A DNA stretch of 64,000 nucleotides from positions 372,001-436,000 of the forward strand of contig NZ_JAIQYZ010000001.1 of assembly GCF_020164495.1 (NCBI RefSeq). The letters run 5' to 3'. Below the pieces are notes generated by a model. It was not told the DNA's origin and made no database searches. It was given only the letters and a program-made list of their open reading frames with translations. Shown here in pieces: positions 1 through 64,000 of this stretch. This DNA is from Psychroflexus lacisalsi. Lineage in GTDB: Bacteria > Bacteroidota > Bacteroidia > Flavobacteriales > Flavobacteriaceae. The translations under genes and the position numbers were made by a program. How positions within the stretch are numbered: the first letter of the stretch is position 1; each line of letters begins with the position of its first letter.

Positions 1-117
1 CGCGTCTTCGTAGAGGTTAAGTTGATTTTTAGCTTTTTCAATTTTTTCTAAAATCAACTTTTTAAACTCTGCTAATTCCTTGTCAGAATAGCGCTCTTTA
101 TTCTTTTGTTCACTCAT
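1..117 (-). CDS. TraR/DksA-family protein, N-terminal part (runs off the window)
   Basis: The reverse strand opens with an ATG at 117, one base after the end of ileS, and stays open to the window edge. The 39 visible residues start MSEQKNKERYSDKELAEFKK and form a charged helical segment typical of the coiled-coil N terminus of DksA/TraR zinc-finger regulators. In Flavobacteriia such a gene commonly follows ileS directly, and the tight junction suggests co-transcription. DksA-type proteins bind RNA polymerase in the secondary channel. The C-terminal zinc finger lies outside the window, so the family call rests on this segment and on position. Confidence 0.6.
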   Translation of the reverse strand, partial: MSEQKNKERYSDKELAEFKKLILEKIEKAKNQLNLYEDA

Positions 118-118
118 T

Positions 119-3100
119 TTAATTCTGTTTTTCAATTGCTAAAACGGTCTTGACATCGTCAAACTCTATCTCTAGACCGTTTTTTACGTTTGGAGTTAAG
201 TTAATAGTGTTAGTTAGTGTTTCAGTTTTTATATAGTCAAGATTTTGGTTAACAGCTTCTGCAAGTTTTCCGCTCTCTTGTAGTTGAATTGCAATTCTGT
301 CGGTCACCTCCAATCCAGAGTCTTTCCTTAAGTTCTGAATTCTATTGACCAGTTCTCTGGCAATACCTTCGTTAACCAATTCCTCATTAAGTGTTACATC
401 AAGCGCTACCGTCAATCCATTTCCGCTTGCGACAAGCCAGCCTTCAATGTCCTGAGAAAGTATTTCAACTTCATCAAGGCTTATAGAAGTCTTTTCGCCA
501 TTCACTTCAAGTTCTATCGTCTTGTTCTTTTCTAAATCAGCAATGTCTTTAGCTTCCATCTTTTGGATAGCTTGTGCTACATGCTTCATCTCTTTTCCAA
601 ACCTTGGTCCTAAAACCTTAAAGTTAGGCTTAATATCTTTCACCAAAATTCCAGAGGTATCGTCAATAAATTCGATCGTTTTGACATTGATTTCTGATTT
701 TATCAACTCTGAAACTTCTGCAATTTGCTCTTTGACTGTTGGATCCAAAACCGGAATCATAATGCGCTCTAAAGGCTGTCTCACTTTGATCATTTCCTTT
801 TTTCTTAAGGATAAAGCTAAAGACGATATGCTCTGTGCCATCTGCATTTTGTGCTCCAAATCTTTATCAATCAACTCAGGATTTTGCTTTGGAAAATCAG
901 CCAAATGTACGCTCTCTTTGTGATCTCCAATACTCGTTGATGTTAAATCTTTATACAGCCTATCCGAGAAAAATGGAGCCACTGGAGCAGAGAGTTGAGC
1001 TATGGTTTTCAAACACGTAAACAGAGTTTGGTAAGCCGAAATTTTATCGGTTTTGTAGTCTCCTTTCCAGAAACGTCTCCTGCTCAACCGGACGTACCAG
1101 TTACTCATATTTTCCTGAACGAATTCTGAAATCGCTCGCGTTGCTTTAGTTGGCTCGTAGTTGGCATAAAAGTCATCCACAGTTTGGATGAGTGTATTCA
1201 ATTCTGATAAAATCCAGCGATCAATTTCAGGTCGGTCTTTTCTGTCAATGTCTTTTTCTTCATACTGAAAATTGTCCAGGTTTGCATACATGGAAAAGAA
1301 CGAATAGGTGTTGTATAGCGTTCCAAAGAATTTACGCTGAATTTCTCCAATACCTTCCAGATCGAATTTCAAATTGTCCCAGGGATTAGCATTTGAAATC
1401 ATATACCAACGTGTGGCATCAGGCCCATAGGTTTTCAAAGTTTCAAATGGATCTGCGGCATTACCCAAACGTTTAGACATTTTCTGTCCGTTTTTGTCTA
1501 AAACCAAACCATTAGACACTACATTTTTGTAAGCCACATCGTCAAAAATCATCGTAGCGATAGCATGCAAAGTGTAAAACCAACCCCGGGTCTGATCAAC
1601 ACCTTCAGCAATGAAATCGGCTGACCTCCAAGTGTTTTCCACTTTTTCCTTATTTTCAAAAGGATAATGCCATTGGGAATAAGGCATGGAACCAGAGTCG
1701 AACCACACATCGATCAAGTCGGCTTCGCGTTTCATGGCCTGACCAGAATCAGATACTAAAGTGATCTGATCAACGGTGTTTTTATGCAAATCAATTTTCT
1801 CGTAATTTTCTTCACTGAAATTGTCGACTTCAAAGCCTTCAAATGGGTCTTTGTCCATAACGCCAGCTTTGACTGCTTTTGCTATTTCTGCCTTAAGTTC
1901 TTTTACAGAACCTATTATTTTTTCTTGTTTGCCATCTTCCGTTCTCCAGATGGGCAAAGGAATTCCCCAATACCGCGATCTGGATAAGTTCCAGTCGTTA
2001 GCATTGGCAAGCCAGTTGCCAAAGCGACCTTCTCCGGTAGCAGCTGGTTTCCAGTTGATGGTTTTATTGAGGTCGTGCATTCTGTCTTTAAAGTCAGTCA
2101 CTTTAATGAACCACGAATCCAATGGATAATAAAGGATAGGTTTATCAGTTCTCCAGCAGTTGGGGTAGGAGTGAACGTATTTTTCGACCAAAAAGGCCCT
2201 GTTCTCTTCTTTAAGCTGAATGGCGATTTCCACATCTACAGACTTCTCTGGAGCTTCACCATCCTCGTAATATTCGTTTTTGACGTACTTGCCTGCGTAA
2301 GGTCCAACTTCTGATCGGAAGCGGCCTTTCAAATCCACAAGCGGAACCAAATTGTCATTTTCATCTTTCACCAAAAGTCCAGGAACTTCGGGTTGAGCTT
2401 GTTTACACACCATCGCATCGTCTGCACCAAAGGTAGGGGCAGTGTGCACAATTCCTGTACCATCTTCTGTGGTCACAAAATCTCCGGCAATCACTCGGAA
2501 GGCATTTTCTGGAGTGTAGTAAGGCTGAGCGAAAGGCATTAATTGCTCGTACTGAGCTTCAATAAGATCTTCACCTTTAAAGGATTCAGCAATGAAATAA
2601 GGTATTTTTTTGTCGCCTTCCTTGTAGTTTTTAAGCTCTTCTTCAGTCTCGACCTTTACAAATTTCTTTTTGAAAAGTGAGGGAATGAGTGCTTTAGCGG
2701 CAATAACATTATTGGCTTCAAAAGTGTATTGGTTATAAGATTTCACCAATACATATTCTATTTTTTTACCGACTGTTAGAGCCGTATTACTCGGCAGTGT
2801 CCAGGGCGTTGTGGTCCAGGCTAAGAAGAAGATATCGCCATCAACCTTTTGAAGCTGTTGGGGTAAAGTTTCTTTTTTAGCTTTAAACTGAGCCGTCACT
2901 GTAGTGTCCGACACGTCTTGGTAAGTGCCCGGTTGGTTGAGCTCGTGAGAACTCAAACCCGTTCCAGCTTTAGGGGAATACGGCTGAATCGTATAGCCTT
3001 TATAAATCAATCCTTTTTTATAAATCTCAGAGAGCAACCACCACACGGTCTCCATGTATTTGGACTTGTAGGTCACATACGGATCTTCCATATCGACCCA

Positions 3101-3526
3101 GTAGCCAATTTTTTTGGTGAGGTCGTTCCAAACATCGGTGTAGCGCATCACAGCTTCTTTACAAGCATTGTTGTAATCTTCTACCGAAATTTTGGTGCCT
3201 ATATCTTCTTTAGAAATTCCCAGCTCTTTCTCTACTTTGAGCTCAACAGGTAAACCGTGGGTATCCCAGCCAGCCTTGCGTTTTACCTGAAATCCTTTCT
3301 GGGTTTTATAACGGCAAAAAATATCCTTGATGCTTCGGGCCATGACATGGTGAATACCCGGCATGCCGTTGGCAGACGGTGGCCCTTCGAAAAAGATAAA
3401 AGGCTCAGCACCTTCACGCTCATCCATACTTTTATCGAAAATGGCATTTTCATCCCAAAAACTCATGATGTCTTCTGCTACTTTTGGGAGGTCAAGTCCT
3501 TTATACTCAGGAAATTTCTTGCTCAT
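119..3526 (-). CDS. ileS: isoleucine--tRNA ligase
   Basis: Cytoplasmic class I aminoacyl-tRNA synthetase that charges tRNA-Ile and edits mischarged valine. The 1135-residue protein has the HIGH-type signature as GIHH at residues 57-60, within PPSANGMPGIHH, and the KMSKR loop near residue 682. The CP1 editing domain lies between them and an anticodon-binding region follows. The length and the ANGxPGxHH form point to the eukaryote-like (type 2) IleRS group, which in other bacteria is linked with low mupirocin sensitivity; that property is inferred only. The ATG at 3526 gives the usual N terminus. The gene ends one base before the dksA-type gene. Confidence 0.97.
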   Translation of the reverse strand: MSKKFPEYKGLDLPKVAEDIMSFWDENAIFDKSMDEREGAEPFIFFEGPPSANGMPGIHHVMARSIKDIFCRYKTQKGFQVKRKAGWDTHGLPVELKVEKELGISKEDIGTKISVEDYNNACKEAVMRYTDVWNDLTKKIGYWVDMEDPYVTYKSKYMETVWWLLSEIYKKGLIYKGYTIQPYSPKAGTGLSSHELNQPGTYQDVSDTTVTAQFKAKKETLPQQLQKVDGDIFFLAWTTTPWTLPSNTALTVGKKIEYVLVKSYNQYTFEANNVIAAKALIPSLFKKKFVKVETEEELKNYKEGDKKIPYFIAESFKGEDLIEAQYEQLMPFAQPYYTPENAFRVIAGDFVTTEDGTGIVHTAPTFGADDAMVCKQAQPEVPGLLVKDENDNLVPLVDLKGRFRSEVGPYAGKYVKNEYYEDGEAPEKSVDVEIAIQLKEENRAFLVEKYVHSYPNCWRTDKPILYYPLDSWFIKVTDFKDRMHDLNKTINWKPAATGEGRFGNWLANANDWNLSRSRYWGIPLPIWRTEDGKQEKIIGSVKELKAEIAKAVKAGVMDKDPFEGFEVDNFSEENYEKIDLHKNTVDQITLVSDSGQAMKREADLIDVWFDSGSMPYSQWHYPFENKEKVENTWRSADFIAEGVDQTRGWFYTLHAIATMIFDDVAYKNVVSNGLVLDKNGQKMSKRLGNAADPFETLKTYGPDATRWYMISNANPWDNLKFDLEGIGEIQRKFFGTLYNTYSFFSMYANLDNFQYEEKDIDRKDRPEIDRWILSELNTLIQTVDDFYANYEPTKATRAISEFVQENMSNWYVRLSRRRFWKGDYKTDKISAYQTLFTCLKTIAQLSAPVAPFFSDRLYKDLTSTSIGDHKESVHLADFPKQNPELIDKDLEHKMQMAQSISSLALSLRKKEMIKVRQPLERIMIPVLDPTVKEQIAEVSELIKSEINVKTIEFIDDTSGILVKDIKPNFKVLGPRFGKEMKHVAQAIQKMEAKDIADLEKNKTIELEVNGEKTSISLDEVEILSQDIEGWLVASGNGLTVALDVTLNEELVNEGIARELVNRIQNLRKDSGLEVTDRIAIQLQESGKLAEAVNQNLDYIKTETLTNTINLTPNVKNGLEIEFDDVKTVLAIEKQN

Positions 3527-3780
3527 TTTTGCTTTTTTTCTAATGATTTGCGAAAATAAGGATTTATTCCAAATTGACCCTCAGTCTTATGAAAATCTGA
3601 AAACGAAGTTATCGTTAAATCTAAGAGGGATGGTTTTAATTTTCTGAGGCTAAGAGCGAGGAGTTTAACAACTGGCAATTGGTAGTAGATTATGGGTAGA
3701 TTTAATTAATTATTTAAGGTACACGTTAAAAATTATTAAAGAGATATATGTGCTAATGATCCAGCTCTCGTGTATTCATA

Positions 3781-3807
3781 CCTCACTGGTTTTTAAAACC
3801 TGTGAGG
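3781..3807. repeat. dispersed palindrome, copy 1
   Basis: CCTCACTGGTTTT and AAAACCTGTGAGG form an inverted repeat with one mismatch around a single central base. The same palindrome occurs in perfect form at 62821-62852. It has no T-run like a normal terminator and is not beside a gene end, so it looks like a dispersed intergenic element. Confidence 0.7.
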
Positions 3808-4084
3808 TCTTGTAAGTTATTTTTTAGATGCATAAAGTATATTTTGTCATCTGTTACATAAACATCAGTCTTTAGTTCTTTAATGCCAAAATTTTGAGAG
3901 AGGAGTTTTTATGAATTCCTAGCAATGGGAGACTTTTCTCGACTTTAGTTTATTCTAAGCATTTTTCGAAGGGCTCGAACTTGAAACAAAGAAAAGATGG
4001 TTTCAGTTTTTGAATCCCTTGCTTTTTGTGGCTTTCTCGTGAAGTAGTTTTTGAACTGATGTGGCAATAGCTTTGAGACAAGAA

Positions 4085-4167
4085 GAGATTCTTCTCTACG
4101 CTGCGCTGCGATCAGAATGAGAATTTTCAGCTTGTCATCTCGATGGAAACGTAGTGACAAGAGATCT
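4085..4167. repeat. probable dispersed intergenic repeat (CTACGCTGCGCTGCG type)
   Basis: The stretch reads AGATTCTTCTCTACGCTGCG and continues CTGCGATCAGAATGA. It is followed by CTTGTCATCTCGATGG and then GTGACAAGAGATCT, which pair partly as an inverted repeat. Sequences of this type are scattered in many flavobacterial genomes. I see only one copy here, so the assignment rests on recollection. Confidence 0.35.
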
Positions 4168-4172
4168 ATACT

Positions 4173-4266
4173 TCATCTCAACTTAAAACCTTTCTCTACT
4201 CCTTCAATTTTACAACGAAAACCAAGCCCTTCGCATGAAGTTAACTTTTAGCCTTAAGCAATGTAT
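4173..4266 (-). repeat. diverged relic, similar to 41301-41383
   Basis: On the reverse strand ATACATTGCTTAA (4266-4254) is followed about 74 bases later by TGAGATGA, with GGAGTAGAGA-like sequence just before. The plus strand at 41301-41383 shows the same words in the same order (13-base exact match, then GGAGAGG, then TGAGATGA). Both sit in gene-free gaps. Confidence 0.4.
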
Positions 4267-4317
4267 CGTTGAGCATTGAAGTCAACGGAGGCAAATTCAG
4301 CTTAAAAGTTTTGAGTC

Positions 4318-5679
4318 TTAAAATAGAGCATCGACTACATCCTCAATTTTGGCGACGCGAATCACGTTAATTTTGTAAGTTTCTTTTGGTAATTTACTTT
4401 GTTTGGAAATGAGAATGCTTGCAAAACCAAGCTTCTCGGCTTCCATGACGCGTTGCTCTACGCGCGTGACGGGTCTGATTTCTCCTGCCAGACCAACTTC
4501 TGCGGCAAAACAAATATCTTTGGGAATGGACACGTCTTCGCTGGAGGATAATATAGCGGCAACTACTGCCAAATCGATGGCTGGATCGTCTATACTGATG
4601 CCACCTGTGATGTTGAGAAACACGTCTTTGGCTCCAAGACGGAATCCTGCCCGTTTTTCTAAAACAGCCAGAATCATGTTTAGTCGTTTCAGATTGTAGC
4701 CTGTCGCAGACCGCTGTGGTGTGCCGTAAACTGCAGAACTAACCAAAGCTTGAATCTCGATCATCATCGGTCGCATGCCTTCCAAAGTGGCGGCAATGGC
4801 CGTGCCGCTCAAGTGGGTGTCGGTTTTGGAAATAAGGATGTCTGATGGATTGGAGACTTCTACTAAACCGCCTGCCTGCATTTCGTAGATGCCCAGTTCA
4901 TGGGTAGAGCCAAATCTGTTTTTGTGGGCTCTAAGAATTCTATAGGCGTAGTTTTTATCGCCTTCAAACTGAAGCACCGTGTCAACCATGTGCTCCAACA
5001 CTTTGGGTCCGGCGATGCTACCTTCTTTATTGATGTGACCTATAAGAATGATCGGCACGTTGGTTTCTTTGGCGTATTTGATGAGTTCTGAAGTACATTC
5101 CCGAATTTGGGAAACGCTGCCCGGTGAACTTTCTACGTAGTCGGTGTGAAGCGTTTGGATAGAATCTATGATTAAGATTTCGGGTTCCATGGCTTCAATT
5201 TGTGTGAAAATAAGTTGGGTCTTGGTTTCTGAAAGCACAAAACAGTTGGATTCCTCTTTTTGGATCCGCTCGGCTCGCATTTTGATTTGCTGCTGACTTT
5301 CTTCGCCAGAAACATAAAGCACTTTTTGCTTGAAACTTAAAGACAGCTGAAGTAGGAGCGTACTTTTGCCAACACCGGGTTCACCGCCAAGCAAGGTGAT
5401 GCTTCCAGGAACAATGCCGCCTCCTAAAACACGATTAAATTCTTGGTTTGAGGTGGGGATTCTTATTTCTTTACCAATCTTGATGTCATTGATGCGCTGT
5501 GGTTTGGAGATGCGTTTGGGTGCATTTGAGGTCGCTGGTTTCCAGGTTTTTTCTGGTTTGGAATCAACGACTTCTTCTACTAAGGTGTTCCATTCCTTGC
5601 AGGCATTGCACTGGCCTTGCCATTTGGCGTGTTGTGCACCACAATTCTGACAGAAAAAGGTTGTTTTGGTTTTAGCCAT
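4318..5679 (-). CDS. radA: DNA repair protein RadA
   Basis: RecA-like ATPase that processes recombination intermediates and branch-migrates D-loops. The 453-residue protein shows the whole family layout: an N-terminal C4 zinc finger (C10, C13, C24, C27), a Walker A motif GEPGVGKS at 99-106, the RadA-specific KNRFG motif at 253-257 and a C-terminal Lon protease-like domain with no protease activity expected. It is the last gene of the apparent panC-panD-flippase-esterase-radA run and starts 3 bases after the esterase stop codon. Length is typical. Confidence 0.97.
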   Translation of the reverse strand: MAKTKTTFFCQNCGAQHAKWQGQCNACKEWNTLVEEVVDSKPEKTWKPATSNAPKRISKPQRINDIKIGKEIRIPTSNQEFNRVLGGGIVPGSITLLGGEPGVGKSTLLLQLSLSFKQKVLYVSGEESQQQIKMRAERIQKEESNCFVLSETKTQLIFTQIEAMEPEILIIDSIQTLHTDYVESSPGSVSQIRECTSELIKYAKETNVPIILIGHINKEGSIAGPKVLEHMVDTVLQFEGDKNYAYRILRAHKNRFGSTHELGIYEMQAGGLVEVSNPSDILISKTDTHLSGTAIAATLEGMRPMMIEIQALVSSAVYGTPQRSATGYNLKRLNMILAVLEKRAGFRLGAKDVFLNITGGISIDDPAIDLAVVAAILSSSEDVSIPKDICFAAEVGLAGEIRPVTRVEQRVMEAEKLGFASILISKQSKLPKETYKINVIRVAKIEDVVDALF

Positions 5680-5682
5680 AGT

Positions 5683-6828
5683 TTAATTTCCGTAAATTCT
5701 TTTGAGTTCGTCTGCTTTGGCAAGAAGAACCTCACTATCTAGGTATCCTGCTTTTTCCAGTCCGTATGCTGCCTGGTACTCTTTTATGGCTCGGTTGGGC
5801 TCGCCTATTTTTTCAAAATATCGCCCTTGAAAATAATTATACAAAACCGTATTTGGACTTTGTTTTTTGGCAAGTTTGCTGAGTTCGCGATAATCTTCCC
5901 ACAATTTCTTTTCCTCTATAGCTTCAGCTGTTTTGAGGAAGTCAACAATTCTTATAGGGATTTCAATGGCATAAAGTTCTTGGATCGTCAGGTATTTATC
6001 TTCAAGGGTGTTAGCTGGAGATCTGGCTTCAAGAAATTTTGTCTCGTACTCAAAATCTGAAATTGGACCGTAGGTAGAAAATATTGAAATCAAAGATTTA
6101 GGAATCGCATCGGCCACAAAGCTAAAATGATCTGCATCTTCTATAATTTCATACTGGTAATTGAAATTTGGATTATTGCATATTGATAGATAAGAATCCA
6201 GCTCTTTGGCTTTATTTTTTAGTTCAGGGATATCATATTCTGATGTGGCAAGGTAATACCAGACTTTAGTATCTATTTTGTCCAGTTTCTTTTTCAGGCG
6301 CTCCGGAAGTTTTGGGTCTGTATCAGGGCTAAGGTTGATATAGCCATTGAAAAGCGGATTCTCTTTTAAAAGATAAAAATTTGAGAGATTGGCCATATAA
6401 TCTAAACCAGCAACTATTGTAAATGGAGTTGTTCTGTAATTTTCATCAACATATTTTAGCACTTCAAACCCTATAAATTCGAAGAAATCTGCCCCAGTTG
6501 TACTTGGTAATCCGCTTTCGGGATCTATGTTACCATCTTTCATTCTATGTCCAACCTGATTGATTCCTATCACTATAGATTCTGGTATGATTTCCCAATA
6601 GCTTAGGTAATCTGCGTTGCCAGCAAAGGGTTCAAACAAATAATCGCCATCTAGGACAACGATAACAGGATATTCTTTGTTGCTGGAGGAATAATTTCTT
6701 GGGAGTTGAAGTTTTATTTGTCTGGTTTCTTTCAAAATTGAAGAATTTACTTCAATGTATTCAGTTTGAGAAAAACAGGATTTGGAAAAGGTGATAAAAC
6801 ATAAAAATGAAATTAGGATTAGCTTCAT
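5683..6828 (-). CDS. secreted alpha/beta-hydrolase-fold protein (esterase D-like) with an Asp at the nucleophile position
   Basis: This is a 381-residue protein with a signal peptide (residues 1-20, ending at CFSQ). The body resembles the Esterase_PF00756 (Fes/IroE-like) fold: YPVIVVLDGDYLF strand region, VVIGINQ-like oxyanion strand, and a late DADHFSF segment that would supply the histidine. The nucleophile elbow reads VAGLDYMAN where the family normally has G-H-S-x-G, so the serine is replaced by aspartate. A C-terminal tail of about 70 residues looks like TPR helices (NYFQGRYFEKIGEPNRAIKE). It is co-directional and 3 bases from radA. Activity and substrate are unknown. Confidence 0.75.
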   Translation of the reverse strand: MKLILISFLCFITFSKSCFSQTEYIEVNSSILKETRQIKLQLPRNYSSSNKEYPVIVVLDGDYLFEPFAGNADYLSYWEIIPESIVIGINQVGHRMKDGNIDPESGLPSTTGADFFEFIGFEVLKYVDENYRTTPFTIVAGLDYMANLSNFYLLKENPLFNGYINLSPDTDPKLPERLKKKLDKIDTKVWYYLATSEYDIPELKNKAKELDSYLSICNNPNFNYQYEIIEDADHFSFVADAIPKSLISIFSTYGPISDFEYETKFLEARSPANTLEDKYLTIQELYAIEIPIRIVDFLKTAEAIEEKKLWEDYRELSKLAKKQSPNTVLYNYFQGRYFEKIGEPNRAIKEYQAAYGLEKAGYLDSEVLLAKADELKRIYGN

Positions 6829-6860
6829 AATCTTTGGTTTAGGCTGCTAATGTACTAAAA

Positions 6861-7823
6861 TTATCTTCTGTTGAGAAGAGGTAAAAGGAGGAAGGAAAGT
6901 CCGCCTAAAACGATAACAAGACCTGTTTGCGTTCCCCACATTACCCATCCAAATGCCTCGCCAGTTTCTGTTGGGACTCCAAAGGCGTTGAAGGCAATAC
7001 CTATGGCTATCGGGTAAAGACCAATCCCCCCATTGGTGACCGTCATTGCGAATGCTCCAAATATAAATGCTACAAGAGTCGCTTGAAGGCCAAGATCCTG
7101 AGTTTCTGGGAATGCATGTTTCAAAACATAAAACATACCTACATAAAGCCCCCAAATCACAAAAGTGTGAAATAAGAAATAGACTTTATTTTTCATTAAA
7201 AACACGCTTTTCATTCCGTTGAAAAGTTCTTCTATGAAATTTTTTAATTTTTGAAATAAAGGAAGTTTGCTGTATTTTATTATTCTAAAACCAATAAACA
7301 GTAGTAAAATCATAGTGACAATTAACAAGCCTCCAAAAAAGGGATTGATATTTTGACTTTTGAAAAAACTAAAAATCTTGTCACTTTGGGATAGAGAGGT
7401 TAAACCGACAATAGAAAGTAGCATGATGAGGTCTACAAGCCGTTCAGTAATAATGGTGCCAAAAGTCTTTTCAAATTTCACATTTTCATACGATGCTAAA
7501 GTTGCACCTCTCAATACCTCTCCAGATCTTGGTATACCAAGATTAGCCAGATACCCCAGCATAAGAGAGAGAAAGCAGTTGTAAAATTTTGGTACGATAT
7601 GAACAGGTTCGAGCAGGTATTTCCATCTGTAAGATCTAGACAAATGAGATAAAATTCCCATCGTCAAAGATAGAATGACCCAGATAAGATCAACGTTTTT
7701 GATATTGAACCAAAGTTGGTCAAGTTCTTCTGAAGTAAATTTTGATAAAGAATACCAAATGAAGAAAATTCCTAAAGCCATTGGACCAAGAGTCTTCCCC
7801 CATTTTTTAATGGCTTTTTTCAT
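6861..7823 (-). CDS. lysylphosphatidylglycerol synthase transmembrane-type membrane protein (UPF0104)
   Basis: A 320-residue integral membrane protein with about eight hydrophobic segments and the features of the PF03706 flippase-like domain. These include the segment YLANLGIPRSGEVLRG near residue 95 and the C-terminal FGAFAMTVTNGGIGLYPIA. Homologues with a catalytic domain modify and flip lipids. This one is the membrane part alone, so it may move a lipid or glycolipid across the inner membrane; the cargo is unknown. It follows panD after 5 bases and precedes the esterase gene, so it probably shares their transcript. Confidence 0.85.
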   Translation of the reverse strand: MKKAIKKWGKTLGPMALGIFFIWYSLSKFTSEELDQLWFNIKNVDLIWVILSLTMGILSHLSRSYRWKYLLEPVHIVPKFYNCFLSLMLGYLANLGIPRSGEVLRGATLASYENVKFEKTFGTIITERLVDLIMLLSIVGLTSLSQSDKIFSFFKSQNINPFFGGLLIVTMILLLFIGFRIIKYSKLPLFQKLKNFIEELFNGMKSVFLMKNKVYFLFHTFVIWGLYVGMFYVLKHAFPETQDLGLQATLVAFIFGAFAMTVTNGGIGLYPIAIGIAFNAFGVPTETGEAFGWVMWGTQTGLVIVLGGLSFLLLPLLNRR

Positions 7824-7828
7824 TTGTG

Positions 7829-8176
7829 TTAGTTCAGCAGATTTCTTTCGTTTGGAAAGACAAGTTTGGGTTTAAAAGTTTTTGCTTCTTCTGGAGTCAT
7901 TATAGCGTAAGCCATTAAAATGAGAATATCTCCAGGAGAAACTTTTCTCGCTGCAGCACCGTTGAGTGTTATTTCTCCGCTACCTCTTTCGCCTGGTATA
8001 GCATAGGTTTCTAGACGTTCTCCATTGGAGTTGTTGACCACCTGGATTTTTTCGCCCTCAACGATGTTTGCGGCATCCATAAGATCTTCATCTATAGTGA
8101 TGCTGCCAATGTAATTAAGATCTGCACCGGTAACGGTGACGCGATGAATTTTTGACTTGACTAGATGTATTTGCAT
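7829..8176 (-). CDS. panD: aspartate 1-decarboxylase, pyruvoyl-dependent
   Basis: Makes beta-alanine from L-aspartate for pantothenate and coenzyme A synthesis. The 115-residue proenzyme has the self-cleavage site Gly24-Ser25 in YIGSITID, where Ser25 becomes the pyruvoyl group. It also has the conserved N terminus [16 protein letters not shown] with Lys9 and the [12 protein letters not shown] segment. It lies 3 bases downstream of panC, so the two enzymes whose products meet in pantothenate are made together. Confidence 0.97.
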
Positions 8177-8179
8177 AAT

Positions 8180-9028
8180 TTAATAATTGAGCGCCATATT
8201 ATCAATCAACCTTACTTCTCCAAGGAAGGCAGCTATAAACGCTCTGTAGTTTTGTTTAGGTTCTTTAATTTTTGTGGGAATGAGATCGTTTTCTTTTACA
8301 ATAGAAAAGTATTCCAGTTCGAAAGCGGGCTCATCTTTAAACATGTTTACAATTTCGTTTTCTATTTCCTTGATGGAATTATTGTCAAACATCTTCTTGG
8401 CTTTGGATAAAGCTTTATAAATCAGTTCTGCCACTTTCAACTCTGAATCTGTAAGGCGAAAATTTCTAGAGCTTTGAGCAAGACCAAATTCATTTCTGCT
8501 GGTTGGACAACCGATGATTTCAACATCCTGGTCAGTGATTTTGACCAATTTTTTCACAACCATGAGTTGCTGAAAATCCTTTTCGCCAAAAAAAGCTTTA
8601 TCTGGTTTTACGATATCAAAAAGCCGTTTTAAAACACTTCCTACTCCATCAAAATGTCCTACTCTAAATTCACCTTCCATAAAGTCGACATAGCTTCCAA
8701 AATCAAAAGATTCTGCCTCAACTTTATCGTTATAGATATCGCTCACATCTGGAGTAAAAATAATTGTTTTAGAATTATGTTGTTTTAGAAATCCAGCATC
8801 ATTATTCACGTTACGAGGGTATTTTTCCAAATCTGATGCATTGTTAAACTGCGTAGGATTTACAAAAATACTTACTACAACTGTGTCGCAATATGAGTAA
8901 GCAAAATTTATCAAAGACAAATGCCCATCATGTAAGGCCCCCATAGTAGGAACAAGCCCAACTGTTTTGCCTTCTTTTTTAATAATTTCTAAAACTTCTT
9001 GGAGAGACGTTTTTGAGTTAATGACCAC
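8180..9028 (-). CDS. panC: pantoate--beta-alanine ligase
   Basis: Condenses pantoate with beta-alanine using ATP, the last step to pantothenate. The 282-residue protein carries the nucleotidyltransferase signature MGALHDGH at residues 29-36, and FVNPTQF, FFGEKDFQQL and SSRNFRL in the expected order. Length is normal. It is first in the minus-strand run panC-panD-flippase-esterase-radA, and it shares a 109-base divergent control region with the plus-strand starch synthase-like gene. Confidence 0.97.
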   Translation of the reverse strand: MVINSKTSLQEVLEIIKKEGKTVGLVPTMGALHDGHLSLINFAYSYCDTVVVSIFVNPTQFNNASDLEKYPRNVNNDAGFLKQHNSKTIIFTPDVSDIYNDKVEAESFDFGSYVDFMEGEFRVGHFDGVGSVLKRLFDIVKPDKAFFGEKDFQQLMVVKKLVKITDQDVEIIGCPTSRNEFGLAQSSRNFRLTDSELKVAELIYKALSKAKKMFDNNSIKEIENEIVNMFKDEPAFELEYFSIVKENDLIPTKIKEPKQNYRAFIAAFLGEVRLIDNMALNY

Positions 9029-9092
9029 AAGCTGTGTATATGTATTGAGTTTGCAATATTAATATTTTCACGGGAATCCACATAAATTTTTG

Positions 9093-9100
9093 TAAATTTG
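9093..9100 (+). promoter_or_regulatory. -7 box for the starch synthase-like operon
   Basis: TAAATTTG matches the Bacteroidota primary sigma -7 consensus TANNTTTG and lies 37 bases before the ATG at 9138. A good -33 TTG at the usual distance is not obvious, so this is a motif match only. Confidence 0.45.
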
Positions 9101-9137
9101 CAAACTTTTTGTCATTAATCTTTAATGTAAAAATTCT

Positions 9138-9959
9138 ATGAAAGATAAACGCATACTTTACGTTTCATCTGAGGTTGTTCCTTATTTGCCCGAAAATGAT
9201 ATTTCTTCAACAGCTTTTGAAGCTCCAAAACTTATAAATGCTTCGGGTGGTCAAACCCGTATTTTTATGCCAAGGTTTGGAAATATAAATGAGCGTAGGC
9301 ATCAATTGCACGAAGTTATTCGACTTTCAGGAATGAATTTGGTCATTAACGATCTAGATATGCCACTTATTATAAAAGTAGCCTCTATTCCAAAAGAAAG
9401 GATGCAAGTTTATTTTATAGATAATGAAGATTATTTCAAAAGGAAAGCAACCTTTTCTGACGAAGACGGTGAATTATTTGATGATAATGATGAACGCGCG
9501 ATCTTTTTTGCAAAAGGAGTTATTGAAACTGTAAAAAAATTGAACTGGTCTCCAGATATCATTCACGTTCATGGATGGATGTCATCCTTGTTGCCCATGT
9601 ACTTAAGACATTATTACGGAAACGAACCTTTATTTTCTGATGCTAAAATAGTGACTTCTCTGTACAATCAAAACTTTGAGGGAACGTTAGATGAGGATAT
9701 GAAAAAGAAAGTTTTATTTGATGGTATAGAAGACGATGCAGTAGCTCATTTGGACAGTCCAACTCATGACAATCTATTAAAGGTTGCGATTGATAACTCT
9801 GACGGTTTGGTTATTGGGAGCGAAAATATTTCTGAGGAGCTTAAGTCTTACATTGAAAATTCTGAATTACCAATTTTGCCATACGTGAAGAGAGAGGAAA
9901 TGGCAAATGCTTACCAGACTTACTACCTAAAAGATATATTAAACGAAGAAGAAGATTAA
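9138..9959 (+). CDS. starch/glycogen synthase N-terminal domain-like protein (half-length)
   Basis: The 273 residues correspond to the N-terminal GT-B half of the ADP-glucose-dependent glycogen synthase family GT5. They start RILYVSSEVVPYLPEN and include SGGQTRIFMPRFG, IIHVHGWMSSLLPMYL and VTSLYNQNFEG. The usual KTGGL substrate loop is not present, and the C-terminal half, which holds the nucleotide-sugar site, is missing. The protein is therefore unlikely to be a normal glycogen synthase. The gene sits 4 bases before the DUF4270 gene and then glmS, an arrangement common in Flavobacteriia, which suggests an envelope or carbohydrate-sensing role rather than storage. That role is inference. Confidence 0.8.
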   Translation: MKDKRILYVSSEVVPYLPENDISSTAFEAPKLINASGGQTRIFMPRFGNINERRHQLHEVIRLSGMNLVINDLDMPLIIKVASIPKERMQVYFIDNEDYFKRKATFSDEDGELFDDNDERAIFFAKGVIETVKKLNWSPDIIHVHGWMSSLLPMYLRHYYGNEPLFSDAKIVTSLYNQNFEGTLDEDMKKKVLFDGIEDDAVAHLDSPTHDNLLKVAIDNSDGLVIGSENISEELKSYIENSELPILPYVKREEMANAYQTYYLKDILNEEED

Positions 9960-9963
9960 TTTT

Positions 9964-11526
9964 ATGTCGAAAATTGCAATTAGAAGTTTAGCTTCAATTC
10001 TAGTATTAACTTTATTGTTTTCCTGTGAGAATGAATATTCAGAAGTTGGTACAGATTATATCAATAGCATACAAGTGCAACCCCCATACGAAAGTGAAAA
10101 CGTAGTAGCTTTTAGTGAAAAGTATAACGCAATCCAAACCAATGGTTTAAGAAACTATTTTATAGGTCATTACTCAGATCCAGTTTATGGTATGTCTGAA
10201 ACCAAATTGCTTACTCAATTAAGCTTAACTCAGACTAATCCAAATTTCGGCTCAAACCCGGTTATAGATTCAGTTGTTATGACACTTCCTTTCTACAGCA
10301 GGCAGATTGAAGAGGATGAATATGAGCTGGATTCTGTCTATGGAAATGGAAGCTTTAAGCTCAATGTATATCAATCCAATCAGTTTTTAAGGGATCTTGA
10401 TCCGGGACAAAATGGAGATTTTCAGGACAGACAACTTTATTATACTAATCAACTTGATCAATTCAATTCAAACATTGAGTCAGAACCGGTAGTTGCTTCA
10501 GAAATTATAAAACCTACAGATCTTACGGATCCAGTTGTCTTGGTCGAAACTACTTTTGATGGAAGCTTGGATACTCTCAACCTATCTCCAAGAATAAGAA
10601 TTAAGATGCCAAATGAGTATTTTAATGAAAAAATCATCAATGCTCCCAATCCCGAAGTCTTTTCAAGTAATGCTGCCTTCAGAAACTATTTGAGAGGATT
10701 TTTAATAGAAGCTGATCAGCAGCAGCCTGTAATGAGCATGTCAATGTTTGATTTTCAGAATGCAGATGCCAACATTACCATCTTTTACAGAAATGAAGTT
10801 GAAGAAGAAAATGATGAGGGTGAAATGACTGTAGAGACAAGGTATAACCAGTTTGTTTTGAATTTTAATGGAATAAAACTTAATCTTTACAATGATAATT
10901 TCAATGTAGACTTGACTAGTCAAGACACCATTCAAGGTGAAGAAAATATATATCTTAAAGGTGGTGAAGGATCGTCTGGTATAATCAAACTTTTTGCAGG
11001 ACCAGACACGGATGGTGATGGAATTTCTGATGAATTGGAAGAATTAAGATCCAATGATTGGCTTATCAATGAAGCGAATCTAGACCTTTACATCAATGAA
11101 GAAGTAGCTCCAAATTCTAAAAATAGAATAAACAGAGTATTTCTGTTTAATCTGGATGACGAGGAAGTCCTGGAAGATTACTTACGAGACCCAACTGCTT
11201 CAGAAAATCCATTTACTTCCCGACTAGTTCATTTAGCGCCTTTAGATGAAAATGATAATGGAGACTTGTTCTACAGAATAAGACTTACATCACATATCAA
11301 TAACGTCATCAATAATGATTCAACCAATGTGAGGTTGGGAGTTTATGTTGTGCCAAATGTGAATCAACAAAATTTTTTAAAAACTCAAAATTCTCAACTC
11401 GGAATTTCAGAAAATGTTCCTAGCAGTATGATGGAAACCCCTAGAGGTATAGTCATTCACGGAAATCAATCTGCTACTGAGTCCAAAAAAATGAAGTTGA
11501 GAATCATTTATACTGAAACTAACTAA
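9964..11526 (+). CDS. DUF4270 family lipoprotein
   Basis: A 520-residue predicted lipoprotein with the lipobox ending at Cys21 (LLFSC). It has the DUF4270 layout: an early YSEVGTDYI, long beta-rich segments with conserved LRNYFIGHYSDPVYG, and a late RLGVYVV strand. A short acidic DTDGDGISDELEEL segment near residue 355 resembles a calcium-binding thrombospondin type 3 loop. The family is almost limited to Bacteroidota and is thought to be on the cell surface; its function is unknown. It lies between the half-length starch synthase gene (4 bases) and glmS (9 bases), so it is probably co-transcribed with both. Confidence 0.85.
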   Translation: MSKIAIRSLASILVLTLLFSCENEYSEVGTDYINSIQVQPPYESENVVAFSEKYNAIQTNGLRNYFIGHYSDPVYGMSETKLLTQLSLTQTNPNFGSNPVIDSVVMTLPFYSRQIEEDEYELDSVYGNGSFKLNVYQSNQFLRDLDPGQNGDFQDRQLYYTNQLDQFNSNIESEPVVASEIIKPTDLTDPVVLVETTFDGSLDTLNLSPRIRIKMPNEYFNEKIINAPNPEVFSSNAAFRNYLRGFLIEADQQQPVMSMSMFDFQNADANITIFYRNEVEEENDEGEMTVETRYNQFVLNFNGIKLNLYNDNFNVDLTSQDTIQGEENIYLKGGEGSSGIIKLFAGPDTDGDGISDELEELRSNDWLINEANLDLYINEEVAPNSKNRINRVFLFNLDDEEVLEDYLRDPTASENPFTSRLVHLAPLDENDNGDLFYRIRLTSHINNVINNDSTNVRLGVYVVPNVNQQNFLKTQNSQLGISENVPSSMMETPRGIVIHGNQSATESKKMKLRIIYTETN

Positions 11527-11535
11527 TAATATATT

Positions 11536-13383
11536 ATGTGTGGAATTGTTGGATATATAGGGAAAAAACAAGCTTATCCTATCGTACTAAAAGGACTAAA
11601 GCGTCTTGAATATAGAGGTTATGATAGTGCTGGCATAGCTATTTACGATGGAAAAGATTTAAATATTTGTAAGACAAAAGGGAAAGTTGCTGATCTGCAA
11701 AAAAAATGCGAATCCGAAATTGCTCTTAAAGGTACAGTAGGTATTGGCCATACACGATGGGCCACTCACGGTGAGCCTAACGATGTTAATTCTCATCCAC
11801 ATTATTCCAATTCTGGTGACTTAGCGATTATTCATAATGGAATCATAGAAAACTATGAATCATTAAAAACTGAGCTTCAGAACAGAGGTTATAAGTTTGC
11901 TTCTGATACGGACACTGAAGTACTCGTAAATTTAATTGAGGACATCATGACCAATGAAGAGGTCAAATTAGGAAAAGCAGTTCAGATTGCTTTGAACCAA
12001 ACCGTAGGTGCTTACGCTATTGCTGTGTTTGATAAAACTAAACCTAACGAAATAGTTGTCGCCAGACTTGGTAGCCCTCTAGCCATAGGCGTTGGAGATG
12101 ACGAATATTTTATTGCTTCAGATGCCTCTCCATTTATTGAATATACCAAAAAAGCCATTTATTTAGAAGATGGTGAAATGGCTGTAGTAAGATTGGGAAA
12201 GCACGTGAAAGTAAGAAAAATAAAGGACGATAAGCTTGTGGATCCTTATGTGCAAAAACTTCAGCTGAATCTTGACCAAATTGAAAAAGCTGGTTACGAG
12301 CACTTTATGCTTAAAGAAATTTACGAACAGCCAAGTGCTATCAAAGATACTTACAGAGGAAGGATGCTAGCCGACCGAGGAATTATTAGGATGGCTGGAG
12401 TTGATGATAATCTTGAGAAATTTTTAAATGCCAAGAGAATTATAGTAGTGGCTTGCGGAACCTCATGGCATGCAGGTTTAGTAGCAGAATATATTTTTGA
12501 AGACCTGGCTAGAATTCCTGTAGAAGTTGAATATGCTTCAGAATTTAGATATAGAAACCCAGTCATCAACAAAGATGATGTAGTCATCGCGATTTCTCAA
12601 AGTGGGGAGACTGCAGATACCATGGCAGCTATAAAATTAGCCAAGGAAAACGGAGCTTTTGTGTTTGGAGTATGTAATGTAGTAGGCTCATCGATCTCAA
12701 GAGAAACCCATGCGGGTGCATATACACATGCTGGTCCAGAAATTGGCGTTGCATCTACCAAAGCTTTTACAACACAAATTACTATTCTTAGTTTAATAGC
12801 ACTTAAGCTTGGAAAGGCTAAAGGTTCGATTTCAAATACAGATTACCATATGTATTTGAATGAAATGGAATTGATTCCATCCAAAATTGAAAAGGCTTTA
12901 GAATCCAATAAACATATTATTGAAGTTGCTAAAGTATATAAAAATGCTAAAAACTGTCTTTATTTAGGTAGAGGTTACAACTTCCCTGTTGCTTTGGAAG
13001 GTGCACTTAAACTTAAAGAGATTTCCTATATCCATGCGGAAGGATATCCGGCAGCAGAAATGAAGCACGGTCCCATTGCACTTATTGATGAACAAATGCC
13101 TGTCGTTGTAATTGCTACAAAAAAAGGACATTACGAAAAGGTTGTCAGTAATATTCAGGAAATAAAGTCCAGAAAAGGTAAAATAATAGCCATCGTAACT
13201 GAAGGTGATACTTCTGTGAAGAATATGGCAGATCATGTTATAGAAGTCTCAGAAACCTTTGAAGCTCTTACGCCTCTTCTCACAACTATTCCTTTGCAAT
13301 TATTCTCTTATCACATTGCAGTGATGCTAGGTAAAAATGTTGATCAACCTAGAAATCTTGCAAAATCCGTAACGGTAGAATAG
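11536..13383 (+). CDS. glmS: glutamine--fructose-6-phosphate aminotransferase (isomerizing)
   Basis: Makes glucosamine-6-phosphate, the entry to UDP-GlcNAc, peptidoglycan and lipid A. The 615-residue protein begins MCGIVGYIG, so Cys2 is the N-terminal nucleophile of the class II glutaminase domain (about residues 2-220). Two SIS isomerase domains follow, with VACGTSWHAG and SQSGETADT. The C terminus RNLAKSVTVE is the invariant GlmS ending that closes the active site. No upstream leader ribozyme was seen; the gene is 9 bases behind the DUF4270 gene. Confidence 0.98.
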   Translation: MCGIVGYIGKKQAYPIVLKGLKRLEYRGYDSAGIAIYDGKDLNICKTKGKVADLQKKCESEIALKGTVGIGHTRWATHGEPNDVNSHPHYSNSGDLAIIHNGIIENYESLKTELQNRGYKFASDTDTEVLVNLIEDIMTNEEVKLGKAVQIALNQTVGAYAIAVFDKTKPNEIVVARLGSPLAIGVGDDEYFIASDASPFIEYTKKAIYLEDGEMAVVRLGKHVKVRKIKDDKLVDPYVQKLQLNLDQIEKAGYEHFMLKEIYEQPSAIKDTYRGRMLADRGIIRMAGVDDNLEKFLNAKRIIVVACGTSWHAGLVAEYIFEDLARIPVEVEYASEFRYRNPVINKDDVVIAISQSGETADTMAAIKLAKENGAFVFGVCNVVGSSISRETHAGAYTHAGPEIGVASTKAFTTQITILSLIALKLGKAKGSISNTDYHMYLNEMELIPSKIEKALESNKHIIEVAKVYKNAKNCLYLGRGYNFPVALEGALKLKEISYIHAEGYPAAEMKHGPIALIDEQMPVVVIATKKGHYEKVVSNIQEIKSRKGKIIAIVTEGDTSVKNMADHVIEVSETFEALTPLLTTIPLQLFSYHIAVMLGKNVDQPRNLAKSVTVE

Positions 13384-13439
13384 ATAAATGAATTATTTAC
13401 AAAAAAGCATATTGCAATAAAAGATTTATTTAAATACTA

Positions 13440-13447
13440 TATATTTG
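13440..13447 (+). promoter_or_regulatory. -7 box for atpD-atpC
   Basis: TATATTTG fits TANNTTTG and lies in the 120-base gap between glmS and atpD, 56 bases before the ATG. A TTG at 13412-13414 is 25 bases upstream, somewhat long for a -33 element. Confidence 0.45.
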
Positions 13448-13500
13448 CAAAAATTTTAAATACGGGTTTTCCTAGAAAGTCCACTAAATAAAATCCTTAG

Positions 13501-15012
<1,512 letters not shown>

Positions 15013-15027
15013 TAAAAAATATACTCA

Positions 15028-15303
15028 ATGCATCTAGAAATAGTAAGTCCGGAAGAAATTATACTCAGTGAAGAGGTTAAATCTGTGAGTGTTCCAGGTG
15101 TTAGTGGAGAATTCCAAATTTTGGATAATCACGCCCCTGTAGTTTCAGTGCTTCAAAAAGGCACTATCAAATTAGATTCCTCTGTAACCATTCCAAAGAA
15201 ATCAAAGGATAAGTTTTACGAGAATGAATCAAAATATAACTTAAATATTTCCGGAGGTGTGATCGAATTACAAGACAACAAAGTTGTCATACTTATCGAT
15301 TAA
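15028..15303 (+). CDS. atpC: ATP synthase F1 subunit epsilon, short form
   Basis: The 91 residues begin MHLEIVSPEEIILSEEV and contain GEFQILDNHAPVVSVLQKG, the signature of the epsilon N-terminal beta-sandwich that joins gamma to the c-ring. The C-terminal two-helix domain (about 45 residues in Escherichia coli) is absent, and the stop codon is followed at once by a terminator, so this is not a local truncation. In other bacteria that helical domain inhibits ATP hydrolysis, so this enzyme must be controlled in another way. Confidence 0.95.
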   Translation: MHLEIVSPEEIILSEEVKSVSVPGVSGEFQILDNHAPVVSVLQKGTIKLDSSVTIPKKSKDKFYENESKYNLNISGGVIELQDNKVVILID

Positions 15304-15323
15304 TCACTATTGATATAATAATT

Positions 15324-15357
15324 AAAAAGGAGCTAATCGATCGATTAGCTCCTTTTT
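15324..15357. terminator. bidirectional terminator between atpC and scoB
   Basis: A perfect palindrome with arms AGGAGCTAATCGA and its complement, flanked by A and T runs on both sides, lies 20 bases after atpC and 15 bases after the end of the opposing CoA-transferase gene. It can end both transcripts. Confidence 0.9.
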
Positions 15358-15372
15358 TGATTATGAGACCAT

Positions 15373-16026
15373 TTAGATTGACATTTCAGGAATGTCTCCT
15401 TCAATGATCAAATCCCCTTCTGTTGCTTTTTGAATATCTTCAACGCTTACTCCCGGAGCACGTTCAAGCAACCTGAATTTTTTATCTACAATATCCAGAA
15501 CCGCCATATTGGTGACGATTTTGGTCACACATTCAACTCCAGTGAGTGGGAGTGAACAGGTCTTTAGTAACTTGGATTCACCTGCTTTGTTCGTATGCAT
15601 CATGGCTACGATAATATTTTTGGCTGAACCGACAAGATCCATAGCTCCTCCCATGCCTTTTACCATTTTGCCTGGAATCTTCCAGTTCGCAATATTCCCA
15701 TTTTGGGCAACTTCCATGGCGCCCAAAATCGTAAGGTCTACATGCTGTCCTCGTATCATTCCAAAACTCATCGACGAGTCAAAGAAACTAGCGCCAGGAA
15801 GAGCGGTTATAGTTTGTTTTCCAGCATTAATAAGGTCTGCGTCTACCTCTTCTTCTTTAGGAAAAGGTCCCATTCCTAGAATTCCATTTTCACTTTGAAA
15901 TTCTAATTCTATATCGTCGCGAACGTAATTAGCTACTAAAGTAGGAATACCAATACCAAGATTGACATAAAAGCCATCTTGTACTTCTTGTGCAATTCGT
16001 TTTGCAATTCCGTTTTTATCTAACAT
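15373..16026 (-). CDS. scoB: 3-oxoacid CoA-transferase subunit B
   Basis: Small subunit of succinyl-CoA:3-ketoacid CoA-transferase, used in ketone body and branched acid breakdown. The 217 residues have the catalytic glutamate in SENG (Glu46), preceded by LGIGIPTLVANYV and followed by MGPFP and SFFDSSMSFGMIRGQHVDL. Length is typical. The partner subunit is upstream at 16439-17140, with a decayed gene between them instead of the usual close spacing. Confidence 0.93.
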   Translation of the reverse strand: MLDKNGIAKRIAQEVQDGFYVNLGIGIPTLVANYVRDDIELEFQSENGILGMGPFPKEEEVDADLINAGKQTITALPGASFFDSSMSFGMIRGQHVDLTILGAMEVAQNGNIANWKIPGKMVKGMGGAMDLVGSAKNIIVAMMHTNKAGESKLLKTCSLPLTGVECVTKIVTNMAVLDIVDKKFRLLERAPGVSVEDIQKATEGDLIIEGDIPEMSI

Positions 16027-16067
16027 TTTATCTAATTTGAAGGTTTGAAAATTTTTTAATTTGGAAA

Positions 16068-16419
16068 TTATGATTTCTTTGAAGATGATATAATTTTGCT
16101 TACACTTTATTAATTAATTTAAGATCCTCAAATAATTCTTTTTCAGGATCAGGATAATGGTTTGAGCCTTTGCATAGCTCGATCCGACATTCAGTTTCAT
16201 CAATTTCTTTTGCATCGATTTTAAACTTATGAATAAAATCAGCTTTGCTTTCAGCATTTTGAGCTTCTCTTATGTTTGCTCCTATTGAAGTATCGCTTTT
16301 AAAAAGTTGACCAGCCATTTCAAATTTTTTCAACTGTCTTAATTGCTTAGAAAATGTGATAATTTTAAAGCAAAGTCAAAAGTCATGTTGACAATCAGAT
16401 TATTTTTATCATCCCTCAT
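16068..16419 (-). pseudogene. four-helix-bundle (23S rRNA IVP-like) protein, two frameshifts
   Basis: Read in three pieces, this stretch gives a whole four-helix-bundle protein. From the ATG at 16419 comes MRDDKNNLIVNMTFDFALKL and a stop at 16341-16339. After adding one T to the T-run at 16354-16351, the frame continues HFSKQLRQLKKFEMAGQLF and then SDTSIGANIREAQNAESKAD, the family hallmark. It then stops at 16102-16100. One more added T gives VLSKIISSSKKS with a natural stop at 16070-16068. The longest surviving piece, 16333-16100, has only a TTG start. Intact members are small ribosome-associated or phage-retron-like helical proteins of unclear role. The gene lies between the CoA-transferase subunits and was probably inserted there. 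Confidence 0.85.
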
Positions 16420-16438
16420 TTTCAAATTTCCAAATGGA

Positions 16439-17140
16439 CTAATTCATTTGTTTTATGGTTCGTTGTTCAATTCGTTTTTCAAAGGTTTCTCCTTGGAAGA
16501 TACGCTGAACAAATATGCCTGGAATATGAACAAAATTAGGGTCGAGTTCTCCCGGTTTTACAAGTTCTTCAACTTCGACTACAGTGACTTTGGCAGCTCC
16601 ACACATCAAAGGATTGAAGTTTCTGGCAGTTCCTTTGAAGATCAAATTACCGGCTTCGTCGCCTTTCCAGGCTTTTACGAACGCAAAATCTGCTTCAAAA
16701 GCCATTTCCATAATATGAGGCTTACCGTCAAAATACCGCACCTCTTTACCTTCGGCTACTTCTGTTCCATAGCCTGCAGGAGTATAAAAGGCTGGAATCC
16801 CGTTTTGAGCTGCTCTGCAACGCTCTGCGAGTGTTCCCTGCGGAATTAATTCCACATCCAATTCTCCACTCAGCATCTGGCGTTCAAATTCTGCGTTTTC
16901 TCCTACATAAGAGGAGATCATCTTCTTGATTTGTTTCTTTTTTAAAAGTTGACCAAGTCCAAAATCATCGACTCCTGCGTTATTTGATATGCAGGTCACA
17001 TCTTGAACGTTGAGCTTGACGAGTTCTTTAATGGAATTTTCTGGAATCCCACTAAGACCAAAGCCTCCGAGCATAAAAGTCATACCATCCTGGACTCCTT
17101 CTAATGCTTCAGTTACATTATTTACAGTTTTATTAATCAT
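16439..17140 (-). CDS. scoA: 3-oxoacid CoA-transferase subunit A
   Basis: Large subunit partner of the scoB product; moves CoA from succinyl-CoA to acetoacetate or similar acids. The 233 residues show [20 protein letters not shown] (CoA-binding loop), then [17 protein letters not shown] and [20 protein letters not shown], all standard for the subunit. It is first in the minus-strand pair, with the decayed four-helix-bundle gene between it and scoB. Confidence 0.93.
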
Positions 17141-17310
17141 TGGTTTGTTTATTTAGGTTGAAAATACTGAATTTAAAGATGCTCTCCAATTTTAAAAATA
17201 ACGAAGATTTAAATTATGATGAAGTTTAGATTTTCACAAAAGGGAACAGTTTTAAGACGAGTTTAAATTCAGAAGATGTTTTAAATTGTAATTTTCAAAT
17301 AAAAAATTTC

Positions 17311-19329
17311 ATGCCCAATATTGAAAACAACCTAGTAAACGCAACAAGCCCTTATCTTTTGCAGCATGCAAATAATCCAGTGAATTGGGAAGAATGGAGT
17401 CCGGAAGTTCTCGATCGTGCTAAGAAGGAAAATAAACCTCTGTTAATAAGTATTGGATATGCAGCTTGCCATTGGTGCCATGTAATGGCTCATGAGTCTT
17501 TTGAAGATGAAAAGGTGGCTGAACTGATGAATGAACATTTTATATGCATAAAAATTGACCGCGAGGAGCGACCAGATATCGATCATATCTATATGGAGGC
17601 TGCCCAGATGTTGACAGGAAGAGGAGGTTGGCCATTAAATGCTTTTGCGCTACCAGATGGAAGACCTTTTTATGCAGCTACCTATTTTCCGAAGGATAAT
17701 TGGAAAAAAGTACTGGCCAATGTGGCAAAGGCTTATGATAATAGTTACGATCAATTATTGGAAACCGCAGAAAAGCTTACGGAAGGAATAAAAGTTGGGC
17801 AGGAATTTTCTTCGGTAGAAAATAATGAGACTTTTAAAGTTTCGAATTATCGTGACTTTCTTTTGAGTTGGCAAAAGAGTGTTGATCTTGAAAACGGGGG
17901 CTTCAAAGGAGCTCCAAAATTTCCGATGTCTAATTCGTGGCAGTTTTTACTCCAATATTATCAAAATATAAACGAGCATTTTGCTGCTGAAGCTCTCCTG
18001 AAAACTCTGGATGAAATGGCTTTCGGTGGGATTTATGACCAGATTGGTGGTGGCTTTTCCAGATATGCAGTAGACGATAAATGGTTTGCTCCACATTTTG
18101 AAAAAATGCTTTATGACAATGCTTTGCTCGTGAGTTTATATGCTAATGCCTATAAGAGATTTCCAAAACCTCATTACAAAAAAATAATTTCTGAAACCAT
18201 TGATTTTATAACCAGGGAGTTGAAACATCCAGAGGCAGGATTTTATTCAGCTTTGGATGCTGATAGTGAAGGAGAAGAAGGGAAATATTATGTGTGGAGT
18301 TACGAGGAACTTTCAGAATTTCTTTCTGATAAAGAATTATTTCTTGTTGAAAATTACTTTAACTGTACCAAACGCGGAAACTGGGAATCTTCGAACAATA
18401 TATTGTTTACAAATCAGTCTCCTCTTGATTATGCTAAAGCAAAAAATTTAGATCCCGACGCTTTCGAAAAGGAAATAGAGGATTTAAAGCAAACGTTATT
18501 CGATCATAGACAGCAAAGAGTTCGTCCTTCTCTTGATGATAAAATGATTACTTCATGGAATGCAATGATGATCACTGGTCTTGTAGAGGCTTTTACAGCC
18601 TTGAGAAAAGATGAATATCTTGAATTGGCAGAATCAGCAACTGAGTTTTTACTCAAAACACGGTTAGTTGACAATAATCAACTTTTACGAACTTATAAAG
18701 ACGAAAAATCGATCACTGGTTTTTTGGAAGATTACGCGTTTACCATTGAAGCGCTCATCAATTTATACCAAATCACCTTCAAAATTGATTATTTAAATAA
18801 AGCAAGACACTTAGCAGAAATTTGTTTTAATGATTTTAAAACTGAATCTTCTTCAATGTTTCAATTTGCTTCAAAGATCAGCGAAAAGCTCATTTCAAAA
18901 ACTTATGAAATTAACGATAACGTCATTCCTGCATCAAACTCTTCATTGGCAAAGTCACTTTTTTTATTAGGTAAATTTTTTGACGAGGATAAATACCTTG
19001 AAACTTCCAAACAAATGTTGAATCAGATGGAAGCTAAATTATATAAATCAGGACCCTACGCAGCAAACTGGCAAATCCTCTACGGATGGTTAACTTTTCC
19101 CTTCTACGAAGTTGCTATAATGGGTGAAAAAGCCCAAGATTTGAGTCTTGAGCTTCAGAAAGAATACCACAGTAATTGTATTTTTCTTGGAGGTCAAAGT
19201 GAAGACTTATCCATTTTAGAAAATAAGAACCCAAAAGATCCCTCTGAAACAATTATTTACGTCTGTGAAAATAAAATATGTCAAAAACCTACTTCAGATA
19301 TTGAAAAAGCAAAGGAACTATTGAAGTAA
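17311..19329 (+). CDS. thioredoxin domain-containing protein, DUF255/SSP411 (YyaL) family
   Basis: A 672-residue cytoplasmic protein with an N-terminal thioredoxin-like domain holding CHWCHVM at residues 53-59, then [15 protein letters not shown] long alpha/alpha barrel domain follows, like N-acylglucosamine 2-epimerase, with [26 protein letters not shown] and the [13 protein letters not shown] segment. Residue composition and length fit the SPATA20/YyaL group, whose reaction is not established. It stands alone, divergent from scoA and convergent with the asparaginase gene. Confidence 0.9.
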
Positions 19330-19336
19330 AAAATGA

Positions 19337-20362
19337 TTAGTCTTTATACATCTTGATTTCAGTCTCGCCTTTCATGTTTTTCGTAGCTCTGAACATTCCT
19401 GGGGTGTTAAATTCCATCACTACTTTACCTTTTTTGTCGATGCCTACGATTCCACCAGTTCCGCCAAGCTCTGTCAATTTTTTCTGGATAACGCGTTGTG
19501 CTGCTTTTTCTAGGCTTATGCCTTGATATTCCATCATGGCGGAGATATCATGGGCCACTACACCTCTTATAAAGTATTCACCGTGACCAGTAGCAGAAAT
19601 AGCGCAGGTCTTATTATTGGCGTAAGTTCCAGCGCCTATGATTGGAGAGTCTCCAATTCTGCCGTATTTTTTATTAGTCATACCCCCCGTGGACGTTCCT
19701 GCAGCTAGGTTTCCATCTTTATCTAAAGCCGCACAACCTACAGTTCCAAATTTTTCATTACTTAGGTAAAATTCGTTAGATGATATTCCTTGTTCTCTAG
19801 CCTTAGAGGCTTCCAATGCTTTACTTCTCCTGTCTGTAATAAAATAGGAATTAGCAACAAATTCCAAACTGTGCAATTTTGCGAAGTCTTCTGCACCAGA
19901 TGCGCTAAGCATGACATGGTCTGATTCCTCCATGACTTTTAAGGCTAGGTTGATAGGATTTTTAATATGCTGGACTCCAGATATAGCTCCTGCATTTTTG
20001 GTTTTCCCTTCCATTATGGAGGCATCTAATTCTGCAATACCTTCAGCATTCAATACAGCGCCTTTTCCAGAATTGAATAAAGGAGAATTTTCCATAACAT
20101 TGATGGTTTTTTGTACAGCTTCTAAAGCTGTTCCACCTTCAGAAAGAATCTTATGTCCAACATTGATAGCTTCTTCAAGCTTTTCTTCGTAAGCCTTTTG
20201 TAGAGAATCGGTCATGTTTTCTTTCTTGATCACGCCTGCACCACCATGAATAACAATTCCAAATTTTTGAATTTGAGGAGGATTTTTTTCTTTGCTGATT
20301 TTTGGCGAATCATGGCAGGAAATGAAAAGTAGACTGACGAGTAATAAAATTGAGTATTTCAT
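19337..20362 (-). CDS. isoaspartyl peptidase/type 2 L-asparaginase, lipoprotein
   Basis: Family T2 N-terminal nucleophile hydrolase of 341 residues with a lipobox ending at Cys16 (LLFISC), so it is exported and anchored. The core includes IVIHGGAGVI, LNAEGIAELDASIMEGK, the autocleavage site before Thr207 in KFGTVGCAALDKDG, and STGGMTNKKYGRIGDSPIIG. After self-cleavage Thr207 becomes the nucleophile that removes isoaspartyl or asparagine groups. It sits 3 bases downstream of the DUF1028 gene, suggesting joint use in periplasmic peptide or amide degradation. Confidence 0.92.
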   Translation of the reverse strand: MKYSILLLVSLLFISCHDSPKISKEKNPPQIQKFGIVIHGGAGVIKKENMTDSLQKAYEEKLEEAINVGHKILSEGGTALEAVQKTINVMENSPLFNSGKGAVLNAEGIAELDASIMEGKTKNAGAISGVQHIKNPINLALKVMEESDHVMLSASGAEDFAKLHSLEFVANSYFITDRRSKALEASKAREQGISSNEFYLSNEKFGTVGCAALDKDGNLAAGTSTGGMTNKKYGRIGDSPIIGAGTYANNKTCAISATGHGEYFIRGVVAHDISAMMEYQGISLEKAAQRVIQKKLTELGGTGGIVGIDKKGKVVMEFNTPGMFRATKNMKGETEIKMYKD

Positions 20363-20365
20363 GAG

Positions 20366-21349
20366 TTATAAATTTAGTAAGTAATCTAAAGCAGATTTAT
20401 CTATGGTTATTAATTCTGATGAGGGTAGACGCTGCAAAAGCCTTTGCCAGCGCTTATCGTTAACAAATAAACGTTCAAATATAGGTATAGACATTTTAAC
20501 CTGATCAGAATTTACGAGTGCAACGGCTTTCCAAAATTTAATTTCATCATTGTTGGGTAACAGCTTTTCGGCAGCGTTATAAGCTTCCAGCGCAGCTTTC
20601 GGATCTTCATTTTCCATGGCTACATCCCCCTTTTTCATATATTCGTAAGCCCTTTGGCTATTAAGAAGTCTTGAAAGCTCTTCAACAGGAGTTTTATGGT
20701 CTTCAACTCTCAAATCTATCTTTTTATCAAGCCAAGGATGTTCTGGTGCATCTTTACTTACGACTATTAACGCAGAAGATTGTTTTCCTCTTATATCTCC
20801 ACCACTTGCCTGGGCTGCTTTCATGGCAGCAACTACGCGTTCTGCAAGCTCAAGGTTGTTGTTTTCCTCATAAGCCTTTCTCATTGCGTAAACCACATTT
20901 TCATCCTCCATCATATTGGCTTGTATGCTGTAAGTATCTTCTACAAGATGTAGAGCCGCCTCTACACATTTCTCTCCAGTAAACGCGGCTATAGTTCCGT
21001 TTTTGGAAAGCATGGCGACTTGTCTAAATGCTGCGCCTTCATCTTCTGCTTTTATTTTTTCCAAAGCTTCACTTGCAGTAAGGCCACTTTCCATTAACTG
21101 TAAGCCTTCGTAACCGTAACGCTGATTTACAAAAGATTGGGTGGCTACAACACCAACCCCAGACTTTCCCCAGGGCACAGCGGTTCCTACAGAGAACCAA
21201 TGGCTTTGTACCCCTACGGCCATGTCTCCAGTTTCAGGATCTTGAGCAATAATTGAAAACGTATGTGCAAACTCATCTGAATTTGCAGGTTTTTGAGCAA
21301 ATGAGGTTATAGCAATCAAACAGCAAAAAATGATGTATCTTGACAACAT
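20366..21349 (-). CDS. secreted DUF1028 domain protein with TPR-like tail
   Basis: A 327-residue exported protein (signal peptide to about residue 18, ITSFAQ). The DUF1028 domain starts HTFSIIAQDPETGDMAVGVQ and includes VPWGKSGVGVVATQSFVNQ and an Ntn-hydrolase-like pattern. It is followed by VEDHKTPVEELSRLL, a putative peptidoglycan-binding segment, and TPR-like helices. Ntn-fold similarity and the asparaginase gene 3 bases downstream suggest a hydrolase, but no reaction is known for the family. Confidence 0.87.
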   Translation of the reverse strand: MLSRYIIFCCLIAITSFAQKPANSDEFAHTFSIIAQDPETGDMAVGVQSHWFSVGTAVPWGKSGVGVVATQSFVNQRYGYEGLQLMESGLTASEALEKIKAEDEGAAFRQVAMLSKNGTIAAFTGEKCVEAALHLVEDTYSIQANMMEDENVVYAMRKAYEENNNLELAERVVAAMKAAQASGGDIRGKQSSALIVVSKDAPEHPWLDKKIDLRVEDHKTPVEELSRLLNSQRAYEYMKKGDVAMENEDPKAALEAYNAAEKLLPNNDEIKFWKAVALVNSDQVKMSIPIFERLFVNDKRWQRLLQRLPSSELITIDKSALDYLLNL

Positions 21350-21429
21350 AATCTTAATTTTTTAAATTAGTTATTGATTAGTATTTAATTTCTGAGTGCT
21401 GATTTTTAATAAAATTAAACTTTAAAAAT

Positions 21430-22113
21430 ATGCCACATGACTTCAAGCCATTAAAAAAACTTTTAGAACTAATTGAGTTGCCAAGTTTTTTGGTGTTAAA
21501 TTCTAAAGGTAAATTTAAAGTTATTGGCTTAAATGATAAGCTTAAAGGTAATTCATTTGAGGAGAAAAAAAATAATGAAGAAGAAAGCTTAGAAAAATTC
21601 CTTACAGCTGCCTTGAGACTCGATTCAAAATTAGTTTCAGAGTTTATTGGGAAGTTAAATGTGATTATCGATTCCAAATTGTTTGATGCCTCATATTCAG
21701 TAAAGCTTCCTGCAAATCATCAAATTCTAAATTTTAATTTCAGTCTTCTTGATTATAAAGATCAGTCCTTTGCTTTTATAAGTTTAAAATATAATTCTGA
21801 AGAGGTTAAGAAACCTGAGACTCTCAAAATTGAATCTTTCAAGACCATTTTTGAATCTTTACCTATTGGGATTGCTGTAAACACTATTGATGATAACAAG
21901 TCGGTGTATTTCAATGAAAAGTTTTATGATATCTATGGATGGTCGCAGAAGGATATACCAGATGTAGACACCTATTTGCTTAAAGCCTATCCTGATGCAG
22001 CCTACAGAAAAGAGATTTATGAAAAAGTAATTGGTGGCATCGCGTCTGGTAATCCCAAAAAAATGTCTTGGCCTGGAATAAGGATAATGACAAAAGCAGG
22101 TGAAAAAAAATAA
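21430..22113 (+). pseudogene. N-terminal fragment of a giant PAS-domain histidine kinase (frameshifted)
   Basis: The 227 residues hold one degenerate PAS-like region (about 15-125) and a clear PAS domain (about 135-227: FKTIFESLPIGIAVNTIDD, FYDIYGWSQKDIP). The reading frame ends inside the second PAS domain at GEKK. The next frame picks up without a gap as IITATNIPLHQQNLMISTV when one A is added to the A8 run at 22103-22110. The fragment therefore belongs with 22152-24932. It is listed as a fragment because the sequence as given is interrupted; it may still make a full protein through slippage. Confidence 0.8.
22103..22113 (+). other. A8 slippery run at the frameshift site of the PAS kinase
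   Basis: The run is eight A residues followed by TAA, read GAA AAA AAA TAA in the upstream frame. A shift of -1 on A AAA AAA, or insertion of one A by transcript slippage, turns the stop into ATA ATT ACT and joins both halves. The same pattern could also arise from a sequencing or assembly error. Confidence 0.8.
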
Positions 22114-22151
22114 TTACTGCTACAAACATTCCATTACATCAACAAAACCTG

Positions 22152-24932
22152 ATGATTTCTACAGTTGTAGACACGACAGATTCTTATAATGCTCAGAAAA
22201 AATTACAACTTGCTAAAAATAGATTTGATCTAGCAGCGCGTGCTACATCGGATGCAGTTTGGGAGTGGAACTTAAGCGAAGATGAACTATACTGGGGTGA
22301 CGGCTATAAAAGACTGTTTGGTTATAATTCTAAAAATAATATGGTCTCTAGGGATTTTTGGGAATCCAAGATTCATCCAAATGACCTAAAACCTTTTTTT
22401 GACAGCTTACAAGAAGCTTTAGATGACAAAACCTTATCTAAATGGACGTTTGACTATCGGTTTCAAAATCTAGAAGGCAACTATGCTAATGTAAGGGAAA
22501 ATATTGTGATTGTAAGAAATGTAAGTGGTGATCCCATTCGCTTGGTTGGAGCCTTACAGGATATTACAAAGCCCTTAAAACGTGAAAATCATCTCAATCT
22601 TTTAGAAAAATTAATTGACGGAACCAACGATGCGATTTTGGTAACAGAAGTAAAATCCGATAGTTTTCTTGAGTCTGAGATAGTTTACGCAAACTCAAGT
22701 TTTCAAAATCTGTTTGGTTTTAAGATATCAGAGATTATTGGTTCCACTCCAAGGGATATTTATGTGTCCATTAAAAACGAGGATGATTTCGAAAAATTAG
22801 ATGACAAACTTAGTCATTGGGAGTCGGTTAATGTGGATGTGATAAGTTTAACTCAAAACCAACTTGAGTTCTGGAATAACCTTTCTATCACTCCAATTTT
22901 TGACGACCAGGGGTGGTACACACACTGGATGATCGTCAATAGAAATGTGAATGACTTAAAAACAAATGCTGAAAAAAGCGAATTATTAACTTTTACCCAT
23001 CAGGCTTTCCAGGGTGGGGAATATCTGGAAAGTATATTCTGTAAAATTTCATTAAAAATTGAAGACTTAGTCCGAAGTCATATTTGCCAATTTTGGCTTC
23101 TAAATCATTACTCAAAGGATTTATCCAAATTTTTAGAATTAAGAGATGGAAAATTAGTTAATATAAAATCGGAAATCAGCAATTTCAATTCTGAAGATTT
23201 TGCCATGGATATCTTTAATAGTGGAAGCTCCAGTTTTAAAATTCATAAAGAAGAGTCAGATTCTGAAAGTGAGATTAAAACAAGTTTTGGGTTTGAGATT
23301 AAGTCTCATGGAGAATGTTTGGGGGTTGTGATTCTAAGTTTTAAGGATACATATTCCAGAGAGGAAACACTCCGTTCTATTTTTGACGAATTTTCAATTC
23401 AACTCGCCAATGAAATTTCTCGAAAAAGAACTGAAAAAGAGATGCAGGCCTTTTTTGAATATACGCCAGACCTAATGTGTAAGGCTGAAAAAGAGAACCT
23501 CCTTACAAAGGTAAGTAAGAGGACTTGTGAACATTTAGGATATACAGAAAAAGAAATGCTAAGTATTTCCTATCTCACTTTTGTGAAAGAAGAAGATAGA
23601 GAGAAGGCAAAAGCATTGCTTGACACAGCAAGAAATAATGAGGGTAATCATTCTAGCGAATTACAAATAGTAACTAAAAACGCTCAAATATTACGAATTG
23701 AATGGACTGCCTTCTCTCTGGAAAATTCTGATGATATATTTTGTATCGGCAGAGATGTAACTGCACTCAAAGAAAATTTAAGCAATATCAATACTGAAAT
23801 TGAGAAATTCAGAATAATAGCAGAAACAGTAAAAGATGCAGTTTGGGATTTTGATTTGGTAACAGAAAAAATGAGTTGGGGAATTGGCCTTAAAAAACTT
23901 TTCGGTTATGACCCAGATGATTTTGGTGTGGCGGAAGAGGTCTGGCTGGAAAAAATTCATCCAAAAGATAGAAAACGTGTTAAAACATCTTTCGATTCTG
24001 TGCTGCAAAATATGAATAAGAAAGAATGGATTGATGAATATAAGTTCAGAAAGAAAGATGGTTCTTATGCTAACGTATACGATAGAGGAAAAATTATTAA
24101 GGACGAGAGTGGAAAACCGATAAAAATGGTGGGTTCCATGCAAGACATCTCAGAATTTCGACAATATGAGAATCTGCTTGAAAGTCTTAATCGGAGACTA
24201 ATACTAAAAACGGAGTCTCTCTCAAAATCCAACAAAGATCTGGAAGAATTCGCTTACATAGCATCTCATGATTTGCAGGAGCCCTTGAGGATGGTTACAG
24301 GATTTTTAACACGTCTGGAACAGAAGTATGCGGGAAAACTTGATGAAAAAGCTCAAGAATACATTAATTTTGCTGTAGACGGAGCTAAGCGGATGCGTCA
24401 AATTATTAATGGATTGCTCAATTTTTCTAAAGTAGGCAGAAATGATCTGCCTTTATCAAAAGTTGATGTAAATTCAGTAATAAAAGACGTTGAAATCCTT
24501 TTACACGAAGCCATTGAAGCTAAAGGAGCAAAAATAGAAGTTGGAAAACTTCCTGTAATTGATACTGTTGAAGATGAACTTAAGGAAGTGTTTTTAAACT
24601 TGATTGACAATTCAATAAAATATTCTAGGCCGGATAGTTTGCCTAAAATTAAGATTGATTACGAAGAGCTTAAAAAACATCACTTGTTCAGTGTAGAAGA
24701 TAACGGCCTGGGTATTTCTAAAGAATATTTCAATAAAATCTTTAGAATTTTCCAAAGATTGCACGGTCAGAGTGAGTATTCTGGAACAGGAATAGGTCTA
24801 GCTATTGTTGAGAAGATAATTACAAATTTTAAAGGTGAAGTTAGTGTAGAATCAGAACTTGGAAAAGGCTCAAAATTCTTAATTAAACTTCCGAAAAAAT
24901 CTATAGATAATGAAAAACCCTCCGACTCCTAG
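22152..24932 (+). CDS. multi-PAS/GAF sensor histidine kinase (C-terminal part of the frameshifted gene)
   Basis: The 926 residues contain, in order: the end of the split PAS domain, a PAS_3 domain (about 25-135, DAVWEWNLSEDELYWG), a PAS domain (about 150-265), a GAF-like region (about 285-420), a PAS domain (about 430-540), a second PAS_3 domain (about 555-675), a HisKA domain with phospho-acceptor His706 in ASHDLQEPLRM, and an HATPase_c domain (NLIDNSIKYSRP, GTGIGLAIVEKI). No membrane segment is seen, so it is a cytoplasmic sensor. Restored with 21430-22113 it would be 1167 residues. It overlaps the next kinase gene by 23 bases, so it is the first gene of a five-gene signalling operon. Confidence 0.9.
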   Translation: MISTVVDTTDSYNAQKKLQLAKNRFDLAARATSDAVWEWNLSEDELYWGDGYKRLFGYNSKNNMVSRDFWESKIHPNDLKPFFDSLQEALDDKTLSKWTFDYRFQNLEGNYANVRENIVIVRNVSGDPIRLVGALQDITKPLKRENHLNLLEKLIDGTNDAILVTEVKSDSFLESEIVYANSSFQNLFGFKISEIIGSTPRDIYVSIKNEDDFEKLDDKLSHWESVNVDVISLTQNQLEFWNNLSITPIFDDQGWYTHWMIVNRNVNDLKTNAEKSELLTFTHQAFQGGEYLESIFCKISLKIEDLVRSHICQFWLLNHYSKDLSKFLELRDGKLVNIKSEISNFNSEDFAMDIFNSGSSSFKIHKEESDSESEIKTSFGFEIKSHGECLGVVILSFKDTYSREETLRSIFDEFSIQLANEISRKRTEKEMQAFFEYTPDLMCKAEKENLLTKVSKRTCEHLGYTEKEMLSISYLTFVKEEDREKAKALLDTARNNEGNHSSELQIVTKNAQILRIEWTAFSLENSDDIFCIGRDVTALKENLSNINTEIEKFRIIAETVKDAVWDFDLVTEKMSWGIGLKKLFGYDPDDFGVAEEVWLEKIHPKDRKRVKTSFDSVLQNMNKKEWIDEYKFRKKDGSYANVYDRGKIIKDESGKPIKMVGSMQDISEFRQYENLLESLNRRLILKTESLSKSNKDLEEFAYIASHDLQEPLRMVTGFLTRLEQKYAGKLDEKAQEYINFAVDGAKRMRQIINGLLNFSKVGRNDLPLSKVDVNSVIKDVEILLHEAIEAKGAKIEVGKLPVIDTVEDELKEVFLNLIDNSIKYSRPDSLPKIKIDYEELKKHHLFSVEDNGLGISKEYFNKIFRIFQRLHGQSEYSGTGIGLAIVEKIITNFKGEVSVESELGKGSKFLIKLPKKSIDNEKPSDS

Positions 24933-26109
24933 CAATGAAGCAGAACGGTTGAAAGAGTTACATAGCCTGAAGTTATTGGATAATCTGCCTGATGAAGACC
25001 TTGACTTGATAACTAAACTGGCTACAGATATTTGTGGAACCGAAATTTCGCTGGTGACTCTTATCGACTCTGATACGCAAGTATTCAAATCCAAATTTGG
25101 CATTAAAGTAGAACAAACTTCAAGAGATGTTGCGTTCTGTGCACACGCAATTAACACACCAGATAAGATGCTTATCGTTAATGATGCCACCCAAGATGAG
25201 CGTTTCAAAAATAATCCTTTAGTAAGGGAAGATCCAAATATTGCATTTTACGCAGGTATGCCTCTTTCAACCAAAGAAGGTCTTGCGCTTGGAACACTAT
25301 GTGTTCTTGATTCTAAACCTAAAGTCCTTTCGGCTTCTCAAATCGAATCTTTAAAATCTCTTGCCAAATTGGTAGAGCGCTTGTTTGAATCTCACAGAAA
25401 ATCTTTAGATCTAGAAAAAATCCATGAACAATTAAAACTACATAAAGATCAAACAGAAGAGGTTGCTTATACCATAGCACATGATCTTAAAAATCCTCTC
25501 GATAGTATTCAAGGGTTTCTGGAACTGTTACAATACGAATCTCACACCAGTTTAGGTGAAGAAGCAAGAGAATATATAGAATACGCCAAACAGAGCACTC
25601 AAAAAATGACAAGTCTTATTTATGAAATTCTTGCTTTTGCTAAGGTGACATCGCAATGCGATAAAAAAGAAAAAGTCGATGTTGAAGTTGTCATTCAAAA
25701 TATCATAGATCTTAATTTACCTATTATAAGATCAGAAAACATTGAAATTGAATTTGGAAAATTGCCGATAATAAACACTTCAAAAATTTCTTTTTCTTCA
25801 GTCCTTAGAAACTTGATAGGTAATGCCATAAAATATAGAAGTAAAGAGCGCCCACTTAAGGTGAAAATCTCTATAAAAGATAAATTAGACGAATGGCTCA
25901 TTGAGGTGAGTGATAATGGTAAAGGAGTAGAAGAGCGAAATCTTGAGAAGATTTTTAAGCCCTTTTATAAGGAGAATAAAATAAATACTGATGGAGTAGG
26001 TATGGGGCTAGCTACATGTAAAAAAATAATCTTAAATTTAGGTGGAAAAATTTGGGTAGATTCTGAATTTGGTCAGGGCAGTAAGTTCAGTTTCACTATG
26101 CCAAAATAG
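24910..26109 (+). CDS. GAF-domain sensor histidine kinase
   Basis: A 399-residue cytoplasmic kinase: a GAF domain (about 20-165; TEISLVTLIDSDTQVFKS, GTLCVLDSKP), a HisKA domain with His191 in IAHDLKNPLDS, and an HATPase_c domain (LIGNAIKYRS, DNGKGVEERN, GVGMGLATCKK). The start overlaps the preceding kinase gene by 23 bases, which implies translational coupling. It has no receiver domain; the two or three receivers encoded next are its likely partners. The ligand of the GAF domain is unknown. Confidence 0.92.
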   Translation: MKNPPTPSNEAERLKELHSLKLLDNLPDEDLDLITKLATDICGTEISLVTLIDSDTQVFKSKFGIKVEQTSRDVAFCAHAINTPDKMLIVNDATQDERFKNNPLVREDPNIAFYAGMPLSTKEGLALGTLCVLDSKPKVLSASQIESLKSLAKLVERLFESHRKSLDLEKIHEQLKLHKDQTEEVAYTIAHDLKNPLDSIQGFLELLQYESHTSLGEEAREYIEYAKQSTQKMTSLIYEILAFAKVTSQCDKKEKVDVEVVIQNIIDLNLPIIRSENIEIEFGKLPIINTSKISFSSVLRNLIGNAIKYRSKERPLKVKISIKDKLDEWLIEVSDNGKGVEERNLEKIFKPFYKENKINTDGVGMGLATCKKIILNLGGKIWVDSEFGQGSKFSFTMPK

Positions 26110-26110
26110 T

Positions 26111-26557
26111 ATGATAGTCATGGATACTTTCAAAATCTTAATAGTAGAAGACAACATCGGTGATGTGTTGATGATTACTGAAGCTTTGGAAGATTCAAAA
26201 TATGTAACTCAACAATGGGTAGTCAGTGACGGTAAAAAGGCTCTGGACTTCCTGTTAAAGCAAAATTCTTATACATCTGCAGAGACCCCAGATTTGGTAT
26301 TATTGGATTATAACATTCCAAAATACAATGGTCTTGAAGTATTGAAGATTATAAAAAACGATGAGGTATTGAAAACTATTCCTGTTGTCATTTTTACGAC
26401 ATCTTCTTCAAGATTTGATGTCATTAAATGTTATGAGAATCACGTAAACTGCTATATCACCAAACCTCAAGATGGTCCGGATTTTATAAATGCTGTTGCA
26501 AAAATTGAAGAATTCTGGATAGATTATGTCAATTCACCAAGTTTTACTAAACCATGA
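26111..26557 (+). CDS. single-domain response regulator
   Basis: A receiver domain without output domain, related to the Rcp1 type that pairs with PAS/GAF kinases. It shows ILIVEDNIGD at the start, phospho-acceptor Asp66 in LLDYNIPKYNG, IPVVIFTTSSS and the YITKP lysine. I chose the ATG at 26111, just after the kinase stop codon; the ATG at 26120 (MDTFKILIVED) is as likely. An earlier in-frame start at 26069 lies inside the kinase gene and adds unrelated residues. It overlaps the next gene by 4 bases (ATGA). Confidence 0.9.
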   Translation: MIVMDTFKILIVEDNIGDVLMITEALEDSKYVTQQWVVSDGKKALDFLLKQNSYTSAETPDLVLLDYNIPKYNGLEVLKIIKNDEVLKTIPVVIFTTSSSRFDVIKCYENHVNCYITKPQDGPDFINAVAKIEEFWIDYVNSPSFTKP

Positions 26558-27564
26558 CCAAGACCGAAAAAGTTCTTGAACTTCTTATTGTGGAAGATAA
26601 TTTCGGCGACTATACGCTTGTGAAAGAGTATTTGGAAGAACATTTTAAGTACATGACCTGTCAACATGCTATAAATTATGAAGAAGCCGAAGTTTTGCTG
26701 AAAGGTGAGGCAAAATTTGACGTTATTTTTTTAGACTTAAGCCTGCCAGATTTATCTGGAAAATCACTGGTTAAAAAAGTGCTTAGCATTGAAGGCCACA
26801 CCCCTGTAATAATTTTGACAGGCTCACTTAACCTCGATTTATGTTTAGAATCCCTTCAGCTTGGTGTTTCAGATTATTTGTTTAAAGATGAATTAAACCC
26901 AAATGCGCTCTTCAAAAGCATTAATTACACCATTGAAAAGCAAAAACAAAGACTTAAAATTTTAGAGTCAGAAAAAAAATATAGCGATTTGTTCCATCTT
27001 TCCCCTCTGCCCATGTTTGTCTATGATGTAGAAACTTTAAAATTTCTGGATGTCAATTCAGCTACAATAGAGCTTTTTGGTTACAAAAAGGAAGTGTTTC
27101 TCGGGATGTCACTTCACCAAATTTTCTTTTCAAAAGACATGGATGCTTTTCTTGGAGCTCTAGAGCAAACAGTTCATAAAGACAGTCACAGCTTCGATGA
27201 TTATTTTTCGTACAAGAAAAAATCTGGAGAAGAAATAAATGCTGAAATCACAATTAAAACTATTATTTTTCAGAATAGAAAAGCTAAACTTGTTGTAGCC
27301 AAAGATATTACAGAACGCTTGCTTCATTACAAAGCACTCGCTTCTCAAAATGAGAAGCTAAAGCAAATAGCCTGGCAACAATCACATGAAATGCGATCTC
27401 CAGCATCCAAAATTTTAGGCATCGTGGAGCTATTGAACACCGGCGCTTGCTCTAAAAAAGAAGAGGGTCTTCTTATCAAGGAAATAGGCAATACGGTGAA
27501 AGAACTTGATAATGTTATAAGAGCTATTACCAAAAACACAAAACAAATTCAACCAAATAAATAA
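26554..27564 (+). CDS. response regulator with PAS domain and a DHp-like helix, no ATPase domain
   Basis: The 336 residues hold a receiver (about 8-130; LLIVEDNFGD, Asp61 in FLDLSLPDLSG), a PAS domain (about 140-250; LFHLSPLPMFVYDVETLKFL) and a C-terminal helical pair like a HisKA dimerisation domain, with His278 in QQSHEMRSPASKILG. The protein then ends, so the HATPase_c domain is missing. It may be a phosphotransfer relay between a receiver and an outside kinase. It starts with an ATGA overlap and is followed 5 bases later by another receiver. Confidence 0.88.
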   Translation: MTKTEKVLELLIVEDNFGDYTLVKEYLEEHFKYMTCQHAINYEEAEVLLKGEAKFDVIFLDLSLPDLSGKSLVKKVLSIEGHTPVIILTGSLNLDLCLESLQLGVSDYLFKDELNPNALFKSINYTIEKQKQRLKILESEKKYSDLFHLSPLPMFVYDVETLKFLDVNSATIELFGYKKEVFLGMSLHQIFFSKDMDAFLGALEQTVHKDSHSFDDYFSYKKKSGEEINAEITIKTIIFQNRKAKLVVAKDITERLLHYKALASQNEKLKQIAWQQSHEMRSPASKILGIVELLNTGACSKKEEGLLIKEIGNTVKELDNVIRAITKNTKQIQPNK

Positions 27565-27569
27565 GGTCT

Positions 27570-27971
27570 ATGAACTTAGAAGTCTTAAATGTAGATGATG
27601 ATAAAATGGTACTCTTTATTCATGAGAAAATGATGATCCATTCAGAATTTTCAAGCTCCCCAAAATCATTTGAAGACGGCTACAATACTTTAACCTACAT
27701 CTCTGAGCATAAATCTGATGATAAAAAATTTGTCATTTTTCTTGATGTCAATATGCCAAATCTAGATGGATGGGACTTCATGGATGAATTAGAAAAACGT
27801 GAACTAGACGGTTATTGCTACATTTTTGTGGTAACCTCTTCTATAGACACCAGTGATAAAGAAAAAGCAGCGACATATGACGCTGCTATAGGGTTTGTTG
27901 AGAAACCTTTGAGCATAGAAAGTCTCAAAAATTTAAAGACAACTAAGGAGTTGCTACCTTTTTTCGACTAA
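27570..27971 (+). CDS. single-domain response regulator
   Basis: A 133-residue receiver: LNVDDDKMVLFIHEKMM at the start, Asp59 in FLDVNMPNLDGWDFMDEL, then VVTSSIDTSDKEKA and FVEKPL with the conserved lysine. No output domain. It ends the signalling operon and overlaps the opposing hflX stop codon by 4 bases, so the two transcripts converge with no spacer. Confidence 0.9.
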   Translation: MNLEVLNVDDDKMVLFIHEKMMIHSEFSSSPKSFEDGYNTLTYISEHKSDDKKFVIFLDVNMPNLDGWDFMDELEKRELDGYCYIFVVTSSIDTSDKEKAATYDAAIGFVEKPLSIESLKNLKTTKELLPFFD

Positions 27972-29209
27972 GCTTCTATATTCTCATCTTCATCATCGCC
28001 AGTATAGGCGTCGTATTCTGGGTATAGGAAGTTATTATAAGGGAAACGAGTGACGTGAATTTCTCTTACTGTTTCATATACTTTTTTCCTGAATTCTTCA
28101 ATATTTTCTTTTTCTGTAGCCGAAATAAACAGGACGTTATCCCCTTGTCTTTGCATCCATGTTTTCTTCCACTCCTCAAGTGTATAGTGCTGATAAGATC
28201 TCTCCACCATCAAGTCGTCTTCCTCTATAGTTTCTGGCTCGTAACTATCAATTTTATTAAAGACCATGATGATAGGTTTGTCTCTAGCCTCGATATCATC
28301 CAAGATGCTGTTGACCGATTCAATATGGTCTTCAAAATTTTCATGAGAAATGTCGACAACATGTAAAAGCAAGTCAGCTTCCCTTACTTCATCCAAAGTA
28401 GATTTAAAGGATTCTACCAGTTGCGTTGGCAGTTTTCTTATAAATCCAACGGTGTCGGTCAACAGAAACGGTAGATTTCTAATCACTACTTTTCTTACTG
28501 TTGTGTCTAGGGTTGCGAAGAGCTTATTTTCTACAAAAGCTTCACTTTTGCTTATCACATTCATAAGCGTCGACTTTCCAACATTGGTATAGCCTACCAG
28601 AGCCACTCTCACAAGACTCCCTCTGTTTCCACGCTGGACAGCCATCTGCTTGTCGATGGTTTTTAGTTTTTTCTTGAGCAAAGTGATTTTATCTCTTACG
28701 ATACGTCTATCGGTTTCAATCTCTGTTTCACCAGGACCACGCATTCCAATACCACCACGTTGACGCTCAAGGTGAGTCCATAAGCCTGCAAGTCTCGGTA
28801 ATAAATATTCATATTGTGCAAGCTCTACCTGAGTGCTGGCGTAGCTTGTTTTAGCACGCTGAGCAAAAATATCTAGAATAAGATAGGTTCTATCTACAAC
28901 TTTACATTTTAGTATTTTTTCAATATTTCTTTGTTGACCAGGAGATAATTCGTCATCAAAAATGGCGGTTCCAATCTCATGTTCTTCTACATAATCTCTT
29001 ACCTGCTCCAATTTACCTTTCCCAATAAAGGTCTTTGGGTTGGGGACGTCAAGTTTTTGCTGAAATCGTTTTTTGACTTCACCCCCAGCGGTATAAGTAA
29101 GAAATTCTAATTCATCTAAGTATTCTTTGGATTTTTCTTCATCCTGAAACTGATTCACTATACCAATGAGAACAGCAGTTTCGTATGTTGTAGTTTTGGC
29201 TTCTAGCAT
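27968..29209 (-). CDS. hflX: GTPase HflX
   Basis: Ribosome-splitting GTPase of 413 residues. The N-terminal HflX domain holds TFIGKGKLEQV and FDDELSPGQQRNIEK. A glycine-rich linker QRGGIGMRGPGETEIETDR follows. The G domain has GYTNVGKST at 206-214, DTVGFIRKLPTQL and NKID. The acidic C-terminal tail is usual in Bacteroidota. It is a single gene with a 166-base gap to the divergent type IX secretion cluster. Confidence 0.97.
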   Translation of the reverse strand: MLEAKTTTYETAVLIGIVNQFQDEEKSKEYLDELEFLTYTAGGEVKKRFQQKLDVPNPKTFIGKGKLEQVRDYVEEHEIGTAIFDDELSPGQQRNIEKILKCKVVDRTYLILDIFAQRAKTSYASTQVELAQYEYLLPRLAGLWTHLERQRGGIGMRGPGETEIETDRRIVRDKITLLKKKLKTIDKQMAVQRGNRGSLVRVALVGYTNVGKSTLMNVISKSEAFVENKLFATLDTTVRKVVIRNLPFLLTDTVGFIRKLPTQLVESFKSTLDEVREADLLLHVVDISHENFEDHIESVNSILDDIEARDKPIIMVFNKIDSYEPETIEEDDLMVERSYQHYTLEEWKKTWMQRQGDNVLFISATEKENIEEFRKKVYETVREIHVTRFPYNNFLYPEYDAYTGDDEDENIEA

Positions 29210-29375
29210 ATAAAATTTTGATTACGTAAAATTATGAAAAATACTTCAGTTTGATCTGAATTTAAGATTTCTGAAAATGAATCTGATGACAATCTACCTT
29301 TATATTTTCTAAGTAATTCTAGATTTAATACTAAAAATTCCCTTAATTCGTTTATCATACTAAAATCAAACTTTT

Positions 29376-29765
29376 ATGCATCTTAAAAAGTGTTTTTTAG
29401 CTTTCTCTTGTTTATTACTTTTTTATTCCTGCAGTTCAGATGACACCAACGAACTTAACGTTGATCAAAGTGACTGTAAAATAGCTCAAGGGATTTCTCT
29501 CAATCCAACTCCTGATGGATTGAATGATAATTTCGATTTGACATGTTTAGCGGATCGCACAGGGATTTCAACTTTAGAAGTCTTCGATAGAAATGGCCTG
29601 AAAGTCTATGAAAGGACGAATTACAGAGATGAATTTATTGGTCAAAACGATGAGGGAGACGATCTTGTGACTGGCACTTATTTTTACACCATTACTTTTG
29701 ATGCAGAAGATCCAGAATATGGCACGGTCAATCAAGGCTTACTTTACATAAACGTTGAACAATAA
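29376..29765 (+). CDS. small lipoprotein made of a gliding-motility (type-B T9SS) C-terminal-like domain
   Basis: The 129 residues begin with a lipoprotein signal ending at Cys19 (LLFYSC) followed by SSDDTNE, which resembles a Bacteroidota surface-export signal. After a short linker almost the whole remainder matches the type-B sorting domain of T9SS cargo proteins (CHU_C). Key parts are NPTPDGLNDNFDL, LEVFDRNGLKVYER, and LVTGTYFYTITF ending in GLLYINVEQ. Such domains normally sit at the end of very large adhesins. Here the domain stands alone, 30 bases before a PorP/SprF gene, the class of protein that type-B cargo needs for export or attachment. Confidence 0.8.
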   Translation: MHLKKCFLAFSCLLLFYSCSSDDTNELNVDQSDCKIAQGISLNPTPDGLNDNFDLTCLADRTGISTLEVFDRNGLKVYERTNYRDEFIGQNDEGDDLVTGTYFYTITFDAEDPEYGTVNQGLLYINVEQ

Positions 29766-29795
29766 TCTGTAATGATTTATAAAGAAAATTTCTCT

Positions 29796-30704
29796 ATGAA
29801 AATTAGATATATCCCTGTTTTAGGAGCTTTATTGTTGTTGGCTACACAAGAGATGTCTGCACAGCAAGACCCTCAATATACGCAGTACATGTATAATATG
29901 AACGTTATCAATCCTGCTTACGCAGGTTCCAAAGAAAACTTATCGGTAGGAGCTTTATACAGAGACCAATGGTCTGGTATTGAAGGCTCCCCTCAAACTT
30001 TTACTTTCAACGCGCATACTCCCGTAGGAAAAGGAATCGGTTTGGGGCTTTCTGGCATAAGTGATCAAAACGGACCTGTTGACCAAACCAATGTATTTGC
30101 GGATATATCTTACACGATGGACATCGGTAAAAATAGCAAACTGGCTGTTGGTCTTAAAGCAGGAGCAAGGTTCCAAAGCATAGGTTTTGAGAACATGTTT
30201 TTTCAGGATGATATGGATCCTGCTTTCCAAAGTGATGTTGATGAGACTTATCCAAGTCTTGGTGCAGGACTCATGTATTATACAGACAAATTTTACATCG
30301 GTCTTTCCGTACCTAATTTTTTAGGCTCTACTCATCTTGAAGTTAATGGTCGAGAATTTGGCTCGGAGCAACAGCATTACTTTTTGACTGCCGGCTACGT
30401 TTTTGATATAAATGATTATATAAAATTCAAGCCTTCCGCTTTAATCAAATCTGAATTTAGCTCTGCTGTATCTTTTGATGTAAATGCAAACGTTCTATTT
30501 TATGATAAGTTTGAAATTGGAGCCTCCTACAGATATGAAGACGCCATCAGTGGCCTTGCGAGTGTGAGAGCTACAGACTGGATGCAGATTGGCTTTGCTT
30601 ACGATGCAACTCAGTCCAACCTGAAAGAACCTTCTTATGAAGCTTTTGTCATTTTCGATATCTTCTTCAAAAAGAAAACTTATGTATCGCCTCGTTACTT
30701 TTAA
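29796..30704 (+). CDS. PorP/SprF family type IX secretion outer-membrane protein
   Basis: A 302-residue protein with a signal peptide (MKIRYIPVLGALLLLATQEMSAQ, cut after AQ). The hallmark QDPQYTQYMYNMNVINPAYAG is at the mature N terminus, followed by YRDQWSGIEGSPQTFTFNAH and repeated beta strands ending in FDIFFKKKTYVSPRYF. PorP/SprF proteins are outer-membrane barrels linked to type IX secretion; SprF is needed for the adhesin SprB. I start at the second ATG because eight extra residues from 29772 would precede the signal peptide. It is followed 6 bases later by the OmpA-type gene, the usual partner. Confidence 0.92.
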   Translation: MKIRYIPVLGALLLLATQEMSAQQDPQYTQYMYNMNVINPAYAGSKENLSVGALYRDQWSGIEGSPQTFTFNAHTPVGKGIGLGLSGISDQNGPVDQTNVFADISYTMDIGKNSKLAVGLKAGARFQSIGFENMFFQDDMDPAFQSDVDETYPSLGAGLMYYTDKFYIGLSVPNFLGSTHLEVNGREFGSEQQHYFLTAGYVFDINDYIKFKPSALIKSEFSSAVSFDVNANVLFYDKFEIGASYRYEDAISGLASVRATDWMQIGFAYDATQSNLKEPSYEAFVIFDIFFKKKTYVSPRYF

Positions 30705-30710
30705 TCTGAA

Positions 30711-32621
30711 ATGAAAACTTCAATGAAAAAATTATATATACTCCCTATGTTTTGTTGCTTATTTACCATAAGTCTGTGGTCTCAAAATAGCGACACCAAA
30801 AAAGCAGATAGGCATTTTGATCGATTTGAATATGTGGATGCAATTGATGCTTATGAAAAACTTATCCGAAAAGGAAAAGCAAATAGTTATGTATACAGAC
30901 AACTGGCTATTGCAAATTATAAAACATCAAACTTTGAAGAGTCCGAACAATTCTTTAAGCGCTATCTAAGAAATAACAGAAACGCTCCTGCTGAAGATTA
31001 TTACACCTATTCTCAGACCCTTTTAAGTAATCAAAAAACTGAAGATTACAAGAAGGCGATGCTCGACTTTTCTGAAAAAGCCCCAGGTGATTCCAGAGCT
31101 AAAGCCTTTCTGGAAAACCCGAATTATCTTGAAGATTTGAAATCGATGACGCCTAGATTTGAACTGAATCCATTGAGTTTAAATTCTGAATATTCAGATT
31201 TTGGTGCATACGAGTATGGAGGAAAATTATACTTTTTGTCAACAAGGAATGAAACCAGAAAAACTTACGGTTGGAACAAACAGCCCTCTTTAGATATTTT
31301 TGTTGCAGACAATGTAGGAGGTACGTTTAAGAATTCCAAAGAAATAGAAGGGGAGATCAATACCAAATTCCATGAAGGTAGTGTAGCTATTACCAATGAT
31401 GGATCTACTATTTACTTCACCAGAAATGATTACCTCAATGGTAACTACAGGAAAGATGATGATGGTGTCAATCACTTAAAAATTTACAAAGCTACATTGG
31501 TAAATGGTAGTTTTCAGGATATTGAAGATTTGCCCTTCAACGATGTATCCTTCTCCAATGCCAATCCAGCCTTGAGTCCAGATGAAACCAAGCTGTATTT
31601 TTCTAGTGATAGACCAGGAGGTTATGGAGCGTCAGATCTGTATATGGTCCAGATCAAAGAAGACGGAAGTTTTGGTGAGCCAAGGAATCTTGGTCCAGCA
31701 GTAAATACAGAACGCAGAGAAAACTTCCCATTTATCGATCAGGAAAACACGTTGTATTTTTCCAGCGACGGACATTTAGGCTTAGGTGGTCTGGATGTTT
31801 ATTATGCTAAAGTGGACTCCGGAAGTTTTCTTCCGCCTCAAAATCTTGGATCACCTCTAAATAGTAATGCAGATGATTTTGCTTTTACTTACAATGGTAA
31901 CATAGAAAAAGGGTATGTGTCTTCAAACCGGACCGAAAAGAAAAAAGGAAAAGTTATAGATAATATTTACAGAGCAAACTTGGTCCACCCGTTGGAACAA
32001 ACTTCTCTTTTGGTAGAAGTAGTTGATGCTAAAACTGAAAAATTTATAGAAAATGCACAAGTCATTTTTTATGATGAGGATCAAAATGAATTTTCCAGAA
32101 ACCGAACCAATGCAAGTGGTGTAAGTAAAAACTTTTTACCTACAGATCAAAAATTTGATTTGCAGGTAAATATGAGTGATTATGAAAGCCAGTCGATATC
32201 CTTGCGTATTCCTGAGACTCAGATGCTAATACGAGTGGCTCTAGAGCAAGAGCTTTCTGAGACAGAAGCTGAATTGTTGATACTTCAGGAACGTATTTTC
32301 TTCGAATATGACGATGCTACTATAAGGCCTGAAGCTGCTTTGGAACTTGATAAACTGATTTTAATTCTGAAAGAAAATCCTGAATTGAATATTAAAGTCA
32401 TAAGTCATACCGATGAAAGAGGGTCTAAGGCTTACAATATGGAGTTGTCCCAACGGAGAGCTGAGAATACTGTCAACTATTTAGTAGAAACTGGCATTGA
32501 TTCAACTAGATTATCTTCAGAAGGAAAAGGAAAGTCAGAGCCTGTTAATTCTTGTGATTCTGGTTGCAGTGAAGCAGAGCATGAAGAAAATAGAAGATCT
32601 GAGTTTGAAGTTGTCGAGTGA
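30711..32621 (+). CDS. OmpA-family protein with TPR and PD40 propeller domains
   Basis: The 636 residues carry a signal peptide, N-terminal TPR-like repeats (about 25-125), a WD40-like PD40 propeller (about 170-420; repeated LYFSSDRPGGYGASDLY and LYFSSDGHLGLGGLDVYYA), a carboxypeptidase-regulatory-like beta domain (about 435-515) and an OmpA peptidoglycan-binding domain (about 530-636; IFFEYDDATIRPEA, SHTDERGSKAYNMELSQRRA). The ATG at 30723 (MKKLYIL) is an alternative start. The layout is the standard partner of PorP/SprF in type-B T9SS clusters and probably anchors the complex to peptidoglycan. Confidence 0.93.
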   Translation: MKTSMKKLYILPMFCCLFTISLWSQNSDTKKADRHFDRFEYVDAIDAYEKLIRKGKANSYVYRQLAIANYKTSNFEESEQFFKRYLRNNRNAPAEDYYTYSQTLLSNQKTEDYKKAMLDFSEKAPGDSRAKAFLENPNYLEDLKSMTPRFELNPLSLNSEYSDFGAYEYGGKLYFLSTRNETRKTYGWNKQPSLDIFVADNVGGTFKNSKEIEGEINTKFHEGSVAITNDGSTIYFTRNDYLNGNYRKDDDGVNHLKIYKATLVNGSFQDIEDLPFNDVSFSNANPALSPDETKLYFSSDRPGGYGASDLYMVQIKEDGSFGEPRNLGPAVNTERRENFPFIDQENTLYFSSDGHLGLGGLDVYYAKVDSGSFLPPQNLGSPLNSNADDFAFTYNGNIEKGYVSSNRTEKKKGKVIDNIYRANLVHPLEQTSLLVEVVDAKTEKFIENAQVIFYDEDQNEFSRNRTNASGVSKNFLPTDQKFDLQVNMSDYESQSISLRIPETQMLIRVALEQELSETEAELLILQERIFFEYDDATIRPEAALELDKLILILKENPELNIKVISHTDERGSKAYNMELSQRRAENTVNYLVETGIDSTRLSSEGKGKSEPVNSCDSGCSEAEHEENRRSEFEVVE

Positions 32622-32642
32622 CACTTGAAATCTAATCTAACA

Positions 32643-32673
32643 AATCCTTCAACATTTTTGTTGAGGGATTTTT
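32643..32673 (+). terminator. terminator after the OmpA-family gene
   Basis: AATCCTTCAACA pairs with TGTTGAGGGATT (one G-T pair) around a T-rich loop and is followed by a run of T, 20 bases after the stop codon at 32621. Confidence 0.8.
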
Positions 32674-32703
32674 TTATATTTACTAAGCTGTAAATAAGCT
32701 GTT

Positions 32704-33054
32704 ATGGAAAAAACAAAGTGCCTTTCTTGTGAAGAACCCATTACTGGGCGAATCGATAAAAAGTTTTGTTCTGATTATTGCAGAAGTACTTATAATAATC
32801 GGCTTAATAGCGATGCAACAAAGATTGTGAGAAATATTAATAACAGGTTGAAAAAAAATTATAGAATTTTAAGAAGCATCAACAAGGACCAAAAGACAAA
32901 AACTACACGAGATAAATTGCTGGAGAAGGGTTTCAATTTCACTTACTTTACAAGCCTATATACCACTAAAAGCGGTAACGTGTATTATTTTGTTTATGAT
33001 CAAGGTTACTTGCCTTTGGAAGATGATTACTATGCATTGGTAAAACGCGATTAA
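32704..33054 (+). CDS. small conserved protein with an N-terminal C4 zinc ribbon
   Basis: The 116 residues have a treble-clef-like zinc site, C6-x2-C9 and C22-x3-C26 (KCLSCEEPITG, KKFCSDYCRSTYNN), then a basic helical stretch and a C-terminal beta segment SGNVYYFVYDQGYLPLEDDYYAL. The CSDYCRSTYNNR pattern resembles zinc ribbons in many Bacteroidota hypotheticals. It is seen next to peptidases and core genes, but I know no function. It overlaps the following M28 gene by one base (TAATG). Confidence 0.75.
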   Translation: MEKTKCLSCEEPITGRIDKKFCSDYCRSTYNNRLNSDATKIVRNINNRLKKNYRILRSINKDQKTKTTRDKLLEKGFNFTYFTSLYTTKSGNVYYFVYDQGYLPLEDDYYALVKRD

Positions 33055-35375
33055 TGAGAAAAAGTTCCTACAAAGCGATTATTAGTCTACTGGTGATAGC
33101 AGCTTGCATTTGGTATGTTTTTTATGATTTATATCCTGCTGAAATCACGGATTTATCAACTCAGCCCACAGAGTTTTCTACTCTTAGAGCATTTGAACAT
33201 GTCAAAAAGATTGGGAATGAGCCGCATTATATTGGTTCGAGAGCGCATAACAACAAACGAAACTATATTGTAAATGAGTTGGAAAAGCTCGATCTACAGA
33301 TTCAGACTCAACAAGGATTTGTTCTTTCCAAAAGTGGTGTCCTTACAGCTCCGCAAAACATCATAACAAAGCTGGAGGCCAATGAACCTCAAGAAAATTC
33401 CAAAGCGCTCTTACTTTTAACGCATTACGATTCTGCTGTACATTCTTCCTCTGGAGCTGCAGATGCAGCATCTGGAGTTGCCACAATACTGGAAGCACTT
33501 AGAGCCTTCAAAGCTTCAAACCCTACTTTTCAAAATGACATCATCATCGTTTTTTCAGACGGAGAAGAGGTTGGGCTTACAGGTGCAGAGCTTTTCGTAA
33601 AAGAACATCCCTGGAAGGATGAGGTAGGATTGGTACTTAATTTTGAATCTCGAGGTAGCGGTGGTCCCAGCAATATGATCGTAGAAACAAATCATGGGAA
33701 TTCAAACCTGATACAACTTTTTGGAAAGGCACAGGGAGAGCATCCACTGGCAAATTCACTGATGTATAGCGTCTATAAATTATTGCCAAACGATACAGAT
33801 TCTACCGTGTTCAGAGAATTGGCGGATATTCCAAGTTTTTTCTTTGCCTTCATAGACGATCATTACGATTATCACACAGCTCTGGATGTTCCTGAACGTC
33901 TTGATAAAAGGTCATTGGCACATCAGGGCGATTATTTAACCCATGCGTTGGAGGAATTTTCAAATCTTAATTTAACCGACCTCAAATCAGATCAAGACGA
34001 TGTGTACTTTACAGTTACTGGCCTCGGTCTTTTTCACTATCCATTTTCTTGGGTATGGATGATTTATGGAGTTGGTTTTTTAGTCTTTCTAGCCCTGCTA
34101 TTTTATGGTTTCAAAAGCAATTCGCTGTCTAGGAGAGAAGTTTTTAAAGGCTTTATTCCCTGGTTTTCGAGTTTGATTATCGCTGGATTAGTTACTTATT
34201 TTGGATGGCCACTGATTCTAAAGCTTTATCCGGATTATTCAGATATTCTTCAGGGATTCACGTACAATGGACATGACTATATTGTGGTTTTCGTAGCGAT
34301 AACTCTATTTATTTTATTCTCAATTTATCAATCATTTGATGATAAACTGAACCCCAAAAATGCAATGGTAGCTCCAATATTGACTTGGTTTATTGCCATT
34401 TTTCTACTGAATATATTTTTAAAAGGAGCGGCTTTTTTCATCGTTCCTTTACTATTTACACTTGTAGCTTTTTTCCTGATGATCAGGTTTCAAGTCCCTT
34501 CCTATCTTTTTCTTCTGATTTTGATACTGCCATCTTTAAGCATTATTGCTCCATTTATTCAGTTTTTTCCTGTAGGACTTGGTCTTAAGATGAGTGTGGT
34601 GAGTGCTATTTTCACGGTTTTACTCTTCGGAAATTTACTACCTGTTTTTGGTTATTTCTCCGTAAAAAAGGGAGTAGCAACGATGGCGTTACTTGTAGCT
34701 ATAGGTTTTTTCATTAAAGCTCATTTACATTCAGGTTTTACAGAAAATACACCTAGACCTGATAGTTTGGTTTACACTCTGGATACTGATTCTAATTTTG
34801 CGAGCTGGAATACCTATGATGAGAATCTGGATTCCTGGACATCACCTTATTTTGAAACCGATGAAGATTCAACCACAGCAGCTGACTATCAAAGCAAATA
34901 CAATACGGCCTATACAAAAACTTCAAAGGCAGACTTGATTGCAGTTCAAAGTTCAGGAATTCGAGTGGATACCTTAGTAGCTTCCAAAGCTTACTTGAAA
35001 AAATTTAGAGTTCAATTGAATTATAATAGAAATCTCAATAGGATAATTGTTTCAGAATCTTCTCAGATTAATTTCAGTTCGTTTCAAGTCAACGGTAAAA
35101 CTGCAGATCCCTATGTACAGGATTCAGATGCTTATCATGTTCACAAGAATCGGTTTAAAAACAATCTCATCGATTATTACGTAGTGAATCAAGAGCCTTT
35201 ATATTTTGAATTTGAAGTTGAAAAAGATCAGTATGTTGAGTTTGTTATTAATGAAATCAGCTTTGATTTGTTATCGCACCCCATGTACTCAGTTAAAAAG
35301 CGACCAAAAGATAAAATACCAAAACCTTTTATTGTCAACGATGCCATCATCACTAAGCGGAAATTGAAATTATAA
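33054..35375 (+). CDS. M28 family metallopeptidase with a transmembrane C-terminal half
   Basis: A 773-residue membrane peptidase. An N-terminal membrane helix (about 7-25) is followed by the M28 catalytic domain. Zinc ligands and active site are visible in LLTHYDSAVHSSSGAADAAS (His124, Asp137), VFSDGEEVGLTGAELF (Glu171/Glu172) and DYHTALDVPERLD. From about residue 325 there are eight or nine hydrophobic segments and then a soluble C-terminal domain. It is like the Fxna/ERMP1 type found in Bacteroidota. The active site is probably periplasmic. It sits between the zinc-ribbon gene and the epimerase, both with one-base overlaps. Confidence 0.9.
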   Translation: MRKSSYKAIISLLVIAACIWYVFYDLYPAEITDLSTQPTEFSTLRAFEHVKKIGNEPHYIGSRAHNNKRNYIVNELEKLDLQIQTQQGFVLSKSGVLTAPQNIITKLEANEPQENSKALLLLTHYDSAVHSSSGAADAASGVATILEALRAFKASNPTFQNDIIIVFSDGEEVGLTGAELFVKEHPWKDEVGLVLNFESRGSGGPSNMIVETNHGNSNLIQLFGKAQGEHPLANSLMYSVYKLLPNDTDSTVFRELADIPSFFFAFIDDHYDYHTALDVPERLDKRSLAHQGDYLTHALEEFSNLNLTDLKSDQDDVYFTVTGLGLFHYPFSWVWMIYGVGFLVFLALLFYGFKSNSLSRREVFKGFIPWFSSLIIAGLVTYFGWPLILKLYPDYSDILQGFTYNGHDYIVVFVAITLFILFSIYQSFDDKLNPKNAMVAPILTWFIAIFLLNIFLKGAAFFIVPLLFTLVAFFLMIRFQVPSYLFLLILILPSLSIIAPFIQFFPVGLGLKMSVVSAIFTVLLFGNLLPVFGYFSVKKGVATMALLVAIGFFIKAHLHSGFTENTPRPDSLVYTLDTDSNFASWNTYDENLDSWTSPYFETDEDSTTAADYQSKYNTAYTKTSKADLIAVQSSGIRVDTLVASKAYLKKFRVQLNYNRNLNRIIVSESSQINFSSFQVNGKTADPYVQDSDAYHVHKNRFKNNLIDYYVVNQEPLYFEFEVEKDQYVEFVINEISFDLLSHPMYSVKKRPKDKIPKPFIVNDAIITKRKLKL

Positions 35376-36184
35376 TGAAAAAACAAGTTTCAATTTTAGG
35401 TTGTGGCTGGTTAGGATTACCTCTTGCTAGACATTTATTACAGAATGGATGGGAAGTAAAAGGGTCTACCACATCTCCAGAAAAAATCAAAGCTTTAGAA
35501 ATAGAGGGAATTGATCCTTTTGTGATTGAGCTTTTAGAAGATGAAATTGTGGGAGATGTTTACAGCTTTCTCGAAAATTCCGACCTTCTTATTATAGATA
35601 TTCCACCTGGATTGAGACGTGACCCAAATTCTGATTTTATTGCCAAACTCAAAAAGCTAACGGAGGCCATTTCAGAATCAAAGATTAATAAAATTCTTTA
35701 TGTGAGCTCTACAGGAGTTTTTCAAGACCATGAATCCATTCCAACTTACACAGAACATTATAAATTTACGCCAATTGAAGTTGAGAATAGTCAATTGGTC
35801 CACGCAGAAGAGTTGCTTATCAATTTGAAAAAGGTACAAAGCAGCGTTATACGTTTTGGCGGATTGATTGGCAACGACAGACATCCCGTTAAATACCTTT
35901 CAGGCAAAACAGGAATTAAAAATCCTGAAGCTCCCATCAATTTAATTCATTTGGACAATTGCATTTTACTCATTTCAGAAATCATTCAGCAGGAGAAATT
36001 TGGAATGGTATTCCACGGAGTTGAAGATATCAAGCTTTCGAAAGAAGATTACTACACCCAAAAAGCTAAAGAATTTAATCTTCCAATTCCTGAATTTGGT
36101 CACGAAACAACTTCAAAAGGGAAACATATCAGTATGGCGTGGACCTCAAGAATTCTTGAGGTAAACCTGGAGAAAAAGCTCTAG
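35375..36184 (+). CDS. NAD(P)-dependent epimerase/dehydratase-like SDR protein
   Basis: A 269-residue extended-SDR-type protein with a Rossmann motif GCGWLG at residues 9-14 and a RLLQNGWEVKGSTTS-type second strand. The tail carries LIDIPPGLRRDP and SSTGVF, as in the YeeZ-like group. The classical YxxxK pair is not clear, so catalysis by the standard SDR route is uncertain. It overlaps the M28 gene by one base and ends the plus-strand run. Confidence 0.82.
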   Translation: MKKQVSILGCGWLGLPLARHLLQNGWEVKGSTTSPEKIKALEIEGIDPFVIELLEDEIVGDVYSFLENSDLLIIDIPPGLRRDPNSDFIAKLKKLTEAISESKINKILYVSSTGVFQDHESIPTYTEHYKFTPIEVENSQLVHAEELLINLKKVQSSVIRFGGLIGNDRHPVKYLSGKTGIKNPEAPINLIHLDNCILLISEIIQQEKFGMVFHGVEDIKLSKEDYYTQKAKEFNLPIPEFGHETTSKGKHISMAWTSRILEVNLEKKL

Positions 36185-36217
36185 AATAAATTAATATTTT
36201 GACTCACGACTCACGAC

Positions 36218-37543
36218 CTACCTGCTCCATGAAATACTCTCAGGCTGTGGCAGAATCCAGTCATTGTGGTTAAAATAATTCCACTCAATGGTCGTCAGAT
36301 CAAGTTGCGGATCTATAAAGAGTTCAGGGGCCCTTCCATTAAGACTAACCTTTATTCGTGCATAAATCTCAATTGGAGTATTCTTTTCAGCATACTCCTT
36401 TTTCAATCTTTGAGTAAATTGATAGATTCCGTCAGGCTTCAGAAGATTTCTTTTTTGCTTGGTTGTCAAATAGTCATCCAGTTTAACATATTCAGTCTTT
36501 CCAGTTTCCAGATTCTTGATTCTAAAACTTGCAGAACCTCCTTTAGACCTTAGCATCATTCTCCAGCTCATTCGATGACCTTCTTCGGTCCAGAAGACAT
36601 TGCCTTGGATAAAATGATGCCTAACAGAAAGCAAAAGTTGTATTGAAACCCAGATTAGTAAAAAGGCTTTAAAATAAGAGCCTAACCTGGGAATTTCGAT
36701 TTTAGCATCATTATAAAAAGGCTTGAATTTTAAAAATGTTCTGTTGATGTATTCTTTGGGAAAGAAAAAGACTGTAAACGCTAAAGACATGTATGGAAAA
36801 ATTCCAATTTGAAATACGATGCTGTTGAACAAATGGAAGAACACGCTTATCCAAAACACAGTAGCTCTAGTGCGTTTCCACAAAAGCAAGGGAACGACAA
36901 GCAAGTCAAATAAAATACCAAAATATGCGATACTCATATGTATCCAAGGTTCCTGGAGTAAGTCACCGATAAGCCAATAGTGAGCTTTACCTTTCATCAA
37001 AAGCTCTGGAAAAGTCCCGTCCAGCCAGTCTGGATAGAATTTTGCAAAACTTGCATACGTGTATACAATCCAGATTTGTGCGATCAAAAAAAGTACAACC
37101 CAGTTGGGCATACTTATGGATTTTAGGTTTGGATTTCTTTTGACATCTAAAGAAAAATAGCGATGTGCAGGCACTATGCACATGAAAATGAGTAGAAGTA
37201 TAAGTAGATAATAGTGGTTATTGTAAGAGGTTTTTTGCATCAGGTAGACGCTTGTCCAAAGTAGTGTGTAAGCGATTATACTGAATCTGTATTTGAAGCC
37301 CAGCATCACAAAGATTCCAAACAAACCCATGAGTCCAAAATAGAAGTACATGCCATTACCCGGCAGCGGATGAAGGAAGTCGAAACCAATAAAATTGAAG
37401 GTGAACTGTGGTTCAATAAGAGTTCTCCTAACCCAGCCTGTAAGAATAGCACCCCAAGCTTCCAAAGCAATAAGCAAACCAAATAAAACCCTGAATACGA
37501 CTAGAGGAGAATTATCTATTCGCTTAAAGAGAAGCTCATTCAT
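36218..37543 (-). CDS. HTTM domain membrane protein (vitamin K-dependent gamma-carboxylase-like)
   Basis: The protein starts MNELLFKRIDNSPLVVFRVLFG, the typical HTTM opening, and has about six to eight membrane segments (residues 15-300). A soluble tail follows with HHFIQGNVFWTEEGHRMSWRMML and EIYARIKVSLNGRAPELFIDP. This tail is the part shared with animal gamma-glutamyl carboxylase. I start at 37543, since ten extra residues from 37573 lie inside ribF. The gene overlaps the ribF stop codon by 8 bases, so the two are coupled. The substrate in bacteria is unknown. Confidence 0.9.
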   Translation of the reverse strand: MNELLFKRIDNSPLVVFRVLFGLLIALEAWGAILTGWVRRTLIEPQFTFNFIGFDFLHPLPGNGMYFYFGLMGLFGIFVMLGFKYRFSIIAYTLLWTSVYLMQKTSYNNHYYLLILLLIFMCIVPAHRYFSLDVKRNPNLKSISMPNWVVLFLIAQIWIVYTYASFAKFYPDWLDGTFPELLMKGKAHYWLIGDLLQEPWIHMSIAYFGILFDLLVVPLLLWKRTRATVFWISVFFHLFNSIVFQIGIFPYMSLAFTVFFFPKEYINRTFLKFKPFYNDAKIEIPRLGSYFKAFLLIWVSIQLLLSVRHHFIQGNVFWTEEGHRMSWRMMLRSKGGSASFRIKNLETGKTEYVKLDDYLTTKQKRNLLKPDGIYQFTQRLKKEYAEKNTPIEIYARIKVSLNGRAPELFIDPQLDLTTIEWNYFNHNDWILPQPESISWSR

Positions 37544-38474
37544 TATCGATAATTTTGATGTAGTTTTTGGCAAATATCTCGTCAGCTTTCATGGCTTTGA
37601 TTAAAGCCTCCAGGCCTTCAAACTTGACTTCGCTCCGTATGCGTTTTAGAAGTTGTATGTGAAGATGTTTGCCATACAAGTCCTTGTCCAAATCAAAGAA
37701 ATAAGTTTCAATACTCTGTTTTTGACCGCCTACAGTTGGATTGGTGCCAATATTCATCATGCCAAAACGTTTGTCCCCATCAATCAAGGAGGCAACCACA
37801 TAGACGCCTTCCTTCGGAATGAGTTTGTAGGACTCAGGAACTTTAAGATTAGCCGTGGGATAGCCCATATTCCTGCCGAGTCCTTTTCCTCGAATGACTT
37901 CCCCAGAAAGGAAAAATGGCTGCGTAAGATATTCATTTGCCTTTTCAAGATCACCTTCTTCAAGAGACCTTCTTATTTTAGTGGAACTTACTGCAACATC
38001 TTCGATATCTTGTTTTGAAATTTCATCAACTTCAAAACCAAACTCTTTTCCGAAGGCCTTCAGATCCTCAATGTCCGCAGTTCTGTTTCTTCCGAAATGA
38101 TGATCATAGCCAATAACAATTTTCTTTGCATTCAACCCTTTTACTAAAATGTCTTCGACGTATTCTCTAGCCGTAAGCCTTGAAAATTCTAAAGTAAATG
38201 GATGAACAATAAGGTGTTCTAGGCCAGTTTCCTTAAGAATAAGTTTGCGTTCATCTATGGTGTTGATCAGTTTTAAATCTGAACTTTGTTGTAACACCAT
38301 TCTCGGATGAGGGTAGAAGGTAAGCAGGGCGGTTTGTAAATCCTCTTTTTGGGCAGTATCTACCAATCGCTGTATGATTTTTCTATGTCCAAGATGTATA
38401 CCGTCAAAAGTACCAATAGTGACTACTGTTGGAATTGAAGAATCGAATTCTGAAACCTTATTGTAAATCTTCAC
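37536..38474 (-). CDS. ribF: bifunctional riboflavin kinase/FAD synthetase
   Basis: Phosphorylates riboflavin to FMN and adenylylates FMN to FAD. The 312 residues have the FAD synthetase nucleotidyltransferase half with TIGTFDGIHLGHRKII (about 18-33) and VVIGYDHHFGRNRTADI. The flavokinase half has GEVIRGKGLGRNMGYPTANL, MMNIGTNPTVGG and SIETYFFDLDKDLYGKHL. Length is standard. It is followed by the overlapping HTTM gene and preceded by pth after 6 bases. Confidence 0.97.
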   Translation of the reverse strand: MKIYNKVSEFDSSIPTVVTIGTFDGIHLGHRKIIQRLVDTAQKEDLQTALLTFYPHPRMVLQQSSDLKLINTIDERKLILKETGLEHLIVHPFTLEFSRLTAREYVEDILVKGLNAKKIVIGYDHHFGRNRTADIEDLKAFGKEFGFEVDEISKQDIEDVAVSSTKIRRSLEEGDLEKANEYLTQPFFLSGEVIRGKGLGRNMGYPTANLKVPESYKLIPKEGVYVVASLIDGDKRFGMMNIGTNPTVGGQKQSIETYFFDLDKDLYGKHLHIQLLKRIRSEVKFEGLEALIKAMKADEIFAKNYIKIIDNE

Positions 38475-38480
38475 GTTTAT

Positions 38481-39104
38481 CTATTTTCCGTTAAAGCTGT
38501 TCATTGTATTATTTATGCCAGCAGTACCAAATGAAAGTATTAATTCTATTGACGCATCAAGACGTTCTTTAAGTTTATCCTGTTCTTCTGAAGACCATTC
38601 GCTCAAGACATAATCAATCTGATTACCTTTGGAAAACTCGTCGCTTATTCCGAATCTAAACCTAGGGTATGCTGTGGTTTGAAGCAATTCCTGAATGTGT
38701 TTGAGACCGTTATGCCCACCATGACTTCCTTTGGCTTTTAATCTTATTGTTCCAAAAGACAAATTTAAATCATCTGTAATGACCATTAGATTCTGGATAG
38801 AAATTTTCTCTTTATCCAACCAATAACGAACAGCTTTGCCACTGAGATTCATGAATGTGCTGGGCTTTATCAAAATAAATTTTCTGCCTTTGAAGTTGAA
38901 TTCAGTTTTATCTCCATAGCGATCGGCTTGAAAAGTAAGTTCTTTTTTTTCTGCCAACTTATCCAAGATTTTAAACCCGATATTGTGTCTTGTATCCTCG
39001 TATTTTGGGCCTGGATTTCCTAAGCCAACTATCAAAAATTTCTTCATAGGATCTACCTCTTCTTTTTTGTCTTTGGATAAAAGTCTGGCAAAAAAAGCTC
39101 TCAT
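38481..39104 (-). CDS. pth: peptidyl-tRNA hydrolase
   Basis: Frees peptidyl-tRNA after premature termination. The 207 residues include a 19-residue basic N-terminal extension and then FLIVGLGNPGPKYEDTRHN with Asn30 and catalytic His40. LIKPSTFMNLSGKAV, VITDDLNLSFGTIRLK and GSHGGHNGLKHI follow in the usual order. A start at Met20 would give the classical length; the longer form is common in Flavobacteriia and is kept. rplY lies upstream with a terminator-like hairpin between them. Confidence 0.95.
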   Translation of the reverse strand: MRAFFARLLSKDKKEEVDPMKKFLIVGLGNPGPKYEDTRHNIGFKILDKLAEKKELTFQADRYGDKTEFNFKGRKFILIKPSTFMNLSGKAVRYWLDKEKISIQNLMVITDDLNLSFGTIRLKAKGSHGGHNGLKHIQELLQTTAYPRFRFGISDEFSKGNQIDYVLSEWSSEEQDKLKERLDASIELILSFGTAGINNTMNSFNGK

Positions 39105-39126
39105 CTACATTTTTTGTAAAAATAAA

Positions 39127-39153
39127 AAAGCATCCTGAAAAACAGGATGCTTT
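39127..39153 (-). terminator. hairpin terminator between rplY and pth
   Basis: Arms AAAGCATCCTG and CAGGATGCTTT with a five-base loop, followed on the reverse strand by TTTTTTATTTTT. It probably ends or reduces transcription from rplY into pth. Confidence 0.8.
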
Positions 39154-39175
39154 AAGTAAATTATAAATCTGTGAT

Positions 39176-39841
39176 TTATTCTTTGCTTTCTTCTGAGTTG
39201 TCTCCACCTTCAGCAGCAGTTTCTTCTCCTTCTGCTCCTTCTTCAGTTCCTTCTTCGTCTTCATCTTCTTCGTCTTCATCAACTCCGATGAGTGAAACGT
39301 TTCTAGAAGTTCTGACTTGACAAATAACTGTGTTGTCTGGGTGCATGATCTTGTAATCTTTGCTTTCAACAGCAGTAACGTACATTTTTTGTCCAATTTT
39401 CAATGGAGTAACGTTAGCCAAAATAAAGTCAGGAAGATTTTTTGCAAGACCTCTCACAGTCATACGTCTTAAGTTAAATCTTAAAACACCACCATTTTTA
39501 ACTCCTTTAGGAACACCTTCTGAATGAACTGGAATTTCCATCGTAATTTCCTGACCTTCGTGGTACTCGTAGAAATCAATGTGCAGAATTTCATCTGTCA
39601 CAGGGTGGAATTGGATGTCTTGAAGTACAGCATTGGTCTTGTTGCCTTCAAGGTCAACAATTACCGTATGTACATCGGGAGTGTAAATCAACTTGTTGAA
39701 AGACACTTCTGGCGCAGCAAAATGCACGATATTATCCCCCCCGTAAATAACGCAAGGGACCTCTCCAGCATTACGTAAGGCTTTCGTAGCTTTCTTGCCT
39801 ACGCTTTCTCTTTTAGATCCTTTGATCGTAATCGATTTCAT
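39176..39841 (-). CDS. rplY: 50S ribosomal protein L25/general stress protein Ctc
   Basis: Binds 5S rRNA in the large subunit. The 221-residue long (Ctc-type) form begins [20 protein letters not shown], then [20 protein letters not shown] and [17 protein letters not shown]. The second TL5 beta domain follows ([16 protein letters not shown]). The last 35 residues are extremely acidic ([19 protein letters not shown]), a feature seen in Bacteroidota. It sits 27 bases after prs, a conserved pairing in the phylum. Confidence 0.96.
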
Positions 39842-39868
39842 AAAAAAATTAAATTAAATTAAATTAAA

Positions 39869-40810
39869 CTACATTAAAAACTTACCGCTGATGGATTTGT
39901 TATAATGGACGGCTTTCATCACATCGGCAAACAAATCAGCACAGCTTAGTACTTTTATTTTTGGACTGTCTTTTTTCAACGGAATACTATCCGTGACAAT
40001 TAATTCTTCTAATTTTGAGTCTTCCAGCTTTTCATAAGCACCTCCTGAAAGTACAGGGTGAGAACAAATAGCTCTTACGCTTTTCGCTCCGCGTTCCATC
40101 ATCAGGTTGGCTGCATGAGTCAAGGTTCCAGCCGTATCAACCATATCATCTGCTAAAACAACATTCTTTCCAGTCACATCACCAATCAATTCCATGTGAG
40201 AAATTTTATTGGCTTTAGCCCTTTGCTTATAGCAAATCACTACATCGCTTTCTAAAAACTTAGAATAGGCGTAAGCTCGTTTTGAACCTCCCATATCTGG
40301 AGAGGCGATCGTAAGATCGTCAAGATTCAAATTTTTCAAATATGGTAAGAAGACGGTTGAAGCAAATAAATGATCCACAGGTTTTTCAAAAAATCCCTGA
40401 ATTTGGTCAGCGTGCAAATCCATCGTGATGATACGGGTAGCTCCAGCTGTTTCTAGCATTTTAGCCACCATTTTGGCAGCAATCGGAACCCTCGGCTTAT
40501 CTTTTCTGTCCTGTCTTGCCCAACCAAAGTACGGCAGTACTGCCGTGATATGTCTTGCTGAAGACCGTTTGGCCGCATCCAGCATCAAGAGCATTTCCAT
40601 CAAATTGTCAGAACTTGGAAACGTAGAGCCAATGATAAAAACTCTTGACCCGCGTACACTCTCTTCAAAAGAAGGTTGAAATTCGCCATCGCTAAAATGC
40701 ATCGTATTGACTTTCCCTAGAGGAATGCCATAAGAATCTGCAATAGATTTAGCTAATACGGTGCTCTGTGAACAAGCAAAAATTTTTGCGACTTTTTCTA
40801 CGTCTGCCAT
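39869..40810 (-). CDS. prs: ribose-phosphate pyrophosphokinase
   Basis: Makes PRPP for nucleotides, histidine and tryptophan. The 313 residues contain SFEESVRGSRVFIIGST, AVLPYFGWARQDRKD, MDLHADQIQGFF (metal-binding site) and the PRPP loop LADDMVDTAGTL. Length is typical. It starts the minus-strand run prs-rplY-pth-ribF-HTTM and shares a 132-base gap with the divergent tRNA-Leu gene. Confidence 0.97.
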   Translation of the reverse strand: MADVEKVAKIFACSQSTVLAKSIADSYGIPLGKVNTMHFSDGEFQPSFEESVRGSRVFIIGSTFPSSDNLMEMLLMLDAAKRSSARHITAVLPYFGWARQDRKDKPRVPIAAKMVAKMLETAGATRIITMDLHADQIQGFFEKPVDHLFASTVFLPYLKNLNLDDLTIASPDMGGSKRAYAYSKFLESDVVICYKQRAKANKISHMELIGDVTGKNVVLADDMVDTAGTLTHAANLMMERGAKSVRAICSHPVLSGGAYEKLEDSKLEELIVTDSIPLKKDSPKIKVLSCADLFADVMKAVHYNKSISGKFLM

Positions 40811-40850
40811 AACTAGTTGACCTTTTGGAGGATATTTGTTTTATGGATTG

Positions 40851-40858
40851 CAAATTTA
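40851..40858 (-). promoter_or_regulatory. -7 box for prs
   Basis: On the reverse strand TAAATTTG fits TANNTTTG exactly, 40 bases before the prs ATG. A clear -33 element at the usual distance is lacking. Confidence 0.45.
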
Positions 40859-40922
40859 GATAAATAATTCAAGTTGGGTATAAATAAGCTTACTATTTTC
40901 TGTGTGTAAAGAAATATTTTTA

Positions 40923-40930
40923 TATTTTTG
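40923..40930 (+). promoter_or_regulatory. -7 box for the tRNA-Leu gene
   Basis: TATTTTTG fits TANNTTTG and ends 12 bases before the first base of the tRNA, a suitable distance for a transcript start just before the gene. Confidence 0.5.
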
Positions 40931-40942
40931 CCATTCCAAATT

Positions 40943-41024
40943 GCCTAGGTGGCGGAATTGGTAGACGCGCTGGATTCAAAACCCAGTATTTTACGATGTG
41001 CGGGTTCGATTCCCGCCCTAGGTA
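40943..41024 (+). tRNA. tRNA-Leu (anticodon CAA)
   Basis: The cloverleaf folds by eye. The acceptor GCCTAGG pairs with CCTAGGT (last pair G-T), discriminator A41024. The D arm carries the class II GGTAGACGC form, and the anticodon loop TTCAAAA gives CAA, reading UUG. There is a long variable arm, and the T arm GCGGG-TTCGATT-CCCGC is perfect. CCA is not encoded. The base pair next to the anticodon loop would be A-C, a mismatch. A terminator follows at 41029. Confidence 0.95.
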
Positions 41025-41028
41025 CTCT

Positions 41029-41060
41029 AAGACCTCTTGAATTTTCAAGAGGTCTTTTAT
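41029..41060 (+). terminator. terminator of the tRNA-Leu transcript
   Basis: AAGACCTCTTGA and TCAAGAGGTCTT form a perfect 12-base stem with an ATTT loop, followed by TTATTTT, five bases after the tRNA. Confidence 0.9.
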
Positions 41061-41102
41061 TTTAAATCAATTTATATATTATTGCTCAACTTCGGGCATG
41101 CT

Positions 41103-41150
41103 CGCCATAGGTACTTTAGATCTCTGAGAAATCGAAGGTCTTTTTTATTA
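41103..41150 (+). repeat. degenerate copy of the tRNA-Leu 3' end and its terminator
   Basis: CGCCATAGGTACTTTAG resembles CGCCCTAGGTACTCTAAG at the tRNA end (41015-41032), and then GATCTCTGAGA, GAAGGTCTTTTTTATTA resembles the terminator. The order is the same, about 85 bases further on. It may be an old attachment-site duplicate or the stump of a second tRNA gene. Confidence 0.45.
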
Positions 41151-41283
41151 CACGCAAAGATCGCCAAATCCAAAAACGCCAAGTAGCGCAAAGAACAACA
41201 GTACATTCTTTGCGGTCTTTGTGAAAAGCTTAGCGCTCTTTGCGTGAAATGCCTTGTTTTTTTATTCTGAACTTACTCCTGCT
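41151..41283. repeat. CGCAAAGA inverted repeat element, copy 1
   Basis: CACGCAAAGA at 41151-41160 and TCTTTGCGTG at 41237-41246 are perfect inverted arms; inside them GCAAAGAA (41188-41195) and TTCTTTGC (41206-41213) form a second pair. The following TTTTTTTATTCTGAACTTAC has a partner at 42274-42337. No coding frame fits, so it is a dispersed non-coding element. Confidence 0.6.
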
Positions 41284-41300
41284 AGTTTAAAAGCTCTTAA

Positions 41301-41383
41301 ATACATTGCTTAACGCCCTGTAGCTAACTATAAGCTTCAAAGCGATAGAGGTATTCATGGAGAGGTGTGTTAAAGTGAGATGA
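41301..41383 (+). repeat. diverged relic, similar to 4173-4266 (reverse)
   Basis: Starts ATACATTGCTTAA, continues with AAGCTTCAAAGCGATAGAGG and GGAGAGGTGTG, and ends TGAGATGA. The same words occur in the same order on the reverse strand at 4266-4173. It directly follows the CGCAAAGA element, so the two may be parts of one longer unit. Confidence 0.4.
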
Positions 41384-41595
41384 GCAGTTTAATTATTCCA
41401 AAGTGATTCTTACTTAGTTAAAAATGCCCTATTCAAAAATTTAAAGCAATCGGTTGTTATTGGTTCAATAAGATCATTTTTAATCGTTATATTTATTTGT
41501 GATTTTAAAAATAATTTTACTTTTACGTACACTTAAAAATTGAGCAATTTCAATCATCAAAGACTAACAAATCTTACTCATTCAAAATTTAAATT

Positions 41596-42030
41596 ATGAA
41601 AAGAATTATTTTACTAATTGCTGTCGCATTTGTTTTCTCTACAAGTTTAACAAGCTGTGGAGTAATGTTTGGAGGCAGTAAATACCAAGGGACTATTATT
41701 GCAAAAGACCATCCCGATGCAGACATCTATGTTGATGGTCAGAAATTAGGAAATGGAACAGCAACTAAATTATTTGCGAGAAACAAACCATTAGTAGTGA
41801 CCTTAGAAGAAGAAGGTTGTGATTCTCAAACTTTAACCTATGATAAGTCATTCAGAACAGGAAACTTTATCTTAAGTGCTCTAACTTAGGGAATCATAGG
41901 AATTGGAGTTGATTTAGGAACAGGAGCTTCTTACAAACCAGATCATAATGGGAATATCAATATTGATAAATTAAGTACGAATAACTTCACTTTTAATGCA
42001 GACTACTCTAGGTGTAAAAAACCTGAATAA
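41596..42030 (+). pseudogene. small PEGA-like lipoprotein gene interrupted by an in-frame TAG
   Basis: The first 97 codons give a lipoprotein signal (lipobox ending at Cys21, TSLTSC) and a PEGA-type beta domain (ADIYVDGQKLGNGTATKLF, KPLVVTLEEEGCDSQTL). The frame meets TAG at 41887-41889 and then stays open in the same frame for 46 more codons (GIIGIGVDLGTGASYKPDHN to SRCKKPE) up to TAA at 42028-42030. The stop sits where related proteins have a hydrophobic or Trp residue (TGG to TAG is one change). Either a truncated lipoprotein is made or the gene is dead. A terminator follows at 42085. Confidence 0.8.
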
Positions 42031-42084
42031 CGACTAAATCTAGTATTAAATAGATTTTAATTGCTCAATTTAATCATAGATTCT

Positions 42085-42106
42085 AAGCCCTAACAAGGGC
42101 TTTTTT
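42085..42106 (+). terminator. terminator after the lipoprotein pseudogene
   Basis: AAGCCCT and AGGGCTT with a four-base loop and a run of T, 55 bases after the last stop codon. Confidence 0.75.
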
Positions 42107-42273
42107 AATTTGATAAAGAAATCTGCAAACAATTTAGTGAAAATTTGAGTTAATACCTAAGTTTGGGGAAATCCAATCTGGTGATTAAACTCCCCCAATA
42201 AAACTGGTTTTCCATTTTTTTTTGTAAAGATTCCTAAGGTAAAACACGAAGTACTTCAATCAAGCTTTTGTGA

Positions 42274-42361
42274 CTTTTGCGAAAAACTTGGCTCACTTAG
42301 CGTAATACGTCATTTTTTTATCCTGTATTTATTCCTGAATAAGTTTGGGCAAGCTCGCCCC
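42274..42361 (+). repeat. CGCAAAGA element tail, copy 2
   Basis: TTTTGCGAAAAACTTGGCTCACTTAGCG followed by TTTTTTTATCCTGTATTTATTCCTG parallels 41217-41283 (TTTGTGAAAAGCTTAGCG and TTTTTTTATTCTGAACTTACTCCTG). The trailing GGGCAAGCTCGCCC echoes GGGCATGCTCGCC at 41095-41107. Confidence 0.45.
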
Positions 42362-42436
42362 AGGAAAACAAGACCAATGATAAAACGGAGTTTTTAAATT
42401 TTAAATATTTCTGTTTTTATTCTGTTATTTTAGCGT

Positions 42437-43555
42437 TTGACTGTATCAGCAAGCAAAGTGAATCAAACCATCAATCATAATTTCAGGAATAGTGTTCTCA
42501 GGTTAACCCTTTTATTTTGGATCATCTTCAAACTGATGTCCATTAATTTATGGTGGTCTTTGGAACGAACTTTCCCAGAATTACCAGTATTCGATTTCCT
42601 GAGTCTAATCCCTTCTGGAACTTCAGACGGTCTGGTAATCCTAAGTATTATCCTGTTGATAGTAGCAGTTATCCAACCCAAGCGAATTCTTCTTATTTTA
42701 ATATTTGGACTCGAGGTTTTTCTGATGAGTTTAGACCAAATGCGATGGCAGCCCACCATTTTTCAATTTATGGTGACTATAGCCATTGGGGTTTTACAGC
42801 CTAAACGCTTCAAATTTTACTTTCTGTTTTTATTATCGGTTACTTACATTTTTAGTGGATTGCATAAATTGAATTTAGGATTTATCAACTTTATGTGGGG
42901 GAGGTTCATTCTTATCGATTTACTTGGAATTTCTCCAGAGGTTGCTTTTCATCGAGGAGTAAAAGCAATTGGTTTAATATTGCCTGTAATTGAAATATTA
43001 GCTGGTCTGCTTATTTGGACTAGACATAGGAAAATTGGTTGGTCACTTTTAATAGTCATGCATCTACTCCTTTTATTGGCTTTAGGCCCGCTGGGGACCA
43101 ATTTCAATTCGATCATCTGGCCCTGGAATGTGCTTATGTTTGTATTCGCTATTTTATATATGAAGGACGAGCCATTGACTTTCCGTCTCAACTATTTTCA
43201 AAATTTTACAGGAGGAGTTCTGGTGCTTGTTTTAGCAATACTACCGATTTCGAGTTTTTTTGGTAAACATTCTCCCCTTTTATCTTTTAGTCTATATAGC
43301 GGAAATTCAGATTATTTATATGTGCATTCCAGTTGTCTTGATCTTGAAAAGTCATCATTTAAAACTATAAATTATAACAACAAAACCTACAGAAATGTTT
43401 TCGATTGGTCCATGACAGAACTAAATATTCCGATGGTTCCTCATCAGCCAGTATTTCAGGATTTTAAACACTACTTTAATAAGCAGTGTTCAGCTCATTC
43501 AGAATTTTTAATCAGATCATATCCTTACAAACTAGAACAAACCTTAGATTTCTGA
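42437..43555 (+). CDS. integral membrane protein, HTTM/DoxX-like, function unknown
   Basis: A 372-residue protein with about nine hydrophobic segments and short loops (SGLHKLNLGFINFMWG, LIWTRHRKIGW, LGPLGTNFNSIIWPW). The pattern of helices with a His-rich loop near residue 145 is like the HTTM and DoxX groups, but the similarity is weak. A soluble tail after residue 290 carries two cysteines. The longest frame opens with TTG at 42437; GTG at 42458 or a later ATG (42537) are alternatives. It sits alone behind the repeat-rich tRNA region and may be an accessory gene. Confidence 0.7.
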   Translation: MTVSASKVNQTINHNFRNSVLRLTLLFWIIFKLMSINLWWSLERTFPELPVFDFLSLIPSGTSDGLVILSIILLIVAVIQPKRILLILIFGLEVFLMSLDQMRWQPTIFQFMVTIAIGVLQPKRFKFYFLFLLSVTYIFSGLHKLNLGFINFMWGRFILIDLLGISPEVAFHRGVKAIGLILPVIEILAGLLIWTRHRKIGWSLLIVMHLLLLLALGPLGTNFNSIIWPWNVLMFVFAILYMKDEPLTFRLNYFQNFTGGVLVLVLAILPISSFFGKHSPLLSFSLYSGNSDYLYVHSSCLDLEKSSFKTINYNNKTYRNVFDWSMTELNIPMVPHQPVFQDFKHYFNKQCSAHSEFLIRSYPYKLEQTLDF

Positions 43556-43596
43556 AATGAATCCTGAATATAGACTAAAGTAGAATGTAAATAGTT

Positions 43597-46017
43597 TTAA
43601 TTCAAGTCAGCATTATCATCTAATTTGATATGTTGCACATCTTGTATCAATATACCATTATCAGAAATACCCTGGATGATGAGTTGATAGTCGACCTCGG
43701 GTTTTTTGATTTTGAAGTAGATTTCTCCCTTGGAATTTGATTTTAATAAAGGTTTCCAATCTATAACGCCATAACTTTGAAAGAAGTCGTCGTATTCATT
43801 ACTGAATTTAGGAATGTAATATTTTTTCTGCTGGCTAAAAGCGACCGGATAGTTAAATTTCTGGGGCCTAATGGTTTGAGAATCTTCATAGATTGAAGTG
43901 AATTTGGAGTAGATCCTTATGCTTCCATCGAAGTCCATAAAGCCGCCACCCATGCCATTCATGTTTATATCTACATAATCAACCAAATCCAATGGATATT
44001 GAAAGAAAAATGAATTATTCATGGGCATATCATCAAGGTACAATTGCATGATACCCTTTTGACCTGGTCCCGAGCTTCTTCCTTCTAGGCCAGTTGGAGT
44101 TCCTAAAGAATTCTGAAAACCATTAATAACTGTCATACTTCCCTGGGATTCTTCTGCTCTAATTCCAGGTTGATTACTGAGATAATTTGCTAAGGTTCTA
44201 AAAAGAGTGATATCTTCATAATCTACAACTTTTATTTTTCCCCATACTTTTTCCTTGCTTAGCTCACGCTCGCGTTGCTTCACTTTGTCGACTTTCTTTT
44301 CAATCAGGACTTCATCGAGAATTTCTCTACCTTCTTCAAAAAAGACAACGGGTTGCTCCAGATTAATATTGGGAGCATTTTCCTTCAGATCTGGTTGGAC
44401 GTAAGGCGAATTTGTATATAAATCTGGAAAGGCATTAGGTGAAAATCGGACAAATAAGTTGGCAGGTAACAATCTATTTCCATCAACTCTGGATATTTTG
44501 AGTTCACTCTCTGTGGTGTGAAAGAAATCATCGACAATAAACGACTCTTTATTTCCGGGCACGTTGATCCTCTGAGGTGCTCTTGTGCTGGTGGCATGAA
44601 TCAAAAAATCCTGATTCTTTTTATCAGGTTTGTTTAAAACAGCTTCAATCTTAAGTAAATCTTCATACTGGTAGGTTATTTTCAAATCTTTATTAAAGAC
44701 AAAATTCCAGTCGTACGTACTCCATCCTTGGGTGATAAGGAGATTGTCAAGCTCTCTTATTTTATGCTTATCAATTTCATTGAAGTACCAATCGGCTTGT
44801 TGGACAACACCTTTAATATGTGGTTGTAATAAAAGATAAGAAGTGATAGAGTGATTGTTTTGATCGGATAATGAAAATTTCGGTAACACCGAGACACTTA
44901 CTTTTATACTATCTAAAGCTTGCTTTGTTTTCAATTGGATCTCGATAGAATCTGATGAAGCTTTGACATTAGGACTCTCGAATGTTGTTTTGGGAAGATT
45001 GTTGTAATTAAAGAATATGCGCTCAGCAATTATATTATTCTTAGAATTAAACAACGTGACCGTATTGATGCCTGGAGGAAAATCTTTGAGATTGAACAAA
45101 AAAGGAATAGAAAATTTATCGTTAAAATCTATATCATACATCTTGCTTTCTGTCAAATTATGAAGCAGCAGGGAATAGGTTTCATTTTTTAATGATCTAG
45201 AACTTTCTGGATTGGTTTTCACCAACAGTCTAAGTTCTTCCTGAGTTGTGATTGCCGATAGAATAATTCCATTTCTTTCTACAGGCACATTTAGTTCAAA
45301 GTTTTTAGACTGAACTCCGGGGTAGGAAACTTCTGCTTTATAAGCGACTCCTGTTTCGGGGATAAAAGAAAATTTACCTATACCAAAGCGGTTAAGCTTG
45401 CATTGAGCTAGTTCTTTATTCTTATCATTTACTATTCGAATTTCTGCATTTGCTATACCCTTACCATCCTGCTTTTTAGCGATGACACCAACTGTATTTA
45501 TAACCCCATTCAATAAGTGACCGCTTTCTGGCAGAAACTGAAGGTCTATATTCTCAGTAGATGTACTGGCAATATTCTCATCACTACTTTCTGCTTCAAT
45601 AATTTTAATGTTTTCTACAAAGTAATTTTGTTCTTTGAAGTTTCTCATCCAATTGGTGAACGCACTGATGGTATAATTTCCTACGGTAAACAATGAATCT
45701 ACTCGGATGGTATTTGAAGAAGTACCATCTTCAACCAGAACGAGTTTTTCTTTTACTACTTTATTTTTATCGTCTTTAATTATAATATAAAGGTTAGTTG
45801 CTTCGGATGGTTTTAAATTTTGCTTATTTACAACATAGGCGGTAAATGCTATTTGCTCACCTTCCAAATAAGTGGATTTATTTAGATGCAGATAGGCGAT
45901 CTCACGAGGAATTTCGTCATGCTCTTTAATTTTTTCCATTAAAGTAAACTGATCCACCTGGGCGTTGGAACTGATAAAAAATAAGATTGAAATACTAAAA
46001 AACAAAAGTTTTTTCAT
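43597..46017 (-). CDS. secreted MG2-type beta-sandwich protein with a TonB-plug-like domain
   Basis: Counting from the ATG at 46017, the 806 residues begin with a signal peptide (LLFFSISILFFISSNAQ). The N-terminal region IAYLHLNKSTYLEGEQIAF is the macroglobulin MG2 pattern, and further beta-sandwich repeats follow to about residue 540. A TonB-receptor plug-like segment follows near residues 610-715 (TLFRTLANYLSNQPGIRAEE, GIMQLYLDDMPMNNSFF, VDYVDINMNG). There is no 22-strand barrel after it. Such proteins are common in Flavobacteriia without a known role. An extra 19 residues from 46074 would hide the signal peptide, so the later start is chosen. Confidence 0.8.
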   Translation of the reverse strand: MKKLLFFSISILFFISSNAQVDQFTLMEKIKEHDEIPREIAYLHLNKSTYLEGEQIAFTAYVVNKQNLKPSEATNLYIIIKDDKNKVVKEKLVLVEDGTSSNTIRVDSLFTVGNYTISAFTNWMRNFKEQNYFVENIKIIEAESSDENIASTSTENIDLQFLPESGHLLNGVINTVGVIAKKQDGKGIANAEIRIVNDKNKELAQCKLNRFGIGKFSFIPETGVAYKAEVSYPGVQSKNFELNVPVERNGIILSAITTQEELRLLVKTNPESSRSLKNETYSLLLHNLTESKMYDIDFNDKFSIPFLFNLKDFPPGINTVTLFNSKNNIIAERIFFNYNNLPKTTFESPNVKASSDSIEIQLKTKQALDSIKVSVSVLPKFSLSDQNNHSITSYLLLQPHIKGVVQQADWYFNEIDKHKIRELDNLLITQGWSTYDWNFVFNKDLKITYQYEDLLKIEAVLNKPDKKNQDFLIHATSTRAPQRINVPGNKESFIVDDFFHTTESELKISRVDGNRLLPANLFVRFSPNAFPDLYTNSPYVQPDLKENAPNINLEQPVVFFEEGREILDEVLIEKKVDKVKQRERELSKEKVWGKIKVVDYEDITLFRTLANYLSNQPGIRAEESQGSMTVINGFQNSLGTPTGLEGRSSGPGQKGIMQLYLDDMPMNNSFFFQYPLDLVDYVDINMNGMGGGFMDFDGSIRIYSKFTSIYEDSQTIRPQKFNYPVAFSQQKKYYIPKFSNEYDDFFQSYGVIDWKPLLKSNSKGEIYFKIKKPEVDYQLIIQGISDNGILIQDVQHIKLDDNADLN

Positions 46018-46303
46018 GATGGGTAGAGTAGGATTAGTCCAATCAATAATAACGAATATCCTTAAAATCATCATATAATTTATGTTAACTTTAGTAAGCT
46101 AAACTCTAAAATTTCAGTAAAAATTTTGATTCAATCACAATGAGAATGCTTTAAGGCTCAATGGTTCAACTTTCCCAAATCTTGAAATAACAGAAAGCCA
46201 CTAACTTTAGTTTAATTTTAATATCAAATTAAAGCTGATCGCTTAAGTTTGAACAAATTCAAGACAAATAGTCTAAAATTCTATCTAAATCAAACTCAAT
46301 AGT

Positions 46304-47305
46304 ATGCCAATCACAACAACCATAAATCTAAAGAATAGACCTGTTGGAACTCCAAAATTATCAGACTTTGAGTTTATAACTTCAGAAGTTCCAGAATTGA
46401 AGGAGGGTGAAGTTTTACTCAAAACCACCTACGTTTCTGTAGATCCGTATCTGCGAGGCAGAATGATGGATGCTGAATCTTATATCGAGCCCTTCGAGCT
46501 TGATAAGCCTATCGTTTCAGGTTGCGTCGCAGAAGTGATAGAGTCGAAGTCTTCTGACTTAACCACAGGTGATTTTGTCACTGGAATGATGGAGTGGAAG
46601 GAGAAGCAAGTGGTTGACGCCAAACTTGTGAAAAAAGTCAACCCAAATCATGCTCCACTTTCAGCCTATCTTGGGATTTTAGGCATGACCGGTCTTACTG
46701 CTTATTTTGGACTTACCGATATAGGGAAACCTAAAAAAGGAGAGACTCTTGTGGTTTCCGGAGCTGCAGGTGCTGTAGGAACTGTTGTCGGACAAATAGG
46801 AAAACTACTCGGAATGCGTGTGGTTGGTATCGCTGGCACCGATGAAAAAATCAACTTGATCAAATCTGACTATGGCTACGATGAGGGTATCAATTACAAA
46901 ACTACAGAAAACATGACTCAGGTCATCTCTGAAGCCTGTCCCAACGGTGTTGATGTTTATTATGATAATGTAGGAGGCGAGATTTCTGAAGCGGTGCTTT
47001 ACAACATCAACAAATTTTCAAGGACTGTAGTTTGTGGAGCGATTTCGGTATATAACAAAACTGAATTACCGAAAAGTACCAGCGTTCAGCCGTTTTTGAT
47101 CAAGAAAAGTTCTTTGATGAAAGGCTTTGTCATTTTTGATTATAAAGACAGACACCCAGAAGGTATAAAACAACTAGCAGAATGGCTTCAGGAAGGGAAG
47201 CTTAAGTATGAAGAAACTATAGTAGAAGGGTTTGATAACATCCCGCAGGCTTTTTTAGACTTATTTGAAGGCAAAAATAAAGGGAAAATGTTGGTCAAGG
47301 TTTAA
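46304..47305 (+). CDS. NADP-dependent oxidoreductase, MDR family (CurA/prostaglandin reductase-like)
   Basis: A 333-residue zinc-free medium-chain reductase: LKNRPVGTPKLSDFEF at the start, YVSVDPYLRGRMMDAESY, the nucleotide loop VSGAAGAVGTVVGQIGKLLG (about 145-165) and VDVYYDNVGGEISEAVLYNI. All fit the leukotriene B4 12-hydroxydehydrogenase-like enzymes that reduce enones, with NADPH as donor. A single gene divergent from the MG2-type protein. Confidence 0.93.
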   Translation: MPITTTINLKNRPVGTPKLSDFEFITSEVPELKEGEVLLKTTYVSVDPYLRGRMMDAESYIEPFELDKPIVSGCVAEVIESKSSDLTTGDFVTGMMEWKEKQVVDAKLVKKVNPNHAPLSAYLGILGMTGLTAYFGLTDIGKPKKGETLVVSGAAGAVGTVVGQIGKLLGMRVVGIAGTDEKINLIKSDYGYDEGINYKTTENMTQVISEACPNGVDVYYDNVGGEISEAVLYNINKFSRTVVCGAISVYNKTELPKSTSVQPFLIKKSSLMKGFVIFDYKDRHPEGIKQLAEWLQEGKLKYEETIVEGFDNIPQAFLDLFEGKNKGKMLVKV

Positions 47306-47439
47306 GAGGTTGATGAGAAATCCTCTAATTTACAAGGGGCTGTTTTTCACTTTATGACAATCAAAGTCTTTAGGTATTTTTCCAAAGGAAATAGTTTCGA
47401 AATACCACTTGTTTCAATGTTAAATTAGAAATCTGAAAA

Positions 47440-47461
47440 AGCTCTGAAGGAGAGCTGATTT
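47440..47461 (-). terminator. terminator downstream of the patatin gene
   Basis: AGCTCT and AGAGCT are inverted arms with a five-base loop. On the reverse strand a TTTTTC run follows. It lies just past the end of the patatin gene. Confidence 0.6.
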
Positions 47462-48371
47462 ATTGAAACATCTTTGTTTCAATGCGACGGCAATAAGGTG
47501 CGTTTTCCTTGGCATATTCAAAGCCCAAATCCCACCATTTTTTCATTTGTTCAGGATCAAAAATCAATGAGTTTTTGGTCAGCATTTCCGGCGGATGGTA
47601 AAAATTCAAGTTGACGTGTTCATGCTGACTTCTTAATTTGCCATAAGTAAGATCGTTCCTGATGATTTGATCCAATAGAAAATCAAACACCCTTGTCGTC
47701 AGATCAAGCGCATTCGAAACTGGTTTTTTCTGATATTGTTTCTCTGTTTTAAGAACAATCACATCCACATCACATGCTCCCCGATTGATGGCTTCAGATA
47801 TCGGTACAATATTTCCCAGTCCGCCATCTCCGTAATCATAATTATCTTTGGACACCAAACTCATAAAAGGAATTAAATTGGCAGAAGCCCAAATCCAGTC
47901 GCAAAACTCCTTTCGTGTAAAGTCTTTTAAAGATTTATACTCAACACTACCCAAAGTGATGTTGGAAACTGTCACAACGACGTCAACCGATTGAAGTTTC
48001 ATTTTTTTAAAAAAATCTGGGGTAATCGTATTCAAAATAAGTTCTCGCAAGGCTTTGCTTTCGCCGAAGGTTTTCGATCCTTTTAGAAACCCTAGAAGAA
48101 TATTAAAATGATTGATTTTAATCTCAAATTCATCATCTTTTTTCTTGATGATAAACGGGTTTCGGCTGAAAATAGACTTTTGATTGACGGACGTGTAAAC
48201 CTCTTTCAGCTTTGAAATTTCGCCAATAGATAACAAAGGAACAAGCAGGCTTCCAGTAGAAGTTCCTAAAAATAAATCGTAGTGGTTATCACACTCAGCA
48301 ATGAGATATTCTGCAATGCCACCTGCAAAGGCACCTTTGCTTCCTCCTCCGGAAATGACTAAAGCTTTCAT
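47460..48371 (-). CDS. patatin-like phospholipase
   Basis: A 303-residue patatin-fold lipase with the oxyanion loop SGGGSKGAFAGG at residues 7-18, the nucleophile Ser38 in GTSTG and the catalytic Asp182 in DGG. The Ser-Asp dyad is thus intact. There is no signal peptide, so it acts in the cytoplasm or is a regulatory lipase. It is separated from the upstream M14 peptidase gene by a strong terminator. Confidence 0.92.
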   Translation of the reverse strand: MKALVISGGGSKGAFAGGIAEYLIAECDNHYDLFLGTSTGSLLVPLLSIGEISKLKEVYTSVNQKSIFSRNPFIIKKKDDEFEIKINHFNILLGFLKGSKTFGESKALRELILNTITPDFFKKMKLQSVDVVVTVSNITLGSVEYKSLKDFTRKEFCDWIWASANLIPFMSLVSKDNYDYGDGGLGNIVPISEAINRGACDVDVIVLKTEKQYQKKPVSNALDLTTRVFDFLLDQIIRNDLTYGKLRSQHEHVNLNFYHPPEMLTKNSLIFDPEQMKKWWDLGFEYAKENAPYCRRIETKMFQ

Positions 48372-48417
48372 GTTTTATTTTGAATTTAAATTTAAATTAC
48401 AATAAATTAACGAACAA

Positions 48418-48449
48418 AAAAGCCTGTTTCATCGTAGAAACAGGCTTTT
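48418..48449. terminator. bidirectional terminator between the M14 peptidase and the patatin gene
   Basis: AAAGCCTGTTTC pairs with GAAACAGGCTTT around ATCGTA, with A and T runs outside, 22 bases after the M14 stop codon. Confidence 0.88.
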
Positions 48450-48471
48450 TCAAATCAAAAACAAAATCAAT

Positions 48472-50979
48472 TTACATTTGATCACTAAAGAAAATCGAAT
48501 TCAAAAACAACTTGAATGTTCCTAGCCAAAATGCTCTAAAGTTGGTGTTATCTGTAAAAATCATAACATGACCTCTACCATAACTATTGTGTTTGAAAGG
48601 AACAGTTCCTTTGATTAATTCTAGATTTTCTTTGTTGATGTATCCGCTCAGAAGTGGTGATTCTGTATACTGAATCGGATTATTGAAACTTAAGTCATCA
48701 GCTTCCAGCATCAGGTTAGAATTTCTAAAAATGGCCAGTTCGCTGTCATTGTATCCGTAAAGTAAAGGATGAGATAAGTCCACTTTCGTGTTAAAAATCG
48801 TTCCACCAATTCGTTTGGCTCCGTAAAATTCACTTCGCTCATCAAAACTGATATTTTTTGCGATTACAGAATCTTTTTTGGTTTTGAAATCTATCATTTT
48901 CTCTGCTTTCAACCAATTTGCAGTGCTTTTGTAAGCAATGATAGTTCCACCGTCTTTTACCCAGTCTTTCAGCTTAGTTTTTCCAGAATCGTTTAAACTA
49001 CTTGATCCAGAGCTTGGGATAATAAGGTGTGTATACTTATCCAGACTTGTTCTATCGAAGTCTTTGGTGTCCAATTTAGTGACAGGAATCTCGAACCTGT
49101 AATCCAGCATATGCCACATTTCGCCGGCATCGTAAGATCTTACACCGTCACCAACCAACATGGCAATTTTAGGCATTTCGAGATGACTCATATTTCGACT
49201 TCCAAGATTGATTCCTTGTGTTAACCCTGTCTCAAGCGCTGAAATTTTAATGTGATTTTTCTTCTGAAGAGAATTCAGTAATGTATAAATTTCATTACCA
49301 GTTTTATTTTGATTCTGAACAGGTATCATGATCGTACCGTAATCAAACTTTTCAGTTGCAGATTGGAAAGGCTTTTGAGCCACTTTCACTCTAATGCCTT
49401 CCTCCATGATTTTATGGAGAACTTTTGCCGAGTTGAAATCGCTCCACCTCATGGCATAGGCATAGTTTGATTTGACGATATCAGATGGAGTTTTCAATTC
49501 TGGTGAGTCTACTTTTTCTCCTCTGTTTACCGACTTTACTTCTGTGAAATCAACATCAAAAGCGTGTTTGAAACTCCATGCCGATACATCATAGAAAATA
49601 CTGTCTTGGAAGGTTGTTCGTTCTTCAAACATCGCTTCAACCAATCTATTTTGCAATTGATTTTTTGGAATGATGTAAGACGAATTAGCTTCAAATTCTT
49701 TTCCATTTATAGTTTCATCTTTATTTAACTTGTAAAGCTCAACCTGATGCTGTTTTAAAATTTTAGCTAACTCATTAGTTAATACTGGGTCACCTTTTCT
49801 ACCAAAAATATAAGCGCCTTTTCCAGCATTTTTTTCTGCATTTCTATAAAACTGATGTTGTAAGCCTAAAATTTCATCTTTCAATTCTAAAGAGGCTTTT
49901 AGTGTAGAAAGAGCAGCGGTGAACTGATTTCTTATCGTGAACTTAAAGCTCAATAATCCGTTATCGGTCATTTGTCCAGAACCTCTGGAACTTCCTTGTT
50001 CAAAAAGAATACCTATAGACCCGTTGATATCTGGAAAGGTCGAGCCTTTACCGTAATAGAAATCATCAAAACTCTCTTTGGAATAGTAAAGCGATCCAAT
50101 ACTATCCAAAGCACTGGCATGATAGTTCCCCATCTTTTCAGTTAAATCCTGATTGAGTTGAGGAGTCAATGGATTAGTCCTTTCAGGAATTCCAGGCTGA
50201 AAGAAAAAAGAGGAATTAGATCCCATTTCATGATGATCTGTTAGGACATTAGGTCTCCAGTCATAAAACGTTTTTACTCTGGCCTGGCTTTCCAAAAGTT
50301 GGACGGGTAGCCAGTCTCTATTCATGTCGAACCAGTAATGATTCGTTCTCCCACCAGGAAAAATCTCTGAAAATTCACGATCCTGTGGGTCAGGATTCAA
50401 ATGTGTACTTCTATTTGTATTGGTCCAGTAAGCAAAACGTTGCAAGCCATCTGGATTAAAACTTGGATCAAGAAGAATAACTGTATTTTGAAGCATTTGA
50501 TCAATAGCCGGTCCTTCAGCTGCTGCCAGATAATAAGCTAAAACTAATGCTGCATTTGAACCGCTTGGTTCATTTCCATGAATGGAAAATCCTTGGTTTA
50601 CGACTATAGGCATAGAGTTTAAGTCAGATTCTGAGACTTCTCCTGAAATGATTTGAAGATGCTTCTCTTTAATTTCAGAAAGGTTTTTATGGTTTTCAGG
50701 TGAGGTAACCGTAAGCAAGAGTAAAGGTCTCTGTTCATATGTAAAACCTCTGTTTTCTATGCTGATTCTATCTGAAGATTCTGCGATAGTGGTCATGTAA
50801 TGAACTAGTTTGTCATGGCTTACATGCCATTCTCCGGGAATATAGCCAAGAATTTCGCTTGGTTTAGGAATATCCTGATTGTAAGTGACATCTGTTGGTA
50901 GATAATAATCCAATGTCACATTCTGAGCCTGGGAACTCATACAAACAATAAGAGTAAGTGCAAAAAGTATAGATTTCAT
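48472..50979 (-). CDS. secreted M14 family zinc carboxypeptidase
   Basis: An 835-residue exported peptidase (signal peptide MKSILFALTLIVCMSSQAQ). The M14 domain covers roughly residues 40-380: zinc ligands in SIHGNEPSGSNA (His134, Glu137), LDPSFNPDGLQRFAYWTN, and LTDHHEMGSNSSFFFQPG. The C-terminal half includes a class I glutamine amidotransferase-like fold (IAMLVGDGVRSYDAGEMWHMLDYRF) and GRGHVMIFTDNTNFRAFWLG. This two-part form is common in Bacteroidota and probably degrades peptides outside the inner membrane. It lies downstream of the TonB receptor gene, 87 bases away. Confidence 0.93.
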   Translation of the reverse strand: MKSILFALTLIVCMSSQAQNVTLDYYLPTDVTYNQDIPKPSEILGYIPGEWHVSHDKLVHYMTTIAESSDRISIENRGFTYEQRPLLLLTVTSPENHKNLSEIKEKHLQIISGEVSESDLNSMPIVVNQGFSIHGNEPSGSNAALVLAYYLAAAEGPAIDQMLQNTVILLDPSFNPDGLQRFAYWTNTNRSTHLNPDPQDREFSEIFPGGRTNHYWFDMNRDWLPVQLLESQARVKTFYDWRPNVLTDHHEMGSNSSFFFQPGIPERTNPLTPQLNQDLTEKMGNYHASALDSIGSLYYSKESFDDFYYGKGSTFPDINGSIGILFEQGSSRGSGQMTDNGLLSFKFTIRNQFTAALSTLKASLELKDEILGLQHQFYRNAEKNAGKGAYIFGRKGDPVLTNELAKILKQHQVELYKLNKDETINGKEFEANSSYIIPKNQLQNRLVEAMFEERTTFQDSIFYDVSAWSFKHAFDVDFTEVKSVNRGEKVDSPELKTPSDIVKSNYAYAMRWSDFNSAKVLHKIMEEGIRVKVAQKPFQSATEKFDYGTIMIPVQNQNKTGNEIYTLLNSLQKKNHIKISALETGLTQGINLGSRNMSHLEMPKIAMLVGDGVRSYDAGEMWHMLDYRFEIPVTKLDTKDFDRTSLDKYTHLIIPSSGSSSLNDSGKTKLKDWVKDGGTIIAYKSTANWLKAEKMIDFKTKKDSVIAKNISFDERSEFYGAKRIGGTIFNTKVDLSHPLLYGYNDSELAIFRNSNLMLEADDLSFNNPIQYTESPLLSGYINKENLELIKGTVPFKHNSYGRGHVMIFTDNTNFRAFWLGTFKLFLNSIFFSDQM

Positions 50980-51066
50980 AGAGTAATATTTTCAGTAATT
51001 AATAGTAAACTTATAAGTTGGACACAAAATAATAAAGAAAGTTGAATCTTCCCTAAAAAACGGAAC

Positions 51067-53583
51067 TTAGAATCTTAATCTGAAAACAAAATTAGGAGTG
51101 AAGTCTAATCCGTTTTGTGTGAAGCTCTGGATAGTTTGAGCTTCATCCAGCAAATAAAATTGATTATAAACATTGGAATTACCTAAAACATTCCACATAG
51201 AAAATCCAGCTAAAGCCCTGACTTTATTAAAAATACGGAAGGTGTAGGTAGAGGAGAAGTCTAGCCTGAAATAGTCTGAAAGCCTTCTAGAGTTTGGAGC
51301 TTCAAACAGAATTTCCTCTGGATTTAGTGGTTGATCATCAGAAGGAAAAGTAACTGTAACTCCAGAATGCCAGTTGAAACCAGCCGATAATTTTAATCCA
51401 CTTTGCTCGTAAGTTAAGCCAGTTGAGATGACATGCCTTATGTCCAAATTACTGTGAAATCTTGAAGGTTGAAGCGATTCAAAATTATAGTTGTTTTCTG
51501 ATAAACTGTAACTTACCCAGCTGGATATACGGTTTAAATTTTTATTTATTAAAAAGTCAATTCCTTTCACTTCATAGTTACCGTGATCTTGTGAGAATCT
51601 AAATTGATTTTGAAATCCCTGGCCTTGTGTCGTGATTCCTTCTACTTTTTTATAAAATAAATCCACATTGAAAAACCAGCTTGGTTTGATATAATTGAAA
51701 CCAGTTGAAATCTGTTGACTTTGAATTATTGGGCGATTGTCCAGGTTGGATAATACCCATCTTCGATTTTCAACTCCCAGGAAGTCTGTCTGTAAATCAA
51801 TAACCTGGGAAGTGACTTGGCTTTTTTCTTCAGCAAGAAGTTCAAGGAATAAATTATCAAAAAGTTTATAACTAAGATTGAACCTTGGTTCTATTACTAT
51901 TTTTTCAAATTTCGAAAAGTGATTCAAGCGTCCTCCAAGTTGCAGATTAAGTCTGGAATTCTCCGACTGGTAATTGACCTGTGAGTAAACACTATTGGTG
52001 AGGATTGAATTTTGAGTTCTTCTAAAGAAGCCCGGATTATCAATTTCTTCAGAATTTAAAATTCCAGTTTCATTCAATTGATAGCCTGCTTCTAACGCAA
52101 TGTTTTTATAAAGTTTTGTTTTTAGATTTACTCTTAATCCTATTTCTTGTACTTCGTTAATTTGCTCAAGTCTTTGTTGATCCAAAAAATCCGCATTTAT
52201 TGAATTTTGATTGTATTTGGATCCATAAAGCTGTATTTCAGTGTTGGTTGTTTTTGTCCAGTTCCTTTTGTAATAAATTCCACCGGCAACATTCGTTTGG
52301 TTTAAATCACTAGATCTTGTGTTTACACTATTTCTTTCAATATCAAATCTGTTTAATGAAAATTCATCATGACTAAAAAACAAATTAGCTTTTAAATAAT
52401 CCTTATTAGAAAGTTTGTTTTTATAATTAAAACTTGAATCATAAAATGAAAAATCATTGTTTTGCTGAGAGACCTGAGAGTCCTGATTTGTAACTTCTGT
52501 ATTTTGAAATGTTTTATCAAAATAACGGTCATAAGTAGGGCTTTCCCAAAGGGAATTGATGGACTTTCTAAATGAAAATTCAACGGAAGAATTTTGACTC
52601 AAGGGGGACTCGATAATAGCATCAGTATTAATAAGATTCAAACCAACCTCTGCTTTAAAATCACTGACAATAGAATCATTGGTTTGCATATCTATAAGAC
52701 TGGATACCCCGTCCCCAAATTTTGATGAAGTGCCATTTTTGATAAGTTTTACTTTTTTGGTCATGTAAGGATTGAAGGCTGAAATCATACCAAAAAAATG
52801 AGAAGTATGATACATTTTAATTCCATCCCATAGAATTAAGTTTTGGTCATGAGTTCCACCTCTCACATTTAAATAAGAGACGCTTTCATTTCGGCTTGTT
52901 ATTCCTGGTAAAGACTTTAGACTGAGAAGTACATCTGGCTCCACCAAACCCGGTAAAAGTCCAAAATCTTCATAATTGATTTCTAAAATCCCGGATGTGA
53001 ACTTATTAATCCCACTGGTTAAAAAATTTTTAAGGAGAACTTCATCTAGAACTTCATAAAATGGGGAAAGTTCAAAAACAGGACAACACTCCTTTTTTCT
53101 AGTATCTATCTGTAATTGTTCGGGTATATAGCCCTCTGCGCTTACAAACACATCTACTATAGATGCATTTATTGGAATTTTGAATTGACCATTACTATCA
53201 GAATGGAATATATACTTGTTTATTTTAAGATAAGAATCAGCTATTCCCTTTTTTGTAAGCTTATCTTTTGCGGCAATACAAAATATTTTAAACCCAGATT
53301 TGGGTATAATTAAAATATTTGATTCTGAATGGTATGAATAATCGAAAGGAGTAACCTCTCTCAAAAACTGAAGATTTTCTTCTAAGCTTGATAATTTCTT
53401 TTGCCTGGGCACAATGATATTGTCTATTTCATCGTCTGCGTATGAAAAAAGGACATTGTGTTCCTTTTCTAATGTATTGATGAAATATAATAATTCATTT
53501 GCTTTTTCAATCTTTTGAGCATTTGAAATGAAGGATAAACCAAATGCGAAAAGAATAAATAAAAATCGGTTTATAAATTTCAC
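51067..53583 (-). CDS. TonB-dependent receptor with N-terminal STN signalling domain
   Basis: An 838-residue outer-membrane receptor. Signal peptide to about residue 22, then an STN/secretin-like domain (about 25-105; NVLFSYADDEIDNIIVPRQ), which passes signals to FecR-type anti-sigma factors. A carboxypeptidase-regulatory-like beta domain (about 105-165), a plug (about 185-300; LNVRGGTHDQNLILWDGIKM) and a beta barrel ending in aromatic FVFRLRF follow. No SusD-type gene follows, so the ligand is more likely a siderophore, peptide or metal complex than a glycan. It overlaps the FecR gene by 4 bases. Confidence 0.93.
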   Translation of the reverse strand: MKFINRFLFILFAFGLSFISNAQKIEKANELLYFINTLEKEHNVLFSYADDEIDNIIVPRQKKLSSLEENLQFLREVTPFDYSYHSESNILIIPKSGFKIFCIAAKDKLTKKGIADSYLKINKYIFHSDSNGQFKIPINASIVDVFVSAEGYIPEQLQIDTRKKECCPVFELSPFYEVLDEVLLKNFLTSGINKFTSGILEINYEDFGLLPGLVEPDVLLSLKSLPGITSRNESVSYLNVRGGTHDQNLILWDGIKMYHTSHFFGMISAFNPYMTKKVKLIKNGTSSKFGDGVSSLIDMQTNDSIVSDFKAEVGLNLINTDAIIESPLSQNSSVEFSFRKSINSLWESPTYDRYFDKTFQNTEVTNQDSQVSQQNNDFSFYDSSFNYKNKLSNKDYLKANLFFSHDEFSLNRFDIERNSVNTRSSDLNQTNVAGGIYYKRNWTKTTNTEIQLYGSKYNQNSINADFLDQQRLEQINEVQEIGLRVNLKTKLYKNIALEAGYQLNETGILNSEEIDNPGFFRRTQNSILTNSVYSQVNYQSENSRLNLQLGGRLNHFSKFEKIVIEPRFNLSYKLFDNLFLELLAEEKSQVTSQVIDLQTDFLGVENRRWVLSNLDNRPIIQSQQISTGFNYIKPSWFFNVDLFYKKVEGITTQGQGFQNQFRFSQDHGNYEVKGIDFLINKNLNRISSWVSYSLSENNYNFESLQPSRFHSNLDIRHVISTGLTYEQSGLKLSAGFNWHSGVTVTFPSDDQPLNPEEILFEAPNSRRLSDYFRLDFSSTYTFRIFNKVRALAGFSMWNVLGNSNVYNQFYLLDEAQTIQSFTQNGLDFTPNFVFRLRF

Positions 53584-54488
53584 TTAGCTTTTAAAACGAC
53601 CTTTTCTTTCTTTATTTCATAGGTCAAATCTAGTGGCAAAGTAATAGATTTTAATGCATTTTCTAAGTCATTATGAATAAAACTTCCTGTATATTGTCTC
53701 GACATGTCAACGGTTGAAGTCTCGAAGTCAACGTCATAGTAATTTTTAAATTCTTTTAGAACTACATCTAAAGAGGTGCTCTTCAGAATTGTAGAGTTTC
53801 TTTTCCAATCTGGAGATTTGAAGACGGTCTTACTTTTTGAGATATTTTTGTTTTTCAAAGTAAAATGATTCTTTTCTTCAAGGACGTAAATTCTATCATC
53901 AACGTTTATTTGAACAGAGCCTTCGTAGCAAGCAACTTCAAAGCCATACTTTCTTGCTTTTACATTAAATTGAGTGCCTAAAACCTGTATTTTTCCGTAG
54001 GATGTTTCTACAGTGAATTTTTTTCCTTTTTCAACATCAAAAAAAGCTTCACCTTCCAAAGTCAAATTTCTTTTCGTATCCCAAGCAGAATTATCGAAAG
54101 AAATTAGTGAATTTGCGCTTAGATTAACGATCGAATTATCAGGTAGATTAATAGTTTGTGTCTTAGCAACTTCTGTCTTGAAGGTTTTAATGTCAGAATT
54201 GTTATTGAATATTTTGAAAATAGAAAAGGCCACAATTAAAATTGCAGCAACTGCTGCTAAGTATTGATATCTGATTTTATATGACGACGATTTTTTGGCT
54301 TTAATGTTTGACTCGATGTTTTTGAGAGAATCATTAGTATTGAAATCAGGGCATTTAAAATATTTCGCTTTTTCTGAAATCTTCATATAAGAATCATAAT
54401 CGTCTAACTTTTTAAACGCTTTTAATTCTTCCTCCGTTAACTCGTTATTGAGCCACTTATTAATTAAGTATTCTTTTTTAATATTCAT
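53580..54488 (-). CDS. FecR-type anti-sigma factor
   Basis: A 302-residue inner-membrane protein: an N-terminal cytoplasmic region (LINKWLNNELTEEELKAFKK), a membrane helix near residues 75-95 (YLAAVAAILIVAFSIFKIF), the FecR domain (about 110-210; QTINLPDNSIVNLSANSLI) and the C-terminal DUF4974 (about 235-300; LDVVLKEFKNYYDVDFE), which has the STN fold and meets the receptor. It holds the ECF sigma factor until the receptor is occupied. Start and stop overlaps show that sigma factor, FecR and receptor are one operon, 44 bases after the sigma gene. Confidence 0.95.
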   Translation of the reverse strand: MNIKKEYLINKWLNNELTEEELKAFKKLDDYDSYMKISEKAKYFKCPDFNTNDSLKNIESNIKAKKSSSYKIRYQYLAAVAAILIVAFSIFKIFNNNSDIKTFKTEVAKTQTINLPDNSIVNLSANSLISFDNSAWDTKRNLTLEGEAFFDVEKGKKFTVETSYGKIQVLGTQFNVKARKYGFEVACYEGSVQINVDDRIYVLEEKNHFTLKNKNISKSKTVFKSPDWKRNSTILKSTSLDVVLKEFKNYYDVDFETSTVDMSRQYTGSFIHNDLENALKSITLPLDLTYEIKKEKVVLKAK

Positions 54489-54532
54489 ATTAACTTGACA
54501 ACTAAACCATTAATTCTCCTACTTATCATTTG

Positions 54533-55057
54533 TTAAATTCCCTCAATTTCTTTACGTAATTGCTCCAAAGCTGTATATATTCTTTTTTCCACAGCCTTTT
54601 TTGATATACCAAGAATTTCTGCTATTTCCTTGTGTTTTTTACCTTCAACTCTATTCAAAAGAAAGGCAACTCTTTTTTCTTCAGTGAGATTGGATATAGC
54701 TATTTGATATTTGTCTAAATATTCTTTCTCTTCCAAAACAAATTGCGGATCCTGATTATCAGAGTTTTTTTGTTTAAAATTTAACTCATAATTCAAAACA
54801 ACTTTCTTGTGTTTGATTACGTTCAACGTGGTATTATTGGCTACAGAAAATAAGTAACTTTTAGCCTTTCCTGGAACAATTTTTTTACAATTTTCCCATA
54901 ATTTTAAAAAAGCTTCCTGGACCTTGTCTTTTGGATTATGCTCCTCGCCAAATTTGTAATAAATAAAATCGTGTAAATCTTTGGCGTATCTTTGGTGAAG
55001 TTTTGAAAACACTGATTTTTCACAGCAATTTTTGACAAGTGAATGAGCCTTTTTCAT
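54533..55057 (-). CDS. ECF RNA polymerase sigma factor, FecI-like
   Basis: A 174-residue sigma-70 family factor with region 2 (LHDFIYYKFGEEHNPKDKVQ, EAFLKLWENC, KAKSYLFSVANNTTLNVIK) and region 4 (LTEEKRVAFLLNRVEGKKHK, EIAEILGISKKAVEKRIYTA). No region 3, so it is an ECF type. It heads the sigma-FecR-receptor operon. The 78-base gap to the divergent lipoprotein gene holds the candidate target element at 55089-55115. Confidence 0.95.
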   Translation of the reverse strand: MKKAHSLVKNCCEKSVFSKLHQRYAKDLHDFIYYKFGEEHNPKDKVQEAFLKLWENCKKIVPGKAKSYLFSVANNTTLNVIKHKKVVLNYELNFKQKNSDNQDPQFVLEEKEYLDKYQIAISNLTEEKRVAFLLNRVEGKKHKEIAEILGISKKAVEKRIYTALEQLRKEIEGI

Positions 55058-55088
55058 AAGAGCTAAAAATATAAAAAAAACTCTTTGA

Positions 55089-55115
55089 GTAGGGTTTTTA
55101 ATATTTAAGTTGTCT
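55089..55115 (+). promoter_or_regulatory. candidate ECF promoter before the two-repeat lipoprotein gene
   Basis: GTAG (55089-55092) and TTGTCT (55110-55115) are 17 bases apart, with TTTT and ATTT also matching at fixed places in between. The same element, with the same spacing, lies before the fasciclin gene at 55849-55875. TTGTCT ends 20 bases before the ATG. The GTCT part resembles the GTC core of ECF -10 sites. Confidence 0.6.
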
Positions 55116-55135
55116 AATAAACGAATAAATGAACA

Positions 55136-55786
55136 ATGACCAAACTCTACAAGTATACATTATTATTTTTGATAATTATTTTTTCAGGATGTTACAATGA
55201 CGATAATCAAATCGTAGAAGCCTTAGATGCATCCCATAACTCTTCTGAATTGACTTCCGTTTTAAAGTCAATAACTTCACATGATGCCTCCTTTGATGAT
55301 CAAGTTGATAATACCTCATGTTTTAGTTTGGTATTTCCTTATCAATTAAAAGTCAATTCAAACATTAAAACATTTACGTCTGCCGAAGAACTTTCATACT
55401 TAGATGTTTCTGATGAAATTGAAATTCTATATCCTGTTTCTATTGCGCTTAAAAACTATCAAATTTTTGAAGTGAATTCGACTTCAGAACTAAATTCACA
55501 TAAATTGTCATGTGAAAGAAGTCTTGATATTGAGCCAAATTCCTGTGTTGATTTGGTTTATAATCTCACAATCAAACAATTCAATGAAATACACGGTGTT
55601 TTTAAAACTTTTGACCTTACCAATAATAAAGAGGCCTTTATGTACTTTGAGGAACTTCACGATAATGATGTTTATGAAATTCAGTATCCTATATTACTTC
55701 AGGATAGAAATTCTGAAAACACAACTGTAAATTCTAATTCAGAATTTATCAACACTTTCCAATCCGTAGTTAGAAATTGTGATTGA
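55136..55786 (+). CDS. lipoprotein with two related cysteine-bounded repeats
   Basis: A 216-residue lipoprotein (lipobox to Cys19, IFSGC, then YNDD, an export-like acidic signal). Residues about 61-131 and 136-215 look like two copies of one module: C-F/V-x-L-V-F/Y near the start, a middle TFTSAEEL-like (second copy TFDLTNNKEAFMYFEEL) helix, then an EI(L/Q)YPxxL segment and a final cysteine. I do not recognise a named family. It is divergent from the ECF sigma gene and carries a promoter element shared with the fasciclin gene. This suggests it belongs to the same regulon. Confidence 0.75.
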   Translation: MTKLYKYTLLFLIIIFSGCYNDDNQIVEALDASHNSSELTSVLKSITSHDASFDDQVDNTSCFSLVFPYQLKVNSNIKTFTSAEELSYLDVSDEIEILYPVSIALKNYQIFEVNSTSELNSHKLSCERSLDIEPNSCVDLVYNLTIKQFNEIHGVFKTFDLTNNKEAFMYFEELHDNDVYEIQYPILLQDRNSENTTVNSNSEFINTFQSVVRNCD

Positions 55787-55848
55787 ACGTAATTCTTATT
55801 AAGACGCTCTCTTGTTTTGTTAAATTGATATTAAATAAAAATTTTCAG

Positions 55849-55875
55849 GTAGTAGTTTTTTGATTTGTATTGTCT
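55849..55875 (+). promoter_or_regulatory. candidate ECF promoter before the fasciclin gene
   Basis: GTAG (55849-55852), 17 bases, TTGTCT (55870-55875), with the same TTTT and ATTT positions as the element at 55089-55115. TTGTCT ends 29 bases before the ATG at 55905. No Bacteroidota TANNTTTG -7 box was seen in this gap. Confidence 0.6.
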
Positions 55876-55904
55876 TATTGATGAACAATTAAACATAAAA
55901 GACT

Positions 55905-57731
55905 ATGAAATTTTTATCAAAATTATTGCTTTTGGCAATTTTTGTTACTGCTTCGGTATCATGCTCAGACGATGATGATGCTCCAGTAACCCCTCCTTCT
56001 GGAGATCCGACAATTGCTGATTTAGTAACAGAAAATGACCAATTTTCTTCATTACTAGCGGCTCTTGAACGTACAAATTTAGTAACTCCATTTGTTGGAG
56101 GAAGTGGAAACCTTACCGTGTTTGCACCTACTAACAATGCATTTAATGCATTCTTACAAGATAATGGATTCTCAAGCCTTGAAGAAGTACCAGAAGATCT
56201 TTTAAGTGAAGTTCTTTTAAACCATGTTGTTAATGGTAGAATTTTAGCTGCAGATTTATCCACAGGTTACGTAAACTCATTAGGTAAAGGTGGTGCGTCT
56301 GAAGCTGAACTTAGTCTATTTATTAACACAGAAAACGGAGTAACTGTTAATGGTGTGTCTAGTGTCACTACTCCAGATATTGTGGCGACCAACGGTGTTG
56401 TGCACGAAGTAGACGCAGTTATTGGTTTGCCAAGTGTTGTTACACAAGCCCTTGCAAATCCAGAATTTTCTACTCTTGTAGCTGCTTTACAGCGTGCAAG
56501 TACAGAAACTACAAATTATGTAGATATACTTTCAGGTTCTGCTAGTTCACCTTTTACAGTATTTGCTCCAACGAATGCCGCTTTTGAAGATTTATTAGCT
56601 GCACTTGGGGTACAAAGTTTAGAAGAAGTTGCTCCTGAAACTTTAGCTACAGTACTTGAATACCACGTGATTGCAGAAAGTAATGTGAGATCTGGAGACC
56701 TTTCTACTGGATTATCTGCGATAACACTACAGGGTGAAGATTTAGTATTCGATTTATCTGATGGTGCACAAATTAGCGATGCTTCAACAGTGAATGCAAA
56801 TATTGCCGTTGTAGACGTTCAGACTAATAATGGTGTAGTTCACGCCATTGATAAAGTATTATTACCAAACGAAATCCTTGATGCTATAGATCCAACTATT
56901 GCCGGTCTTGCAATGATGAATGATGATCTTTCTAGTCTTGTCGCTGCTCTGGAGTATACAGGGTTAAATGAAGCTTTAGCTGATAGAGCTGAAGAATATA
57001 CTGTATTTGCTCCGACTAATGCTGCCTTTGCAACATTTCTAGATGGAGCAGCTCTTGAGGATCTTCCTGTGGAAGTTGTTACTCAAGTTTTATTGAATCA
57101 TGTCCTTACAGGGACAGCACTTTCTACTGATTTAAGTACAAGCTACACTAATTCTCTTGCTACTTATGGTGACACAGATGATAATTTAAGTTTCTACATC
57201 AACCTTGATGATGGTGTAAGACTTAATGGTGTCTCAAGCGTTACAGTAGCAGACAACGAAGCTGCAAATGGAGTAGTACACATTGTAGATGCAGTTATTA
57301 CTTTGCCAACTGTTGTAACCTTTGCCACAGCAGATCCAAATTTTTCAGCACTGGCAGGAGCGCTTCAAGCTGCTGATACAGATTTTGTAAATGTACTTTC
57401 AGGAACTGCAAATTCACCATTCACAGTTTTCGCTCCAGTCAACTCAGCTTTTGATGCTATTACAGTACCGGGTGAACCAGCGCTTAGTGCTGTGCTTAGT
57501 CATCATGTTATTGCAGAATCAAATATAAGATCTGGAGATTTGACAGACGGTGCTATTGTAGAATCTTTTGAGGGAAGTGATATCACAGTTACACTTCCTG
57601 GAACTGGTGAGAATATTGCTGATCTTACAGATGGAGCAGGAAACACAGGAATTGGAGTAATTGCTGTTGATGTGCAAGCTACCAATGGAGTGATTCATGC
57701 TATAAATACAGTATTGTTACCAGCAGAATAA
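55905..57731 (+). CDS. surface lipoprotein with four fasciclin domains
   Basis: The 608 residues start with a lipoprotein signal to Cys20 (TASVSC), followed by SDDDD, the acidic pattern of Bacteroidota surface lipoproteins. Four FAS1 domains follow at about 35-165, 170-320, 325-455 and 460-605. Each has the (T)VFAPTN(N/A)AF motif (VFAPVNSAF in the last). Domains 1 and 3 are alike and so are 2 and 4, so a two-domain unit was duplicated. FAS1 proteins mediate cell adhesion or bind small ligands. A terminator follows. Confidence 0.93.
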   Translation: MKFLSKLLLLAIFVTASVSCSDDDDAPVTPPSGDPTIADLVTENDQFSSLLAALERTNLVTPFVGGSGNLTVFAPTNNAFNAFLQDNGFSSLEEVPEDLLSEVLLNHVVNGRILAADLSTGYVNSLGKGGASEAELSLFINTENGVTVNGVSSVTTPDIVATNGVVHEVDAVIGLPSVVTQALANPEFSTLVAALQRASTETTNYVDILSGSASSPFTVFAPTNAAFEDLLAALGVQSLEEVAPETLATVLEYHVIAESNVRSGDLSTGLSAITLQGEDLVFDLSDGAQISDASTVNANIAVVDVQTNNGVVHAIDKVLLPNEILDAIDPTIAGLAMMNDDLSSLVAALEYTGLNEALADRAEEYTVFAPTNAAFATFLDGAALEDLPVEVVTQVLLNHVLTGTALSTDLSTSYTNSLATYGDTDDNLSFYINLDDGVRLNGVSSVTVADNEAANGVVHIVDAVITLPTVVTFATADPNFSALAGALQAADTDFVNVLSGTANSPFTVFAPVNSAFDAITVPGEPALSAVLSHHVIAESNIRSGDLTDGAIVESFEGSDITVTLPGTGENIADLTDGAGNTGIGVIAVDVQATNGVIHAINTVLLPAE

Positions 57732-57760
57732 ATTCAAGTTTATTTTATTCAAATGAAAAA

Positions 57761-57788
57761 GGGTTCAACTTGGTTGAACCCTTTTTTT
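57761..57788. terminator. bidirectional terminator after the fasciclin gene
   Basis: GGGTTCAAC and GTTGAACCC with a TTG loop, A run before and T run after, between the fasciclin gene and the opposing thioesterase gene. Confidence 0.9.
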
Positions 57789-57797
57789 ATTTACAAA

Positions 57798-58280
57798 TTA
57801 AACTTGATCAAGATGTTTAGGTTTTACCCCAAATTTTCTAGTGTCTTCTTTAGTCAGGGTTTTATAGTCTTCAGTTTTCGTAAGATGTTCCAAAGGTCTC
57901 AGTAAATGTTCTGGCAAAGACGTAAGTTGTCTTGAGGTTAAATCCAACCAAGATCCCATCATTTCGCAGCGTGCACTATTCTGACCTTTCTGATTGTAGA
58001 TATTATGTTCAAATTGAAAAAACATGCCATCTTGACTCAAGCCTTTCAATTCAAGGCTCACTTTTACCTGATCTTCGGGTTTAAGCTCTTTGAAGTAAAA
58101 AATGTGTTCATAAAAAACAACGGGTCCTAAGTTATGTTTCACAAGTTCTTGTTGTGAAAATCCCTTTTCAACTAGGAATGCCATTCTGGTATGACTCATA
58201 AAATTTTGATACGATGAATTAGCGAGATGCCTGTTGGCATCAAGGTCACTCCATCGTATTTCAAATGATTTTGTATACAT
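57798..58280 (-). CDS. hotdog-fold acyl-CoA thioesterase (YbgC/FadM-like)
   Basis: A 160-residue thioesterase with the 4-hydroxybenzoyl-CoA thioesterase signature WSDLDANRHLAN (Asp14, Asn16, His18), YQNFMSHTRMAFL and VFYEHIFYFKEL. The substrate is not evident. It is the last gene of the surE-membrane protein-thioesterase run, 4 bases after the small membrane protein gene. Confidence 0.88.
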   Translation of the reverse strand: MYTKSFEIRWSDLDANRHLANSSYQNFMSHTRMAFLVEKGFSQQELVKHNLGPVVFYEHIFYFKELKPEDQVKVSLELKGLSQDGMFFQFEHNIYNQKGQNSARCEMMGSWLDLTSRQLTSLPEHLLRPLEHLTKTEDYKTLTKEDTRKFGVKPKHLDQV

Positions 58281-58284
58281 GTAT

Positions 58285-58566
58285 TTATATAAATTTTGAT
58301 ATTAAAATAATTGTGGCACTTAAGATTGTTGCTATGAGTACTCCTCTTGCTCTGTAATCTTGCTTTTTTTTGATAAAGACAAAAAACGGCAGGAAATTCA
58401 AAATAGCGCCAAGTGCAATGATGCTTCCTAAAACACCTTCATCTGAAGCTTTACTCATCACTATTTCAAACTCTTTTTGCATGACAAGACTTATGTATAG
58501 AAACATTCCTGCAAGATTTGCAACAATTCCTACTAAAAAACCTACAGCAATTTCTTTTTTAATCAT
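58285..58566 (-). CDS. small membrane protein of unknown function
   Basis: From the ATG at 58566 the protein has 93 residues and three hydrophobic segments (VGFLVGIVANLAGMFLYISL, GSIIALGAILNFLPFFVF, VLIATILSATIILISKFI). A start at 58590 would add eight residues within surE. The 8-base overlap with the surE stop codon shows co-translation. Short membrane proteins next to surE are common in Flavobacteriia, but I know of no function. Confidence 0.75.
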   Translation of the reverse strand: MIKKEIAVGFLVGIVANLAGMFLYISLVMQKEFEIVMSKASDEGVLGSIIALGAILNFLPFFVFIKKKQDYRARGVLIATILSATIILISKFI

Positions 58567-59344
58567 TAATATCCCAGGAATTAAGCTCATTTATAAAATC
58601 ATGCGCTGTCAAATCAAATTTAACGGGAACTACTGAAACATAATTAGCATCGAGGGCTTCTACGTCTGTATTATTTCCTTTGTCTTGATTGACAAATTCT
58701 CCAGATAGCCAGTAATAATCTCTTCCCTGAGGGTTCTGGCGTTTATCAAACCTTTCTTCCCAGCGCGCATTGGCTTGTCTGCAAATTTGAATTCCTTTAA
58801 TTTTTTCCTCACTTGCCTTCGGGATATTTACATTTAAAACCGTGCCTTTAGGTAAGCCATTTTTAATTACACTTTGGGTGATACGTTTTACGTATTTAGT
58901 GGTATGATCAAAATTGGCCTCCATGGAGTAATCCAATAGCGAAAATCCAATAGCGGGTATTCCCTCTACGCCTGCTTCTACAGCTGCACTCATTGTTCCA
59001 GAATAAATCACGTTGATAGATGAATTGGAACCATGATTAATTCCACTGACGCATAAGTCTGGTTTGCGCTTAAGGATTTCCTGAGTGCCAATTTTTACAC
59101 AATCTGCCGGAGTCCCGGAGCACGAAAATTCTTTGATTTGAGAATATTTATCGATAGTGACAGGATCACAGTATAAATTATCACTTATTGTAATGGCATG
59201 TCCCATTCCACTTTGAGGTCTATCGGGAGCGACAACGACAACTTCTCCTATTGTTTTCATTATTTTGATGAGATGTCTTATGCCCGGAGCAGTTATTCCG
59301 TCGTCATTGGTGACGAGAATTAAAGGTTTTTTTTCTGTTTGCAT
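58559..59344 (-). CDS. surE: 5'/3'-nucleotidase SurE
   Basis: Survival protein and nucleotide phosphatase, 261 residues. The metal-binding Asp14-Asp15 pair is in LVTNDDGITAPGI, followed by VVVAPDRPQSGMGHAIT, SGTPADCVKIG and VSGINHGSNSSINVIYSGT. It is the first gene of a three-gene minus-strand run and divergent from the Prc protease gene, 143 bases away. Confidence 0.96.
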   Translation of the reverse strand: MQTEKKPLILVTNDDGITAPGIRHLIKIMKTIGEVVVVAPDRPQSGMGHAITISDNLYCDPVTIDKYSQIKEFSCSGTPADCVKIGTQEILKRKPDLCVSGINHGSNSSINVIYSGTMSAAVEAGVEGIPAIGFSLLDYSMEANFDHTTKYVKRITQSVIKNGLPKGTVLNVNIPKASEEKIKGIQICRQANARWEERFDKRQNPQGRDYYWLSGEFVNQDKGNNTDVEALDANYVSVVPVKFDLTAHDFINELNSWDIND

Positions 59345-59487
59345 GGTTCAATTTTTCTGATAGCTAAAATAAACATTTCATCAAGCAAAATAGCCTTGAA
59401 ACACGTTTAACAAATTATTAGCTAGCTTTAAAATAAGTGGTATAGTTTTTACTGTAAATTGAAAAATATTACATTAGTTTTAATTTA

Positions 59488-61650
59488 ATGAACTTTGATA
59501 CGATGAAACGATACAAATTAAAGAACAATCTGGTTATTCTATTTTTGGTGACTCTGCTAGCCGTAACTTCCTGTAGCTTCACTGCAAAAAATTATGATGA
59601 AGACTCAGATAAAGATCAAATCCTTATAGAACTCATTACCCACGTAATTGAGCAAGGACATTTTGATATGAAAGAGCTTGATGATGATTTCTCTCAGGCC
59701 GTTTTTAAGGATTACATTAAAGGATTAGATCCTATAAAAAGACATTTTCTGAAAAGTGATTTTGAAGATTTCAAGGCTTTTGAAACTCAAATTGATGATC
59801 AAATCAAAAATAAAAATCTTGTTTTCTTTGACTTAACAGTAAATCGCTATAAAAAGCGAATGGAACAAACAAAAGACTTTTACTTAGAATTGTTAAAGAA
59901 TCCCTTCAATTTTGAAGACAAGGAAACTATCAATACTGATTATGAAAATGCGGATTATGCTGAAAACATGAAAGAATTAAAAGAGAGATGGAGACAACAA
60001 TTTAAATTCTCTACTCTATCCACTTTTCATGATTTAAAGCAGGAACAAAATCAAAAAAATGAAAATGATGAAGATGTTGAAAAAAAATCTGATGCCGATT
60101 TAGAACAAGAAGCACGAGAAATCACCAGAGAGTCTATCGAAAATTATTTCGACACCATGTCAGATTTGGAACGTAAAGATTGGTTTAGTTTATACGTCAA
60201 TTCTTTCGTAAGTCAGTTTGATCCACATACAAATTATCTCGCACCTCAGGATAAAGACAGGTTTGATATCTCAATGTCTGGAAAACTAGAAGGGATTGGT
60301 GCACGACTTCAAAAACAAAGAGACAATGTAAAAATTGTTGAAGTTATTTCTGGGGGTCCGGCTTGGACTAATGGAGAATTGGAAGTTGGAGACCTTATCC
60401 AGAAAGTAAAACAGGAAGATGAAGAGGAAGCTGTAGATATTCGGGGGATGAGATTAGATGATGCAGTAGATCTTATCAAAGGTCCAAAAGGAACAAGAGT
60501 TGTACTTACAGTGAAGAAAGTAGATGGAAGTACCCAGTCCATAAATATTGTAAGAGATGTGGTTGAGATTGAAGAAACTTACGCAAAATCTTCAACTGTA
60601 AAAAGAAATGGAGAGCTTTTTGGAATCATAAATCTACCGAAATTTTATTTCGATATGCAAAACTATGATGAAAGAAATGCGGCTTCTGATATTAAAAAAG
60701 AACTTGAAAGATTAAATGAAATTGATGCTAAAGGTCTTGTGATAGATCTAAGAAATAATGGAGGTGGTTCTTTATCTACAGTAGTAGATATTGCTGGTTT
60801 CTTCATTGATAAAGGTCCTGTTGTACAAGTAAGAGATGCGAAAAATAATACTGAAGTTTTAAAAGATTCAGATTCTAATGTTATATGGGATAAGCCACTT
60901 GTCATACTTGTAAATGAACTTTCAGCTTCAGCTTCAGAAATTTTGGCTGCTGCAATGCAGGATTACGAGAGAGCTGTTGTGATAGGTAGTAAACAAACTT
61001 ATGGTAAAGGAACCGTTCAAAATGTCGTTGATTTAAATAGGTGGATGAGAAATAGTTCCTTTGGTGATATGGGAGCTTTGAAAATTACTACACAGAAGTT
61101 TTATAGAATTAATGGAGGTTCTACACAGCTAAAAGGTGTAGAAAGTGATGTTGCCGTTCCAGACCGTTACTCTTATATTGATATAGGTGAAAGAGATTAT
61201 GAAAATCCAATGCCGTGGGACAAAATTGCTCCGGCAAATTACGATGTCTGGAATGGGTATTCTAATTTGAATCAAGTGATTAAAACAAGTAAAAAGCGTT
61301 TATCATCTAATTCGCAAATACAGTTGATAGATGAAAATGCTAAGTGGATCCAGTCTCAAAGAAATCAAAATAATTTTAGTTTGAACTATGAAAACTATAG
61401 TGAAGATATAGCTAAAGTAGAGGAGATGTCTAAAAAGTTTGAAAAAATAGACAATTACAGTTCGAACTTAACTTATGAATCTCTTCCTTATGAAGCAGCT
61501 TTGATGTCTAAGGACTCATCATTAACTCAAAAGAGAAAAAGATGGCATGAAAGTTTATCAAAAGATGTTTATGTGGAAGAAGCTATTCAGGTACTTCAGG
61601 ATTTGCAAGTAGATAAAAATTCCATCAAACTTGCTGCTAGGAAAAACTAA
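59488..61650 (+). CDS. C-terminal processing protease Prc/Tsp, S41 family, lipoprotein
   Basis: A 720-residue tail-specific protease. The start carries a lipobox (LLAVTSC, ATG at 59488, with ATG at 59503 as alternative). An N-terminal helical domain, a PDZ domain (about 250-340; GIGARLQKQRDNVKI, GDLIQKVKQ) and the S41 catalytic core (about 350-560) follow. The core has VIDLRNNGGGSLSTVVDI, the catalytic serine region NELSASASEIL and the lysine in GKGTVQN. The C-terminal helical domain is also present. It trims or degrades envelope proteins in the periplasm. Confidence 0.95.
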   Translation: MNFDTMKRYKLKNNLVILFLVTLLAVTSCSFTAKNYDEDSDKDQILIELITHVIEQGHFDMKELDDDFSQAVFKDYIKGLDPIKRHFLKSDFEDFKAFETQIDDQIKNKNLVFFDLTVNRYKKRMEQTKDFYLELLKNPFNFEDKETINTDYENADYAENMKELKERWRQQFKFSTLSTFHDLKQEQNQKNENDEDVEKKSDADLEQEAREITRESIENYFDTMSDLERKDWFSLYVNSFVSQFDPHTNYLAPQDKDRFDISMSGKLEGIGARLQKQRDNVKIVEVISGGPAWTNGELEVGDLIQKVKQEDEEEAVDIRGMRLDDAVDLIKGPKGTRVVLTVKKVDGSTQSINIVRDVVEIEETYAKSSTVKRNGELFGIINLPKFYFDMQNYDERNAASDIKKELERLNEIDAKGLVIDLRNNGGGSLSTVVDIAGFFIDKGPVVQVRDAKNNTEVLKDSDSNVIWDKPLVILVNELSASASEILAAAMQDYERAVVIGSKQTYGKGTVQNVVDLNRWMRNSSFGDMGALKITTQKFYRINGGSTQLKGVESDVAVPDRYSYIDIGERDYENPMPWDKIAPANYDVWNGYSNLNQVIKTSKKRLSSNSQIQLIDENAKWIQSQRNQNNFSLNYENYSEDIAKVEEMSKKFEKIDNYSSNLTYESLPYEAALMSKDSSLTQKRKRWHESLSKDVYVEEAIQVLQDLQVDKNSIKLAARKN

Positions 61651-61671
61651 AACATTATCAATACATCACCC

Positions 61672-62760
61672 TTGAAAGAAAATTCTTCTTTACAAAGCTT
61701 AGCGCTCCAAAAGTTTAAAAAAAACCTTTGGGGCGTTTTAAGTTTTTGGTTTATCGTCCTTTGTCTGTTTGTAGGAATATTTGCCTATTTTTTTGCTCCC
61801 GATAGCTCAGAAAATGCAAACACAATGGCCTTAAGTATTCATTCAAAATCGCCTGGGTTCTCTACCAAGGTCATTGAAATTCCAAACCTCAATTCCGGTG
61901 AACAATCTTGGTTGTCAAGATCTTTTTTAGGAAATAAATATGCTAATGAAATTATTCCTATAGAATCTTATAGAGAGAAAGATGACAAACTTTTTTATCG
62001 GGATTATGGAGTTAAAGATCCGTCTTTAGAAAATGAGCTTGATTTGAATAAGTACAATTCCAATTTTTCGTCCGAACACATTTACACAAAAACCTTCTGG
62101 CTTGGAACCGATAAATATGGCCGTGATTTACTAAGCAGGATGTTGATAGGCTTGCGAATTTCCTTTTCAGTCGGATTTATTTCGGTATTTATTTCATTAG
62201 TGCTAGGATTATTTTTAGGGTCTATTTCCGGGTATTATGGAGGTAAAATAGATGCAGCCGTGATGTGGCTGATTAATGTGACTTGGTCAATTCCGACTTT
62301 ACTTTTAGTCATAGCAATTACTTTAGCGCTTGGAAAAGGCTTTTGGCAAGTTTTTATTGCAGTAGGCCTCACCATGTGGGTGGAAGTGGCAAGAGTGGTG
62401 AGGGGACAGGTCATGAGTGTTAAATCCTTTCAATTTGTCACAGCTGCCAGAGCTTTAGGGTTTAAAAACCAAAGGATTATTATAAAACACATTTTGCCAA
62501 ACGTGCTTGCTCCAGTGATTGTTATTTCTGCAGCCAATTTTGCTGCAGCCATACTTATAGAAAGTGGACTCAGTTTTTTAGGAATTGGAGCTCAGCCACC
62601 CACCCCAAGCTGGGGAGCGATGATCAAAGACCATTACAGTTACATCATTTTAGGGAAAGCTTATTTAGCCATTATTCCAGGATTAGGTATCATGAGTTTG
62701 GTGATGGCTTTTATGCTTATCGGTAATGCACTCAGAGATGCACTCGATGTGAAAAATTAA
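61672..62760 (+). CDS. ABC transporter permease, OppC/DppC-like
   Basis: Inner-membrane permease of a peptide-type ABC importer, 362 residues. An N-terminal helix is followed by an extended periplasmic loop, then five helices of the binding-protein-dependent transport domain. The EAA-type loop reads AARALGFKNQRIIIKHILPN. The GTDKYGRDLLSRMLIGLRIS segment is typical of OppC. The frame opens with TTG at 61672, and no nearby ATG fits the alignment. The ATPase and binding protein are not in this window. It follows prc after 21 bases. Confidence 0.9.
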   Translation: MKENSSLQSLALQKFKKNLWGVLSFWFIVLCLFVGIFAYFFAPDSSENANTMALSIHSKSPGFSTKVIEIPNLNSGEQSWLSRSFLGNKYANEIIPIESYREKDDKLFYRDYGVKDPSLENELDLNKYNSNFSSEHIYTKTFWLGTDKYGRDLLSRMLIGLRISFSVGFISVFISLVLGLFLGSISGYYGGKIDAAVMWLINVTWSIPTLLLVIAITLALGKGFWQVFIAVGLTMWVEVARVVRGQVMSVKSFQFVTAARALGFKNQRIIIKHILPNVLAPVIVISAANFAAAILIESGLSFLGIGAQPPTPSWGAMIKDHYSYIILGKAYLAIIPGLGIMSLVMAFMLIGNALRDALDVKN

Positions 62761-62820
62761 AATATATTTTAAAAAAAACATTAGTTAGGACAGATTCCAC
62801 ATTATTCCATTATGTGTGAA

Positions 62821-62852
62821 GACCTCACAGGTTTTATAAAACCTGTGAGGTC
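62821..62852. repeat. dispersed palindrome, copy 2
   Basis: GACCTCACAGGTTTT and AAAACCTGTGAGGTC are perfect 15-base arms around AT. The 3781-3807 copy matches apart from one substitution. It lies between the permease and lepA, which converge, so it may double as a terminator, followed by TTTT on the plus strand. Confidence 0.75.
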
Positions 62853-62946
62853 TTTTAAAGTAGGAAATTTATCTTTTAGCATTAAGCTATCGAACACAAA
62901 TTCAACTTATAATTACAAAACTCAGAATAATATTTAAAAATATAAT

Positions 62947-64000
62947 TTAGTCGTTAAGCTTTAGTACGGCCATGAAGGCTTCCTGTGGAATCTCTACATT
63001 TCCAACCTGACGCATACGTTTTTTACCTTTTTTCTGCTTTTCTAAAAGTTTACGTTTTCTGGAAATATCACCACCGTAACATTTTGCTGTCACATCTTTT
63101 CTAAGTGCTTTTACAGTTTCGCGGGCAATGATTTTGGCTCCAATCGCAGCTTGTATGGGAATGTCAAACTGTTGTCTTGGAATCAATTCCTTCAGCTTTT
63201 CGCAAATTCTCTTACCAATATCATAAGCGTTATCAACGTGAAGTAAGGCTGAAAGCGCATCTACAGTATTGCCATTTAAAAGTACATCTACTTTTACCAA
63301 TTTTGATTTTCTCATACCAATTGGTGAATAATCAAACGAGGCATAACCTTTAGAAACCGTTTTTAATCTGTCGTAAAAATCAAAAACAATTTCAGCTAAT
63401 GGCATATCAAAACTTAGTTCGACACGATCTTGCGTCAGGTAAGTCTGATCGGTAATTTGACCTCGCTTCTCGATGCAAAGAGACATTACAGGGCCTACAA
63501 ATTCAGATTTGGTGATAATACTAGCTTTTATGAAAGGCTCTTCCACACGATCCAAATACGTGGGCTCAGGTAAATCTGAAGGATTACTAACGATTATGGG
63601 TTTATCCTTATCCTTTAAGGTGTAAGCATTGTAAGATACGTTAGGAACCGTAGTAATAACGGTCATATCGAATTCGCGTTCGAGACGTTCTTGTATAATT
63701 TCAAGGTGAAGCATACCTAAGAATCCACATCTAAAGCCGAATCCAAGGGCTGCAGAACTTTCTGGTAAAAACACTAACGATGCATCGTTGAGTTGAAGCT
63801 TTTCCATCGCCGTTCTCAATTCTTCGTACTCATCGGTTTCGACTGGATAAATTCCTGCAAAAACCATGGGTTTTACATCTTCAAAACCAGCAACAGCAGT
63901 TTTAGTTGGGTTATTGGCATCTGTAATGGTATCTCCAACCTTTACTTCTTTTGCATTTTTTATGCCTGTGATGAGGTAACCTACATCACCAGCTTGAATT
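62947..64000 (-). CDS. lepA: elongation factor 4 (LepA), 5' part outside the window
   Basis: Translational GTPase that helps initiation or back-translocates ribosomes. The visible C-terminal part runs from ADDED segment [19 protein letters not shown] (63993-63937) through [37 protein letters not shown] and ends with [20 protein letters not shown]. The [17 protein letters not shown] tail is specific to LepA. The reading frame is open to the window edge, so the G domain lies beyond it. Confidence 0.95.

Follow-up and report, generated by a model that had tools for sequence, protein, structure and literature searches.

A FecI-like sigma factor locus of Psychroflexus lacisalsi that likely controls itself and part of the outer coat through a shared promoter box

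Background

FecI/FecR pairs are common in Bacteroidota, and few promoters are known for them. The locus described here resembles the FecI/FecR/FecA, FoxI/FoxR/FoxA and PupI/PupR/PupB systems in several features: (i) an ECF sigma factor is paired with a FecR/FecR_C regulator, (ii) the TonB receptor has a periplasmic signalling-domain fold, and (iii) a putative sigma promoter precedes the transcription unit of the receptor. It differs from them in that the receptor has an additional SusC-type N-terminal domain, surface lipoproteins appear as added predicted targets, and fecR and the receptor gene share a boxed operon with the sigma gene apart, whereas in Escherichia coli, as described in the article text, sigma-70 drives fecIR and FecI drives fecA (PMC9249621).

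Bacteroides SusC/SusD PULs with ECF/anti-sigma control likewise possess a sigma/FecR pair and a receptor with signalling and NTE-like domains; unlike them, the present locus and its five flanking genes contain neither SusD nor recognised glycan enzymes. ECF control of surface or secretion functions is represented in Bacteroidota by SigP/PorX-PorY of Porphyromonas gingivalis and SM6 of Flavobacterium psychrophilum. The motifs proposed for these, C(T)AAA... for SigP (PMC4800418) and a CGT box for SM6 (PMC9723704), differ from the one reported below, and the accessible parts of both accounts give no FecR/receptor relay. SM5 of F. psychrophilum shares with our boxes TTGY in the -10 region, whereas its TA half is mostly not kept here, and the accessible text of that article describes no GTAGGA half (PMC9723704).

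The accessible text of the F. psychrophilum map gives one ECF-type motif, SM6 (PMC9723704), and according to a 2020 study no motif had been established for any Bacteroides thetaiotaomicron ECF factor (PMC7366714). In the openly accessible article text that we searched, GTAGG-type boxes are not described for sigma factors of this kind; the available text of PMC11501099 contained no sigma motif, and that of two papers on outer-membrane assembly in flavobacteria and Bacteroidota (PMC12045153, PMC12578637) no mention of FecR or fasciclin that would link the system to outer-membrane stress.

Results

Organization of the locus

The window, i.e. the whole analysed stretch, comprises 64,000 nt of Psychroflexus lacisalsi (contig NZ_JAIQYZ010000001.1 of GCF_020164495.1, positions 372,001-436,000, forward strand) and contains the following features.

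51067-53583, minus strand: TonB-dependent receptor/transducer, 838 aa (Pfam Plug, 2.5e-7)
53580-54488, minus strand: FecR-type sigma regulator, 302 aa (Pfam FecR, 4.1e-20; FecR_C, 4.5e-9)
54497-54522, minus strand: element copy before the fecR-receptor operon, GTAGGA-N15-TTGTC (counterpart in 79/80 orthologous loci)
54533-55057, minus strand: putative FecI-type ECF sigma factor, 174 aa (Pfam sigma70 r2 and r4_2)
55089-55114, plus strand: element copy before the lipoprotein gene, GTAGGG-N15-TTGTC (counterpart in 57/58 lipoprotein-bearing loci identified by tblastn)
55136-55786, plus strand: lipoprotein, 216 aa, two tandem repeats (ORF, alignment, predicted model)
55820-55835, plus strand: TTAAA-N6-TTAAA direct repeat, putative activator site, 13 nt before the fasciclin element
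55849-55874, plus strand: element copy before the fasciclin gene, second class, GTAGTA-N15-TTGTC
55905-57731, plus strand: fasciclin lipoprotein with four FAS1 domains (Pfam Fasciclin, 4e-94, four stretches)

By their ORF coordinates, fecR and the receptor gene overlap by 4 bases. Three copies of the element thus lie in the window, before the fecR-receptor operon, the lipoprotein gene and the fasciclin gene; the sigma gene has none of its own. A preliminary description had placed GTAG-N17-TTGTCT before the two lipoprotein genes, and the string is indeed present at 55089-55115 and 55849-55875, both on the plus strand, with the ORFs as described. The shared element is real; it had been drawn too narrowly, being wider than GTAG..TTGTCT, and its best copy, before fecR, had been missed. 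The absence of a SusD-type partner was confirmed by Pfam, which detected no SusD and no recognised substrate or glycan enzymes in the locus or in five flanking genes.

Conservation of the box in orthologous loci

The family box reads GTAGGA-N15-YTGTY, with the consensus GGTAGGAATTTTT-N5-TNAATTGTTWTAT; in its second half, TTGTCT is the local form and TTGTTWTAT the family consensus. In the window, the lipoprotein box has 3 mismatches to the consensus used and the fasciclin box 2.

We compared 80 loci around sigma orthologues, most of which lie near ffh, with Markov re-draws as the chance control, and from this comparison come the boxes, their spacing and the gene order. A FecR homologue follows the sigma gene in 80/80 loci, and the sigma-fecR gap contains the box in 79/80 (over 200 rounds of re-draws, mean 0.065 and maximum 1). 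The divergent side contains it in 74/80 (re-draw mean 1.16, maximum 4), a slightly generous count since sigma-54-like sites are included, and 6/80 loci have none. In all, there are about 160 instances, 74 divergent and 86 on the fecR side. When spacers of 12-17 were allowed, the divergent spacer was exactly 15 in 73; imposing N15 yielded 74. Beyond the pattern itself, T7-T10 and TAT at columns 27-29 are conserved, together with T17 in divergent copies. Most divergent boxes (67/74) lie within 64 nt of sigma, and 7/74 lie at 172-342 nt. Several of these distal boxes are sigma-54-like; those of L081, L085, L096 and L102 resemble the sigma-54 consensus TGGCACG-N4-TTG. In three loci (L051, L067, L110) the ORF after the divergent box is ffh rather than an exported protein. 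In this comparison, of the kind suggested in the preliminary description, the box is conserved at fixed spacing in orthologous loci, and the fecR-receptor operon emerges as the best supported candidate target of the element.

Distribution of the box in genomes

The exact string GTAG-N17-TTGTCT occurs 6 times in the P. lacisalsi genome and its reversed control 9 times, and two looser patterns gave 12 matches against 20 and 15 against 17; none of these patterns is enriched over its control in this genome. The string alone thus proves little; the argument against chance is one of position and conservation, not of rarity. Among the 15 matches of GTAGG-N16-YTGTY, a pattern that excludes the fasciclin copy, 10 lie inside ORFs, 2 have no start codon nearby and 3 precede a start codon; of these 3, two belong to the window and the third to a related ECF locus.

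A strict family pattern gave 57 matches in 38/149 family genomes and one for the reversed control, the 57 being slightly generous because they include sites in G187, G193 and G204 that resemble sigma-54 sequences (TGGCACG-N4-TTG). It had no match in the P. lacisalsi genome and none in a class-wide sample of 198 genomes, of which 192 belong to other families.

The fasciclin gene and its putative promoter

The fasciclin lipoprotein, which has C-SDDDD after the signal peptide and periostin and TGFBI as its nearest solved relatives, is preceded by a second class of putative promoter with another -35 half and a fixed TTAAA-N6-YTAAA site. This site in its geometry with the box occurs 21 times in 20/80 loci and in none of 3 Markov re-draws. 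The -35 halves of this class vary (GTAGTA, GTAGCA, GTTCGA and others), N15 is kept, and the last base of the box (C or T) agrees with that of the fecR box in 20/21 cases, an agreement that tracks lineage and is therefore weak evidence. Fasciclin-like ORFs number 52 against only 21 compound promoters, and some of these ORFs are second genes in a row. At one locus (L045) the two classes are combined: a TTAAA repeat and GTAGGA precede a fasciclin gene directly adjoining sigma.

Over 249 genomes, the pattern TTAA-N7-YTAA-N14-GTnnnA-N15-TTGTY had 21 matches against 14 for the control; as written it is unspecific, so weight was given only to hits whose core reads GTAG[TC]A or GTTCGA, 10 in number; this core was picked after viewing the alignments and is hence biased. 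Four of the 10 precede fasciclin genes, four precede DUF4397 genes (L188, L189, L190, L197), on other contigs or far from sigma, and two have no gene found. The genomes with a core compound promoter before a fasciclin or DUF4397 gene, considering motif-bearing genomes only, have a sigma homologue of at least 56% identity in 8/8 cases; G184, with the motif and no gene found, has a best sigma homologue of 30%.

Paralogous sigma factor loci

The P. lacisalsi genome has a second, diverged copy of the system near ffh, with a sigma factor 50% identical to that of the window. We collected 30 sigma-homologue loci from 9 genomes having loci among the compound-promoter matches, of which 27 were analysable. 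Both boxes are present in 8/8 loci with sigma identity of at least 56% (the window's locus included) and in 0/5 below 31%; at identities of at least 40%, 7/22 loci show no box.

Pairing of the boxes was analysed in 11 loci of 5 genomes, each genome with at least two two-box loci, over 17 core positions. Some of these positions are fixed by the pattern; the boxes agreed at 94% within one locus and at 68% between paralogues, and 2 of 96 re-pairings equalled the true pairing. Such locus-specific matching of box pairs, again a result of comparison, points to the neighbouring sigma factor as the probable reader. Together with the boxes in 79/80 sigma-fecR gaps and 74/80 divergent regions, it favours the earlier proposal that this sigma factor reads the element.

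Receptor, sigma factor and lipoprotein

The receptor consists of a signal peptide (assigned by eye), an STN-type signalling domain, a carboxypeptidase-D-like/SusC-NTE-like domain and a plug, and the remaining part is taken as the barrel. A predicted model of residues 22-216 only (pLDDT 80) was compared with solved structures. Its residues 6-80 match FoxA 6i97 (Z 8.9, 70 aligned, 2.2 A), FecA 1zzv (Z 8.6, 75 aligned, 3.3 A) and PupA 2a02 (Z 8.4, 72 aligned, 3.5 A), and InvG, a secretin that shares this fold class, also scores Z 8.3; residues 76-156 match the SusC NTE 9hfj (Z 11.8). In this model, by structural comparison, the receptor carries a FecA-type signalling-domain fold, which, alongside the conserved boxes, agrees with the cell-surface signalling locus proposed before. 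Pfam detected STN in only 4/32 receptor family members and FecR_C in 28/32. The best NCBIfam match of the sigma factor is TIGR02985, which we take to be the FecI-type sigma family of Bacteroidetes, at 114 bits, 12 bits short of the cut-off (126.4).

The lipoprotein, with C-YNDDN after its signal peptide, is modelled as two tandem beta3-alpha-beta3-alpha repeats (pLDDT 87.7), and its halves align with each other (hhalign probability 92). Four Cys besides the lipobox Cys are invariant across 29 aligned short members; by eye, the first of these four is missing from a paralogue on contig 12. The preliminary description did not recognise the family, and Pfam, NCBIfam and PDB-sequence searches gave no match. 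The best hits of the model in PDB were E 0.17 by Foldseek and Z 5.0 by VIA (54 aligned, 3.3 A); the searches gave nothing clear, and we do not claim a new fold. A profile detected the lipoprotein in 18/395 class genomes: 12 of its own genus or family (P. lacisalsi included), one strong match outside (G346) and 5 weak partial ones. A single-sequence search matched 62/149 relatives.

By tblastn, the lipoprotein is present in 58/80 sigma loci, 57 of which carry the divergent box; among the 22 negative loci, L069, L083 and L089 hold a diverged one. The other 19, some cut by contig ends, show none. The longest homologue has 811 aa, and a Laminin_G_3 domain was detected in one of the four homologues that were scanned.

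Discussion

Proposed circuit

Judging from the sequence comparisons, we assign a probability of about 0.78 to a circuit resembling FecI/FecR/FecA in which the box would serve both for feedback on the sensor operon and for the expression of surface lipoproteins; the set likely controls itself and part of the outer coat. By analogy with the Fec, Fox and Pup systems, receptor, FecR and sigma would form a trans-envelope relay, in which an outside event at the receptor would alter the periplasmic signalling domain, FecR would be processed, and sigma would bind RNA polymerase. We infer the nature of the signal, the binding of sigma and the start of RNA at the boxes, GTAGGA(A/G)TTTT..TTGTY. The putative targets are (i) the fecR-receptor operon, as a feedback loop on the sensor, (ii) the divergent tandem-repeat lipoprotein, and (iii) fasciclin, through a different, probably weaker -35 half backed by the TTAAA-N6-YTAAA site, which may bind a separate activator. 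The output would be cell-surface protein rather than a SusD-coupled uptake set.

The comparative results support the overall interpretation of the preliminary description, including its output of two likely exposed lipoproteins. Its assignment of both genes to the sigma factor gained support for the lipoprotein; for fasciclin it is less certain, because that copy falls into a sub-class that carries one more conserved site.

Alternative explanations

The divided character of the fasciclin promoter could mean that the local sigma factor reads the fecR and lipoprotein boxes, and that fasciclin responds to another ECF factor or the ffh-linked paralogue, its adjacency being accidental. The differing -35 half with the TTAAA site, the compound promoters before remote DUF4397 genes and the second, 50% identical sigma in the same genome would fit such a split; against it stand the close sigma homologue in 8/8 motif-bearing genomes (with a best homologue of 30% where the motif in G184 has no gene), the L045 hybrid beside sigma, and the N15 and last base kept by fasciclin copies, the latter confounded by lineage. 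We regard split control as unlikely. Still less probable is that the boxes are SM5-like (TAnnTTGY) or primary-sigma promoters, with GTAGGA as a transcription-factor site instead of a -35 half. The article text on F. psychrophilum gives mapped SM5 promoters a -10 region that contains TTGY (PMC9723704), and the lipoprotein copy of the window reads TAAGTTGT. In contrast, TA at the SM5 position occurs in only 24/74 divergent, 9/79 fecR and 1/3 window boxes (that of the lipoprotein), the spacer is rigid at 15, and the box type tracks the sigma paralogue; TAnnTTTG shows no excess within 70 nt after the divergent box (3/74 cases against 5/74 shuffled).

The divergent lipoprotein might also be a lid or ligand-capturing subunit on the receptor, in analogy to SusD, BtuG or HmuY, and the locus accordingly an uptake system. 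Its co-occurrence with receptor, FecR and sigma in 58/80 loci speaks for this reading, as do the surface lipoprotein-TonB transporter complexes that accessible text describes as common in Bacteroidota (PMC12578637, PMC6143338). Yet 17 of the 19 loci without a visible lipoprotein have a receptor match, homologues of up to 811 aa, one with Laminin_G_3, are unlike a simple lid, and the five flanking genes contain no recognised substrate enzymes; we consider a receptor partner doubtful.

Implications

With the proposed circuit, about 160 natural copies of the box would give one sigma clade a sharply defined and testable promoter, together with a predicted feedback wiring and, as targets, a family of hitherto uncharacterised lipoproteins. 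The paralogous loci, whose box variants match, would be useful for studying sigma specificity and for orthogonal promoters. A broader reading, which we offer tentatively and consider improbable, is a surface-remodelling system of Flavobacteriaceae, in which the TonB transducer would respond not to a nutrient but to the state of the cell surface itself or to attachment, and would regulate its own genes, in a feedback loop, as well as adhesive lipoproteins via a dedicated ECF promoter. An example of a cue for such surface sensing would be occupancy by the tandem-repeat lipoprotein or fasciclin. Gene duplication would then have given one cell parallel circuits whose box variants are insulated from each other.

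Gene content of the locus

As the preliminary description had proposed, the locus at 51067-57731 of the window comprises a receptor gene, fecR, an ECF sigma gene and two divergent lipoprotein genes, and no SusD is encoded at the locus or among the flanking genes.

Genes and putative promoter boxes of the locus, with one flanking gene
Minus strand: receptor gene, overlapping fecR by 4 bases
Minus strand: fecR
54497-54522, minus strand: box directly before fecR
Minus strand: ECF sigma gene, 44 bases upstream of fecR
55089-55114, plus strand: box before the lipoprotein gene
Plus strand, divergent to sigma: lipoprotein gene, 216 aa
55849-55874, plus strand: box before the fasciclin gene
Plus strand, divergent to sigma: fasciclin lipoprotein gene, 608 aa
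59488-61650, plus strand: tail-specific protease gene (TSP_NTD, PDZ, S41, DUF3340)

The Pfam domains detected are Plug, FecR, FecR_C, sigma70 r2/r4_2 and four fasciclin domains; the scan of the 216-aa lipoprotein gave no match. The flanking genes encode an M14 peptidase, a thioesterase, a 101-aa protein without match, SurE and the tail-specific protease. None of the recognised genes at the locus or its flanks indicates iron or glycans as the ligand. Among the best 80 of 134 orthologous loci, the nearest named one is that of P. longus CAK8W, whose sigma is 94% identical.

Conservation of the putative promoter box

Both copies of the element GTAG-N17-TTGTCT attributed to the lipoprotein and fasciclin genes are present. 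When one mismatch was allowed, the window gave 10 matches (shuffle mean 3.76), among them a third copy directly before fecR on the opposite strand. Genome-wide, the exact string occurs, but its frequency is unremarkable (6 matches vs 9 for the reversed control). Conservation in orthologous loci was clear when both sides of the sigma gene were scanned in the best 80 of 134 loci (sigma 58-94% identical) for [GT]T[AG]GG[AG]-N15-[TC]TGT[TC]. The box was found in 79 sigma-fecR gaps (200 rounds of first-order Markov re-draws averaged 0.065 and never exceeded 1), the sole exception, L060, having a near form, and on 74 divergent sides (re-draw mean 1.16, maximum 4), including 57 of the 58 where a lipoprotein was detected. 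With spacers of 12 to 17 permitted, 73 of the 74 divergent boxes have a spacer of 15; of the 74, 67 lie 9-64 nt and 7 lie 172-342 nt from sigma.

Conservation extends to columns outside the pattern: TTTT after GTAGGA (stronger in divergent copies), TAT at 27-29 and, in divergent copies, T at column 17. The consensus, GGTAGGAATTTTT-N5-TNAATTGTTWTAT, looks like the general ECF promoter form, GGAAC...GTC. In 37 of the 79 loci, 20 nt separate the box from the fecR start. In the window the distance is 8 nt, so that this fecR mRNA may have almost no leader, or translation may begin at a more internal codon.

Seven loci (L081, L085, L096, L100, L102, L108 and L112) have two boxes 65-76 nt apart within one sigma-fecR gap. 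Boxes about 320-342 nt from sigma in L081, L085, L096 and L102, as well as matches in genomes G187, G193 and G204, also resemble the sigma-54 consensus (TGGCACG-N4-TTG), and may represent overlapping promoters or chance. Four Mesonia and Salegentibacter loci without lipoprotein (L103, L104, L107 and L110; divergent box weaker in the first two) share a conserved TGTTTAGGGGGA-like stretch and a GGCCGT-type hairpin with a T-rich end, about 100-150 nt past the divergent box, which may represent a small RNA dependent on sigma or a vestige.

Probable recognition of the box by the neighbouring sigma factor

Sigma homologues were surveyed in 30 loci of 9 genomes, 27 of them analysable. Both boxes occur in all 8 loci, the window's included, with sigma at least 56% identical to the window's. 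At 40%-55% identity (14 loci), 6 have both boxes, 7 have none, and the remaining one, on contig 12 of the window's own genome, combines the divergent box with another upstream of its sigma gene; below 31%, 0 of 5 loci have any box. In genomes with two or three two-box systems, paired boxes are alike within a locus (GTAGGAATTTT..TTGTT; GTAGGGTAAA..CTGTT). Agreement at core positions is 94% within loci vs 68% between paralogues (11 loci, 5 genomes); of the 96 possible re-pairings, just 2 do equally well. Because this match is hard to explain otherwise, each sigma appears to read its own box pair, which supports, from sequence comparison, the earlier proposal that the sigma factor recognises the element.

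The contig-12 system is a diverged copy near ffh: its sigma is 50% identical, receptor and FecR genes are present, and the divergent lipoprotein, of 348 aa, is preceded by TTAGGG-N15-TTGTT. Its fecR gap contains, by eye, the variant GTAGGG-N15-GTGTT, and, unlike in the window, a box also precedes the sigma gene itself (L178, 9744-9870). Since ffh lies within the retrieved sequence of 51 of 80 orthologous loci but not of the seven closest (L037-L043), the window locus has probably moved or arisen as an additional copy. Apart from these two systems, one FecR locus in the genome scores over the FecR_C cut-off and one further match scores under it; the box is absent from both stretches (L179, L180).

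The strict family consensus gave 57 matches in 38 of 149 family genomes vs 1 for the reversed control, and none in 198 class genomes (192 outside the family). It also has no match in the window's own genome, whose copies are variants, as are the boxes of L105 (Salinivirgaceae); thus, lack of the strict form does not mean lack of the system. Among 30 readable family loci with a strict match, 14 contain the sigma system itself. In the other 16, 12 boxes lie upstream of ORFs whose products appear, by eye, to be exported: lipoproteins, long secreted proteins and an OmpA-like protein. Of the remaining four boxes, one is upstream of a 68-aa ORF, one is apparently inside a transporter gene (L140) and two have no nearby ORF. 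GTAGG-N16-YTGTY has 15 matches in the window's own genome: 10 within ORFs, two without a nearby start and three before start codons, namely two in the window and one at the second ECF locus.

Putative fasciclin promoters

Fasciclin genes beside sigma loci, mostly in Psychroflexus and Aquimarina, have N15 boxes with GTAGTA, GTAGCA or GTTCGA as the upstream half; GTTAGA and GTAAGA, outside the counted pattern, also occur. TTAAA-N6-YTAAA precedes such boxes in 21 instances at 20 of 80 loci (none in 3 re-draws), with identical spacing in all 21 though 13 to 15 was permitted. Its 11-bp period is reminiscent of OmpR/PhoB-family sites. The compound form is found in under half of the 52 fasciclin-like ORFs listed, and exactly once in the window (55820). 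A hybrid occurs in L045, where no lipoprotein was detected: there the TTAAA repeat is combined with GTAGGA before a fasciclin gene adjoining sigma. The fasciclin-type compound arrangement also precedes four DUF4397 genes (L188, L189, L190 and L197), two of which encode a T9SS sorting tail; their genomes possess the sigma, but at other places. Of the two lipoproteins earlier placed under one sigma, the 216-aa lipoprotein is a probable target; the fasciclin, with its second-class box and extra TTAAA site, is suggested to be co-activated by this sigma too, less confidently than the fecR-receptor operon and the lipoprotein gene.

Predicted protein structure and proposed signalling pathway

In the receptor model (residues 22-216, 32 sequences, pLDDT 80), model residues 6-80 are predicted to fold like the FoxA, FecA and PupA signalling domains (Z 8.4-8.9) and, with Z up to 12.4, model residues 76-156 like carboxypeptidase-D regulatory/SusC NTE domains. 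The lipoprotein model (pLDDT 87.7) predicts two repeats, each of three strands, a helix, three strands and a helix, and has no clear match among solved folds; the two halves align to each other (hhalign 92%, E 5e-7), and four Cys besides the lipobox Cys are invariant in 29 aligned sequences. Homologues in other genera form the N-terminal part of proteins of up to 811 aa, and Laminin_G_3 was found in one of four long or paralogous homologues scanned. In both window lipoproteins acidic residues follow the lipid Cys (YNDDN in the lipoprotein, SDDDD in the fasciclin), as in the export signals proposed for B. fragilis (SDDDD) and F. johnsoniae (SDDFE; PMC5080379); surface exposure of both, as previously claimed, is therefore likely.

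By analogy with the Fec, Fox and Pup systems (PMC9249621 and PMC11637429), the opening steps of the relay would be shared, whereas the output wiring would differ and is the new part: the sigma would feed back on the fecR-receptor operon and drive production of surface lipoproteins. A distance of 1.8 kb separates the tail-specific protease gene from the fasciclin gene. In Pseudomonas signalling, the protease Prc degrades FoxR (PMC11637429); the adjacency seen here may be due to chance.
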